From Actinernus sp. WN-2022 (taxonomy: Eukaryota; Cnidaria; Anthozoa; Actiniaria; Actinernidae), in the NCBI GenBank assembly GCA_030867875.1, contig JAOWCC010001501.1, positions 24,363,036 to 24,427,035 of the forward strand: 64,000 nucleotides of DNA, given 5' to 3'. Numbering within the stretch: the first letter of the stretch is position 1; each line of letters begins with the position of its first letter. Shown piece after piece: positions 1 to 64,000 of this stretch. Below the pieces are notes generated by a model. The model was not told the origin of the DNA and ran no database searches. It was given only the letters and a program-made list of their open reading frames with translations. A program made the translations under genes and the position numbers.

Positions 1-3000
1 GCCATGACGTCACGTGCAACCCAGCAATTGATTTATGGTGTTTCTAAAATGTGTAAATGTATTTGTGATTCAGGCAAATTTGTATATATTGAGCAATACT
101 TGTTCTGTTGTCAGTAGACAGTACAGTATAAAATGACACTAATCATCTGTTATTATTGGCTCTCGTAAAGCGATTATAAAGAGGAATTCTATCTGTTCAT
201 TTAACCAGTTAACAATTAAAGTCTTCAATAGAAACATTGAACTGAGAGGAAGATTGTGTTAGAACTTCCCTTAAAGTGCACCTAACCCCTTTTGCAATTT
301 TTCCACCCCTCCCCCCCCAGTTTTGCAAGGTTCGCATATCTTACCCCAAATTGGCAACCAATATGTTGTGTTCGTCGTGTTTACTACCAAAACTATAATT
401 TTGACATTGCAAATTTATGTAATCCAGGTCTGGACTGGGAAATAGAACAGGAAACTCTCCCAGCATGCTTTGCGACCAAAAAGAAAAGGGCGATGGATTT
501 TTACGGGTAGAACGAAACATCGTAGAGACATGGGGTTTTCACTAAAATGTTACCCATAGAAAACTGCAGGGGGTCTTCTTAATTTGGTTGACAACTTTCA
601 GGGGGGGAAATGACAGGCAAAATAAAATTTGAAAACGGCTTAACCCCCCTGAACTTCATTTGCGCGAGCGTTACATAAAAATTTTTATCTCGCTGGGTGA
701 AATTACATCAGATAGGCTTACTTTTATTTTCCCTGGTTTAATGTTTGGTATGTTGCACATAGCTACGAATTACAAATATTCCCTACCCCACCCCCCTGGA
801 AATGGTATACCCATTTGTTTTGGCAACATGTCTCGGGATTGTCATTCATGACAAAACTGACCGGTTCCTAACTTTTCAAGTAAATAGTTCGATACCGAAA
901 GACGGAATGAACGTTAAACAGTTGCCCAGGCCCCACTCAGCCGAGCAAAAAGCGAGAAAAACCGCCTTAACCCCCCCTGAACTTCATTTGCGCGAGTAAT
1001 ACATCAAAAATTTGTTCTAGTTGGACGAAACTACATAGGATAGGCTGGTTTTCATTCCCTTCACTATGCGCTAGATACCGAACATTAATTATTTAATTAA
1101 TTAATTAATTAATTAATTAATTAATTAATTAATTAATTAATTAATTAATTAATTAATTAATTAATTAATTAATTAATTAATTAATTAATTAATTAATGAT
1201 TGTATTATTTCTATGATTATCGTTAGGAATTATTATTATAAGTAGAGGCTTTTACTAGTTGGTCTATCAGCTATCAGCTATCAGCTTTGGAGTCACTGGA
1301 ATCTGCAATGAATAACGAATTGGAGTCCATAAAGGACTGGCTGCTTGCCAATAAATTTACACTATATTCTAAAGACTGAATATATATGGTTATTGGGGCA
1401 AAGCAGAGATTAGCCAGTGTCGATATTTTAATATTTATAAACCTGTAACTAATTTTTATATTTATAGTTTTTATTATAATATTTGTATCAGTATACGGCT
1501 CTCGTGGAAACCAAGATTGTTTAATATATATGAGGCACGTTAACACAAAAAGGGGCTTAGACAGGAAGGCTCCTTTTGTATTAACATGCTACATATTGTG
1601 TGCTTGTTCGCTTTAAGAGGTAAATAACACACTTTCCTGTGTTTTATTTAAATATCAAATGACAGTATGTGACTTTTCTGGCCTTTCGATCCCATAATAC
1701 CTTTGTCTGAGATATATCCCATAATTTCTTTATTTTAGAGCTAGAGGTTAGGTTAGAAAAAAGCCATTTTCGGGTATTTCTGATCAAAATTCGTGGAAAA
1801 TCGTGCGATTAATCGTAATCTACAGGAAGAGAACGTTGTGTTGCCGTGTAGTGCATTGAAACCCATTAAAAGCTCGAGAAATGGCGCCACTTTTAAATTT
1901 AGGATACACAAGACAGTATTCTTGTGTGCTTGTTCGCTTTAAGAGGTTTTAACGCACTTTAATGTTCAAATTTCGTGCATTGTACAAAATCCAAGCATGT
2001 GATTGGCTAATGAGCGTGCATTATTGGTGACCACAGCACTCGACCCAGATCCTCTCTTACCTAGGGAAAGGGAGACCTGATACAGTGACTGAGTGAGCAT
2101 GTGAGCCAGCCCTTCGCTTAGTTACGTGTTTGGACGGCTTGGAAAACCTCATTACAATCGCATATTTAACAGTGAAAATGTAAACAATTACTAGAAAGGT
2201 AACGGCAGGATTGAACTATGTTTCCTGTGATGACAGAAGATATATATTTTGAGGCGAACATTTGCATAATCGCCCGTTGGAAATGGCTGATTTGCGAGTG
2301 CTGGAAGTATACCTCAACAAGTCAACATGTGTCCGAGTGAACAAATGTTTCTACAACACTCTAGTAGTCTTACTGAAGATATGGGATTTTATTTTTCCGA
2401 GACCTTACTCTGTCAATAAGAGAAGAAAATTAAGCGAGAATTCAGTGGATGGTTCGAAAACCCAGGATTTTTGATTTGGAAAATAACTGCCCCACTGGAA
2501 TCTGCAGGACTGAATGTAATACACATGTGACGTATCGCATCACGTGACCAGAAACAGCCTGTTGCACGAAAAGCCCGAAATTTCGTAGTTTTGAGCGCAA
2601 AATTTGAAATAAATACAAGTGCAATCCATTCAGATTTTTCTTACATTTAGTCATCGAGGTATGGAGAATTCATAGAAATTGTCAACAAAAAGCAAAAAAA
2701 TGGGCAGAACTTTCCCTTTAAGGCTGATAACTAGGGCTGATAAAGGAATGTGTGTCACTACAGTAGGGACGATAGGAACTTGACTTTAGGCTTTAATTAC
2801 TTCGTTTGAACTGGTGGTAATTTAAAACTCAAACCGCTCTAACTCTCCCAATTTCAGGTGAAATGGCTTCAAATTTTCTTCAGGTGGAGATAAAGAACAA
2901 CGCAAGAACGAGTGAATCAAGTTTCAAAATCGAAGAAATGAAGACTTTTGGCTAACTAGATGGGTGGACCTGGCATAAGTCAGCGTCAGACTTACTAATA

Positions 3001-3043
3001 TACTCAACGTAACAAAGAATCACGCCTCTAAATACATGCTTAC
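1..3043. other. Intergenic, repeat-rich, no supported gene
   Basis: No convincing coding region is visible; open stretches are short and low in coding character. It holds a diverged direct duplication (about 635-725 and 962-1050, both with the phrase CCTGAACTTCATTTGCGCGA), a second repeated phrase (TGTGCTTGTTCGCTTTAAGA near 1600 and 1925), and a long AATT microsatellite listed separately. Confidence 0.6.
1092..1196. repeat. (TTAA)n tetranucleotide microsatellite
   Basis: About 26 uninterrupted copies of TTAA. The tract is self-complementary, so it can form cruciform structure and is likely length-variable. Confidence 0.97.
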
Positions 3044-3070
3044 CCTGGATGCCTTGCTCCTTGTTAGCAC
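3044..3070 (-). CDS. Candidate 27-bp microexon
   Basis: On the minus strand a 27-base segment lies between an acceptor (CACAACAG) and a strong donor (GTAAGC). It enters and leaves in phase 1 and reads ANKEQGIQ plus split glycine codons. Its phase matches the 120-bp candidate exon at 3562-3443, so the two could be consecutive exons of one gene encoding an acidic, disordered segment. No family is recognised. Very short exons of this kind can arise by chance, so transcript evidence is needed. Confidence 0.3.
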
Positions 3071-3442
3071 CTGTTGTGTTTGAGAGGAAACAAGATGACT
3101 TATGTGTGTCAACTTTTAATTCATTCATAACGGTATACTAAACGTTGGAGCACATGGAGTTCGAATCATGTGATCTTATTATTATCTTGCTGGCTATTTC
3201 AACCTCCGTGGTTGTTGATGTTATTTCGTTCACTAAGTTGCCTTTTCTTTCTTTCGGGTAATAAACTCACTTTCGGAATGTTCTTTCTCGCTTATTTTAG
3301 ACTTTTCCCTCATTTTTTCTCCAAAATCATGCCGAATTTGGTACTTTCTTGGCTTTCAAAATTTGCCAGGGATTACTATTTCTCATATCTTTTAATGTCC
3401 GTGGGTATGGGGAGACCTTGGTCCTTAAACAGCCAGTCTTAC

Positions 3443-3562
3443 CTTCCGCTCTCAAAGGACTGGCTGTTTCTTGTTCCTCATCATCAGGTGATGCAGTGCT
3501 TCCGTCAGAAGTACCACCAGCACTTGAGCCGGTGGGTTGATCGCCATCTTTCGTACGTCCAT
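3443..3562 (-). CDS. Candidate exon, acidic low-complexity segment
   Basis: On the minus strand a 120-base open segment sits between a pyrimidine-rich acceptor (CCTTCTCTTAG) and a strong donor (GGAAG|GTAAGA). It is symmetric (phase 1 to phase 1) and encodes about 40 residues rich in Gly, Ser, Thr, Asp and Glu, typical of a disordered linker or extracellular stalk. The overlapping 136-codon plus-strand frame is probably a shadow. No domain is recognisable and neighbouring exons are not all in view. Assignment as an exon rests only on splice sites, phase and composition. Confidence 0.35.
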
Positions 3563-5667
3563 CTAAGAGAAGGATCGTAATAAAAAGTAAATATCAGAAA
3601 GGCCGAGGTCCCGAGAATAGCAAAGAAAACTAACTATAACAAGAGGCCCTGAGTGGCCTTAACTCGGGCTATCTATAGCATGTACTGCATGGAGTGCTAG
3701 CATAATTTTGTGTCAACATGGTTTGTGCTAGAGTAGCCAGAGAATTGGTTCTCTACTGATGCTCTTGTCTGTCAAATGTCAATGAGCAAGTGCCCCACGT
3801 ATTCCGGGGGGGGGGGGGGGTTAGGTTAGGGTATGCCTGGGGGGGAGTTGGAAATGATAGAGCCATAATACACACACAACACACACATACATACATGCTG
3901 TGCATGTACATTTCAGCCACAATTTCCCTCCATTCTGTAGTTTAATATTACTTTCTTTTCAATATTATTGTTCCTTGAGGGTCGTTAGAATTACAAAAAA
4001 AAATTGGTATGGGTGTTGTTGATTGAAGTGCAATGGTTATTTGAGTAGTCCGCACGATATTGAGTCACTCAAATTTGATGCATTATAATTATATCAGGTG
4101 CAGTACAACTATGAGAAATCAAGCAATTTAGAACAACAAATTCCACATAATGTTGCTATTCATTGTGAATAGTTACATGTATGTAATGTCATTCTACATG
4201 TGAAATAAAGTCATCTATTTGTAATTCTCAATTATTAACAAACCAGTGGAGATGGCTGACATTCAGGCTAAATTCTCAATACAATATTTTCGATTGAGGT
4301 TGTAAACTACAGACCACCATTTTCTAGTATTAGTGAGCTGCCACTGTGCTAGTGCTCATTTTCTACATCTTGAAGGAGACTGAAACTTATAATGGCAGGC
4401 CACAAATAAACATGCAATGTCCACTCTTTTTATATCATTGGGGTCGCAGGAAGATTAATTTTCATTCCCAAATAATTCGTAAAAGTACTTGTACTCCTGA
4501 TCATGACCGAGTGCAAGTGACGATGCTCACGCCAAGAACTGAGGAACAACAATTACATTTATTTTCTCATAAGATGATGAAAATGTTTACGAGTAATAAG
4601 GCATAATAAGAAATACAATGATGAGAAGGTAGGTCCTTAAGGTAACCTTAGGGTTATCTTAAGCCAGGACCAGCTCAGATGGAAAACATTGAAACAAGAT
4701 CTAGCTTGCATGGCTAATATATAATGGTACCAAGAAAGGGGAAGGGAAAGAAAGAGTGCCACTTGCATGTAAGTATACTCGCAGTTCTGGACCAAATTTA
4801 GTTATGTTATGTTATAAACTTGCAATATCATTATGTCAGTTCTAAAAAAACACATTAAATACACTGTAGAATGCCTAAACCAAGAGATAATAATCAAATA
4901 CAAAGCGCTACAAGCCGGCCGCCAGATGTAAATAGACCCGGGAAATAAAACAACAATAACACGCCACAGATAAATATGCGATTTCCACATCAGAGTCATT
5001 TATCGTTCGTTTGAAAAAAATCTTCATTTCGGATTACTTACTCAGTTTATACTCACTCACTGCATGCTGGATTTTCGTTCCCGAATTTATAAACATTTAA
5101 ATACATGTGCATGGGGGGCGAAACGACTGTAATTCTTTTAAAAGGCCCCTGTCAGTCAGAGAACTGAGAAATCGGGTCATTTCTACTACACTTTCGAGAG
5201 GTTAATAACAATAAATAACAACACAACGACAGTCAATTGGTATAAAGGTTATCATGTTCAGATTAGCGGCTACTTACATTTACAAGCTGTTGTCTTTATA
5301 TACAGTCAATGTTGATCGCAGAGCAGAGCAGACTCCGCTGTCACGTCTCACGAGTGTATCTTAAAGCATGTCGCATAATATGTGATAAATTCCCGTCCCA
5401 AAGCCCGTAAAACACCTCTCAGCTTTAGAAAAGACAAAAATCTTGGTATTGCACTTGAAGGAATCTTTGGTTTACACAAAAAAACAGCTGATGTTAAAGG
5501 TTTTGCTAACTCAAAATTCCCACTCGCCGCCATCTTGAAAAACCTGGAAAGTTGTCCACCCACTGTTCACGTGACCAGCACAGTGCAATCTGATTGTACG
5601 GTGGTGAAAAGAACTTCCAAAGTAGGCTATATCTGATTGGCTGACGGCGCCAACCAGCGACACACAA

Positions 5668-5739
<72 letters not shown>

Positions 5740-6493
5740 CGGCTTGCATTTTCTGACTCGTGCCTCGGCCGAAGGCCTGGCCCGAGTAATAAAGCTGAAA
5801 CCTGGTTTCTATAGAGTTGCAAAGTGTAACAGTTGTGGGTGTGTTTCCATAAAATAACGTGTTTCATCTTGTCGTGGCCATGGCTCATGAATAACTTGCA
5901 CAACACTGATGTAGAGTGTTGTAAAGCATCAGCAACACTGTTGAAGGTTGTTGAAGATGGCGATAAATAAAATTTGTGTTACAGAAACCAACAGCATCGC
6001 GCGCATTACCATTTGAATTCATTTTATAAGTGGGTTCAGTGTACAACTATTATCAAACTATTGTGCACATGTACAGAAAACATGAATATTACTAGGCGAA
6101 AGAGCTTGTCGACATTAGTGATCTTGTGAAATTTTAGTGCTGCCGCTTAAAAAGCATTCAAAGACTCATTAATAATTCATCATCTGATATAGATACGGTG
6201 CTCATTTACATAAACGTTTGCTTCGATTTTCTCGGCCGAAATAAGTCGTATCGCCAAAATAACCGAATGACACGACTCTTATAATACATCAACGTTTTTA
6301 AGCCGTTTCAAAAACTCGCAGCACGTATTTTATCAGAGGCCTAGACGTCCTCGTGTTTTTAAACCTGATAAAACACTGCTGCTCGTTTTTTAAACAGTAC
6401 GTGAAGTTACGGTTATTTGAATTATTTTAGAAAGATCGACAATCGATTGGAGGTGGAAAATAGCATTTACAAACAGGTTTTGCTATTTATATA
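3563..6493. other. Intergenic, no supported gene
   Basis: No supported gene. It contains a poly-G run near 3808, a purine-rich stretch near 4735, and around 5533 (minus strand) an ATGGCGGC start-like context with a 62-codon frame that I could not support as a gene. Confidence 0.5.
5668..5738. repeat. (AAT)n trinucleotide microsatellite
   Basis: About 23 copies of AAT. Read on the minus strand it gives a spurious polyleucine tract inside a 131-codon open frame. Confidence 0.97.
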
Positions 6494-6650
6494 TTAACTT
6501 CTTATTAACCGAGAGCGAGGTCTTTACGGGAAAATATCAGACCGAGGTCTTGACAGTACGGATCGAGCGATAGCGAGGTCCGTACATAAAAGACCGAGGT
6601 CTGATATTTTCCCGTAAAGACCGGGTGAGCGAGGTTAATAAGTAGTTTAT
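6494..6650. repeat. Hairpin MITE
   Basis: A near-complete inverted repeat: TTCTTATTAACCGAGAGCGA at the left is mirrored by a GAGCGAGGTTAATAAGTA arm at the right, and the central GGTCTTTACGGGAAAATATC is also mirrored. The structure and length suggest a short non-autonomous DNA transposon. Confidence 0.75.
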
Positions 6651-7813
6651 TATATGGCACTTTGTGATAAACGAAGAATGAGAAAATAAGTGACTCGCGT
6701 GACTCGCGCCCCGTAACACAACGTGATATACCTAATTTGCATAAATTTACATACCAAAGTGGAAGCCGTTCAGAATTTATTCCGGGATCTATTTGACAGC
6801 TCTCCGTAAATCAATACAAAAGATGAATGGAAATACAATGTCAGATGTCAGAATCAATTCAGAATTAGAAAACTTTGCTAATTCAAAGTGCATGAAAGGT
6901 GGAATTCGTAGAAAAAGCTATCAGAAAAGAACATATTTCCACTAAATCAACTCGAAAAACAAACCGTTCGCTCAAGTCAAGTGCCATGTGGACGGCGAAA
7001 AAGTTCAAGATCTTCGTCGGATCACTTTCGGCAATGACAGTTCTATGCTGTTTGTTTGTATCCTGGACAACTTCGACTGGGAGGACATCAGTGGAAAATC
7101 TGGACCTGAAAATCTCTGATATTTGCTACTGATCGGCAAAACTGGTTGCCGGCTATGGAATCAGAACTTCCCTGGTTTATAGTGAGGGATTGTAATTTGT
7201 AAACTGGACAGATGCTGACATTCAAGACAAATTCAGTTCTTAAGCCGAAAGAAAGCCGGCTGCAGAGGGGTAAACTTGTTGAAATATGGCCGGACTATGA
7301 CTTCTGGCTCTGGTGATAGTCGCTGGCAGAGTTGTTGTCTTGTAGTTTTACTCGCTACTTCCACTGGACGGATCGAGTTCTCGTGTCAACACTCAACAGA
7401 GCCACGAAGCTTTCAGGATCAGCGTTAGCAGGTTTATCTTTATTGAGTCGGATTATTCAGTTATTTCGCTGCTGGGGTGTTTGATTCCTGCATTACCTGA
7501 TACATTACTGAGCTATGTTCTAATTTCGTTTCTATACCGAGTGGAGACTTCATGTTGGGACTCGCTTGTAGTTGACGGCCAGATAATATGGTTCTTCCGT
7601 ATACGTACATTGAACTCTGCTAGACGGTGACTTCTGAAGCTTCTGTAGAACCTAATCAGTAGCCGGACATGTATCTTGTCTCTGTAGCACTAGACCTTTG
7701 GATGGCATTGTATTTCAACTAGTTCTTTCCTGTCCTTTTCTGGTTGACTTTGCGTACATCAATGATAATGTTTGACAACAAATGGTCAAGTTCGTTTTGG
7801 AGGTAAGCTTTGT
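6651..7813. other. Intergenic, nothing recognised
   Basis: A 77-codon frame at 6899-7132 is not supported by composition or splice context. No repeat or RNA gene was recognised. Confidence 0.4.
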
Positions 7814-8952
7814 AATAGGCCTTTTGCATCAATTGATCACGTGACGATTTTCCCATAGCAACGCCTTGTGTGGAGGGCAAGCCATTCTAACTTTCCTTGA
7901 CAACAGAGAGAGCGTGGGAGACGCGAACGTGAAACCTCAATACTAAAAGTTCTGCCGGTTCCTTTGTTATTCGTTTTCAGCTCAAATTTATCATAACTAT
8001 TTAGCTTTAAATCGTAAAGTTCAGTGTTAGAGGATTTTAAGAGCCGTAAGACGATCAGAAATAGCTTTCTGAAGCCAAAACCGAACCGGACTCTGCGAAT
8101 ACTCGCAACATGATGGCGGCCTCAACAGACGGTAAGAACTGAGCTGACTTCGGGAATGTACTTTTCTTCCACGCTTTAAATCGTTTTTATGTTCTAGAAA
8201 AATTATCTGATGACAGGAGATGTATCTATTTAATACTCTACCATAGCCGAGGAGATGCTAGGAGACGCTGGTGTTGTATAAACTGGAACGCGCTACCACT
8301 GTTGTGTGCCACAAATATGCAGTGGTGACAAAAATTCCCCGGTAAAGACATGGGATTAAGGTCTCAGTGGATCACCAAAATACGAAGTAACGAGGGGCTT
8401 TATTTCAAGATTACAGACTCTAGTGTTGCTGGTGATTTGGAAAAAAAAGAGAACCTGTCACATAGGAAAACTGCCAGCTACTCAACAACCTATAATATCA
8501 GGTTGTTATTCGTACATCAGTTTATAATATCTCTGTAGCCTGTAACGCGTTCAGATACATCATTCTCCTGTCATCACATAATTTTTCTAGAACATAAAGA
8601 CGATTTAAAGCGTGGAAGAAAAGTACATTCCCGAAGTCAGCTTCTTACCGGCGCTAGCTGTTGTCTCTTGTTGCGAGTAACTCACAGAGTCCGGTTCGGT
8701 TTTGGCTTCAGAAAGCTATTTCTGATCGTCTTACGGCTCTTAAAATCCTCTAACACTGAACTTTAAGATTTAAAGCTAAATAGAGCTGAAAACGAATAAC
8801 AAAGGAACCGGCAGAACTTTTAGTATTGAGGTTTCACGTTCGCGTCTCCCACGGTCTCTCTGTTGTCAAGGAAAGTTAGAATGGCTTGCCCTCCACACAA
8901 GGCGTTGCTATGGGAAAATCGTCACGTGATCAATTGATGCAAAAGGCCTATT
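7814..8952. mobile_element. Long fold-back (TIR) DNA element, 1.14 kb
   Basis: Two arms of roughly 400 bp (7814-8221 and 8564-8952) are near-perfect reverse complements around a 340-bp spacer. The tips read AATAGGCCTTTTGCATC and its complement. The same tip recurs alone at about 10615-10630 and 49399-49412, so this is a family. No transposase is present, so it is non-autonomous. The left arm contains ATGATGGCGGCCTCAACAG followed closely by a GTAAGA donor-like site, which the right arm has lost. Target duplications are not clear. Confidence 0.85.
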
Positions 8953-9415
8953 GTATCACGATTCACTGATCACTTTGTTTACTTTTGAGACGCCAATATA
9001 ACATGGTATTGCGTCTCAGAATACCAGCCTCTGATTGGCTCTTGCGCGAGCCCTTGCAGTTACATGGGTTCCAGGTCAAGGTCAAAAGTCGTTTGTTCAA
9101 CAGCAAGATTTCTACAATTTCACCTTCAAAACACTGTAAATTACAAGATAAGCATCACTCAATCCTAAAGGTAAGGTTGGCATTGTAGTTTCCGTCAGAA
9201 ATCTAACACTCTTATTCGCTAAAAGTACGATTTTCATAATTTTTGAAGAGATTTCAAAACACGTCGCGAAAGTTTTCGCCACTCAAGCCGTGAAACCGTT
9301 GCCATAGATATACTAGGCGCCTTTTGAGAATTGAAATTACGATCAGAATAAGTTTGGTGCTTCATTCTCTTCTTTCTTTTATCAATTCCCGACTTAACTG
9401 TTGAATCGCGATACA

Positions 9416-9588
9416 AAACTAATTGAGATTTTGAGACGCGATACCGAATTATATTGCCGGCGTTGGAAGAAAATATATTCTTCGTATTGGGCTTCGTCGC
9501 TGCGCGACTCCGCCCAATACGGAATATATTTTCTCCCAACTGGCCGGCAATATAATTCGGTATCGCGTCTCAAAATTTCAATTAGTTT
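9416..9588. repeat. Near-perfect palindromic MITE
   Basis: Arms of about 80 bp surround a tiny loop. The left arm includes GAGACGCGATACCGAATTAT and the right its complement, followed by AATTTCAATTAGTTT. The overlapping open frames on both strands are shadows of the palindrome. Confidence 0.85.
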
Positions 9589-9860
9589 ATAATATTTACA
9601 GGTCAAATTTTTTGATGGACCGGCTTTCTCTCTTTTAAAAACGGTATTATTACGATGTTTGTGCTGTTAAACTGCATCACTAAGTGCATAGTTATCTCTG
9701 TTTTACCCGGTTCGATTTGAGTTTTCAATTTCCCGAACTTAGACCAAAATATGCGAATTTGTGAACGTTATCATGGTAACGGTCCGTACGGCAAAATCCC
9801 GATCGAGCACCAGCCAATCAAAACACTCGATTTGACATTGAGAGTGGCTTGCCATGTAAT

Positions 9861-10512
9861 AATTAACAAATAAAGAAGCCTTAGCCATGTTTTATACTAT
9901 CATAAAACACGATGGGCATTTGAGAACATGAGAGAAATGTTAAAGCACAAGCCGAAGGCGCGTGCTTTCAACATTTCTAGAGTGTTCTCAAATGACCAGA
10001 GTGTTTTATGATAGTATAAAACATGGATTTAAGGCTTCTTTATCTGTTTTATAATATAGATTTACGCGCGCGATGAAAGGAAACCGCCAGTTGAAAACTA
10101 TATAACACGGCTAACCATGTTATATACTCTGATAAAACATGGCTTCTTAGCCAATCAGAGCGCGCGTACTATCGTATCTATATTATAATTAACAAATAAA
10201 GAAGCCTTAGCCATGTTTTAAACTATCATAAAACACGATGGGCATTTGAGAACATGAGAGAAATGTTAAAACACAAGCCGAAGGCGCGTGCTTTCAACAT
10301 TTCTAGAGTGTTCTCAAATGACCAGAGTGTTTTATGATAGTATAAAACATGGATTTAAGGCTTCTTTATCTGTTTTATAATATAGATTTACGCGCACGAT
10401 GAAAGGAAACCGCCAGTTGAAAACTATATAACACGGCTAACCATGTTATATACTCTGATAAAACATGGCTTCTTAGCCAATCAGAGCGCGCGTACTATCG
10501 TATCTATATTAT
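9861..10512. repeat. Two tandem copies of a 326-bp hairpin unit
   Basis: Units 9861-10186 and 10187-10512 differ at only a few bases, so the duplication is recent. Each unit contains a strong inverted repeat (ACTATCATAAAACAC mirrored by GTGTTTTATGATAGT) and a second, weaker one around CATGTTATATACTCTGATAA. The unit resembles a MITE that duplicated in place, or two copies inserted head to tail. Confidence 0.9.
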
Positions 10513-11460
10513 AAATAGTAATAACACTACCGATCTCGTACAAGTGCCTTTAAATAAATCATTGAAGTCAGATGGTTTTGCCGTCCAGTACAACCACGTG
10601 ATCAGTTACATTCCTGCAAAAGGCCTATTCAATAAAATGTATACGTACTTTACAAGTCTGGTCATTGTTTAACTGTACATATAAATGTATATACGTTAAC
10701 AGACATCAGGCACTTACTCACCAGTTTTGCTTTTTCCACTACAGATTATCTCCGCAACCAGGGGTGGGCTTTTTTCTGTTAAGTACAAGGTAAAAAAATA
10801 ATCAAAAAGTTGCCCTTTCCGGAATTAAAAAAAGGACTGTGACTGTGTGTGTGTAGAGTTAATCTGCATGAATATCGAAATTAGTAAGAGTCCCAAGATT
10901 GAGCATATTTGTGTCAATAAAAACTGATTAGTAAGCTGTCAAAAAACGCCAAAATAAGAGACGTTTGGTTTTGGGGGATGCTTGAAATAGCGTCAGTTAG
11001 GTAAGCAATATCAAGAGCTTTAAGGCGGAATTTTTATAATTGTCGCGTAACATTTCAAAAAAGCGCCAAAAACTAGCCCTATAAACAAATTTGAATTCCA
11101 CTAATTATCGCTTTGGATTAACACTCTAATTACTGTTTTATTAATCACAAACAACAAACTTTTGACTAAGAACTGTTTTAGCATGGCACGAAGTTAGTTT
11201 CTTGCTTTCCTTTGTAAATTTAGTCAGCCATTGAACCGCCGTTTAGTGTTACATATTCAGGTCTCGCCCTGACGAGAGAAGTTTGTGTTTCACATTTTCG
11301 CTTTGGATTAACACTCCAATGTAACTTTCGCCATTCTAAAAGCAACACAAATATCGTGCCATCTTTGCTCAAATCCATTTTAGCACGACACAAAACTCAC
11401 TCTTTAGTTTGGTAGTTTTTGGCGCGCAATACGCGGTTTTGTAAATATCTCTTCTTAATA
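10513..11460. other. Intergenic with diverged direct repeats
   Basis: Contains a solitary copy of the fold-back tip (TGCAAAAGGCCTATT near 10615) and a diverged direct repeat around CGCTTTGGATTAACACTC (about 11110 and 11300). Nothing coding was found. Confidence 0.5.
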
Positions 11461-12174
11461 CTAACCTTCTTTCAGGAGGTGGATGCACATTTGCCCGTCA
11501 CTCAGCTCGTAGATCCCAAGAACAGGACCTCTTTTCTCTTTGCCAAGCAGCGGTCCGACTGGTAGAATATTGTCATTTCCAAGATCCACATAAAAGTTAT
11601 TGCTTTTTTCGGACTTTTTGACAACAACCTCCAGATATTGTAGCTTTGCATCTTTCTTTCCAATAACTTTTACTTTAAGTGGAAACCTTTTGTTAAACAT
11701 GGGATCATCAATTTTGATACTGCAGTACTCTTTTGTAACTTCTTTGGACCATTCATCCGGGTTGCATTTATTTATATCCGATGGTCGTTCAGTAAAGCGA
11801 CTCGAATGTGTCTCATACCGCAAAAGTTTCCATTTACACTCACATGAAGAAGGTTCACAGTCGTTAATTGAAATCTCCTCGTACACTTCTATCCCGTTAA
11901 TTGGATATCCATGGTAAATATCAATGTCGATTTTACCATTTTGCTGTGCAAATTTGGGAGTGGCGCAAGCAAAGATAAAAAATGTTTCTTCACTGTAGAC
12001 CGATTCGATTTTTAGAATTTTCTTCCTCAGTAGTTTGTGACTGCTCTTTTTGGAGACACTTACAAGACATCCTACAGTCTTTTCACCATGACAATCAGTC
12101 AGCTTACATATCCCACGATATGATTTGTTTTCTATGTATTTTGCATCACTTGCAAACAGCGGTCTTGATGACAT
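11461..12174 (-). CDS. Uncharacterised 237-residue protein or large exon
   Basis: A 237-codon frame on the minus strand starts at ATG 12174 and ends with TAG at 11461. Composition is protein-like (mixed charge, no low complexity) and it is the longest host-like single frame in this part of the window. I do not recognise the family. Glycine- and valine-rich segments (GCLVSVSKK near residue 35, GPVLGIYELSDGQ near the end) suggest a beta-rich fold, but no catalytic motif can be named. The ATG lies one base after a CTACAG acceptor-like site. A GTTAGT donor-like site overlaps the stop, so this may be an internal or first coding exon. A strong donor on the same strand at 17255 could belong to an upstream untranslated exon. 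Confidence 0.55.
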   Translation of the reverse strand: MSSRPLFASDAKYIENKSYRGICKLTDCHGEKTVGCLVSVSKKSSHKLLRKKILKIESVYSEETFFIFACATPKFAQQNGKIDIDIYHGYPINGIEVYEEISINDCEPSSCECKWKLLRYETHSSRFTERPSDINKCNPDEWSKEVTKEYCSIKIDDPMFNKRFPLKVKVIGKKDAKLQYLEVVVKKSEKSNNFYVDLGNDNILPVGPLLGKEKRGPVLGIYELSDGQMCIHLLKEG

Positions 12175-12230
12175 GCTGTAGATTACGACACGCTAATAAT
12201 CACACCTGTGGAAAGTGAAATTGTAAGATT

Positions 12231-12464
12231 AAAGCCCGGATTACATGACAAGCGTACGTGTTAGGCACGGCACTCCTAACTATGGCACGACACTCCTAAC
12301 TTGGGTACGGCACATAACTTGGGCACGGCACTCCATATAGGCGGGCTGAGCCACTACCTTCTCATAGGGTCTCGGAGCACCCCTAGATTATCGGCCAAAC
12401 GTACCATTTACACGACAAAATTAAAGTGATGTGCCAAAATGCATGACGTGTAAACCAGGCTAAA
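12231..12464. repeat. Probable MITE with short TIRs
   Basis: Ends are inverted copies (TTAAAGCCCGGATTACATGA against a CATGACGTGTAAACCAGGC arm). The interior carries short direct repeats of GGCACGGCACTCCTAACT. No coding content. Confidence 0.5.
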
Positions 12465-12495
12465 GACCCTCTGTCCGACCCCATGGTGCTTTGTG
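12461..12495. repeat. Dispersed 35-bp motif, copy 1
   Basis: A TAAAGACCC...CCCATGGTGCTTTG phrase occurs here and, almost unchanged, at 58472-58506, 46 kb away and just ahead of the polymerase cassette. Its nature is unknown; it may be the conserved edge of a repeat family. Confidence 0.6.
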
Positions 12496-12811
12496 TGCGC
12501 AAATGATTTTCGTAGGCTACGAAAATCAGAAAGATCGGTGTTGTTATTGTGACTCTCGAATCTTTCGAAATCCATCTCTAGTTTGGGCCATCGTGTAATT
12601 ATTTCTAGATATATATGTTTAACACACTTTCTTTTATCTTAATTTGTGTATATATACCTTATTGGTGCCATAAGCACGGTTCGGACGAGTAGTTATGGAT
12701 AATTCATAGACTGTTATGCCGTGTCATAGTTATGTAAATAATAGTCATTCAGTTCAATGTCAATGTCATGTAAATTAGATTAGGTTTTTGAAGTGTATTT
12801 TTAGTTAGGCT

Positions 12812-12926
12812 TTCAGGCTCTAGGGTTTTTTCGGAAGCCTCGCTCGGCCCACAGGTAACCCAACATTTCCACCCAACCCGAAAACTAATATTTCCAGAAA
12901 AAACCCGAGAGCCTGTAAGCAGGCTA
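12812..12926. repeat. Hairpin repeat
   Basis: Inverted arms around CAGGCTCTAGGGTTTTTTC and its near-complement. Probably a short MITE. Confidence 0.55.
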
Positions 12927-14256
12927 ATTTTTAGTCTATTGTTATATTAGCTAAGCTTTGTTATGTACTGTAAAATATGTTTGCAGCTACGTATAAATTT
13001 AGTGTAAATTTCAAAGTATTCAGGCAAACAGTTTACCGGCCTCACCGCAACACATCGTTTTGTAAGTATGTTTTCTTCCGTCAAGTTTGCTCTGTAATCG
13101 TACGTTATATTTTGTACTAAGTTTCACTAGTTTTGTCTAATTGCTTTTCGTTTTAACAACCATATTCGTCATACACCGTGTAAACGTACGAGTTTGGAAT
13201 TTTGTTGTTGTGCTATTAAATTCCTTTTAACATGAAACTTTCGTCAAATGTGTCTTCGAATCCCGGGTTGTTTACCATTTACACATAAATTCTGGTCGGT
13301 CTGAGTTTATGTAATGGTAAACAAAAGTCAAATAATATAAATAAATAAAATAATAAATAAATAATATGGTATTTATATTAAACGTATGTATACACATTTT
13401 TAACAATATTATTTCATATTGTCTGAATACCAAATGCCCAAAAGAGAAGGCTATTGTCAGCAAAATGTATGTAATTATTATAATATGCATCAGCATATAC
13501 AGTACGGGTTTTCAATACAGCATCAATACACAAATTTGGCGTCTACTCTGGTTATTTGTGCCAGTTACTTTAACCAACCAAAGTAAGAGTCGATCTCTAT
13601 TGAAGAGAGTATGAAAAGGGAAGGTTTTGAAGTTATTTCTTTGGCTAGTTTACAGAATGTGCCAACAATATGAAAACCTATTGAAAACCCTGCATATATT
13701 CCTGATATGCAACCATAACATTATTAGTCTAATTATTAGGTAATTATTTATTTGTTTATTTACCGGTATTCTGTTTTACCATAGATTTGTGACAAAATGC
13801 TACATTTTCTAGTTGAATAAAAATGTACTGCATGTATTTTTATTACTGTAATGACCATTAACAATGACTTAGAGGCTGAGTACCACATCAACTGGATATT
13901 CGATCAGAATGTGTCATTATAGGATTTTTAACAGCAAACAATGAGATTCTTATTTGATTTCACAATTTAATTTATCATTATTCCTGACCTTTAATTATTT
14001 AAAACTAATTTTAACTGCTATATACCTTTTGCTTTGCCATTTTATAGAAAAGCAATGATAGAATCTTGCAACAGTGCAGTCTGGCGAGAACACATACTAG
14101 CTGCTACTTATAATTTAAGGGCCATTTTAGAAAATCAGAAAATCACTTGAAAATTGCAAAAATTACCCCTCAGAAAAAAACTAGAAAAAGAGCTTAAATT
14201 ACCTGTTGACCCAACTGGACCCGGCCTCTTCGGAAAATGTAATCAACACATGGCCT
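12927..14256. other. AT-rich intergenic DNA
   Basis: AT-rich DNA without a supported gene. Short open frames at 13272-13614 are AT-rich and unconvincing. Confidence 0.5.
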
Positions 14257-15374
14257 AGCCTGATTTTTCAGACGGTCAGCAGTCTTCCGCTTCACTTCAC
14301 CCCTTTCTCCCGTCTGATAAACCTTGTCAGAATGCGTGTTCTTCTTTGTCTGATTTCCAACCAATCAGAGCGAAGCTTTTACTTTTCACAAACTCAGGTA
14401 TGCAAAGAATTCGAAAGTGCTTTTCAAGATGTCTCCTAGAATGTTGGCATTTAGAAGACCAAATATTTCATGAAATGTAATGATTTTTTTACAGCAGTGA
14501 ACACACATACTGAGTATGTCATGGTAATAGTTTCACAACATTTGGGCAGTTATTTATGTTTGTAAAAAAAATTAACACACTTTATTTTGACAATTTTGCT
14601 GTCCTGAAAGCTGAAATATCTTAGCTTTTTCGCCTTAAGAAGACTAAATCTTTCATGGAATGGCATGAAATTTTTACAAGAGTGAACACATATAGTGAAT
14701 ATGTCATGGTAAAAGTTGGATTACATTTGCCTAAATATTTATGTTATCAGAATTTTGAACAGTCTTGATTTTGACAAGTACAACAAATCCGGTAGTTAGA
14801 TCAATGTTGTGACCATGCGCTCGAAATATTGTACGGTAAATCCTATTTAAAAAGTTCCTGCTGCCCAAAAAACCATAGCAGCTCAAACAGGATATGGTTA
14901 GGGTTAGTTCTGAGAAATCGACATAAGTTTGAAGCTGTAAAACATAAGAATTCTGCAGTGCAGGAAAGTGCGTGATTCTGGCGAGCCGTACTAGAAGGCT
15001 ACATAATTTCTCCTCTCTCGATTCTCTACCTGGTCGTCGCCTATAGTATAGATGCAGCTGTTATGGCCAAGGTCCTTCCGGGAAACGAGGGGTAACATTG
15101 CCTTCGCTGTTCGGGAAATAATTCAGAAATGCCGAAAGTTTCGCACGCTTTCTCCAAAGCCATATCAAGCCCGTTCGTATCGTCCGCCATTTGGCTTGTC
15201 CTTCATGCAGGCTCCACTTGACATTCCACACATACCTCAGTTCTCTAAAAATAAAACCTTCGCTCTGATTGGTCGAAATGAAATGACGTCAGGAACACGG
15301 TCTCTGCCAAAGTTCATCAGACTGGGAGGTGGGAGGAAGTGAGCGGACGACCTCGACAGTCTGATAATCAGGCT
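14257..15374. mobile_element. 1.1-kb non-autonomous TIR element with target duplication
   Basis: The flanks share the direct repeat ACACATGGCCT (14246-14256 and 15375-15385). Immediately inside, AGCCTGATT and AATCAGGCT start inverted arms extending about 120 bp, including CCAATCAGAGCGAAG and its complement. The interior holds a diverged direct repeat of about 190 bp (14430-14570 against 14600-14750) and a 96-codon frame that is probably fortuitous. A target duplication of 8-11 bp would suit hAT- or Mutator-like mobilisation; the exact boundary is ambiguous because the duplication overlaps the tips. Confidence 0.75.
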
Positions 15375-15631
15375 ACACATGGCCTTGATTGCCAGGAAAG
15401 ATATCTGCATTACAAAACACAAAGAACTTAATTGCAGATCATGAAGAACGGTGGAAATCGAGCTTAGCATAATTTAATTAGCCATTAGGAGAGAACCTCT
15501 TCGAGCAGGAAAGTGACCAAAATAATGTCATTGATATTTTTCAAACTGGTTCCAAACACCCCAGACATACCAAAGTTTCATAATATTGAATACAATCGTC
15601 ATAACAATACACATTTATTTATTTCAATTAC

Positions 15632-15954
15632 CCTATATCATTATGACGTCACGGCTTGTTTGTGAGGGGGACAGAATCGACTTGAACAATAGAATTTTGA
15701 ACTAAATCTGCTCTGCTGAGGAAAATTTAACTTCGAATTGTCTGGTTTCCAGATATCAGCTGTATCCATGTTTATCCCACAATATTTACCGTATTTGGTG
15801 GCTGTTACCGCTATTCTACGTTCTTCAAAATGCATTTGATAGCGATTTCCTTTGTGTTGTTGCTGTTTTGTCCCTGTTTTGTCCCCCTCCCACGACCGTG
15901 ATCCTTAGCGTTTAAACAATAGATTGTTTTGATATGACGTCATAATGATATAGG
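15632..15954. repeat. MITE with CCTATATCATTATGACGTCA tips
   Basis: The terminal CCTATATCATTATGACGTCA is inverted exactly at the right end. The flanks share TCAATT on both sides, consistent with an imperfect target duplication. No coding content. Confidence 0.75.
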
Positions 15955-16867
15955 TCAATTGAATATAAGAAAAAATAACAATAATAATCGGTAATGGATG
16001 TGTACTGTGCTGGACCTGGAAATGCTGAGTAAAAGTGAAAAGGACCGAGACCTTTAATACATGCATTTGGGACGAGAACCTAAGATATTAATTACATGAA
16101 GTACTTCGAAAGTACAGCCAAGATTTTACAATTAATATACATACCTTAATTTTTGAAGGTTAAATTACTAAATTCGCGCTTGTGAAGTTTGTCAAATACA
16201 ATAATAAGTTAACATGGTTTGAACAGCCACCAATCTTACATCAGCTTGAGCCCATAGTTTGCTCAGTAAAGACCTGAGAATCAGACTTCTATTACTAGTA
16301 AGCATGCACACAACTCAGAGTCAGCTCACCTGGAAATCTCAATGTCATACCCAGACCCCATTTGTTTTTTACTATACTCTCAACGAAAAAATTGGGTTCT
16401 GAAAATCAGATTTCCGGTTCTTTGAACCAGCCAATCAAAAAACAGAAAAAAAATCCGTTTCCCCAGAGGCCACAGCCTTCGCCGCCACGGTCCCCGCTGA
16501 CCAAGTCTGAAGGCTCTGGGTACAGATTTATTTCCATGACAATGAGACAAGTCATGCAAGTATGAGAAACGAACGCGGAACCTTTGGAATACTGCTGGCC
16601 ATCAGTATTATTTTCGAATCTTTTCCCAATGGAACGCTTGGATTACAAATCCAAAGACTCCGGATTTGGATTGAATCCTTTGAAACCTTACTTAGGTTGG
16701 ATTCGAGTATTAGGATTCGTGGGATTCGAATTTGTCCAAAGAAACGGGCTTCGAAATACGGATTCGGATTCGACCAAAGGAGTAAATTGTAGGTACAGAT
16801 TGAAGGTATTTCGGATTTGATCGTGTACATTACACTGTCTGATCGGAACCGTCTGACGGAATCCGGT
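15955..16867. other. Intergenic; GGATTCG-rich tract
   Basis: No gene supported. Around 16600-16800 there are many degenerate copies of GGATTCG, which keep several frames open by chance. Confidence 0.45.
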
Positions 16868-16991
16868 TAGGCCTAGCTACAAATATCCGGATATTTTTTT
16901 AGATATTTAGAAGCTCCTGGATATTTAGAAAATTACGTTTCCGGCGGAAACATATTTAGGCGATTTTACGTGATATTTGTAGCTAGGCCTA
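16868..16991. mobile_element. hAT-like MITE, 124 bp
   Basis: Terminal TAGGCCTAGCTACAAATATC is exactly inverted at the other end. Flanking 8-mers AATCCGGT (16860-16867) and AATCCGCT (16992-16999) match at seven of eight positions, the size expected for hAT target duplication. Confidence 0.8.
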
Positions 16992-18290
16992 AATCCGCTC
17001 GACAGTATTTATAATTAACCCAAAAGCAATAACAATGCATCCAATAACAGAATAGAAATCTGTTAAAATTATCCACTGAAGTGTAACCGAGAACTTTGTT
17101 TGCGAGTCGACTCACAAATGGAAGCCATTTCAATGTCACCATAAACCTCGTAAGTTTCAAATCCACACAAAATGCGGTTATATTATAGCACTGTACTAAT
17201 ATAGAGACGACTGCTTTTGTCACGGTCCATGCAGATACAATCGCCAATAACTTACCTGAGAGTTGTCAAGCTGCATCGGGACTGACGATAAGCGGAAGCA
17301 AACTCGTACCCAGTAGTCAGTACGGTCTGGAAGTCGCGCAAAGGATCAGGGGAAGGGGAAGGGGAGGACGCCTGACTCATATTCCGTTTCACGCTGATCT
17401 GATTGAAAATACTCGGTACTAGGGGAAGGTATATGGATCGACAGTGCCCGGGGGTGGGGCATTTGTCTTATTTCTTTGTCCCCACCGTGGGGAAGTTGAA
17501 ATTTGTTTTTCATAAATGTCTAATGCCCAGGGGTTGACCGGTGAGTGGGGGTTGGGGGGAATGGGCATTGCTGGAATTGACTGGTGCATATTAATGCGGG
17601 TATCAGCGTTATGCTAAATTTTAGGGCGTTATGCTAATTTTTAGGGCGCGCTCATTAATTCAGATGACGTCACGAGTGTATTGTTTCAAGCTCATGAATA
17701 AAATGAAGTGGAAATTGAAGTGGAATCTCATTAAATGAAGTGGATTCTCATTTCTTTCCGCATGAACAAAATGCGGCGCTCTCATGAATAAAGTGTGGCG
17801 CTCTCATGAATAAAAGGAAGGTGAATAAATTATCTATTGGCTGAGGCTCATGAATAAAGTGCTGTGGAATCTAATGACGGCATAGACGGCGGAGGATTTT
17901 AATTTCAGCTGCACATCAGAACCCCAACAATTTAAAAAAGGTTGTCCCGTTATCTCCTGCGAATCGATTCAGTCGTATAACACGCACTGGACAGATATAA
18001 CCACAATCCATTTCGGGCTGCGAATGTTTACCGTTTGTCCGGGAAACCTCTTTTTAAATAACTATATACAGCAATTTCAAAAAGGTTGCATACCAAGACC
18101 GAAATGCATTTTGGTTCATGTGGCCTGTTTAGTTCAAGTGTGCTTGCGTGAGTATCCAGTTCAATTACGGCAGGCCGACGGATTCACCTTTACTCAAGAT
18201 ACGTATGCGTGTTTGACACGATCTGGTCTAGAAATACACAATTCAATATTACTATGCAACCTTTTGTAAATTGCCGTATATCAATTGACT
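16992..18290. other. Intergenic; possible 5' untranslated exon
   Basis: On the minus strand CTCAG|GTAAGTT gives a strong donor at 17256/17255 with no ATG in the preceding roughly 90 bases. It could end a non-coding first exon of the gene at 12174-11461. 17680-17850 carries short repeats of CTCATGAATAAA. Nothing else was recognised. Confidence 0.35.
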
Positions 18291-18850
18291 TTAATAGTTG
18301 ATATTGTGTAGAATGGGACTAGGATAACAGGGAGTTCCATACACGTTTGATCCATGTGGGATGGAGAGGTACCCGTTTAACAGGTTCGGCCATGGTAACT
18401 GGTTTAACAGGTCGGACTGGTACACGGCCAGACCCGCGGGCAGTTCTGTGCGTGTCTCACAACTGCAAGGGTAGGCGAGGCAGTAGGGCTGGACGGCTGA
18501 CGTCACAGTAGCAGCTCCACGTGATAAGCAGCTGAAGTACGTTTCTCGAGGGCGGGATTCGTTATCTAGTTCTTTGACTGCTTCAAGGAACGCCTGGGAG
18601 AATCGATAACCGTGCTTCTTGTTTGGAACCTTAATGAGGATCCCCTTGCTATAAAGGTGCCTTAGCGCACGGCCCATTGTGGTGTATGTCATCTTCGGCC
18701 GGTTACTATACATGCCCCACATAAGAGCTACCGTTCGTGGGTCCTTTATCACAAACTCTCCTTCGGCTCCCTCCCAACAAATGACCCTTGCATAATGAGG
18801 GTTAGAGAGGAGTTTTAGAAGGAAGTACCATATTCGAGGCTTGAATGGGC
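18291..18850 (-). CDS. ETS-domain transcription factor, terminal exon
   Basis: The last coding exon of an ETS-family transcription factor. After an acceptor (TTCTAAAG at 18851-18852, phase 1) it encodes a near-complete ETS winged-helix domain. IWYFLLKLL forms helix 1 and the WEGAEGEFVIKDP strand region follows; next come VALMWGMYSNRPKMTY and the recognition helix MGRALRHLY, which keeps both DNA-contacting arginines; GILIKVPNKKHGYRF closes the wing. Around 105 residues with no recognised domain follow to the TAA stop at 18291. The helix 3 wording (MTYTTMGRALRHLY) is closest, from memory, to the ELF and TEL/ETV6 groups, but subfamily is uncertain. Nuclear, binds GGAA sites. Upstream exons lie at higher coordinates and were not identified; the exon at 23255-23148 is on the right strand but ends in phase 0, so it cannot join directly. 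Confidence 0.88.
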
Positions 18851-18980
18851 CTTTAGAAGTGAAAAGACAAGATAATATAAAATAAATGATTTTAATACTG
18901 AATGAATAAATCAACGAATGAATGAAAGAATCGAACGAACTATATTTACGGAGGGAGAAATGCATTAACCATAAAGTTAA

Positions 18981-19152
18981 GCCTGCTTTTCACTAGCGAC
19001 ATAAGCATCAGCACCGACGCAATAACGCATTAGTATTGCGGATCATTAGCGACGCATGTTCTGATCTCACACCCGACTAGAACAAGTACAGCTAATCACA
19101 TAAATACGGTCGGCGTATGTTGCTTGTGCTTATATCGCTAGTGAAAACCGGC
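18981..19152. repeat. MITE with inverted ends
   Basis: GCCTGCTTTTCACTAGCGAC at the left is inverted as ATATCGCTAGTGAAAACCGGC at the right. About 170 bp, non-coding. Confidence 0.7.
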
Positions 19153-19383
19153 AAGTACTTCATGTAGCTGCACAATAATAATAATAAATAATCATAATCA
19201 TAGGTTTTTATGGCGCATTTTAAAAATCTCAATGCGCCTACATGGAGTATGAGAACCCCTATATTGTAAAAATAACTATAACTCTATTGTAAAAAAAATT
19301 AAAAATATATTAATATAAGAAGTAATGTAAAATATATATATATATATAAACAAAGACTGATATACATATACATACACTGATAC

Positions 19384-19415
<32 letters not shown>

Positions 19416-20385
19416 TGTAAAAATAACTATATTGTAAAAAAAATAAAAAAATATTAATATAAGAAGTAATTAATATATATATATAAACAGACTGAATGGG
19501 ATATACATATACATACACATATATGTATACATGTAGAGATATATAACAGAAAATATATATATAACACAATATAAATACTTCTCTACTGTCACTGCGTCAT
19601 ATTGACTCTTTTGAAAAGAAAGGTTTTTAGAACAGATAAAAAAAACTGTCCATTCAATCCCATAGGCCGATAACCCATACACGTCACAGTTAGGATAAAC
19701 GGAAAACGCGAAAGGATTTTCAAATGAGATCAACTTAATTAATTTTGGATTCGTAGGCACTTTAATTAGTGTCAATTTGCATTATCAGGACCATTACTTT
19801 CTTTTGAGGGCCGTATGTTAGATAAAGCCTGGTTCATGTAGCTGTGACAAATATTCACCGAGGTTTCCTCTCGAGGGGAAATGCTCGAGGGCGCACTCGA
19901 GGGCGCAGCCCGAGGGCGGAACCCTCGGTGAATAAATCCCATACCCCCGAGCGAAAGGCCAACATAATGCTTATTTTCACAATGGCGAGGTTTGCTTGTT
20001 GTACGCAATAACAATATCCCTTTTTATAAATCATCTGAAAGCATTGTTTGCCTAGTGCATAGTTGCATAACATTACTGTTCACTTCTCGTTGTTTTTTGT
20101 CTCGGAGCTTTCACCAACGTAGCTTGTAGTGTAGTGGATAGGACCATAGTTAATAGAGTGGAATGGTTAGGAAACCCGGCAAACTAAGGGGCTAACAAAT
20201 GCACTGCGATTCATGTTGGAAGGGGGTAAGACAAAGGATTGTGCACGGTCATAGTTCATTAGCGCCCTGGGGGTTCCTCCCATACAAACGCTATACCGGG
20301 ATGTGCCGCTGGATGGGGTCGCGATGTAGCATTCTGGGTCTGAGATGGGGTCCCATTTTCGCTCTTTTTGGTCTGAGATGGGGTA
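19153..20385. other. AT microsatellites and a non-coding repeat
   Basis: 19270-19570 is AT-rich with (TA)n runs near 19337 and 19388 and two diverged copies of a roughly 150-bp segment. 19850-19930 forms a hairpin around CTCGAGGGCGCA. 20160-20385 carries a non-coding repeat in which a phrase ending GTCTGAGATGGGGT occurs twice; the second copy was the target of the LINE. Confidence 0.55.
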
Positions 20386-21210
20386 CAATACAATACAATA
20401 CTGTTTATTGACAACTCCCCATAGGGGTTTTTCAGTGACAATTGATCCAATAAATAATAAATTAATTATATAATTATATATGTACAAACTATTAAAAATA
20501 TACTATATAAAATACAAAAACTAGAATAAAATCTTAAATATATATAATTGGCCTAAATAAACTCAAGACAAAAATTGTTTTAAAAGATATGATTTAAGAG
20601 TACGTTTAAAACTCAGTACAGAAGGACTTAATTTAATTTTAGGGCAAATAGCGTTCCATAAGCTGACAATACGATAATAAAAAGACCTCTGGCCAGTTGC
20701 TGTTTTACAAAGTGGTATATTCAGCTGTTGTGAATTACGGGTCACTCGACCACTGATACTACCTCTAGAAATAAATTGATTACATAAATAATTAGGTGCA
20801 AGACCAGTCATGCACTTAAACGCCATAACGGCGTCTCTTAAATATAGGTTGGATTTTACAGGGGTCCATTTAAGGCTCTTCAGAGCAGGTGTTAAGTGAT
20901 CATATTTTCTAATGTTATAAACTATACGAGCTGCAAAATTTTGAATGCCTTGCAGCTTCTTTATATTAGTGTCAGTGGTGTTTGCCCAAACTGAAGAACA
21001 GTAGTATAATTTGCTAAATACTAAAGAATTAATTATAGTAATAAGTGTATCTTTCCTAAATGCATGTTTTACACGACTTATTTGTCCCAATGCGGACATG
21101 CATAAGGAGACAGTTTTAATGGTATGTTCATTGAAGGTGAGATTTTTGTCAAAAATCACTCCGAGATCTTTTACAGTCTCTGAGGTATACTTTCCATGAG
21201 GCCAGGTTTC
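20386..21210 (-). mobile_element. 5'-truncated non-LTR retrotransposon (CR1/L2-like)
   Basis: An 825-bp minus-strand LINE insertion bounded by a perfect 20-bp target duplication that starts TTTTGGTCTGAG (20366-20385 and 21211-21230). The 3' end has AATAAACAG followed by (TATTG)n, the microsatellite tail typical of CR1/L2-like elements. It is strongly 5' truncated, so it was dead on arrival. The intact target duplication and open reading frame suggest a fairly young insertion. Confidence 0.9.
20563..21204 (-). pseudogene. C-terminal fragment of LINE reverse transcriptase ORF2
   Basis: About 213 codons, open to TAA at 20563, encode the end of a LINE ORF2 protein after the catalytic palm. Recognisable phrases are LGVIFDKNLTF, LVFSKLYYCSSVW, LQGIQNFAARIVY, YDHLTPALKSLKW and the terminal SLWNAI...FKRTLKSYLL. 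These belong to the thumb and connection region conserved in CR1/L2-type elements. The catalytic YADD motif and the endonuclease would lie 5' of the truncation and are absent. The first in-frame ATG (21159) is not a natural start. Confidence 0.88.
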
Positions 21211-21230
21211 TTTTGGTCTGAGATGGGGTA

Positions 21231-21924
21231 TCAGTACTTTTTTGTTACTTTTACCAGGTTTCCAACCTTTGATGCAGCGCTTATAATACCGATGATGATT
21301 TAGTAAATCGTAAAGCTAATGCCAACTTAATTGAAAGAAAGTAATAATAAAATAAAATAAACTCTATTAACTATGACGATAGGACAGAGAACAAGAAATC
21401 AAGAAAGTTCGAGTTCCGGCTCGTAACTCATGCCGTTGTTTTCCATCTTCTCCTTTCAAGTTACTTCTCGTAGTTCTAAGTATACTTGGTCGCTGCGCGT
21501 GGGGAATATATCTGCCTTTGGAACTGGGCAGGGGTTTTCGCTCCTGGTAATATTTGGAATATGCTAATGGTGACGTGAACAGAGAATTTATATTAGTCAT
21601 TTCATTCTCCTTGTCAATGAAATTTACGTCTGATAATCGATTTAGACAAAATATTTGGTACTGAATCAGATATGACTGACATAATTTATAACATACATGT
21701 TAAGATTATTTATCTCTTGCAGCAAGTTTTTGTATAATTAATATATTCGAAATATAAACCTTTATAACTCATAGATGCAACACTCAAATTAAGAAATATT
21801 TTACAATTCTCCTAATTACTTGATGTAGAATCGATTTTAATAATAATAAAAATTGGGCTCATATCCAAACGCTCATGCAACCTTACTGGTACTAGTTTTA
21901 AATGTCGTCCTTAGTTCAGTGCTT
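21231..21924. other. Intergenic, nothing recognised
   Basis: AT-rich DNA; a 77-codon frame at 21367-21600 (minus) is unsupported. Confidence 0.4.
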
Positions 21925-22244
21925 GGTTGTTCGAAGCATGGGTGGTTAAATCGCTAACCCGAGGTTAAATTGTACAAATTACAATTACATATTTAGCGCT
22001 ATCCTAGGGATAAAGTTACCCTTGCTTTGAACCTGGTCCAGTGTCTCTGTTAAATCACTAACCTGAGGGTAAACTGTACAGATTACAATTACAGATTTAG
22101 CGCTATCCTAGGGATAAAGTTACCCTTGCTTTGAACCTGGTCCAGTGTCTCTGTTAAATCACTAACCTGAGGCTAAACTGTACAGATTACAATTACAGAT
22201 TTAGCGCTATCCTAGGGATAAAGTTACCCTTGCTTCGAACAACC
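21925..22244. repeat. TIR element containing a 104-bp tandem array
   Basis: The ends are a perfect 14-bp inverted repeat (GGTTGTTCGAAGCA and its complement). The interior is about 2.8 copies of a 104-bp unit (21946, 22050, 22154) containing GCGCTATCCTAGGGATAAAG. The tips resemble those of the palindromic MITE at 41320-41439 (GGTTGTTCAAAGC), so this looks like a MITE whose body expanded in tandem. Confidence 0.85.
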
Positions 22245-22857
22245 GGTCCCAGGTTACTCTACCGTTTGTAGTTCTAACGAAATATTTACAGAATGAAGAA
22301 AAACTAACTCCACGATAGATTATGACACTGATGAACATTTAAAACTGAATAAATACAAAGTGCCCCTAAATCTAGCCTATGAATTTCATTGTATAGAAAA
22401 CGGTGCCGAGTGGTCTTGCGACTCTTAGCCATCAGTTTTCTATACGGCCATGATTATTCTAATACTGAATGTAACAAAACTGAAAAAACTACAATGTGCT
22501 CCGAAATTTGACAAACAAAATGGAGGGAGATATAAGAACAGTTGAGGGTAAATACTTCTCTAGCCCACAAACTTCATTGCATCGCCCTAAACAGTGTCGA
22601 GTGATCACCCCATGGCTTTAGGGCATTATTTTCTGTTTTAACATCAGTTGATTTCTTCTTATGAAATAAAACAAAACGAGCACGACACTATTCTTACCAC
22701 AAATTGAAGACATCGCGAGCAGCGAATACGGTGTTGAGCTCGAAACTGGAACTTTGAATTCTGGCAACACAATTTCTATTATATATATATCAAAAAAAGA
22801 TTAGACACACCTAGAAACGACGGCTGCCCCCGCACAACAAACAGTTTGTTGTGTGAG
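22245..22857. other. Intergenic, nothing recognised
   Basis: No gene or clear repeat recognised. Confidence 0.4.
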
Positions 22858-23100
22858 AGTTTATTTTGTTACCATAGCGAGCACGATCTGTTGCTATGGT
22901 AACACACAAATATTTTGCAACACACCCAAACTTAAACGGGTTCTGTTTGTCAGTTTATTTTGTTACCATAGCGAGCACGATCTGTTGCTATGGTAACAGA
23001 CAAATATTTTGCAACACACCCAAACTTAAACGGGTTCTGTTTCAGTTTATTTTGTTACCATAGCGAGCACGATCTCTTGCTATGGTAACAGAAGAATATT
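22858..23100. repeat. Three tandem copies of a 92-94-bp hairpin unit
   Basis: Units start at 22858, 22952 and 23044. Each contains GTTACCATAGC...GCTATGGTAAC, a short stem around GAGCACGATCT, so each unit is itself a hairpin. Confidence 0.9.
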
Positions 23101-23147
23101 TTGAAACACGCAACTAGAGAACAAAAATAACGCAAGAGTGAACTTAC

Positions 23148-23255
23148 GATAAATATTTGGAAGGTCTGTAGTTGCGAAGAACTCAACCTTTGGACGAGCA
23201 AAGCAAGGGTACCGACCTTGCTTTCACGTTTGTCCCAATCCCCAGCGCTCAACAT
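23148..23255 (-). CDS. Candidate first coding exon, unknown gene
   Basis: On the minus strand an ATG at 23255 opens 36 codons that end at a strong donor (TTATC|GTAAGTT, 23148/23147) in phase 0. The peptide is amphipathic and mixed (LALLVQRLSSSQLQTFQIF). The domain is unknown. The exon lies 4.3 kb upstream of the ETS exon on the same strand, but the phases do not match for a direct join, so it would need an intervening exon or belong to another gene. Confidence 0.35.
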
Positions 23256-24104
23256 GTAGCCGAGAGAAGCTGGAACAAACTGAGACCGCGACCGCCGAGA
23301 AAGAAATAAGAGGGCCGCAATGCAGGCTAGAATGACCGAGGGCTTTTCATGTGGGCTTGTCGATGGTTGTTATAGAACACACAGAACATAATAATCATTT
23401 TCAAGAATACATTTTATTATATGGACGATAGTGTTTTACTGAGAAATAAACCACTCATAGAAGTCATAGGAAACTACATCCGGGTCCTGAGTAGCATATT
23501 TCCCATATCCTCATAAGTGGAAATATCGATGACGTTTGCCAACTTTTGAACTACAAAGATGGCGGCAGGTTTGTGAAAATCACAGAGGGAGATGTAAACA
23601 GCTTAACAATGAATATTCCGAGCACAAAAAAACAACTGATACCATCTAAAACTCTCAAGATTTTCTCGACAATACAATACAACAACAACAATATACTTTA
23701 TTCAAACACAAGATAAATTAGTTTCAATTTTGCACGAGAATGAAAAATTACATACAGGTGCTTTTGTCATTTGAAATAGCTAAAAAGCTAATCTAGTCAG
23801 ATGACAATTACAGTAGACTGAAAAATGGACAGTAATCAGGCCAGGGTCTGTAATTATAATAATGATGGTACAGATAACAGGAACAATAATACATATATGG
23901 GAATACAATACAATACAAAATAACAAATGCTGGACAGCAATGAAGAGACAGCAACGAAGGGACAGCAACGAAGAGACAAGAAAATCCGATGAAACTCCCC
24001 AGAACAGCTTAGAAAGATCACGAAGAAGTTTGTACTGACAGTAAGTAAAATGAATAGATAAGAATTCTTACAGCAGTTTAATTGTCCATATAATAAAAAG
24101 AAAA
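23256..24104. other. Intergenic with retroelement tails
   Basis: AATACAATACAA runs near 23670 and 23905 resemble minus-strand (TATTG)n tails of LINEs like the one at 20386. No coding part was recognised. Confidence 0.4.
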
Positions 24105-24212
24105 TTACACGGTGCTTTGAAGATATGAAGTTTATCCTCTCGAGTTGCGCTCACTTGTGAAATGTTTTCGACTCGAGAGGATAAACTTCATAGCTTCAAA
24201 CCACCGTGTAAC
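24105..24212. repeat. Palindromic MITE
   Basis: TTACACGGTGCTTTGAAG and ATGAAGTTTATCCTCTCGAG are mirrored on the right side around a short loop. Confidence 0.85.
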
Positions 24213-24556
24213 TGGTGTAATGTCCTCTATTTATTATTTATAGTATGTCGTAGCGTGGTGGTTTATAAATGGAATATTTCGTACCAGCAAGTTTGCATGG
24301 AAATAATGCCTTTTCCCCCGGTACGAGCACTAATCTAAACATTATGTCATCAATCTACTAACACAATCAATCAGACGTTGTACGTACACCTCCCCGTCAA
24401 AACATAGCACCTTATAGCGATGTTTCGTGTGTCGTCATCTATTGTCATTAATGTCCAATCAGAGATCCATTGGTTCCTAACACAAAGCGGGCTTTACAAA
24501 TCATGGTTGGCACATTAGCATAACAATTGCAATGTTTATCAACACGAAATATCGCT

Positions 24557-24858
24557 ATAGACCATTTTCTCAAGTATGCGCACGCAACAGGCTCGACGGG
24601 CAGGTAAATACTTCACGTGGGAATCACGTAATGGTTTCCTATAACCCTCCCTATTATTTCAACCAATACTAAATCCAAGCTGCCTACATGAAGTATTTCT
24701 TGACGGGCCGCGAGTTTTGTTAGCTTTTGTTAGACTCGTTCTGGTGCGACAGCCTATGTTATTAAAATTATCGGCTATTGTTCAAAAATTGGCGGCTATT
24801 GTTCAAAAAGCGATTTGGTGGGCCAATTTGCGTGCGCATACCTGAGAAAATGGTCTAT
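24557..24858. repeat. 300-bp MITE with 30-bp TIRs
   Basis: ATAGACCATTTTCTCAAGTA plus TGCGCACGCAA is inverted at the right end with one mismatch. Both ends abut TA, compatible with a Tc/mariner-type target site. Confidence 0.75.
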
Positions 24859-24949
24859 TCTTATATCATGCACGCGCGGTAAGAGGTCTGGTCAAACAAT
24901 GGTATCAGAGCTAGGCCAGTTGTCCCAAAGATCGCAAAAAAAGTCAGAA

Positions 24950-25066
24950 ATATAATAACAATATAATAATAGGCCATATTTATATAGCGCCGTATCACCA
25001 CAGTCTCATGGCGCTTTACATTTTACCGACATATCCCGTCAGTCAATTTTTCGGACTGAATTTTTG
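24950..25066 (-). mobile_element. 5'-truncated SINE fragment
   Basis: Shares its body and 3' end with the tRNA-derived SINE at 57288-57647: the phrases TGGCGCTTTACAT and ACATATCCCGTCAGT plus TATAGCGCC are common to both. The tRNA-like head is missing here. Confidence 0.7.
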
Positions 25067-25837
25067 TGTCGTACCGCACTGTTGTGTTCTTTTGTGTCAT
25101 AAGGACATTAACGTTATTTCCCTTCATCGACTTGAGATTGTTCTCTTCCTGTGACAAGCTGTGACAACCAGCCTCGCTTTGATGCCTTTATGAATAACGT
25201 CAATTACTATGGACACACAGAAGAACAGTTGTATTCCCTTTCAGAGGCGGATCCAAGGGGATTCAACCTCCCTATGACTGCTGGAAATCACTGTAAATAG
25301 CATTCCAATCTCTAGATTTAAAATATTTTCTTTTTGCTACCTCCTCTAGGAGACTAGGACTCGCTTTATAAAACAACTCGAAACAGGGAAACGCTCATTC
25401 AATTTGATAAAAACGTAAATTCTCCCAAGAGCAGGAGCGCGCTGTTTCGATTGTTTTAGAAAACGATTTTCAACCAATCAGAGCGCTTGTTGTAAACGGC
25501 GTCATTTTATAATTAACAAAACAGGGTTTGTTGTGTTCTGTACTCTGATAAAAACACGACTGGAGCTGTAGAACATGAAAAAAAGTACAGCATCACGAGC
25601 CACGTAACTTGATTTCTTTAAATATATATATTTTAAAAGAATATTGCAACTTTTCAACTGAGACAAAATGGCCACCATAGCGCGCAAACCATGACGGTTG
25701 GACTATATTCTTTAAGAATCGCCGACGCTCGTTTTTATTTCTCCTCGTTTCTATTGCCCCAAGACGGCAGAGCATGACATCGTCAACAATATATTTTAGT
25801 TCCTGTAAACTTTCTTGAAAACAATCGCCAAAGTCCT
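25067..25837. other. Intergenic; CCAATCAGAGCG motif
   Basis: Contains a CCAATCAGAGCG motif (near 25474) that recurs in several repeats of this window. No supported gene. Confidence 0.4.
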
Positions 25838-27150
25838 GCTCAAAATTTGGTATTTCCTTCATTCTTATAGAAACATGGATAAACGTCATGTCTGTATTCT
25901 GCAATTTTACAAACCAATCAGAGCGCGCGTTAGAAACATGTCATTTCGTGATCTACACTCTCAAAGACATGGCTTTCGACCAATCAGAGCGTGCATTAGC
26001 ATCTTCTTCACTAACGTATATATATGCATATATTTTATTTACACTTGGGTTTACAGTGTAGCTGGAGAAAAAGCTAATATCTCAGAGAAAGAAGTACATA
26101 ATAAATACAGTGTAGGTAACTATTTAAATATGTAAATAACATTAACATAGTTAAACTATTAATTGTAGTCGTAAAATTGTATTATATAAATACATTGGTA
26201 GAGAAAACTCTCGTCTGCGGATCGGATTTGTATCTACTGATACAACACAGCCGCTCATCCTGTCAATAGTACAAAAAAACATTATTGGCAGTGTCAGCCA
26301 TAACTGGACAACTTTACACCTTTTGTTCTCTTTTCTCAAAATTTGGTATTGCCTTCATTTCGATTTTGAATTCTCATAGAAACATGGATAAACGTCTATG
26401 TCCATGTTCTGCAATTTTACAAACCAATCAGAGCGTGTGTTAGAAACATGTCATTTCGTGATCTACACTCTCTCAAAGACATGGCTTTCGACCAATCAGA
26501 GCGTGCGTTAGAAACATGTCATTTCGTGATCTACACTCTCTCAAAGACGTGGTTTTCGACCAATCAGAGCGTGCGTTAGAAACATGTCATTTCGTGATCT
26601 ACACTCTCTCAAAGACATGGCTTTCGACCAATCAGAGCGTGCGTTAGAAACAGGTCATTTCGTGATCTACACTCTCTCAAAGACATGGCTTTCGACCAAT
26701 CAGAGCGTGCGTTAGAAACATGTCATTTCGTGATCTACACTCTCTCAAAGACATGGCTTTCGACCAATCAGAGCGCACGTCAGTATCTAGTACATATACG
26801 GTAAGACCCTTTAAGCGTACATATACACATATACTTTATTTATACTCCGATTTACAAAGTAGCTAGAGAACAAGCTAATATCTCCGAGAGAAAGAAGTAG
26901 CTAATAAATAAGTAACTAAATAAATATGTAAATAACATTAAGATATATAAATATTTATAAGTTTAAAAACTATTAATTGTAGTCATAACGTTGTATTACA
27001 TAAATATAAATTAGTATTGAGAAAACTCTCGTCTGCGGCTCGGATCTGTACCTACCGATACAACACGGCCGCTCATCCTGTCAACTGGACAATAAAACAT
27101 TATTATTGGCAGTGATAGCCATAACTGGACAACTTTTATTACCTTTTCTC
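25838..27150. repeat. Tandem segmental duplication
   Basis: Two diverged copies lie in tandem (about 25838-26338 and 26339-27150). Both start AAATTTGGTATT, pass through GCAATTTTACAAACCAATCA, and end with GAGAAAACTCTCGTCTGCGG and GGCAGTG...AGCCATAACTGGACAA. Copy 2 is longer because of an internal 68-bp array. Confidence 0.8.
26424..26790. repeat. 68-bp tandem array nested in the duplication
   Basis: Five full units and a partial one, with exact 68-bp spacing of CCAATCAGAGCG (26424, 26492, 26560, 26628, 26696, 26764). Copy 1 of the segmental duplication has only one or two units (25913 onward), so the expansion came after the duplication. Confidence 0.95.
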
Positions 27151-29080
27151 TCACTAGTTTTACTTTAAATCGAAGGGGCACTGACAACCCTCACTTGAAT
27201 GATAAACTTTCTCAGGAAAGAAACAAAAATAACTTGTAGAACCTTTCCCATGGGATCATTCGATCACGTCACTGGTTGATTGAAGTGATATATATATATT
27301 CATAACTTAATTTATTCTATTTTTAAATGAACCCCACCACAAGAAACATTACATCGAAATTGTATGTTTAACGAGTTTGAAGTTTGAGTAAATTAGAACT
27401 GAATAGCCGGCAAGCATTTAAAACTCACAAAAACAAGAGAGTTCAGTATGGTTTGGGGGACGCCCCGAATTTCAAACACTTTCTTATTACTCGGGCTGCC
27501 TGTGGCAGCACCGAGTCTTAAAATGCAAGTCGTAATTTTTTTTTATTTTTATTTCATGTCAGACGGCTTCTGCGCATGCGTTAAATGTCAAATTCAAACC
27601 AATCAGATCGCACTGTGCTGGTCACGTAACACTCGCCAGGTTAATTTATTTACACAATTTAATACAGTAAATCAAAATGGTGGATCCGCGAGCAAATCTC
27701 TCTCAAATTTGGAGTCCCATCTCTCAAATGTAAGCAGTTTAATGTTTTATTTAACTTCACTCGTGCGAAAGCCTTCCAACAGGCTCAGGATATTGCAACT
27801 GGCGCTCTTGTCGGAGCCGAAGGACCGCGTTTTTTACCCAGATGGCCTGTGATTTTATATAGATGTACGACACGACGCCGGACCTGAAGGACTCAAAGAT
27901 CCACACATATCGAATTGGAATTTAGCGTTTTCCTTTCTGCTGAAACCAAGGCTTCTTCGATAGAAAGGGCAATATGTTGTGTTTTTCTAGGAGGACAAAA
28001 TATTTCTCGTTTAAGCTTCTCTTTCGCCACGGCTTTGTTATTGGAATCTCTGTGGATTGGTATACTCAAATATACTGCACAATACCATACAACTGAATAA
28101 GAAGTCTTTAACAAAGCCGAACTCAAACTCAAGAGCAAAGCTGAGAGTGAAAGTGAAACTGAACAGTGTCTTGTCAGGTCATGAATTAAGGTACGGTGAG
28201 GTTGAAATCATTGCGTGTTTATATAGATATGCATTTCTTTGTCGATTTGTTGACCTCGTGGCGCTGATAGATTTTGCCATCGGACGGTATTCTTGTTTGA
28301 GGTACATTTCGTAGGTTTTATGCCTCTCGGTCATAATACATACCAGCTCAAACACCGTGATCTGTAGGCCAACATGCACTAAAATAATTTTGAGCGTGAT
28401 TTTGGCTGTCAGAAATACCCCGGAGAACAGAATAATTTATGATGAGCGAAGCAATATCAACTTAAACAAGAATCCTCTCACGGCCGAGGTTTTGGTTCGA
28501 GAAATTAAAGGCTTCCAACAGTTCCCTTTATAGTTCTGTAATATAATGAGCAGATCAGTTTTGGGAATGAGGGTATATAACCAACAGGCATTTCAGTTAA
28601 TAAATACCTGATATGGACGCGAGCTGCGATAAAGAGCCGCAGGGTAGAATGAACAGTAGAGAAATATCATTTGATAGCTCCATCATAGGTGGACAGGAAT
28701 ACGACTTATAATATGGGACAAATATAAACATATATTTGAGACACTCATGTAAGCGTGCGGTACATGAATAAGTAGAGGTCAACTTCTTTAATTTGCATAC
28801 ACGAGAAATATATATACTAGGGGAGCAGAGAATGCATGTCACCGCGCTACCGGCCACTCCTAAAGACTGCTAAATTCAGCTAATAATTCTTCCCTTCGGT
28901 TATTACTAAAAGGATCTCAAATGAAAGTGTATTTCATCTTCAATCTCATGTGGCCCGAGTGAAAGCCCAGATGGACTCTTGTTTAACAAATAGAATGCAA
29001 GCAACCGTGGACGACGATCCTGCTGGTGTACGTTGGATCAGTGATTGATCTAATCGGCTGAACACATAAAACTAAAAATA
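27151..29080. other. Intergenic, no supported gene
   Basis: A 134-codon frame at 27448-27852 and opposing frames at 27893-28138 are unsupported. ATGGTGGATCCG near 27676 followed by a GTAAGC-like site could be a first exon, but nothing corroborates it. Confidence 0.4.
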
Positions 29081-29236
29081 GCAAAGCCGACACAACGTAA
29101 ATTGTAGAGGTTTATAACGATATTTCGGCTGGCCAAACCAGCCTTCTTCAGGTAATATGAAGAAATGTTATTACATTGGCGAACGTGACTAACTAGAAAT
29201 ATGGGTTACGAAATATAGGAAATAGATGACAAATGG
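29081..29236. repeat. Left inverted copy of a 160-bp retroelement-like end
   Basis: Contains ATATTTCGGCTGGCCAAACC followed by AGCCTTCTTCAGG and is repeated in inverse orientation at 31686-31850. The CTTCTTCAGG phrase within a self-complementary GGCTGG...CCAGCC context is reminiscent of Penelope-like element terminal repeats; that attribution is from memory. Confidence 0.7.
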
Positions 29237-30567
29237 ATTGACACTATAAATATAGAAATAATAAGATAATGAGGTTATATATATACCAGCTAGTATGACT
29301 CGTCACGGATGTTGTACCCTGTGTATCAGAGTCTCCAAGCTCCACTCGTTTACTTTTCTCTTCTAAGCCAAACCGCCGCGACTGTAGGTTACAACAGCTG
29401 CTGAACATTTTCTCTCAACACCTAATCACACTGCTAATGACATGCAACTAATCCAAGGCCAGAGAAGCTACTCTCATTAAGGACGGACAATTAATAAAAA
29501 TGGGGGGGGGTGGGGGAATTCCAAAAAAAAAATCCATACGAGGGAAAATTATCAAAAAAAATTTCATGCACAACCAAAAACACACAAAAAATCCTACATG
29601 GAGGGGGAGAGGCAAGGCAGAGGCCAGGGACTGCACAAATGTACAGGGATGCCATCAACTGCAAATGGTTTCCTTCTATCACTGTTTTTGTTGCAGCAAC
29701 TCTTTTGTGAGAGGTACACATATGTATCCTTTGATTTATCCACTATTAAAAGCAGGAGAAATTTACAAAAAATTTCGTCTCTCGAAAAGATTTGTTTGAA
29801 TGGAATTTTCACTGGTCTCGCTATGAGCTTGAATCATAAACAATCATTTGCCATGCAAAGTGATGCAGCTGTACACTTTTATAGGTATCAATATTAAAGT
29901 ATAACTTTTAATGATGGGCACGCTAGCCCTGATGCCCTGATAATAAAAAAAAATTCACAGGAGCATGGCTCTTAAAGTTTACTTAGGACAAGAATTATTA
30001 AGTCATCAAAATCATTGCACACAGAAGAGGACATTTGCTATTGGTCATCGCTTTGAAGTAAATGCGATTTATTTGAGAGAGAGAACAAGTTCAGTCGCAG
30101 TACAAGTTGGCTTACCTGTTGATACCAGAACTATACGAAGGAGAATTCTCTGCTTTCCTTTGAACGCTCCAAATTCTCTCCTACTGCAGCTCCCGCCATA
30201 CCAAAAGTCACACAAGAAAAATAGTACGAAATCATGACGAAATAGAACTTTAACAGTGATTTGTACCACTCTAAACTTGAGAAACCTCAATGTTCTATAC
30301 ACCAGAATACTGCAAATTTATTCTTCTATCTGAATTCAGCGGTAAGTATTCAAGCTAAACACAGGTAGTTCCTAAACCAGTAACGCCTTGTAAAAAAATC
30401 ACTTTACTCGCGAAAGCAAATTCAAATTTGTACGGTCGAAATCTTAATATAAGGTCGAAATGCCCCGCTTAACGCAAAGCCTGTCAAGTGATATACGGGA
30501 GGAAAAATCTCTAATATCTTTCAAGAATAAAATTAACTGCTACGACTTCACAAATACGCCATTGTAA
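29237..30567. other. No supported gene
   Basis: Low-complexity tract around 29498-29590 (poly-G next to poly-A) keeps several frames open by chance. No gene recognised. Confidence 0.4.
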
Positions 30568-31394
30568 TTACACTCGTTCTCAATAACACGTGCAGGTTCG
30601 AAACGAAACTCCTGACTTCGAAGTCGTTTCTGGTGGATGTCAATCAAACGGTTTCCATGGAGTTTGAAGTGAACCGTTGTGCCCGGCGGAGTAAATTCGG
30701 GAAACTAGCATTTTATAAACATGGCAAAGTCTTTCCCAAAGTCGCTTAGATGGAGAGTAATCATGCTTAGAGCCAAGGGTTTGCAAAATAGGGAAATCAC
30801 ATAAACTTTATGTGTGAGCGAGCGGTTTGTGTATAAGATCAAAATAGGGAAATCACATAAACTTTATGACATTATGTGTGAGCGAGCGGTTTGTGTATAA
30901 GAAATCTGATTGTTTATTTAGCTTCCAAGGTCTTGGAAAAATAATTATAGTTATTTTTATTCATCCAGTTGCAGATATGCTCCTTATAAGAGGTTTTATC
31001 GAGCAATACCATCGAGCTCTACCTCGACGAGCTCCAGGCATGGATACAACATTCGACAGGACAAATATATTTTTTGAAACTCTCAGGACATGGATTATCG
31101 GCAATGCTCTCCACTCTCGACTGACATTTCGGTGAGGAATTCAAGCAAATAACAATCGTTTTTCGGCTTAGTATCCGCCATATCTCTACCTATGTCGCCT
31201 CAAATTACTTACGATTTCGTTGACCTCCTACACTATTTATGTTTCCTCCACATCTGGGAGTTGTATGGCGACGTTTTATTTAGCATGCAGACCAGTGTTG
31301 CCATAGAAATATAGTTGAGTGACATCCACCAAATTGACGTTTTCCGTTGGAAATTCAATTTTGAACCTGCACGTGTGATTGAGAACGAGTGTAA
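30568..31394. mobile_element. Decayed TIR DNA transposon
   Basis: TTACACTCGTTCTCAA and CACGTGCAGGTTCGAAA at the left are inverted at the right end, with a further mirrored segment (GTGGATGTCAATC). The interior contains remains of a transposase frame beginning at 30721. It lies between the inverted copies at 29081 and 31686, so it inserted into, or was captured by, that larger structure. Confidence 0.75.
30721..31132 (+). pseudogene. Broken transposase relic (HTH region)
   Basis: ATG at 30721 opens a basic segment (SFPKSLRWRVIMLRAKGLQNREI) interrupted by a stop, then a VSERFVYK-like helix-turn-helix remnant. The pattern resembles the N-terminal DNA-binding domain of Tc/mariner-type transposases that start MAKS...LRWR. 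A 60-bp segment containing the second helix is tandemly duplicated with a small change (30789-30838 and 30841-30901). No catalytic DDE region is readable in the rest. Non-functional. Confidence 0.5.
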
Positions 31395-31682
31395 ATTAGA
31401 TCACACGGCGCTCATGTAAAACAGGAATTAGTATAATAGGGATTATAGAGTTGTAGAGTAGAATTATAATTCTTTTATATAGTAGTATTTTTAGCATACC
31501 AATATTAGTAGTTTTTTATAAGTAATATTTTAGTATACCAATATTATTAGTTTCATAATGTTAGTAGTAGTTTATATCACTATAATTAATATAATTATTA
31601 TATCTTTTACTCCAAATGTTATACCTGATGAGCCACACCGTGTCTAAATAAAGATTCATTTGATTGATTGATTGATTGATTG
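31395..31682 (+). mobile_element. Retroelement 3' tail, (GATT)n
   Basis: TGTCTAAATAAAGATTCATT followed by (TGAT)n looks like the 3' end of a LINE or SINE. No coding portion remains, so the left limit is uncertain. Confidence 0.5.
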
Positions 31683-31685
31683 TTA

Positions 31686-31850
31686 AGGTCATCTATTTCC
31701 TATATTTCGTAACCCATATTTCTAGTTAGTCACGTTCACCAATGTAATAACATTTCTTCATATTACCTGAAGAAGGCTGGTTTGGCCAGCCGAAATATCG
31801 TTATAAACCTCCAAAATTTACGTGGTGTTGGCTTTGCTATTTTTACTTTC
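31686..31850. repeat. Right inverted copy of the 160-bp retroelement-like end
   Basis: Reverse complement of 29081-29236 with only a few differences across about 160 bp. It abuts the (GATT)n tail on its left. Confidence 0.75.
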
Positions 31851-32046
31851 TTATTTAATTCAAATATCTCCAAACTCGGTAAACATGATAATAATTAAAT
31901 TATTTCCATGTGGTCTTTCTTCTGATGATAAAGTCGTTTAAATTTGCACACTCGGTGCCAGTCCTTTTGTAGTTTACGAAATCGCTAACTGGGTCCGCTA
32001 GCTTCTGGTGAGGCAGAGTCTCGGTTATAACTTAAGATTTCAGTGT

Positions 32047-32381
32047 TTAAAGTACCGTTTCTCTTTGTATCAAAATAATGGCTTTCTCGGGTGATTCACT
32101 CCCTGTATCGCTGTACATTTCTCCCCTTACCACTGCTTGTAACATAGCACAAGAACCACTTTTTGAAGACTTTGGATAATATCGAACCGCTGTCTTATTC
32201 CTCGGCCTGCGGGGAGTATTGGAGGAATGTTTTAGTTCTTTGTGTCGATGGCTAACTTCATAATAGTCTCTTTTTCTTAGCATACAGGGAATTAGAAAGA
32301 GTAACAAAGATGTGAAGATGGCAGCGCTACCAGCGACGTAAAACGCTCCATCATACGACCCAAATGCTTCGTACAACCAAC
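32047..32381 (-). CDS. SLC16-type transporter, exon 4 (C-terminus)
   Basis: Entered in phase 1 through the acceptor GCGTTTAG, this exon completes the codon for the glycine of the PIAGWLYE motif. It encodes the end of TM11, TM12 (AFYVAGSAAIFTSLLLFLI) and a cytoplasmic tail of about 80 basic and serine-rich residues ending at TAA (32049-32047). The tail has no recognised motif. Full gene description is under exon 1. Confidence 0.92.
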
Positions 32382-32870
32382 CTAAACGCAAAAAATAAAT
32401 ACATTGAAAATTAACAATTATTCCCCGAAGTGGATGTAACTATATCATAATGGTGCTAGTGGTGCTAGTGACACTAAATGTCTATAAATCATAAATCCTA
32501 ACATACAACTAAATGTCTATAAATAATAAATGATAAATCCTAACATAACACTAAATGTCTATAAATATAAATAGATAATAAATCCCATACCACACAAGTG
32601 AAAAAGCCAGCCTTTAATTAGTTAAAAACGTTAACAAAGTATTAACAAGTGAATAAATAGTTAACAATTATTCCACGAACTGGAGGTGATTAGCGATCCA
32701 CGAAGCAGCGAAATCCATCGCTAGTCACTAACACTGAGGTGAATGATTGTTTTAGTATATACCACACAAGTGAAATAGCCAAGTTAACCTCAAAATAGTT
32801 CAAAAAGCCATTTACAAGTGAATACTTCGCGCGTGAGAGTGGAAGGTGGATACAAATGCAATAAACTATT

Positions 32871-33013
32871 TGTGGCGTCGAAATATGCCAGGAGTGATAT
32901 TTATCTGATCCGAGAAGAGAACAGTTCCCGAGAGCGAAGCTCAAGGGAAACTGTGAGCTTCGAGGATCAGATAATGTCCAAGGATAAATATCAGGGCATA
33001 TTTCGACGCCACA
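32871..33013. repeat. Palindromic MITE
   Basis: TGTGGCGTCGAAATATGCC and GATATTTATC are mirrored at the right end. Confidence 0.8.
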
Positions 33014-33452
33014 ATGTAGGTTATTGTTGTTATCATCCTTCAATTATTTTCCTTGATGCGCGCTTATACGGTGTATTCGCTGATATTTCCCGCTCGCGGA
33101 GAGAAAATATCGGGTCACGTGACGGATTCAACCAATCACGAGCGAGAGAAAATATTTGATGGGTTATAAGCCCTGATATTTCGTTATCTGTTACGAGAAT
33201 AGAACAGCTCCCGAGAGCGATGTTGGATGTTTTTACACAGTTTGTCGATAACTGAGAGGCCTGGATACGATGCCAAGGGTGCTTTAAATGGACCTGATGC
33301 GCATGCTCCGCGGCAAAACGTTGTACTCCGCTGGCCGAAAGAACGAAGGCTCTGGAGTTCAAATACAAGTTTCCGATGTTAGTAAATAATTTTATCACTT
33401 AGTAACTTCACAGTGAATTACAAATTAAGAAACCTTCAACTAATGTGAAAGT

Positions 33453-33790
33453 CCAGGAGCCCATTACCAGGAGCGTCCATATATACTATACCCGTGAGTC
33501 AGCGTATGACGGGTTTGAGCTATTTTTAGAACATGTTTCCCGGGTAACTGCCTTCTGACTCTGCTGCGATCGTGCATATGCTTGCCGTAATTATCGAGAT
33601 TAAGAATGATCTATTGTTCTTTGAGGTGATTTTACTAACGCTGCATTGTCCTGACTATGGTTTGATTGGATTCCCAAAGTGTGGGCACGCGAACTCCCGT
33701 GAGATCTGTTCTAAATATAGCTCAATCCGGTCATACGCTGACTCACAGACCTAGTATGGAAGATGGACGCTCCTGGTAATGAGCTCCTGG
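33453..33790. repeat. MITE with 80-bp TIRs
   Basis: Left arm starts CCAGGAGC and CATTACCAGGAGCGTCCAT, both inverted at the right end. AAAGT or close variants flank both ends. Confidence 0.8.
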
Positions 33791-34160
33791 AAAGTCTTAG
33801 ACTTAGCTTTTATGTAGTTTTCTTGATTTTCCCGAAACATGTCACGTAAATACGCGTACGTACTTAAAACTAGAAACAGGGGCGATTGCCTCTGTTTTCT
33901 TTTAGTTTCGGCGGGAAACTGGGCGGACGCACGCGCGACCGGCTCATCAAAAGCGCATGCGCGTGACGTTTTGTCGCGGTGTGGCTGCAAGAGGGTGGTC
34001 AAACGATTGCATCATGATGCATCCCAGACAACAATAGAAATGTTGTATGGATGTTGCACGAAAGTTTGACGAAAATCTTGAAAACTTTATCCAACATTGC
34101 GCAATAGGGTGCTGAAACGGATGCAGCATGTTGTGTGCAACATCGGCATGGATCCGCAAG

Positions 34161-34657
34161 TAGGCCTGAGCGGATTGTGCTCCTAAAAGTGGCATATTAT
34201 GCCGCTAGCACTGCTCCAAATTTTGTCGAATTATGCCCAAATTATGCCAAAGTTCAAAAATTATGCTCGTAGATTACACAATTATACTCACAAAAAAACG
34301 TTTTTCGAAGACGGCCGGCATTAGTTGATGCGCGGCATTTTTAGTTGTTCACACAACATTTTATTAGGTGACCTATTTTTCAAAGGTTAAGTCACACTTA
34401 TAAAGTCAAAACCAGAATAGATAACTAGAAAGTGAAATTCAGGTATTTGCTTTGGAAAAATTTAGAATCTAAGCAAAATATACCAGCTAATAATTAGGAA
34501 AGGCACTAGAAAAGCAATAATAGCATTGCTTTTGGCTTTAATGCTTCAAATTATGCTACAATCTGGTAATTATGCTCGAGCAGTGCTTCTTTGAAAAATT
34601 ATGCTCGTTTGCTCCAATTATGCCAAAAATTATGCTAGCACAATCCGCTCAGGCCTA
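34161..34657. mobile_element. hAT-like non-autonomous transposon with perfect 8-bp TSD
   Basis: A 497-bp element with a perfect 21-bp inverted repeat beginning TAGGCCTGAGCGG at each end. It is flanked by the exact 8-bp duplication TCCGCAAG (34153-34160, 34658-34665). The tip sequence and 8-bp duplication fit the hAT superfamily. The interior has many TTATGC repeats and no transposase. Confidence 0.93.
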
Positions 34658-34936
34658 TCCGCAAGGTGTAACAGACCACAAGACGATCAGATGTATCGTA
34701 ATGTTACTGGAACATTGTACAAAGGTTGTAAACGGATTAAATCTACCATAATTGCCGATTTTGATTTCTCATTATCGGAAACTGGTACGTGTAATGGATC
34801 TAAGGCAACTTTCAAAATGTTTTATATGTTACTTTCAAATATATGTAATTCTGAACATTTATTTCGCTATTAGATTAGGCAAAGAATCTGGTGGTTTGTA
34901 CTTTGACCCATACTTTGCACTAAAAACCTTTTGTAA

Positions 34937-35062
34937 AACAATCTCGTCCCCAGAGCCCCCGCTTTTTTCCGCTGGCCGAAAAAGCGCAGGCTCTGGGGAT
35001 GAGACAACCTCGTTCCCAGGGGTCGCGTAAAGACCCCTGGGAACGAGGTTGGGGTGAGATTG
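34937..35062. repeat. Two adjacent hairpins
   Basis: GTCCCCAGAGCC...GGCTCTGGGGA and CCTCGTTCCCAGGGGTC...GACCCCTGGGAACGAGG form stable stems; the whole is bracketed by CAATCTC and its complement. Confidence 0.8.
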
Positions 35063-35332
35063 TTTGTAAATCATTATGCAGAAACTACTGAGCATGCGCA
35101 CGTACTAGTATAGTTATCTCCTAGTATAGTGTAATTGTGACTTAGTGTTAGCTTATTAAAAAAATATAAAAGACTAGCACTCAACGTTTACGGCAAAAGA
35201 GTGGCACTGAAAACACCACTCAGTTTCATTCCTATAAAAGGTAAAAAGTCAGCCTGCAACAACGGGAATATTCAAAAAACGCTGCGGAATACTTTCCACC
35301 CCTGATACTAACCATCTTCCCTTATTTCCTAC

Positions 35333-35702
35333 CTGCTATAGGAGATCCGAAACTCATGGGCACAGCAATCACTCCAAACATATTCCCTAAGGCCTGCGAC
35401 AAACGGTCATGTCCAACTATATCCGTCATAACCACAGGTAACTGGCCAACAAAACATCCATCAAACAACCCGAAAATCACTGCGTAGCATAGCACTCCTG
35501 CATAACCTGTAGAGATTGGACACAACACAGTGGCAAGTCCCATACCGAAGATAGCAGTTTGGAATAAGAGGATTCTGTTGACGCAACGGAGTTCGGAGAT
35601 TTTACCGAATATGATTTTGCTGGCAGTTGAACTGATCGCTAGGATGCCAAGCAGCCAGGAGCCGCGAGATGATGGGATACCTTTGTCTTCTGCAAACTTG
35701 AC
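35333..35702 (-). CDS. SLC16-type transporter, exon 3 (TM8-TM11)
   Basis: Phase 0 acceptor (TTATGACAG), phase 1 donor (GCAG|GTAGGA). It encodes residues 254-376: TM8 (LLGILAISSTASKIIFG), TM9, TM10 (VLCYAVIFGLFDGCFVGQLPV) and most of TM11 (LSQALGNMFGVIAVPMSFG). In TM8 the aspartate and arginine that classical proton-coupled MCTs use for monocarboxylate and proton coupling appear to be replaced by Ser and Lys, judging by alignment from memory to MCT1. Confidence 0.92.
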
Positions 35703-36157
35703 CTGTCATAAGGAAGATTATCCTATAAATATATTTCAGCCAATCAGAGCTCATAATTTCTATGAAATACAGGGCGGTATTTCATGGCTAGATGACAATT
35801 CAATAAAAATGTAAGAAATTTCGTGCTATTTCTTTTTCAACCTACCATATAATATAATACACGCCGTCAGCACAATCTACATTTGCCATTCGCACGTAGG
35901 AATTGGGGACAACAGAAGTTTACCTACCATGCACTATTAGACTGGAACTCTTTAGACTCTGAAGTTATACAATCAACTACATTATCAATTTTTAAATCTT
36001 ACTGGCACATAACTTAATTTCATAATAATCCTTGCTCTATTTCTATTTTATTTCAACCATTTATCTTTTCTGTTTTCCATATATTAGTGAAATATATATT
36101 TTTAATACAGGACCTCCCTGAAAATCACAAATTGTGAGTGGAGCTTTCCTGTCAAAA

Positions 36158-36188
<31 letters not shown>

Positions 36189-36841
36189 ACATAATTAGTC
36201 TCGAGACACGGCCTCCACTAAACGACCATTGAATTGGCTTCAAAGAAAATTTCACTTCAAGTTTTTCGTAATGGCTTCAAATCTGCCATCTATTTCCGAA
36301 GATAAAAATATTTACCTTGCCATTTGTTATTTATAGGATAATGTGCGAAAATTTTACTCGAAATACAATTTCATTTGAAATATTCACCTACAGGTATTCC
36401 ATAGAAAACCATGAAACAACCAGTAAATATTTCGCCAAACCTGACATGCACCACAGGTAACCCAAATCAAACTTGCCCAAAAAATAAACACCAAAAATAG
36501 AGGATTATACTATCGGTAGCAATAAACCCTAAACACCCTAAACCCTGGGTTAGGGTTAGGTACTGTGTGGTTGGTGGGAATATGATATCACCATAGGAAT
36601 CCTACAACAAGTAATCATTTTGTTATGTAATTCGTAGTAGGTCTGATAATTAATATTATTCTTGTAATTAGAACCATTAACAAGACAGTGGAATGCTAGC
36701 TCTTAGACTGAGTACTCAAACTCTCCCTCCTCCTCCCCCCAGCACTGTACATGATGAAATACAACCTCGAATTGAAAACTAGATTAGCATGACTATACAA
36801 ATGTAAGTACTATGTCTATTGCATTAATCTCTTTAACTTAC
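35703..36841. other. SLC16 gene intron 2
   Basis: GTAAGT donor and TATGACAG acceptor on the minus strand. It holds a LINE 3' fragment (separate entry) and a short telomere-like run (GGTTAGGGTTAGG near 36545). Confidence 0.9.
35860..36187 (+). mobile_element. LINE 3' fragment with (TTA)n tail
   Basis: From about 35886 a plus-strand frame reads the last part of a LINE ORF2 (RNWGQQKFTYHALLDWNSL, then SIFKSYW) and stops near 36014. An untranslated stretch and (TTA)n tail end at 36187. 5' truncated, antisense to the host gene. Confidence 0.7.
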
Positions 36842-37404
36842 CAAATGCATGTAGGGTACTGGATAGCAGAGCTGAAAAACCGCCACCGCTACAACCAACA
36901 CAATGTATGGCTTACACAGCCACACTGAAGGCACATCCTTCATCGTTTTCCTCTGTCTTTGAGTGACACATGGTGTATGCGTCTGTACTGGTCGATACAA
37001 TAAGGCAGACACCCAAAGCAGCATAGCAACACAAGACAGTATCCTCATAGTGTTCTGCCATTTAACACTTGATAATAAATAATTTATAAAAGGAGCTGCC
37101 AAAAGCCCCCCTACCCCTGACCCTGAAGAAGCAATTCCATTAGCCAATGCAAAACGTCTGTTAAAATATTGTCCTAGCACCACTATAGAAGGGATAAAGG
37201 AGAAGCTTGAGCCCACTCCCCATAGTAATCCATAAGTCACATACATCTTGGAGGGCTCTTGGACAAATGACGTGAGGAATAAGCCAAGAACAGCTAGCAG
37301 TACACCTGTGAAGGCAACAGCACGACAGCCATAGTGATCACAGAGGCGGCTGGCTATAGGGCCACAGAGAAAATTAAGACTTCCAGCCATTGAGCCAATC
37401 CAAG
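36842..37404 (-). CDS. SLC16-type transporter, exon 2 (TM2-TM7)
   Basis: The acceptor TTTATACAG joins exon 1 in phase 1 to restore the AWIGSM motif; the donor TTTG|GTAAGT is in phase 0. It encodes residues 66-253: TM2, the DHYGCR loop after it, TM3, TM4, the family signature GQYFNRRFALANGIA before TM5, TM6, the large intracellular loop and TM7 (CKPYIVLVVAVAVFQLCYP). Confidence 0.93.
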
Positions 37405-39129
37405 CTGTATAAAAACAAACAAATAACAATATTTAAAGCAAAACTAAACTACCAACTATCAGCAACTATTGAGATCTGATTAGCTTCTCAATAATGCTGA
37501 TGATCTGACTGATCAGTTGAATTTTTAGTCAGGACTGTAAATTTGAACATTTCAATATTAATTTTTGTACAGACAAAAATCAAGTAGGAAATTGCTCATT
37601 TTTAACATTTTCAATCATGGTTTCCTCAATAAAGTCAATGGCTAAGTTGGTGAGAATGTCGCTTGGTTACACGTTTATGTTGAGGTTGAGGAACCTGTAC
37701 TGTAAGCCACTAATGAAGGGGCATGGAGACAATCTCCCTGTCTAATATACATAAGCCCCACTCCCCACCCAATAGCTCTCCCTTCACATCATTGGTAACC
37801 TGTTCATAAATTATACAGACTTCAGAACATTTTCTTCAAGGACTTTTTAAAGACAAATTCCACACTTTTCACAGACTTGTTTTCCACAAGATCACACATC
37901 AAATGAACTCAAAGTTCTATCCATATTAGACCAAAATTAATGTTACACCCTTTCTTTGACTTGTTTGCATGATGCCGTTCTAACAATTAATATGAGGCTG
38001 TTTTTCTGTCTTCTCAAACATCCAAGGAGGTTTCAACAAAATTTATGGAGTTTTGGTAAAAATTCAAGGTCTTTTTAAGGAGACAACCTTAATCTTATTC
38101 TGTAAAAATGCAAGGACTTTTCGAGGACAGACTGGCATAAATTCAAGGAATTTTCAAGACCTGTGCAAAACATGCTCTATATATCATGAAGTTTGATATT
38201 CCTGGCTTAATTGTTGTGCAGGTTGTTGCAATTATAATATTAAACTCGTGGATTTATAAATATTTAAAATGTACTTGGCCATGCAGCTTTACATACAGAA
38301 TTACAAATTATCGTTAGCAGTAAATATATTATATAATAAAATGAATAATAACACATAAAACAAAAAAAATTATATCAATATTATCTAAAGTAGATTTTGT
38401 TGTAAAATTCATTAATTATTAGAGATTAACTGGTACATAAAGTATTTTCATTTTTTATTTTTTTTTCCAGTTCAGAATCCATTGAAATAAATACTGTTGT
38501 GCACTCTCAGATAGGCTCATGCATGTCCATCTTTTCTCATTGGCTCAGTACTGAACCCAGTGCAAATTACACTTTTCGTAAAGTATTTCAAAGTCAAAGT
38601 TTTTGATGAGATTCTGACATAAAATAAAATTATTTAACCTGCATGGCTACCACTTTATGAAGACCTTGTATTTCTGCCACATATTTGATATCTGAAAGCC
38701 TGGAAAAAAAGGGAACCTGCAGAAAACTACCATTTTCAAACAAAGACCACACAATGGACAGGCCTGCAAAATGCTAATAATTGTGCATGCATGAATTTCA
38801 CCTAGGAAATCACGCTCATACAATGTACGCATCATTTTGGTTGAATGTTCACTAAAAATGTGGAATTCATAGCATTATAGTATTATTGTTACAGAAAAAT
38901 AATGAGCTTCAATTTTTAAGCCCTTCAAATTTAATTGGCTTGATGACTATAAACTAATAAAACTCTCAACTCTTGCAATTCTCTCCTTAACCCCCAGTCT
39001 TTTTTATGATGTGTTGAGTTTCTGATTTTTTTCTGAACAGAAACCATTTAGGACTGCTCCCGCAATTTCTACCGCTACCTGGACATACGCACATTTTGCA
39101 GACCTGTCCAAACAATCAATACTGACAAA

Positions 39130-39256
39130 TGTATTGCTTTCATATGAACATGTGATTGAGCATGAATCTTTTGTTCACGTTCACGTTTAAACGAGTTGTA
39201 TAAGCTCCTAGGTGACACGTGGTTAAATAAAGTATTGTATTGTATTGTATTGTAAA
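39130..39256 (+). mobile_element. LINE 3' tail, (ATTGT)n
   Basis: GTGGTTAAATAAAG followed by repeated TATTG resembles the tail of the LINE at 20386, but no coding part remains; left limit uncertain. Confidence 0.5.
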
Positions 39257-39530
39257 CAAAAAAATGAGTAAATAAATTTAAACCAAAAAATTAAATGGAA
39301 ATACATGTAAACTATATTTACTGGCCTTCAAGTTCAGTTCATAATATTTATATTGATAATTTTTAGCAGCTATAGATTTTTTTTACTTTTTTTTTATTTT
39401 TATAGAAAAACTTTGCCCTGTCTTGAAAATCAATACTTTGGGCATTATAATAATGTAGACTCTCTTTACATGTAGACCTCCCAGCCAGTAAATAAACATA
39501 CATGTAATATCATTATATACATGTAAATTA

Positions 39531-39675
39531 TACAGTCAATCACAAAAAGGTTGTCCAGCAGAATATAATATAATACTATAATATCCATTGTTTTGGGCTA
39601 TTGTCTAGGCCAAAACAATGGATATTAAAGTATTATATTATGTTCTGCTGGACAACCTTTTTGGGATTGACTGTA
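39531..39675. repeat. Near-perfect palindromic MITE
   Basis: Arms of about 65 bp: TACAGTCAATC, AAAAAGGTTGTCCAGCAGAA and CCATTGTTTTGG are all mirrored around a loop near 39602. Confidence 0.9.
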
Positions 39676-39740
39676 TGTATCTTTTAAGGGATAGTATATT
39701 GTATTTTTTAAATTCGTTTTTTTACATGTAGATCAGCTAG

Positions 39741-39905
39741 CAGGGCTAAAAATAACGGCCGGTCATCGGACAATGTCCGGCCAGAATTGGAATTTGTCCG
39801 GTCAAATCTTTGCCTTGCCGGTCATTTTGACCAGTCAATGTTACTACAGTTTCAACCAAATACTGATCTTGACCGGCGACTGACCGGCAATTATTTTTAG
39901 CCCTG
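39741..39905. mobile_element. MITE with CAGGGCTAAAAATAA tips
   Basis: CAGGGCTAAAAATAA is inverted at the right end. GCTAG flanks both sides (39736-39740 and 39906-39910), a possible short target duplication. The interior has repeated CCGGTCA/TGACCGG. Confidence 0.8.
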
Positions 39906-39986
39906 GCTAGTGTGGTCAGGCCCTTTAATAATTATTAAAATTAAAAGCTATCAGATTGTGAATTCAACTAGATTTTAAATGCCTAC

Positions 39987-40182
39987 CTGTCTCTGCCTCT
40001 CCCAAATCCAACTCATCCACAAGATTGGCATACAAAACACCAAATGATGTGTGGATTCCAAAGACAACAAATGACGAAAAGAAAGCTGCTGCACATATGA
40101 CCCAGCCCCATCCCCCCTCAGGATAATGCTCGCCTGTTTGGTCTTGACACTGTTGTTGGATTTCATCATTATTATCTGTCAT
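39987..40182 (-). CDS. SLC16-type monocarboxylate transporter, exon 1 (gene description)
   Basis: First coding exon of a complete four-exon gene (40182-39987, 37404-36842, 35702-35333, 32381-32047). It totals 1464 bases, 487 residues, and all junctions are GT-AG with consistent phases. It encodes a 12-helix major facilitator of the SLC16 (MCT) family at the plasma membrane. Exon 1 carries an acidic cytoplasmic N-terminus and the family motif PEGGWGWVI leading into TM1 (residues 25-50). Exon 2 carries the second signature. Length suits the family (430-520). TM8 lacks the usual Asp/Arg pair (Ser/Lys instead), so the substrate need not be lactate with a proton; an orphan-type MCT is more likely. 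ATG 40182 is chosen because it precedes the motif by a typical distance. A donor-like site near 41709 (minus) may end an untranslated first exon. Confidence 0.93.
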
Positions 40183-41319
40183 TGTCTCTATTTGTGATGC
40201 GGTCTTGTTTACAGCAAATGATCATGTGTTCCAAATAAATATTGGAACCTGCACACATCCAGGAAAGCAACATTCTTTGTGGCAGTATACCATACTCATT
40301 GGTTGTCAATCTTTACAGTGTTTTTTCTTCCAAGTCACATGTGTTAATGGTTCTTGATCAAGAGTTGTGGCCAGCATTCTCATACATTGCTATGAGTCTT
40401 AATAGAAGAAAATTTATATAATTATTTGACAGTAAGTATACTTTGTTTGAGCATTGAATTACTTGAAATAAAACAGTCAAATATCATAGACTGGTTCAAA
40501 TTATCATGGTTTCTGAGAAGCTATCCACTGACCCCTCCCTTGGGTATACGTGACTTTTTAATTAACAGCTAGGGTTCAAAATTAATGGTTGTCATGTTGT
40601 CCCACTGAGACAACCATATATATATGTAAATGAGCACCTGGCTGGCTGCTTAATTATTAACATAAGGGCTAATCAAATTCCACTTAGTTTTTACTTTTAA
40701 ACCATTTTAGCCACACTTTAATAATTGAAAGACTTACTAAGGACTTTCTCATCATTTTGACAGCTTCAAGAAATGCTTAAAAATACTTTTATATAAGAAA
40801 GCTTATTATTGAGCAACTACAGCCATCATATAGTGTATTTCAATTACTAGTAGCTTAACATAAGTTATATTAATTCATATCTTAACACAAATTAAAGACT
40901 ATTTTAATATTTTCACTATTTTGGTTTAATTCTGCTGGGTTTTTTTTTATATTAGGTAATTATTTTTAACATTAGGACACCTTGTAAATATTATTGTAAA
41001 GCACTTTTGCATCAGGTCTCTGAAGGAAAGTCAGTATGCACAATAAACTATATTATTATTATTATTATCAACCAAAATTATAATTGTGCATGCAACCAAA
41101 TCGCTATTGAGTGGTTGCCCAGGACATGTCTTGAGTTCTTTAAAGAGTGAATAAAACACCAAAAGGAGAAGCCAAACAGATATTGTCATGATTAGACATG
41201 ATCTATAAAATAAAAGATTTGTATTTAAACAGCACTTTTGTCATTCTATTCCCTAGAATAGGTAATTAAAATTGACAACAAATTTAAAAGAAATTGAACG
41301 ATTTCACGCTTGTACATCA
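40183..41319. other. Upstream of the SLC16 gene
   Basis: Presumed promoter side of the transporter gene, AT-rich. It includes a LINE remnant (separate entry). No CpG-rich block or clear promoter motif seen. Confidence 0.45.
40735..41072 (+). mobile_element. LINE 3' fragment with (TTA)n tail
   Basis: A short plus-strand frame reads FDSFKKCLKILLYKKAY, the usual end of a CR1/L2-like ORF2, then stops near 40808. Untranslated sequence and a (TTA)n tail follow at 41053-41070. Confidence 0.6.
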
Positions 41320-41439
41320 GGGCCGGGTTGTTCAAAGCCCGATTAGTGTTAATCCTGGATTAACTCTGCACAGAACCTATTGGTTGTCATGGAAATTATC
41401 CCTAGATTAGCACTAATCGGGCTTTGAACAACCCGGCCC
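41320..41439. repeat. Palindromic MITE, GGGTTGTTCAAAGC family
   Basis: 120 bp with inverted arms (GGGCCGGGTTGTTCAAAGCC and CGATTAGTGTTAATC are mirrored). The tip resembles that of the element at 21925-22244. Confidence 0.9.
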
Positions 41440-41997
41440 AGTTACCTGACTTGTTCCTTGACTCTTGAGACTTGAGTAAATTAAGCTTGTTTTGTTTTTC
41501 TGCAAGAGGTACAAAATAAATTCATAAATTTGAAGATCTCGGAAACAAAGCACTGAATCCTCAGAGAGCTGTTACATCTGGGACGACAAATGTATAGCGT
41601 ACGAGCTGTGAAAATGTACGCCTGTTGTATATTTTTATAGAGCCTTTAGAAGCTGTGACCTTCTAAAATGGCCGCTTGAGAAAACTGTCAAAAGACAAGC
41701 GACGCTTACCTCATCTATATTGGGTTCTGCGATAACAGGAAAACCGATTAATTTGGTGTTAGAGGCCGAGCCTCGAGTATGACTACATATATATTTTAAT
41801 GATACATATAACTTACAGTACCTTCAATTTTTTATCACAGTGATGTCATATTATTTTTCTTCGAATGAACGAGAATCGAGATACTTCGCGGAGTGGGGGA
41901 CTGGACTGTGCTGTGTAACCACAGGTAGCCCAAGTAAGCGATTACAAGTCGATACTAAAAAAACTAAAAAAAGGGGGAAGAGTCTTGGTAAAGTGCC
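41440..41997. other. Intergenic
   Basis: Contains a donor-like AGGTAAGC on the minus strand near 41709, the best candidate for the end of an untranslated exon of the SLC16 gene. Otherwise nothing recognised. Confidence 0.35.
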
Positions 41998-42394
41998 GAG
42001 TCAGGGTTCAGGGTGCGAGTCAGCGAGTCAGGGTGCGAGTCAGCGAGTCAGGGTGCGAGTCAGCGAGTCAGGGTGCGAGTCAGCGAGTCAGGGTGCGAGT
42101 CAGCGAGTCAGGGTGCGAGTCAGCGAGTCAGGGTGCGAGTCAGCGAGTCAGGGTGCGAGTCAGCGAGTCAGGGTGCGAGTCAGCGAGTCAGGGTGCGAGT
42201 CAGCGAGTCAGGGTGCGAGTCAGGGTGCGAGTCAGCGAGTCAGGGTGCGAGTCAGCGAGTCAGGGTGCGAGTCAGCGAGTCAGGGTGCGTGCGAGTCAGC
42301 GAGTCAGGGTGCGAGTCAGCGAGTCAGGGTGCGAGTCAGCGAGTCAGGGTGCGAGTCAGGGTGCGAGTCAGGGTGCGAGTCAGGGTGCGAGTCA
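41998..42394. repeat. 20-bp minisatellite (GAGTCAGCGAGTCAGGGTGC)n
   Basis: Nearly perfect copies of a 20-bp unit made of two related halves (GAGTCAGC and GAGTCAGGGTGC); towards the 3' end it degrades to a shorter 12-bp unit. With few stop codons and a unit not divisible by three, three frames stay open and encode periodic CESASQGASQ or SQRVRVRVSES peptides. These are not credible genes. Confidence 0.97.
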
Positions 42395-42964
42395 ACGTTT
42401 TTTTATTATTTAAAAGAAATCACCGAACACAACTAAATTGACTCTATGAACGAGTGATATAGTACAGCTTTTGTTTGGCTATGGTTTCTAGGTTCGACTC
42501 TGTTTGTTTTTCTCCGTTCTTTCGGAATCAGTATTCTCCAAATACAAAACAGAACCGAGAGTCTGAACTGAACCCGACAACAATAAGTCTTTATTCATAC
42601 TCTGTCTTGTATTTACATGGAGTCTAGTAAATGTAATTGCCATAGTTAGAGTATTGGGATACCAGAAGTAGCTTAGGAGAAAAAAAACTAATCGAGTCTG
42701 GTATCCCGAAATATATTTTTATAGACATTATAATATGGGTCAAACTATTAATAACGAAAAAAATAAAGAAAACATAATATATATATATATATTTATAAAA
42801 TAGTTTCGATAGTATGCACGCTCTGATTGGCTGTAAGCCGTGTTTCTAAAACTCTATAGAAACATAGTCAGTTGAACGCGCGCTTGAGCTAGTTGTGAGA
42901 ATTTACGTTTTGGTTATCAAATTAAGCGAGCATTTCCGTGCTTTTATTTGTTTATTTTATAAAG
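42395..42964. other. Intergenic
   Basis: Contains (AT)n near 42777 and a second CTATAGAAACA motif related to the adjacent hairpin. No gene. Confidence 0.4.
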
Positions 42965-43153
42965 GAAATAGAAAACATTTTCCCCTAGTTTCTATAGAGT
43001 TATAGAAACACTTGTGGAAGTTTGGAAGAACTCGAAATAGCTGTGGAAACACTCGCCCTTCGGGCTCGTGTTCCCACTACGATTTCTCGTTCTCCCAAAC
43101 TCCCACTCGTGTTTCTATAACTCTATAGAAACACGGGAAATGTTTTCTATTTC
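42965..43153. repeat. Hairpin MITE
   Basis: GAAATAGAAAACATTTTCCC and TTTCTATAGAGTTATAGAAA are mirrored on the right; the centre contains CTCGCCCTTCGGGCTCG. Confidence 0.8.
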
Positions 43154-43199
43154 TTAAATAACATACATGAACACAATTGTATATTATCACACTCGATAT

Positions 43200-43490
43200 C
43201 AATAACACTAAACACTAAATGACGATGAAACTACACACAGGTAACTTGGGGAGGGAGGTAGGGAGATGCAAATACAAGATTTAGAAGATAAGATGGAATA
43301 TAAGAAGAAGAAAAAATGAAATTAGTAGTTCTCTATGAGCTGTTTTTGGAGTCTAGGTTTGAAGAGTTCAGTTCCTTGACTAAATTGTCTTACTTTCTTC
43401 GGAAAGTGAGTTCCAGATTACAGCACCTTTACATCTTAAACGTACCCTCATAAAGTAAATACCGGGCTCGATTAGGCAGATTAAGTTATT
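43200..43490 (-). mobile_element. LINE 3' relic
   Basis: On the minus strand a broken frame reads LRCKGAVIWNSLSEESKTI, the phrase found near the end of CR1/L2-like ORF2, then several stops. A pyrimidine-rich 3' tail follows. Confidence 0.5.
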
Positions 43491-44279
43491 TTGCACTATT
43501 AATATATATTCGTTTGCAGTCTCTCAAGACGCTTTTTCCTCCCGGTTATGTACTTCATCTGCTGATTTGTTTACCCAATGCCACGTGTCGAAAACGCTTA
43601 GACGTTTCCTGGTTGATTCACGTTTATTTGTAATTTACTGAAATGTTGTGCTTCTCTCGCTCGCGATTACAAAACTCTCTCTCTCGACTAGAGTACAAAT
43701 CTATTTTGATAATAACACGATCTGCGACACACACCCTATTAGACATCAATCATTGTAATCTATGATTGAAATGCATACGCGTTTCCTGTTAGTATAAGTA
43801 AATGGCTTAATCTAATCAAATGATCAATTGTTCAAAAAGCGTCCATCGCTTGTTTCCGTCACACGTCCCGACTTGAAATGACCTTCATAATCACTGACTG
43901 CAAAGATCTGGAACACCTTTTTTTAGGGGTTGAAGAAAGAAACATGAAAGTATCTCAAGGTACAGGAGCTTCGAATACATGCTACAAAACGTGCATTTAT
44001 AACGCCGTGAAAAATGGTTTCAAAGTTTCCTGACATCCCACTGAACTTTGTTGACACAATTAACTTATCTGTCATTAAGAATGTCATTTTTCCAGTATTT
44101 GATGTTGAGCAGTAGGTATGGTGAAACACGATGCCATATTGTTCATGGATTTTGCGCGCTTCAGTGAAGGACTACGCAGACCACGATAGTTAACTCTTCA
44201 GTGCGATCAGTATATGAATATATCGCAGTAGACAAGTTCAATTTTAGCGTTACCATTGTCATGGTATTTTACAGAAATC

Positions 44280-44879
44280 ATGAGTGCACAGAGAAGGCAA
44301 AGACGAAGAAAGCGTAAAGAAACAGACCGAAACAGTACAATAAGAGGGGCTGAATGGGGTTAACTGATAACTGAGAAATGGCCAAAAATATTACTGTTAA
44401 CTGAGAATTTTACCTTTTTTTAGCTGTTAGCTGATATTTGTGAGATAGCTGTTACCTGATATTTCATTATTTTTTATTAAAATGACGTAACGTCACATGC
44501 TATTATTGGCTTTTCGGATGGTTTTCGACAGATTTGATCCAGTTGATAATAGTCAAATATTAAACATGACACATCAGAGTTATCTGATACTAGAAAAATC
44601 TATTGAATAGACAAAATGTAGTGTTTGATGTTGAATTAGCGGTTATTATTCATTTCATACCAGCAAATATGTATTCAAATCAGGTTAGGGTAGTCTTTTT
44701 ATATAACTTAACTGATAACAGCAAAATTTAACTGATAACTGATAAATAGCTAAAAATTTAGCTGTTAACTGATATTGGTACCCCCCCATTCAGCCCCTCC
44801 AATAACTGTTACGGAAGATCGTTTTCGGTTTCAGTCGCCCGGAAAGAGAAAAAATATACCTCGTTACGACCCTGAATAA
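44280..44879 (+). pseudogene. Small basic ORF split by a MITE
   Basis: ATG at 44280 opens an arginine-rich frame (SAQRRQRRRKRKETDR) that enters the MITE at 44344. After the right-hand CAATAA duplicate, the same frame resumes (TEDRFRFQSPGKRKN) and stops at 44877-44879. With the insertion and one duplicate copy removed the frame would be continuous for about 45 codons. An acceptor-like TTTTACAG precedes the ATG. Function unknown; could be an exon or a chance frame. Confidence 0.4.
44344..44799. mobile_element. 456-bp MITE with 6-bp target duplication
   Basis: GAGGGGCTGAATGGGG is inverted at the right end and CAATAA flanks both sides (44338-44343 and 44800-44805). The interior is built of repeated TTAACTGATAACTG-type words in both orientations. 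Confidence 0.85.
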
Positions 44880-45042
44880 GAAGAGGGAAGACATTTTTCA
44901 GATTTAAATAACCGATCACGCTTGTATGGAGCCTGTATTTTATAACTGTCACAACAATTGTTTATTTTGCAATCAATTTAATTACGAAAACATTGCTAAA
45001 GTGTATATAATATTCTATCAAAACTGTAAATTTGATTAATTT

Positions 45043-45093
45043 GACCCTGACTCGCTGACTCGCACCCTGACTCGCTGACTCGCTGACTCGCAC
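45043..45093. repeat. Inverted fragment of the 20-bp minisatellite
   Basis: GACCCTGACTCGCTGACTCG and following bases are the reverse complement of the array at 41998-42394: about two and a half units, 2.7 kb away and in the opposite orientation. Confidence 0.9.
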
Positions 45094-46139
45094 TTTGTCA
45101 TGACCCAAGGGGGAATGGGGAGAGAAAGAGGAAAAATTTAGTTTTCGCCACGTTTTATTTTCGTCATTTTCCCCAGTATCTAGAGCCTGTGAACAGGCTA
45201 TATATAATAGTACATTAAGGATTCCTGCTTATTCATTAGCATTAGTTAAGGTATGGAGAGTCAGCCCTGACGAGCAAGCTCGCGGGGATAAGCCAATGAG
45301 TAAACAAGAAGGGTGGGATGGGAGGGGCAGCTCTATCTTGCAGGCAACTTCGCGTCAACTGACACTTATGCATAATTAATGTTCCTTAAATAATGCTAAT
45401 GACGTCTCCGGAAGGTTCATGAATATTCAATGAGTTTGAATAGTACATTATCCTTCCTGCTCACCTCATTAGTTAAGGTATGGAGAGCCACCCCTGTCCT
45501 CACAGCTCCCCGGCACTAACCTATTGGTGCATTAGCATTATTTCCCCAACCTTATTATCCTATTCCCAACCTTATATTTCCTTATTTCTAATGTTCAAAA
45601 TCCTTCCACATCTTATCTAATGTCCTCATGAGTTCAATCATGAAAAACTTTGTCAATGTAGGGATTTGTTTCTTATTGGAAAGCTTGTGAAAAACCGCAC
45701 AGAGCGTTTTGTTTCCGAGAGCGCGACAACAATCTCATTGCTCCAATGAAAGAATAATATTTAGGAAACCAACTAGTGGACTATTACAAATCCTGCGTTC
45801 TGATTGGCTACGCTACTATAGGTCTATTTGTGATAGCCCATGGTAGAGAAAAACCGCACGCATTTTCACGAAATAATAAAAAAATTTCAACTTCGATTTG
45901 TTTGTTTCTATTATTTTTTGCTGTCCGACTACTTAGTTTATACTAAAACAATTAGACCTCTCGCCCTCATGGGCTACGAGTTAAATAGCTATTGACTCGT
46001 AGCCCATTCGGGCTGCGGGATTTGGCTGCGGGTCTAATTCACATAGGTTTAGATTGCCTCAAATCCTACCACTCAGTCGGAGCATGCGCGAATGATCACG
46101 GGCTCATTTCAGCGGAAACACGTAACAAACATTTCCAAT
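45094..46139. other. Intergenic with direct and inverted repeats
   Basis: Diverged direct repeat around TTAGTTAAGGTATGGAGAG (45245 and 45472). A palindrome at 45950-46039 mirrors AATTAGACC and CATGGGCTACGAG. No gene. Confidence 0.5.
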
Positions 46140-46177
46140 ATGGCGGACAGCTTGCAAGTTGTAGTTGTTACGGCGAG
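46140..46177 (+). CDS. Candidate short first exon
   Basis: ATGGCGGACAGC opens 12 codons (MADSLQVVVVTA) that reach a donor-like GAG|GTGATT in phase 2. The ATGGCGG context is common at real first exons but also in repeats. It precedes the basic frame at 46259-46444 and could belong to the same decayed gene. Confidence 0.2.
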
Positions 46178-46258
46178 GTGATTGTTGCCTTCTATTGCAC
46201 TAAATAAAGTCCGATTGTGAAATTACCTGTAATAAACCTAAGGAGGAAGGTAAAACTA

Positions 46259-46444
46259 ATGATTGCTTGGAGGCAAAGTGCACACAAAAAGAGTAAGAGC
46301 CTTCGTAAAGTAGCTTTAAAGAAAGACTTTCATCGATTACGGAGACGGATCGAAAGACAAATGATGATAGTGTCTGAATTATTGACTGAGAAAAAAAACA
46401 CTAACTCAGTTTTCCCAACAACGACACACAAATACAACTCATGA
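46259..46444 (+). CDS. Uncharacterised basic 61-residue ORF
   Basis: From ATG 46259 to TGA 46442-46444. Strongly basic helix-forming composition (KKSKSLRKVALKKDFHRLRRR) then a polar tail. No family recognised. It may be one exon of the gene family to which the RING relic 650 bp downstream belongs, or a chance frame. Confidence 0.3.
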   Translation: MIAWRQSAHKKSKSLRKVALKKDFHRLRRRIERQMMIVSELLTEKKNTNSVFPTTTHKYNS

Positions 46445-46797
46445 GAAGTTCCTTTACTGTAAACTAAAGTATTGTTTTGCTTATGGAGTTTTTTTCTTTT
46501 TGTGTTATTGAAGACTTCCTAACCACCATTTTGGCGGGAATTCTTGGCGCGAGCGAAGAGGGGAAATCTGAGCTGGCGCGCACGCGATTGAAACATTTAA
46601 ATGCCCTAATGTTTTTGTCCCTCGCTTTTCAGTTTCGGAAATGGATTATCATACGGAAAAAACTCTGTGAAATTGTGGGAGGCATAACTCCAAAAATAAG
46701 ACCAACCCGCAATATAACTACACACGGGATGTGACTAAATTTCAGTGTTGTCTTGACCGCTGTTTTCGGCCCCACCCAACAACGAAGAGTGACCTAC

Positions 46798-46998
46798 CCC
46801 AAATTCATCCACCGCGGTTTTGCAACACTTGTTACCGCACGATGACATCGTTGGAGGCGAAACTGGAGAAAGGTGAAACTTACTACCACTCTTAAAGTTT
46901 CGAAACAGTGGCACCCTCATCGAGCTGGGTGCGAGGTCTGCAAAACAAAGGCGGACGTCCGGTAAAAAGCGGCGGGAACAGAGGGCTTTGGCTGTCAT
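46798..46998 (-). CDS. Candidate first coding exon, unknown gene
   Basis: Minus-strand ATG at 46998, 67 codons, ending at a donor (TTTGGG|GTAGGT) in phase 0. The peptide is cysteine-containing (SSCGNKCCKTAVDEFG) without a nameable domain. It points away from the RING relic at 47096, so the two would share a short bidirectional promoter. Supported only by composition and the donor site. Confidence 0.3.
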
Positions 46999-47095
46999 TT
47001 TATCCCACACCAGTACCAAGTAGTAGCGCCACGGCTAGGGTGATCGCGCCAGCGAGTTGCACTTAGGTTTTGAGTAAAACACACCACCCTCCCTA

Positions 47096-47302
47096 ATGGA
47101 CAGCATTGAAAATCTTACGTGGCCAAACGATACGAGGAACATTAACGTGGCAAGGCTCAAGTACCCAATTTGTTTAAGACTTCTAGATAAACCAGTGATC
47201 ACTGCCTGCCAACATGCTTACTGTTGCACCTGTTTGGCTAATTGGGTTGCACAAAAACGAAATCATGGGGGGGGGGGGGGGACCAGACTGCACTGTTTTT
47301 AA
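47096..47302 (+). pseudogene. Degenerate RING-finger gene fragment
   Basis: The frame from ATG 47096 shows a RING-like core: YPICLRLLDKPVITACQHAY then CCTCLANWV. Spacing of the second to sixth zinc ligands (C-x10-C-x-H-x2-C-x2-C) is right, but the first cysteine is Tyr. The last Cys pair is missing because the frame runs into a poly-G run (47267-47281) and stops. RING domains bind two zinc ions and recruit E2 ubiquitin-conjugating enzymes; this one could not fold normally. Further protein-like pieces in shifted frames follow to about 47640, and a matching-strand exon lies at 48891-49078, so this looks like a decayed multi-exon gene. Confidence 0.6.
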
Positions 47303-48259
47303 AGAAGTGCTTGACCTTCAGGCTATACGTCCTTCCCCTCTACACTATAGCAGGCTATGCGAGCTGAGTCAACTGCCAAAAGGAAGGGTGTCACGCACAG
47401 GTATCTCTTAACCGCCTTCAAGCTCATGTTCAATTTTGTTGCGGTGATGGAGCCAGGGCCACCAAAATCATAGCATGCCCATCGGAACAAGGAGCTTCCA
47501 GATACCATCCCGTTGAAATCCCCTTGCCAGTGAATTTCTCCAGTTGCCCATTGGCCACGCCCTTCCCACAGCAATGGAAGAAGTGATGACCCATGGAATA
47601 CGAATGAAAGAGGCCTTAGCAAAAACACAAGGCCAACAAAGCATACAATTCAAAACTGGAAGTTAACAGGTATGTGTTTGCGAGAAATAGCAGGTTGTTC
47701 TGTCTCTCAATGTTGATCAGAGGCTTTGTGGGGCTACATTACCAAGACAACACTTGAGAATGATAGATTACATACATTTATTGTGAATTTCAGCATACTA
47801 AACAAATACATATTTTTAAGGTCTCCGTGACTGCATTTCAGTCTGGCCTGTGTAGTGGCCTTTTCTACACAAACTCGTTAGCCACCTGTTTGTTTTATTA
47901 AGATATATTTAACCCGGATGAATTCAATATATATGTTAAATATCTTGATGTTTTCACACATAATATATAGTTGTTCCTATATTTCTATCTTGTAAAATAC
48001 ATATTTATACATACAATACAAATTATTATACATGTACTGCAAGTACCTGTGGATAGAAAACCGTGAAAATGTATCAAAAGTTTAGCACTAAATTATGGTT
48101 GGTGTCTTGCATGCTATTGATTTGCAATCAATCTCTTTCAATTATGTGGTGCTGATGGTGAAATATAACATAATTTTTTAATGAGAGTATCTACCTTCCA
48201 GATTTGGCTATAAAGTCAAGCAAATTGTATCTTGTTTTTTTTTATTTTCATGTGTAAAG

Positions 48260-48445
48260 TCAGAATGCTGAGGCCGCCTCCCCCCACCACACCCCCCCCC
48301 CCCCACACACACTTTTTTGCCAAAAAATAGTTTGCCTAGTTACTTCTCAGTCAATTTAAGACTATAGTTTGGTCATACCGGCTTAATGACCATTATTAGC
48401 CAGCCCCCCCTCACACACACTTTTTTAACCCCCCCCCCCCCCTCC
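48260..48445. repeat. Poly-C / CACACA low-complexity tracts
   Basis: Runs of 10-16 C with CACACACTTTTTT, repeated twice within 180 bp. A shorter poly-C run occurs at 49446-49467. Confidence 0.9.
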
Positions 48446-48890
48446 CACTTGAAATTTCGCTCCACCGTCCCTGATGTATAAATGTAATAGATACATAATG
48501 AGTGGCTGTGTGTTATCAGATTTACAAACTCGGGCAGTAGGCCACTGTTTGTAAATCCAATGACTTCGAAATTCTATTTTTGCGATATAAACTATTTCAG
48601 CCAAAAAAATCAAAGCCAAAGTTTATGTTAACGAGGGCAAATACAGATGACATTCATTACCTTTGTTTTCCTTTATGAAATTATTAATGAGTTTGATATA
48701 TAATTATCAAGGTTACATAACAGCCTCCTGCTTCTACATATTTCTAAATAGTCATTTTTTTCATTTTGGTTACCGGTGTATACAGCCAATCATAGTGTTA
48801 AGGATTACAATTCCTCGTGCAAAAAGAAATCTTGCCAGCAGTTCTACAATACGACGTTGAAGTAAGGAGCTTAGTGGCCACCGGTTTCAG

Positions 48891-49078
48891 GTTTCTGGGT
48901 CAACCCTTGAATCTTCAGTAGTGCTGCAGAGGGATGAAATCAAGAAGCTAACCAGGAAAGAACAACAAGAACTAATGGATGGCAATTTTAAACAAAAAAT
49001 CTTTGTGTCAGCAGAAGTTGCTGTGGCAATGCATGCAGATGTTGACCTGCCATGGAATAAAATAAGGCTGTTAAACAG
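48891..49078 (+). pseudogene. Exon of the RING-associated gene or relic
   Basis: A 188-base open segment (62 codons plus two bases) lies between acceptor GGTTTCAG and donor ACAG|GTGTGT. It encodes a charged helix (DEIKKLTRKEQQELMDG) followed by VSAEVAVAMHADVDLPWNK, and looks like real coding sequence. I recall similar wording in expanded cnidarian gene families of unknown function but cannot name the family. It lies on the same strand as the RING relic, 1.6 kb downstream. Because that first exon is broken, the locus is probably a pseudogene, although this exon is intact. Confidence 0.5.
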
Positions 49079-50588
49079 GTGTGTATTTGAGTGAAGAAGT
49101 TGATCCTAGTAGCTATTTTATAAGATTTTCAAGAATGACAATTACATAGTAATAAATCCATGTGTATGGATGGAATGGTCCTTTTGCAGAATACAATCAA
49201 ATGGTTGTACCAGGTGGCTAAAGATTTCCAAATTCATTTATTGAAAAGTTGTTTGGAAATGCTATTTTCCAACTCCAATCAATTATAAGTTCATCTGTTA
49301 GTGTCAATCTTTCAAAAACTGTGTTTGTGAAGATGTTTTTCCCTCCAGTAAAGCTTTTCACATGGGATCATGAGCTTAATTAATTTGTTTTGACTGTTCC
49401 TGCAAAAGGCCTATTCATACTTCTTATTGGACCCAGCCACATGCACCCCCCCCCCCCCCCCCCCCCTCCCACCAAGTGGTCCCAGTTACATTAATTGTAC
49501 ATTAATTTTCCTCTATATTTTTATCATATACATGTATTAAATTATGCCAAAAACACACAAAATATGCACAAGAACCCACTAAATATATACGAGTTGTTTG
49601 CTGGCACTGGGAGGTCCATATAAAGAAAAACTGAGTCTGAGGTCATGAAATGTACTGAATGAGGCCACAGGCCGATGTCAGTACTTTTAAGACAGAGGGC
49701 ACAGTTTTTCTCTATAATTATAGACCGACCCTAAGCCGGTAAATAATGTGTTAATTCTCTCTCTCTATTCTTTTCGACTTGAGACAAATTATTGAAGAAA
49801 CTCCAATGAATTGAGACCGTGGTCAGAGATAGGAAAAAGATGCCTGCTCCTGGAACCAATCAGATCACATGAAATTGTAGGTTACAGCCTGCTCACACAT
49901 GAAAAAAAAAGTATTTTGGGTAGTTATAGTCAAATGGCTTCCCAAAGCATAACAATGTATAAGCAAAAACAATGTAAAAAGGGGGGAAGTTTCCATATAA
50001 TTTATATACATGTAATAAAAAAACTTATTAGTAGACTAACATCTAATACAGCTGTGTATTTTTACTCTCCATTCCCATTTTCGCTCACCTAAAGGTTTGC
50101 CAAAATATGAATAACTCTTAAAAATACAAAATTTAATGTGCAGCCATATTATATGCATAGCTGACCAATAACCTCTAAATTATTTATTAATTTTGTAAAC
50201 AATTCATTTTAAGATGTCCAATGATTGAAAATCCAAAGGGGAGGGGGTTCACAATTCTGTGGATTCCAGTGAGAGACCAGGGATTGAAGGTGAATTTCCA
50301 ATGGGGAGGGGAATGACAATCATTGAAAATCCAAGGAGGGGGTATTTTTTTCCAATTCCAATAGGTTGGCCGTGGTAGAAGTTAGAAAATCCCAAGGGAA
50401 GGGGGGATTAGTCAAAATTGAGCTCCCCCATAGGGGGGTTTTTGAAAAAAAATGGAATAGCCCATTCACCAATTCATTTGTCTTATGAGCAAACTTAAAA
50501 AAATCGACAAACTTCGAGTACAAAGTGAAAGTAGAAATATTCTCTTTGGATGTTTTTGGTAAACATACTTAGAGCTGCACCCTGCTTT
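49079..50588. other. Intergenic
   Basis: Carries a fold-back tip (TGCAAAAGGCCTATTC near 49400), a poly-C run, and around 50220-50400 repeated GAAAATCCAAGGGG phrases. No gene supported. Confidence 0.45.
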
Positions 50589-50975
50589 TGGCTTAGTCTC
50601 TCACCAACAGGTAAGTTTTTTCTACAGGTTTTTGTGATGGTAAAGATATACCAACGAGACTCGAATGCAACTCGTTCAGGTGGTTAGAGCTTTATCGGTG
50701 CATTACACAGTACACAGTGGATTTCATTGACTGCTATACCAACCCATATTATTATTGCTACTTAATTGTATCATGGCAGTGTCCATCTTAAGTTTATTGT
50801 GTTTTGACTAATCATAGAGTTTGTACATACACAAGACTTACTTTGTGTGGTACAGCAAACTACACATGTAAACACAACTTTCATTCAATTTTCATTGGTA
50901 AACATAAATGCATCTTTACCATCACAAAAACTGTATAAGGAATTGACCTGCCTTTTGGTGAGTGACTCAGGCTAA
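50589..50975. repeat. 390-bp MITE with 60-bp TIRs
   Basis: GGTTTTTGTGATGGTAAAGA and CTCACCAACAGGT at the left are inverted, with small indels, at the right end. Confidence 0.75.
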
Positions 50976-51071
50976 ACTGCAAATACAATGACACTGCAGT
51001 GCCACTTAAACGGATCATTAATATTTAAGAAAACTTATAGAACATTTTATTAAACTAAAATTGAACACTTT

Positions 51072-51274
51072 GGATCAAGTGTAGTTTACGACTCCAATCG
51101 AAAATTTATTGTTGAGAATTACTCGAAGATCAAACATAATTTTTTGGACGACAAAACTCCACACGATCTTGCCACCCCAGTCAATATTTGGGGATTTTGT
51201 CGTTCAAAATATTTGAATTTCGAGTGATTCTCAATAGAAAATTTTCGATTCGATTCGTAAACTACACTTGATCC
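51072..51274. repeat. Hairpin MITE
   Basis: GGATCAAGTGTAGTTTACGA is exactly inverted at the right end; GAGAATTACTCGAA and AAAATTT segments are mirrored inside. Confidence 0.85.
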
Positions 51275-51287
51275 CAACCCTTCTTAC

Positions 51288-51477
51288 CTTTATACACCTT
51301 AGGATGATCGGCATCAGAGCATTCTTTGCTCAACATGTCATGAGGCCAGATGCATACCTCGCCAAGCACACGAGCACGAGGGACGATCCAAGCAAAATCC
51401 AAACAGTCATCAAACTTCACCAACAAAACTCCATAACTAACGACTTGCTTAGTCTTCATCAACTGGACCTGGGCCAT
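51288..51477 (-). CDS. First coding exon of an unidentified gene
   Basis: Minus-strand ATG at 51477, the first after an in-frame TAG just upstream, opens 63 codons plus one base. It ends at a strong donor (TAAAG|GTAAGA, phase 1). The peptide has the look of a globular beta-rich domain (YGVLLVKFDDCLDFAWIVP), perhaps Tudor/PWWP-like, but I cannot assign it. The next exons must lie below 51287 and were not identified; a MITE starts 13 bases into the intron. It is arranged head-to-head with the plus-strand gene starting at 52769. Confidence 0.5.
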
Positions 51478-51858
51478 GACTTCCAATGCTCGAAAGTTTT
51501 TCAAAAACTAGAATAACCCGATCTCTGGAGCTCCAAAGTTGTTTTTAAAAAGAGCCTGTAAACGTTGTCGTGTTTTCAATCACCATGGAAATCCAAAGTT
51601 TATCGGATTTTTGGCGCTACTCACTTCATTCATTGCTAAAATTTCCCGTTAAAATCCTTCATCTATTGCAACGGAGTAATCGTGCAAACTTTCAGTGTAA
51701 CTGTAGGTTTAAGTGAGATGATTTTCTCGATATTTTGACGCCGTGGAAATCAACCAAAATATCCGCCATGTTTCTCCTTTGTCACATGGATCGAATCAGT
51801 TCGTCAGCATTTCGCGCATGCGCATACTGAGTGGCGCGCTCCAAACCTACGTGAATTG

Positions 51859-52594
51859 TTAAAGGGATACCCGAGTGAAAAACACATTGGGGCTCAAAAG
51901 AATCTTCAACACGTTCTTTGTTCAGAAAATGTATTAAAATTTGATCAAACGTTTTTAGTATTAAGAACGAGCATCTCAAAGTTGGCCCCGCGAAGACATG
52001 GGCGCCGCCATCTTTGTTTGCATTTACGGAAGTGACGTCACTTCGTCCCACCAGCGTATCGCGGCTACTTGTCTTTGTATGATTTTCACACGCTCGGAAT
52101 TAAAGTGGATATATTTTCATCGAGATTGCAGAGGAATTCTTACAGAAACCGGAATTATGATGAAGACGACATTATGAGAAAAGTTCAGAAGACTGGGAGG
52201 AGGAAGAAAAGCATTGGGAAGTCGAGAAATTATCAGACGAACAACAAGGTCTCGTAACTGCCATTTAATAACAGCAAAACAACATGGCTTAAAAGACTCG
52301 AGTGACTTCTGAATAAGTATAAGAACTACAATGTATGTGAGGTACAGTTAAGGCGTTTATCATCCTAAAAACACCTAATAAGTGAGAGAGTGAGAACGCT
52401 GGTGGGACGAAGTGACGTCACTTCCGTAAATGCAAACAAAGATGGCGGCGCCCATGTCTTCGTGGGGCCAACTTTGAGGTGCTCGTTCTTAATACTAAAA
52501 ACCTTTGATCAAATTTTAATACATTTTCTGAACAAAGAACGTGTTGAAGATTCTTTTGAGCCCCAATGTGTTTTTCACTCGGGTATCCCTTTAA
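51859..52594. mobile_element. Fold-back element with 200-bp arms
   Basis: Arms 51859-52057 and 52395-52594 are near-perfect inverted repeats starting TTAAAGGGATACCCG and ending CGTCCCACCAGCG. They contain TGACGTCACTTCCG, a CRE-like palindrome next to an ETS-like core. The 340-bp spacer is unique. It lies between two divergent first exons, so its arms may act as promoter sequence. Confidence 0.88.
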
Positions 52595-52768
52595 ATAGAC
52601 TGGAGACTGGGCTCCACTGGAGCTCAATTTTCAACATTGGTGACTGTCACATACGTCATGTACTGGCAGCGGAATTTTCAAAATGGCGCTGCACTGCACT
52701 GTGATATAAAAAAAATTTAAACAGGAAAATGATATATAAGATAACAGCTTCTTATAAGGATTCGAAGA

Positions 52769-52855
52769 ATGTCTAGACGTTGGGACTCGTTGAGGTCGAA
52801 GTTTCAAGCAAAAGATGTTGATTTGGATGCTGAATTCGAGAGGTTTTTAAATGAG
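52769..52855 (+). CDS. CEP162-like centrosomal protein, exon 1 (gene description)
   Basis: ATG 52769 opens 29 codons ending at a phase 0 donor (GAG|GTAAGA). Joined to exon 2 the N-terminus contains DAEFERFLNESMSDES, then an acidic region with PWWAEEDEEEE. From memory this pattern (D-x-E-F-E-x-F-L-x-E-S-x-S-D-x-S, later PWW) resembles the start of CEP162/KIAA1009, a microtubule-binding axoneme and transition-zone protein required for ciliogenesis. Exons at 52769-52855, 55884-56114, 57933-58065 and 58238-58307 join in consistent phases. The remainder, including the expected coiled coils, is not seen before the polymerase cassette begins at about 59.4 kb, so the gene is either interrupted by it or continues beyond the window. 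Confidence 0.6.
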
Positions 52856-55800
52856 GTAAGATAAACTTATTTATATAATTATAGCGATTCCGTAAAGGGA
52901 GGGAGTATGTAAATTTCTTCGAATTAAAATAATAAACCCAACCACAAGAAAGATGACATCAAAATTAATGTGTTGACCGAGTTTGGGAACGTTTGGATTA
53001 ATATTAAAGAAGTGATATAAATTCCTTACAATGACAAACAATGGAAAACCTAATTGTAAGTGACTTCAACTTTTTTAACAAACTTTATGGTGTCATGTAC
53101 ATTCCTCACATCAGCATTATTATCTGTGTTCTTATTGACGATAAAAATTAGCCAATCACAGAGCGAGAAAATGGGCACTTGTTGTAAAAAGTGATAATAT
53201 TTAAATAGTGTTTTGATCATTGAGCATGCAAGTACATACCCTGGTTCCAGAGGGGCTCAGGTACGAATATACTGTAATGTGCCGCGATCGAAAGTGTTTT
53301 GATTCCCCGAAGGAGTTTTGTTTTGCGTGACGACCGTTGAGCCCCTCTGGCCGCTCGAATAGCCAACCTCAATCTCATGCCCAATTAGACTCGCTTTTAT
53401 GTTTACAAGTCCAGTCAAACTGGTTTCGACTCGGCGGTTAATTTGCATGTCACTTTCACGTGGTGAAGTCGTGTGTGATTCAAAACATAAAACATGCCGT
53501 TGTCGGGATTTGCGAAGATAAAGGAAAATTATCCTCGATTTACTTCGTCGGGTTTGATGTTTGGATCTCCCAATGAGCATGCGTTGATTCCTCATTGTTC
53601 TAGCTCTGTTATATGGGAGTAAATCACGGCGGCATATAGAGGGAAAACCCCCAGTACAATTGCTCGTTTTGGATAATCGAACGTGAAGGAAGAAGCAAAT
53701 ACCAGGTATGAGTTGGAAAATTTTCCTTAGCCAGTAGGCCGTACTGAGAAGACATCACGCCGCTTCAAGAACATGAACAGACTTCAACTCGTTTATTTCA
53801 AGGCTAACCACTGTGAAACATTACGTTTGTGTATAATCTGTCAAGACTCGTGAACCGGTTTGTAACACGATCTCAAGATGAAAACCAATCAAAATGTTCC
53901 TTTGATCCAAATGCCTCAGTTTCCATGGCCACAACTCGATCAACCAATCAGGGACGAGGTACAGATTCTGTACCGGAAGAAACGAAAATCTCTACTCGGG
54001 CGGCCAGAGGCTCGTCGCTTCGCGACTCGTGCTGAAATCAAGCCTTTCAGCTGGTCTCGCTTCGCTCGCCCCGACGATTTCGAGCCTCTGGTATCCAGGG
54101 TAGCAAGTACATTGTAAGACCCGAAAAATTTTGCTAGGATAAAGTTGCAACAGTAAAAGTAAGAATTATATATATAATTATTTGCAAAAATACATTTGTA
54201 GCTCATGTACATGTAAAGTTACTCCCTCACATGATACCGGGCTTGAGAGGAGCAAAACAAATTGACAAAAGTACAATGTACATGTATACTCTACGTAATT
54301 GATACAGAATGATTAGTCATACTTTATCAGATTTACAAACCCGAGCCTTGAGCCTGAATTATTAATGAGTTTGATAAATTTCTATTGTGCAATGTTGTAT
54401 TGTAGTATTTTGACACCGCCCCCCTCCCCCTTCTTCCCAAATAAATTATTAATTCACCCAACTTTTCAGCTAAATGTACAACCACAACCTTTTCAGGTTG
54501 TGAATGTCCTATTGCTATGACAACCTGTGACAGCACAACACTTTTGTGAAAGAGTTGTTTTAACAGAAAACATAATTTATACAATCATGTACATGTAACT
54601 ACAAAATAATGTATTTGCTGCTGAAATTTGCATTTATAAATGATAAAAACTTTGTATATTGAGCGAAATCATTAAATACTGCCATGTTTTAGATCAGTAA
54701 TTTATTGCACAGAGTAATCATATTTAAGTAGCATTTAGTAGTTGTTTAACACTACACTGTATCATGCAAACAAGTCCATACGATCATGTAACTTTAGTAC
54801 TAAGTAAGTCCTATCTAGCTGTTTTATGTTATGCAAAATAACTACAATAATTAACAAAGGGAAACCTCAATAATTTGGTGCCTTTCATTTTTTACACTTT
54901 TATACTGAAACTTCACAGTATTTCTTAAAATTGTTAAGGATGGTTCCTATAGTGAATTTCATATAAGTGAGTATAGACTGGTTGATTTAATTATAAATAA
55001 CCAGCTATATAATTAAAAACATTAATGGAACAATGACCAGAGAGCTCGGCTGCCAGGTAACCCTGGCAACTGAACAGCCCAGCACACTGGGTCACACAAA
55101 AGTGGACAGTCGAATGAGGGAGGGAAAACCATGAGCCATCACAGCGACATGCAACTGACAAGCGGAACTCCAAGCCATGATCAACAATAACACTAAAGCA
55201 CAGTTGTGGATAAAAAACAACCCCAGAACTACACAAGCACACCTGATAGGGCCCCCAATAGTCACTGGATCTTTAACCATGCCTAAATTACATTTAGTCT
55301 TGATTAATATGGCAACAACTTACAATATGGCATAGTTGCCACGTAGCCTGCCAATTGACATTGAAATGGTTTTCCCATTGCGTGTACAAAATAATGTATT
55401 TGTCCTTCAGAGTGATCCAATCAAATTGGTATGATAAAGTTACAGTACGGTTACAGTACAGGTAGAGCAGATTTCGTAAGAGTGGGACAAATACAGCAAT
55501 GACTACAGTTATATATGGTTACGGTACAACATGCCATGACATTGAATCATGTTTACCATTGTTTTTGTCCTGTTTGTCATCCAATCAAATTACAGTTATG
55601 GCATGGTTACAGTACTGAGTTATGGTAATTAAGGCATGTCATATTTTTGTCTGTTATATGAAATCCACTATACTACAGTCATGTCTTGCCTTATTTCTTT
55701 CCCACTCGTGCAAGAACTGCTCTAATGTCAGTGTCCACACTCTTCTGCACATCGTGCACCCTGACCTGTGAGATGGAGGGTTGGATGGAGGGCAAGATGA

Positions 55801-55883
55801 TAAACTGCCCTCAGTAATCCCATACACTTATTTACTCCCTCCCCCCCCCCCCCAAAAAAAAACATTAATTTGATCTTGCTTAG
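52856..55883. other. Intron 1 of the CEP162-like gene
   Basis: 3.0-kb AT-rich intron with hairpin repeats: AGAGGGGCTCA mirrored by TGAGCCCCTCT (53247-53350), and CCAGAGGCTCGTCG mirrored by CGAGCCTCTGG (54004-54092). Frames inside are unsupported. Confidence 0.7.
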
Positions 55884-56114
55884 TCTATGTCAGATGAGTC
55901 TGTGAGCTCTCCAAGACACAAAAATCCTCCGCTAAAAAATATCTGGTCAAAAGGATCACAAGACGACAACTCAAGTACTCTGCCATGGTGGGCCGAAGAG
56001 GATGAAGAGGAAGAGAAGAGGGATGCCGTAAGACAAAGCTGGCTGAAGCCAAAACCAAAAGAAGATAAGGATGCAGAAAAAACACATGTCGATAAGCCAG
56101 CAATAGAGAAAGAG
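55884..56114 (+). CDS. CEP162-like centrosomal protein, exon 2
   Basis: 77 codons between acceptor TTGCTTAG and donor AAAGAG|GTACTG, phase 0 on both sides. It encodes a disordered, highly charged segment: SDESVSSPRHK, an NIWSKGSQDD stretch, the PWWAEEDEEEE motif and VRQSWLKPKPKED. A related VRQSW motif recurs at the start of exon 4, which supports both belonging to one gene. Confidence 0.65.
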
Positions 56115-56963
56115 GTACTGAAGTTGATTCAGACATTCAAGTAGTTATTCCTGTATGTTTGAAGGGTATATGATATACATTAACCCCTCTTATATGGCCC
56201 AAATGCAAAAATAAAGAGTATCCATACCTTACGTCATGCACCGAGCAAACAAGGTTATATAAATAACTATAATAGATGTTTATTATTGATATGGCTTCTA
56301 TACGCACAGCCAGCTTTGTCATTTTCAGGTCCATACAGGATCAAGTTATGGACCGAAAATTGACCAATCATAATATATATAGCTCGTGAAATAATACTTA
56401 GCCAGCAACAGTTACAATGTACATGTAGCTGACTATAGGTGACTGCATGTACATTTGTGTAATGGTTGACAAACAGCCATCGGTCAACCGATTCCTTGTC
56501 CTCATTGGTCCATGTGTTGACAGACATTAATGGACATCTAACAGTTGATTAACAGTTGCATGACCAAGTGCCTGTAAATTGTCAGCAAACTGTTGGTCAG
56601 TTGTCGGGCAACTCTACAGTGTCGGATTGAAATTCAGTTGAACTTCACATGGCATTCAAGTCAATTAACCATGGGCCATGAAGCCAGTGTTAATTCTCAA
56701 CCATTCTACATGTACATGTATGTTGTTCATGCACAGTCATGTGGAACCCTTATGAGAAACAGCATGTAACCTCTTTGGAGGTACATGTAGTACAGCATAA
56801 TGCCTTACACTTTGTGTGTAATGATTACTTGAGATATATTCAAGTGTCACTGCAGTTAAGCACCAATCTGTAGGTTGGAACACTTTAGAATGCTATAGAT
56901 ACTTAAATGCTGCAACAGCTATGATGTATAAAACTGTTTGTAATATTTGTTACGTACATGTAG

Positions 56964-56984
56964 GCTTTCCTGACTCTGTCGAAG
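56964..56984 (+). CDS. Possible 21-bp microexon
   Basis: CATGTAG|GCTTTCCTGACTCTGTCGAAG|GTGCAA: 7 codons (AFLTLSK), phase 0 on both sides, so it could be included or skipped without shifting the frame between exons 2 and 3. Weak evidence on its own. Confidence 0.25.
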
Positions 56985-57287
56985 GTGCAAACAACAGAAC
57001 ATGTTGAAATCATCCTTACAAATTTTGGCATATTTTAGTAAGTAAACATAAATGTGTATATAAGTTTTCTTTTTTCCACGGGTTATTCCAATGTGAATAA
57101 TCTTCCACTAAGTGCAGTCAAAGCATGTGCAGTGGATGTTTTCCAGAGAGGCACTTCCAACTATAGTAGATAATTATAATTGTATTTCCCCCAGTTATAG
57201 TCACTGAATTAAATAGTGCAATTAATACCATGATTTGCGTAATTGGATCTTTGTTCCTGTTTATTGCTGTTATTGATTACATGTATA

Positions 57288-57647
57288 ATAATGGCCATAA
57301 TAGCGCCATATCAACCACAGTTTCATGGCGCTTTACATATGACTGACATATCCCGTCAGTGAATTATTTCGGACTGCTTCACGGCACTAATAGCTGCCAT
57401 GCAGTTTACAATGTTGAGTGTGGTTAGTGCAATGGCCAGGCTGCTGTACCAGCTAGGTGACACTCCCCTGCTCTTTTTCGAGTAGTACAACAGGTTCTTT
57501 CATGTCCCCTTCAAATACTGATTAGAAGTAGAAGGAGACAAGGCCAACGGCTTATAAACGTCCCTGCCCAAGGACGCAGCCGGGATTCGAACCCCCAACC
57601 TCCCTCATCTAGACTGTGCTCTACCAACTGAGCTAACCAGTGAGGCG
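57288..57647 (-). mobile_element. tRNA-derived SINE, about 360 bp
   Basis: The minus-strand head has RNA polymerase III boxes: A box TAGCTCAGTTGGTAGAGCA (57635-57617) and B box GGGTTCGAATCCC (57594-57582). The 5' end does not pair with the sequence after the B box, so no acceptor stem forms; this is a SINE head rather than a tRNA gene. A body of about 290 bp follows, ending in TGACGGGATATGTCA, a GCGCCATGAAAC phrase and a TATAGCGCC-type tail. A truncated relative lies at 24950-25066. Confidence 0.85.
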
Positions 57648-57932
57648 TGTCTACTTGGATACATTAATTTTTGCTGTTAAACTCGTCTCGGACACAACTT
57701 TTGTCATGCCCTGCAATGTGCAGAACTTGTATATTAGATATCTGAGTGATTGCAGGTACATGACTGTATTAATGGTCATCATATATGTAATTTACTGCAA
57801 TTAATGGATAACTAGTTGGTGTTATAACTACATCATTGTATATCTGCAAATTATGGTAGGGAAGTTCTACTGTAGGCACTTTATCATATGTATAATATAA
57901 TAATTATACGGTATGTATTATTTGAATGTTAG

Positions 57933-58065
57933 GAATTAGATGAACATGTGATGGATATGAAGGGTAGTGCCTCTCTTCCTGCCAGCACATCGTTGACCTT
58001 ACTCTCCACTGATAGTCACCATGACAACACAGCCTTATCAATGAGCAAGGACAGCCTCAATGAAG
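57933..58065 (+). CDS. CEP162-like centrosomal protein, exon 3
   Basis: Acceptor AATGTTAG, phase 0 entry; donor GAAG|GTATAA in phase 1. 44 codons plus one base, serine-rich (KGSASLPASTSLTLLST then ALSMSKDSLNE), typical of a phosphorylatable linker. Confidence 0.55.
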
Positions 58066-58237
58066 GTATAAACCTCTGTCACTAAATGTTATAATATCAC
58101 GTAGAATTAGCTTTCAAGTGGAAGTACTGGCAGAAATAAGAATAAGTACATGCAATGCAATTGTTACAAAGTTTGCAATCAGTCGTATACAGATGTACAT
58201 GTAAGTAATGTCTACTGTATAAATCTGACATATAAAG

Positions 58238-58307
58238 GTGTGAGACAGAGTTGGCAAAAAGACGAGCCCATCCAAGAGGAAACTGGAAGAACAAGAGTCC
58301 CTCTAAG
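58238..58307 (+). CDS. CEP162-like centrosomal protein, exon 4
   Basis: Acceptor CATATAAAG, phase 1 entry restoring a glycine codon, then VRQSWQKDEPIQEETGRTR; donor CTAAG|GTAAAA in phase 2. The VRQSW motif echoes exon 2. No further exon recognised downstream in the window. Confidence 0.5.
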
Positions 58308-58471
58308 GTAAAATGCATCACACCTATAAGATACATGTAAGCCATAGTACGTACCCTGAGTTTAAAAGCTCAGATTTTTAGAAAAATTAGTTTTGAAGAA
58401 AATCAAAATTTGAGAAAACTGCATGCTGAACATTAAATATAACTTTCATGGTGCTTGCAAACTTATTATCG

Positions 58472-58506
58472 TAAAGACCCTGTGTCCGAGCCCATGGTGC
58501 TTTGCG
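58472..58506. repeat. Dispersed 35-bp motif, copy 2
   Basis: TAAAGACCC then GTGTCCGAGCCCATGGTGCT; counterpart at 12461-12495. Confidence 0.6.
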
Positions 58507-58836
58507 CCAATGTTATGATTAATTTGTTTATCAACGGCCACATAAATTAAAGGCCAGCTTTTAGGCAAACTAAAATGCTCTCGATTGTTTATAAGTTTCA
58601 TAAAAGAAGTACACATACACTTTGGATAACGGATTTCATAATTTCTACCGGATTAAAAACCCAATCGAGCCTATGAATTTTCCCCGGATGCTTCGAATAT
58701 GATTTGAACAGTACTCGGCAGGAAGCCAGTTGTTCTGCCTTTAGATTCTAATTCGGTTTACGAGTGTGACTTTTCACAACTCTACGAGCAAACACATACT
58801 CTTGCTACCTTGTTTTCATGTCTCCAGTATTGCTTA

Positions 58837-58970
58837 GCAGTAGTAGTGAAAAGCCGATTCTAGCTCACTTTTTGAAATATGTTGCTGTTTCTGGCTCATT
58901 TCTTCGAAATAAACCAAAAAACAGCAACATATTTCAAAAAGTTATCCAGAATCTGCTTTTCACTGCTACT
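58837..58970. repeat. Large hairpin
   Basis: AGTAGTGAAAAGC, then ACTTTTTGAAATATGTTGCT and its complement, then GCTTTTCACTGCTACT: stepwise inverted arms of about 60 bp. Confidence 0.85.
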
Positions 58971-58999
58971 CTTTTTCGATATTTCTAAAATAAGTAGAA

Positions 59000-59075
59000 T
59001 AATATAACTTAACTTAATATAATATAACTTAACTTAATATAATATAACTTAACTTAATATAATATAACTTAAACT
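59000..59075. repeat. 20-bp AT-rich tandem array
   Basis: About 3.7 copies of AATATAATATAACTTAACTT. Confidence 0.9.
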
Positions 59076-59214
59076 TAATACATATTCCAAAAAACGAGTC
59101 AGAATCGGCCACGTTTTTAGGATTTTTTTTACTTTAATATAATATAATATAAAAATAAAATAAATAAAATAAAAAAAAATAAAAAAAATAATATAAATAA
59201 ATAAATAAATAAAT

Positions 59215-59400
59215 AAAGTATAGTATAGTATAATATAAAAGTAGTCGGTTTTTCATTTGTGAACTATACTATAATATAAAAACTGAAAATCGGCTATATT
59301 CTCAATTTCAATTACCATTTTAGAAAGTATTTCATTTATTATAAAAATAAAATAAATAAATAAATAAAGTATAGTATAGTATAATATAAAAGTAGTCAGT
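59215..59400. repeat. Subterminal direct repeats AAAGTATAGTATAGTATAAT
   Basis: The word AAAGTATAGTATAGTATAAT followed by ATAAAAGTAGTC occurs at 59215 and 59366, each followed by an inverted AACTATACTATAA. The spacing of about 151 bp directly upstream of the cassette suggests subterminal or regulatory repeats. Confidence 0.7.
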
Positions 59401-59428
59401 TGTAAACTATACTATAAAATAAAATAGT

Positions 59429-59581
59429 ATGAAAGTAACGAATCCTTATGATAGCACAGGCTGGAAACGAATTGGTATCCTAGGCGTAGGAATGCAACAA
59501 TGTTGCTTGTACAAGCCTGAAGAACGCATAGAAACGTGTGATTTGAAGCATGGTTGGAAATGTGGATTACGCATGGGGTAA
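59429..59581 (+). CDS. Small 50-residue ORF of the polymerase cassette
   Basis: ATG 59429 to TAA 59579-59581, 50 codons. Contains four cysteines (CC at 25-26, then C37 and C45) and KHGWKC near the end, suggesting a small metal-binding or disulfide-bonded protein. It lies 95 bp upstream of the coiled-coil gene on the same strand. Function unknown; its position within the cassette and lack of simple sequence make it worth annotating. Confidence 0.4.
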   Translation: MKVTNPYDSTGWKRIGILGVGMQQCCLYKPEERIETCDLKHGWKCGLRMG

Positions 59582-59676
59582 ATGTGGTTTTATAGAGTGG
59601 TGCTATAGTAAGAATAGAATAGCATTAATTAGTATTGGAGAGATATAAGAAAACAACGTTATAGCGTACTATTGGT

Positions 59677-61383
59677 ATGGAAGGTCACAATCGTAAGGAT
59701 CTGGAAGATTACAATTATAAGGAGCTGAGAAAATTAGAAAAGCTATATAAGGAGAAGATGGAAGAGTTATTGGCTCGATTTAAGTCTGGTAGCAAGCATG
59801 TGCGCGGATTAAGGGATGCGGGAGAAGATGAATCATCCAAATTAATCTTGTCCGCAATAAGGATTATGAAGCAGCAAAAAGACGAATATATGAAAGTTAA
59901 GAAAAGACATCTGAAGATATTGGATTTACTAGATAATTATGACGACACACAAGAGAGCGAAAGCGAAAGCGAAAGTGATTTTACTATTGGTATGGAAGAT
60001 CTGAAAGATTACGATTATAAGGAGCTGGAAGAATTAGAAAAGCAATATGAGGAGAAGAATAAAAGGATATTGGATCAATTAAAGGATGTTCATAGGCAAT
60101 TGGATGAAGAAGCTGAAGAATATGAAGAAGATGAACCATCCAAAATCATCTTATCCTTATCGAAGAAGCGCAAAGAGCTAGAAAATCTACTTATGAGACT
60201 TGGAAAAAGACAAATGGAGATATCGAATTTCCTAGATGATCATGAAGATGCACAAGATAGAGAACTCGAAAGTGAAAGCGAAAGCGAAATTGAAAGTGAC
60301 ATTGATAGTGACATCGCGGAAGAAATTGAAGACATAAATGAAAGCATAACTGAAAGTATGAATCATAGTAAGATTAGTGACATAAAAAAAAGTATGAAAG
60401 GAATCCGCACCGAAAATGAGGACAAGATCAAAAACGAAATCGAAAGTGAAAGATTAAAAAAGTCATTGGTACTACAAAGAAAGAAGCTGGGTGAACTACG
60501 TAGCAAATACATTCGAGTTAATCTAAGCATAGATAAGGCATATGATTTACATTCGAGGACCGGTGTAATGAATAACAAATTATCTGAAACCTTAAGATCT
60601 GCACTCAGCCATCGAGAACGTCTAAGGGAAGAACTTAATTGGCTATTGCAAAACTACGAAGTGGGTGCATTGAAACTAGCAGCTTATAAAGGAGGTGATA
60701 TAAGAAAGATAATGGCAGTAACCATAGGCCTACTTGATGAGAGTTTAAAGGACACGCATAAGAAGTATGTCATTAATAAGGCACTCAGTGAAGAATTCGA
60801 TATTCCTAGGCAACGTGATAGTACTCATTTTGAAATGCTAGTGCGAAGTGTGGTTGGTGAGTTGAAATCGGAACTCAGTTACGACGTATACGAATACAAA
60901 AAGAGAGTAAACTATCTAAAGGAGTATATAGAACAGAACCCACCAAAGAATCCATTAGAGGGGTTGGATGGGGGAATGCCGGCTATAGAATTGAAAACGT
61001 TAGATAAACCACTAATCGAGAATCACAAACAGACATTACCTAGTATTAATACCATAATTGAGAATCACAAACAGACATTACCTAGTATTAATACTATAGT
61101 TGAAAACAAAAAAGAACAAGAGAAATCCACAGATGACGTAAGTGTGCCAGAAGGAGATGAGCATAAAAGATTGTCCACGATATATAGGGAATTGGAATCA
61201 ATGGTTAAAGTAATTGCTGAGAAGCTAGAATCGACGAATAATGCATATGATAAGATGCCGAAGCACTCCATCCAGGACAAGCAAGAGCAGATCAAACAGC
61301 TAGATCAAATCAAACAAATAAAACAAGGGCATGTGGGTCAATTACAATTAATCAAACAGCTCGAGCAAGAAATTAAAACATGA
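59677..61383 (+). CDS. 568-residue coiled-coil protein of the polymerase cassette
   Basis: ATG 59677 to TGA 61381-61383; intronless. No known family recognised. Residues 1-95 and 106-200 are a diverged tandem duplication: DYNYKELRKLEK against DYDYKELEELEK, SSKLILS against PSKIILS, each ending in an ESESES acidic tract. The duplicated DNA starts 10 bp before the first ATG. A charged coiled coil (about 220-330), a mixed helical region (about 330-440) and a Gln/Lys-rich C-terminus with a 14-residue direct repeat (IENHKQTLPSINTI) follow. No signal peptide or transmembrane segment. Stop is 44 bp ahead of the polymerase ATG, so the two are probably expressed together. It could be a structural, scaffold or terminal protein of the element; this is inference. 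Confidence 0.85.
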   Translation: MEGHNRKDLEDYNYKELRKLEKLYKEKMEELLARFKSGSKHVRGLRDAGEDESSKLILSAIRIMKQQKDEYMKVKKRHLKILDLLDNYDDTQESESESESDFTIGMEDLKDYDYKELEELEKQYEEKNKRILDQLKDVHRQLDEEAEEYEEDEPSKIILSLSKKRKELENLLMRLGKRQMEISNFLDDHEDAQDRELESESESEIESDIDSDIAEEIEDINESITESMNHSKISDIKKSMKGIRTENEDKIKNEIESERLKKSLVLQRKKLGELRSKYIRVNLSIDKAYDLHSRTGVMNNKLSETLRSALSHRERLREELNWLLQNYEVGALKLAAYKGGDIRKIMAVTIGLLDESLKDTHKKYVINKALSEEFDIPRQRDSTHFEMLVRSVVGELKSELSYDVYEYKKRVNYLKEYIEQNPPKNPLEGLDGGMPAIELKTLDKPLIENHKQTLPSINTIIENHKQTLPSINTIVENKKEQEKSTDDVSVPEGDEHKRLSTIYRELESMVKVIAEKLESTNNAYDKMPKHSIQDKQEQIKQLDQIKQIKQGHVGQLQLIKQLEQEIKT

Positions 61384-61427
61384 TCTAGAAGGTACTTAAA
61401 GCCACAACGTATAATAGTATTATTGAT

Positions 61428-64000
61428 ATGAGTGGTAATATTATGAACCGAGAAATACCAGAAATCGATGTGCCGATTTTGAAACCAGTTGTTAATAAGC
61501 CAAAAGCTAAGATGCCACAGAATATTGTCAATTCAATAAATAAGAAAATAAGTAAATTCACCAATGAGATTCTATTAGATGTTCCTAAGGCTATTAAGAA
61601 GAAAATCAATAAACGTGTCGAAAAATTGAAGAAGGAAATAAATAAGATAAATGATGATAAGCCACAACCATACAAGACAGCAATAAAAGGGTTCTTGAAA
61701 ACGTTTAGAATAGAAGGACAAGAGATTGATTATAAGATGTTCCTTGATAATATTAAACAAAGAGTTGTCAATTTAATAGATCAACAAGATAAACCAATTA
61801 AAATGAAATATATATTTACATGTGAGTTTACAAAAGAAGATCTGAATACAGGACTACCCATTACTAATATTGGGAATTTCCATTCTAGAATGGAAACAAT
61901 TACAGAAGCAATAAATGTATCTGAGATATTTGATAACATGGTGGAAGAAATGCTTGAAAAAATAGAAACATTTCAAAATGAAGGATCTGGATGGAAGTTC
62001 AGTAAGGTATCCTACTTTGATATACACATTGATAAGTACATACCTATTGGAGCGAAATCATATATACCTCTTCCTAAGAATCTAGCTATGAAGAAAGCAA
62101 TTATAAATATGGAAAACATGGACAACAAATGTTTCAAATGGTGTATGACTGAGGCGGTATATCCAAGAAATAAAAATAACAGTCGCATTACAAAGGAACT
62201 GAGAAAGAACTCTGAAAAGTTCGATTGGAGGGATATCGAATTTCCAGTTTCACTAAGACAAATAGATAATTTCGAAAAGAATAACGTACAACATTCAATC
62301 AATGTTTTTGGATATGACAACAATGAAGTATATCCTCTAAGAATTAGTAAATGCAATAGAGACCAAGCTATTAATTTATTAATGATATCAACTGATGAGA
62401 CGAATCATTATTGTTGGATTAAGAATCTTAGTAGGCTATTGTCATCGCAAGTTAATAAAAATGGTCATGAAAGGTATTTTTGCAATAGGTGCTTGAACTC
62501 ATTCAAATCGGAGGAATCACTAAACAATCATATAGAATATTGTGCCAATCATGATGCCGTTAAGATAGAGCTACCAAAAAAAGGAACTATACTAACATTC
62601 AAGAATTATAATAGATCCATGAGAGTTCCATTTGTAATTTATGCCGATTTCGAATGCTTTACAGAGAGCATATCAACTTGCAGTCCAAATGATAGTGAGA
62701 GTTATACAAAACAATATCAGAAGCATAAACCATCGGGGTTCTGTTATTTGATAAAATGCTTTGACGATAACCTGTTGGAACCAAAGCTAGTTACATATAC
62801 AGCTAAGTCATCTGATGATGATGTTGCACAGACATTCATAAGTTATCTTGAGAATTCTATAAAAGAAATCTATAATAAATTTAAATTCACTAAGAAGGTA
62901 GATATGACAGAAGAAGATGAGATCGTTTATAAGAAAGCTACTAGTTGCCATATCTGTGGTAAAGAGTTGGTAATTGACAAGGTATTAGATCATTGTCATC
63001 TAACAGGTAAGTATAGAGGTGCTGCACACAATGCCTGCAATATCAACAATAAGATTCCAAAGTTCTTCCCTATCGTATTCCATAATCTATCTGGATATGA
63101 TGCACATCTTTTCATTAAGAACCTAGGTGTAACAGAAGGTGAGATAGATTGTATACCAAATACAGATGAGAAGTATATTTCATTTACGAAGAAGATAATC
63201 GTAGACAGCTTTATGAAAGATGGAAAGAATAAAAATATTACGCGAGATATCAGATTCATTGACAGCTTTAAATTTATGCAAATGAGTCTAGCAAGTCTTG
63301 TGAGTAATCTATCTAGTCATAAGAATATGGAAAGATTCTATGAAGGAAAGCAGTTAGACCTATTGTTGAGGAAAGGAGTTTATCCTTATGACTATATGGA
63401 TAGTTTTGATAAGTTGGCAGATACGAGTCTCCCACCAATAGGAGCCTTCTACTCGAAGCTGAATGATATATCAATCACAGAAAAAGATTATGAACATGCT
63501 AATACTGTTTGGGAGAACTTCAATATGAAATCTATGAAAGACTATCACGACACATATTTAAAATCTGATGTTATCTTATTAGCAGATGTATTTGAGAACT
63601 TTAGAGATGTATGTTTGAAGAACTATAATCTAGACCCAGCATGGTACTACACATCGCCAGGATTATCGTGGGATGCTTGTTTGAAAGTGACTAATATTGG
63701 ATTACAATTATTACATGATATTGATATGATAAATATGGTTGAGAAAGGTATTCGAGGTGGGATATCAATGATCTCGACAAGATATAGTAAAGCTAATAAT
63801 ATGTATATGAAGAATTACAATTGGTTAGAGCCATCGAAGTTTATCCAATACCTAGATGCAAATAATTTATATGGATGGGCTATGAGTAGGAAATTACCAA
63901 CACGTGATTTTAAATGGATGAATAAGACAGAGTTGAAGAAGTGGTACAAATATCCTTCTATTTTGGAAGTAGATTTAGAGTATCCAATAGGACTTCACAA
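61428..64000 (+). CDS. Protein-primed family B DNA polymerase, N-terminal 857 codons (partial)
   Basis: An open frame from ATG 61428 (ATG 61443 is an alternative; a TAG at 61386 closes it upstream) runs off the right edge. It copies element DNA, presumably using a terminal protein as primer. In order: a lysine-rich N-terminal region of about 350 residues without a named domain; a CCHC-type finger (C352, C355, H368, C372); Exo I with D407 and E409 (YADFECF); an endonuclease VII-like zinc insertion (CHICG at 507, DHCHLTGKYRG, NACN at 538); Exo II (HNLSGYDAHLF near 552-562); Exo III (Y710 to D714, YLKSDVILLADVFE); and Pol A (YLDANNLYGWAM, D810). Pol B and Pol C (DTD) lie beyond 64000. All 3'-5' exonuclease residues that can be seen are intact, so the enzyme could be active. 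Confidence 0.92.
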   Translation, partial: MSGNIMNREIPEIDVPILKPVVNKPKAKMPQNIVNSINKKISKFTNEILLDVPKAIKKKINKRVEKLKKEINKINDDKPQPYKTAIKGFLKTFRIEGQEIDYKMFLDNIKQRVVNLIDQQDKPIKMKYIFTCEFTKEDLNTGLPITNIGNFHSRMETITEAINVSEIFDNMVEEMLEKIETFQNEGSGWKFSKVSYFDIHIDKYIPIGAKSYIPLPKNLAMKKAIINMENMDNKCFKWCMTEAVYPRNKNNSRITKELRKNSEKFDWRDIEFPVSLRQIDNFEKNNVQHSINVFGYDNNEVYPLRISKCNRDQAINLLMISTDETNHYCWIKNLSRLLSSQVNKNGHERYFCNRCLNSFKSEESLNNHIEYCANHDAVKIELPKKGTILTFKNYNRSMRVPFVIYADFECFTESISTCSPNDSESYTKQYQKHKPSGFCYLIKCFDDNLLEPKLVTYTAKSSDDDVAQTFISYLENSIKEIYNKFKFTKKVDMTEEDEIVYKKATSCHICGKELVIDKVLDHCHLTGKYRGAAHNACNINNKIPKFFPIVFHNLSGYDAHLFIKNLGVTEGEIDCIPNTDEKYISFTKKIIVDSFMKDGKNKNITRDIRFIDSFKFMQMSLASLVSNLSSHKNMERFYEGKQLDLLLRKGVYPYDYMDSFDKLADTSLPPIGAFYSKLNDISITEKDYEHANTVWENFNMKSMKDYHDTYLKSDVILLADVFENFRDVCLKNYNLDPAWYYTSPGLSWDACLKVTNIGLQLLHDIDMINMVEKGIRGGISMISTRYSKANNMYMKNYNWLEPSKFIQYLDANNLYGWAMSRKLPTRDFKWMNKTELKKWYKYPSILEVDLEYPIGLH

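Follow-up and report, generated by a model that had tools for sequence, protein, structure and literature searches.

Extent and integrity of the polymerase frame

The right-hand end of the DNA studied here (64,000 nucleotides, hereafter the window) raises the question of what kind of replicon carries a long, undamaged polymerase frame in an animal genome. With good confidence, we read it as a Polinton/adintovirus-type element, seen at its left end and inserted into the DNA of what is likely an anthozoan; the visible polymerase gene is uninterrupted and is predicted to combine primer, protease, and polymerase in one chain. The features are shown in Table 1.

Table 1. Features of the putative element, in window coordinates; residues are numbered along the polymerase
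Feature	Position	Strand	Description
Candidate left terminus	59199..59401	.	52-nt repeat, two copies 151 nt apart, each with AGTATAGTATAGTATA (59217, 59368)
50-codon ORF	59429..59581	+	Too short to separate from chance
ORF1	59677..61383	+	568 aa, 39% charged, ~100-aa stretch internally duplicated
PolB frame	61428..64000	+	Initial 857 codons of a family B DNA polymerase of the protein-primed type; runs off the right edge
Terminal-protein (priming) domain, predicted	61698..62048	+	Residues 91-207; fold on the window's own protein
S187, predicted linking (priming) serine	61986..61988	+	In a Gly-Ser-Gly loop that joins helix 164-184 to strand 190-203
vOTU-like cysteine protease domain, predicted	62061..62432	+	C235 (62130-62132), H327 (62406-62408); limits approximate
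CCHC-type zinc-finger-like motif	62481..62543	+	C352, C355, H368, C372 in 56/56 rows with letters
Exonuclease motif I	62634..62666	+	D407, E409 (alignment)
Endonuclease VII (HNH-type) domain	62901..63044	+	Inserted between exonuclease motifs I and II
Exonuclease motif II	63078..63113	+	N553, D558 (alignment)
Exonuclease motif III	63543..63593	+	Y710, D714 (alignment)
Polymerase motif A, YLDANNLYGWAM	63849..63884	+	DANNLYG from residue 810 (alignment)

The window ends inside the polymerase gene, and approximately 4.6 kb of the putative element is visible; comparison with relatives (P0003, P0039, P0072, and P0088) indicated that some 340–360 more codons are expected beyond the edge. The polymerase and ORF1 frames were the two longest without a stop in the 64 kb (870 and 572 codons from stop to stop), and the third longest had 250. 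Random bases of the same composition would contain approximately 74 stops in the polymerase frame and 45 in ORF1, and the computed probability of finding none was ~3e-34 and ~3e-21, respectively. The visible frames without a stop span 2571 nt (polymerase) and 1704 nt (ORF1). From stop-producing fractions, we estimated that approximately 1.3% neutral substitution would break at least one of them with 95% probability; the visible ~4.6 kb, taken apart from the right half, is therefore young or under selection.

The first-pass annotation had described an intronless cassette with an undamaged family B polymerase frame. Frame reading and stop statistics bear out a polymerase frame that is uninterrupted up to the window edge, and the cassette is intronless in the sense of two uninterrupted frames in the visible part, as read from DNA alone. 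Such elements were also said to be usually decayed. This agrees with vertebrates, in which 96% of the copies are defective, but 134 intact copies have been reported from 17 vertebrate species (PMC8097293). An intact frame is therefore not surprising by itself.

Two ORFs had been noted before the polymerase. ORF1 stood as an orphan: it had no relatives at E<=1e-3 among the 7989 candidates sharing most words with it, its residues 265-440 had none at E<=1, and searches of Pfam, PHROG, and NCBIfam gave nothing above cut-off. It lies between the candidate terminus and the polymerase and is probably an accessory gene. The 50-codon ORF was indistinguishable from chance.

Domains of the polymerase

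The TP-vOTU-EXO-PALM order described for polinton family B polymerases (PMC11071308) was found here, with the palm fold seen through relative P0072 and the vOTU domain through residues and predicted topology. Above cut-off, Pfam recognized an endonuclease VII domain in the window's polymerase and no polymerase model; DNA_pol_B_2 gave no match to the window or to any of six relatives. A PDB sequence search with the window's polymerase gave no match, and the only one for relative P0001, to RNA-binding protein 7 (E 0.02-0.03), was taken as chance. The alignment placed exonuclease motifs I-III and polymerase motif A within the visible frame; the relatives also had motifs B and C. The exonuclease residues were all present, as had been claimed.

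The structure model of the window's polymerase (14 close rows) had a mean pLDDT of 52, with low confidence over most of its length and good confidence only over residues ~91-204, and its Foldseek rows were weak. Because it was too weak outside residues 91-204, a second model was made with a full-length relative and 60 rows. The palm fold was shown on the model of this relative, P0072, and domains of the phi29 type are predicted. Its top row in BFVD was densovirus-named and not polinton: rows 1, 3, and 4 were densovirus-named, rows 2 and 5 were adintovirus polymerases, and rows 8 and 10 were bidensovirus or bidnavirus-like polymerases. Taken together, the conserved residues, the polinton-type N-terminal domains, and the palm fold on a relative support the earlier assignment to protein-primed family B polymerases.

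The predicted linking residue, S187, was chosen by the position rule given in PMC11071308, and the helix and strand around it were taken from the predicted structure of the window's protein. It was Ser in 55 of the 55 alignment rows with a letter there, and locus L009 had a gap. The vOTU-type Cys and His (C235 and H327) were conserved in 56/56 rows with letters. In the model of the relative, a helix starts at the Cys, and the fourth of the strands that follow contains the His; this arrangement agrees with the published description (PMC11071308). No OTU structures appeared in the fold-search lists; as these were filled by polymerases or little-finger domains, they neither show nor exclude an OTU fold. 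The vOTU assignment is thus predicted from two residues and modeled topology, with no direct fold match. Several relatives begin with a Rho_N-like segment that is missing in the window, in P0088, in P0072 (perhaps cut), and in some other relatives.

An endonuclease VII domain within the exonuclease

The endonuclease VII domain was recognized by Pfam (PF02945, E 2.4e-6, 27.8 bits against a cut-off of 23.6) and by PHROG 423 (E 1.6e-8). The spacing from exonuclease motif I to motif II was 138-155 residues in 53/53 scorable rows, so that no scorable row lacked the domain; the loci compared had identities to the window down to 33%. The residues that we take to be catalytic, by matching to T4 endonuclease VII, were kept in 51 (D), 56 (H), and 55 (N) of the 56 rows with letters. 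Two motif residues were changed in L009 (D521 and H534, window numbering). In another locus, L002, the polymerase relative at 9305-13246 has changes at D521, H524, and N538, as might be seen if its lineage could do without the nuclease.

Polinton polymerases are known to carry homing-endonuclease inserts at differing positions, which have been treated as intein invasions (PMC11071308). Judged from the alignment, a built-in domain fits better than an intein invasion here, although it was similarity to a domain-bearing polymerase that brought in most rows. A literature search for the domain gave passages on endonuclease VII in one paper, and these concerned phage T4. We suggest tentatively, and with more doubt than belief, that an endonuclease VII-type resolvase may be a permanent part of the proofreading domain in this polymerase lineage and not a passing homing insert, in which case one chain would prime, release itself by cleavage, proofread, copy, and resolve branched DNA.

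Relatives and their gene neighborhoods

The polymerase had 1754 homologous proteins at E<=1e-3 among 7996 candidates sharing most words with it, and among the best 120 of the 1754, identity was 55-62% across 91-100% of the visible part. The named relatives among the matches listed were proteins of the sea anemones Exaiptasia and Nematostella, the latter 56% identical. A quick tree of 56 rows, computed with no bootstrap, grouped the window with P0072 and P0088 (SH-aLRT 89, unstarred); these three were, among others, flagged as long branches. A larger group of 47 rows (SH-aLRT 98, starred) contained them and two named anemone proteins.

Relatives were located in thirteen distinct loci (L001-L013), and ORFs were read in nine. 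An integrase-like gene adjoined the polymerase in four of these nine: L001 and L005 matched the Pfam rve integrase above cut-off, and L006 and L008 matched IS3/IS481-type integrase models below it. The integrase-linked relatives were only 35-43% identical to the window over the best segment. No integrase was recognized in the other five (L002-L004, L007, and L009, the neighbors in L009 being judged by eye), and L004 and L007 had little besides the polymerase. L001 also encoded an A32-type ATPase, and its weak candidate for a capsid gene matched Capsid_N below cut-off (E 0.028); a PLA2-like domain occurred in L002 and L005. The capsid candidate of L002 had no Pfam match, and neither it nor that of L001 had a useful match in PDB. 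Scans of viral contigs for relatives returned L001 and L002 alone. The inverted repeats found in L014 were all short and A/T-rich.

Locus L003 (6569 bp, in a record titled Gastranaerophilales MAG) carries a frame-split polymerase, 48% identical to that of the window; its neighbors are a Bro-N gene and, below cut-off, one that is VRR-NUC-like. The locus may be DNA of a eukaryotic virus or host that was misbinned with a bacterium, and the same may apply to L004-L013.

Left end and flanking DNA

A repeat pair containing AGTATAG at 59.2-59.4 kb is the candidate left end. Its 52-nt copies lie at 59199-59250 and 59350-59401, and the repeat 16-mer, allowing <=1 mismatch, was expected 0.00 times in shuffled sequence. 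Ends of this AGT type are similar to the (AGT)2 motif that marks the ends of vertebrate Mavericks (PMC8097293). The right end lies outside the window, out of view for an inverted match or a target-site duplication, so that the terminus is a candidate only and unproven.

Base composition also changed near this point: the purine fraction of the + strand was 0.56-0.65 in the last five 1-kb blocks, against 0.506 +/- 0.027 in the 59 before them. Values above those of every host block occurred in the leading three of the five, but not in the last two (0.57 and 0.56). The search for other element genes to the left of 59 kb, with tblastn and all stop-to-stop frames >=90 aa from L001-L013 plus five proteins, matched the polymerase region only (E<=0.01); this negative result is weak because the queries are distant. 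A scan for bacterial promoters and terminators stayed close to chance level. Adjoining the element on its left, at 58839-58970, there is a hairpin-like inverted repeat with 52-nt arms that are 90% complementary and a 28-nt spacer, perhaps a small palindromic transposon.

Elsewhere in the window, a piece of an Ets-domain gene was found at 18294-18989 on the minus strand (Pfam Ets E 2.2e-26). Ets genes are an animal gene family, and this piece therefore supports an animal host; with the sea anemone proteins as nearest named relatives, the animal genome proposed earlier is very likely. Exon-like frames of an MFS transporter occur at 35325-37432 (-), with MFS_1 matches of E 5.3e-20 and 3.3e-7, the second below cut-off. 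The 250-codon frame at 20566-21315 (-), which we take to resemble the end of a LINE reverse transcriptase, had no Pfam match at E<=0.01. Two 326-bp copies, head-to-tail and 99% alike, occupy 9859-10514; they reflect either a duplication of very recent date or an error in the assembly. A 20-nt satellite with CGAGTCAG units (~19 copies) lies at 41997-42383, in a block with strong GC skew.

Proposed replication and alternative explanations

In the mechanism that we propose, residues 91-207 would form the terminal protein, as the models predict, and the first nucleotide would be attached to S187, which would thereby prime copying at the element ends. After initiation, the vOTU domain would release the terminal protein by cleavage through C235 and H327, leaving the phi29-like exonuclease and polymerase to copy the linear element with strand displacement. 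The endonuclease VII domain may nick or resolve branched replication intermediates, and the copy would be inserted by an integrase whose gene presumably lies to the right of the window.

A truncated or partly decayed Polinton would be compatible with this reading: its polymerase end would have survived or been newly inserted, its right side would be broken or missing, and it could not move by itself. With ~4.6 kb in view this is possible, but we think it rather doubtful, as the two long frames have no stop and the visible part is young or selected. The densovirus-named, bidensovirus, and bidnavirus-like rows in BFVD would suit an integrated bidnavirus-like polymerase, from an ssDNA virus with a captured polinton polymerase, in place of a capsid-bearing Polinton. 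Bidnavirus polymerases share the polymerase fold family. Their vOTU has been reported as inactivated, with the active-site residues replaced (PMC11071308); in contrast, the Cys and His are present in the window and in every aligned row with letters there. The adintovirus polymerases in rows 2 and 5 also speak against this origin, which we regard as very unlikely.

Cytoplasmic linear plasmids, which have no morphogenetic module, share the TP-vOTU-EXO-PALM order (PMC11071308), in keeping with a linear-plasmid-type replicon that has no capsid genes. However, some relatives adjoin integrase-like and ATPase genes, and for many of those listed the longest contig measures 0.1-17 Mb, a sign of probable integration, so that we consider such a replicon less likely still. 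For the mitochondrial kind, the family B polymerase is described as having no vOTU domain (PMC11071308), whereas the vOTU-type Cys/His and strand order occur here, in the predicted topology, although the fold searches gave no direct OTU match; the phi29-type fold and the integrase-linked relatives also speak against it. Least probable of all is a host polymerase gene domesticated and selected for cellular use. The long intact frame stands beside an orphan gene with no further element gene in view, as domestication would allow, but many differing copies are listed, as expected of a mobile family, and three of them (P0007, P0084, and P0100) are probably on one contig since they share a longest contig of 605,170 bases. 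The purine content of the first 3 kb also differs from the flank.

Comparison with known elements

The Polinton/adintovirus-type reading assigns the right-hand end of the window to a kind of element already known, as both Maverick groups have been reported from Nematostella (PMC8097293), a Stylophora coral polinton/adintovirus has been named (PMC11071308), and intact vertebrate copies exist. The cnidarian Polinton/Mavericks of Nematostella and Hydra are alike in polymerase kinship, the Nematostella protein being known here as a relative and not as a described Polinton. They are also alike in having the polymerase near the left end, reading inward, and an AGT-type repeat near the putative end. 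The window differs in ORF1, for which no relative was found. Polinton/Mavericks are further marked by an rve-type integrase, double-jelly-roll major capsid and penton genes, an A32-type packaging ATPase, and a protease; any such genes of this element, and its right terminus, would lie beyond the right edge.

Adintoviruses are defined by a PolB with an N-terminal OTU-like domain, a BLASTp-recognizable Hexon, and a chromodomain integrase (PMC11071296). The window's polymerase keeps the OTU-like residues, and adintovirus polymerases were among the top fold matches of the relative's model. In phi29, the terminal protein is separate, unrelated, and helical, and in the Stylophora polinton it is a separate gene (PMC11071308); in the window, by contrast, a little-finger-like domain is predicted to be fused in front of the polymerase.

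From what is likely an anthozoan genome, the window adds the polymerase end of a virus-like transposon that looks young and whose terminal protein is predicted to be still fused, unlike that of the Stylophora element. If its right half is intact, the element would be a candidate for asking if virions and self-priming replicases are still produced by Polintons of animals.
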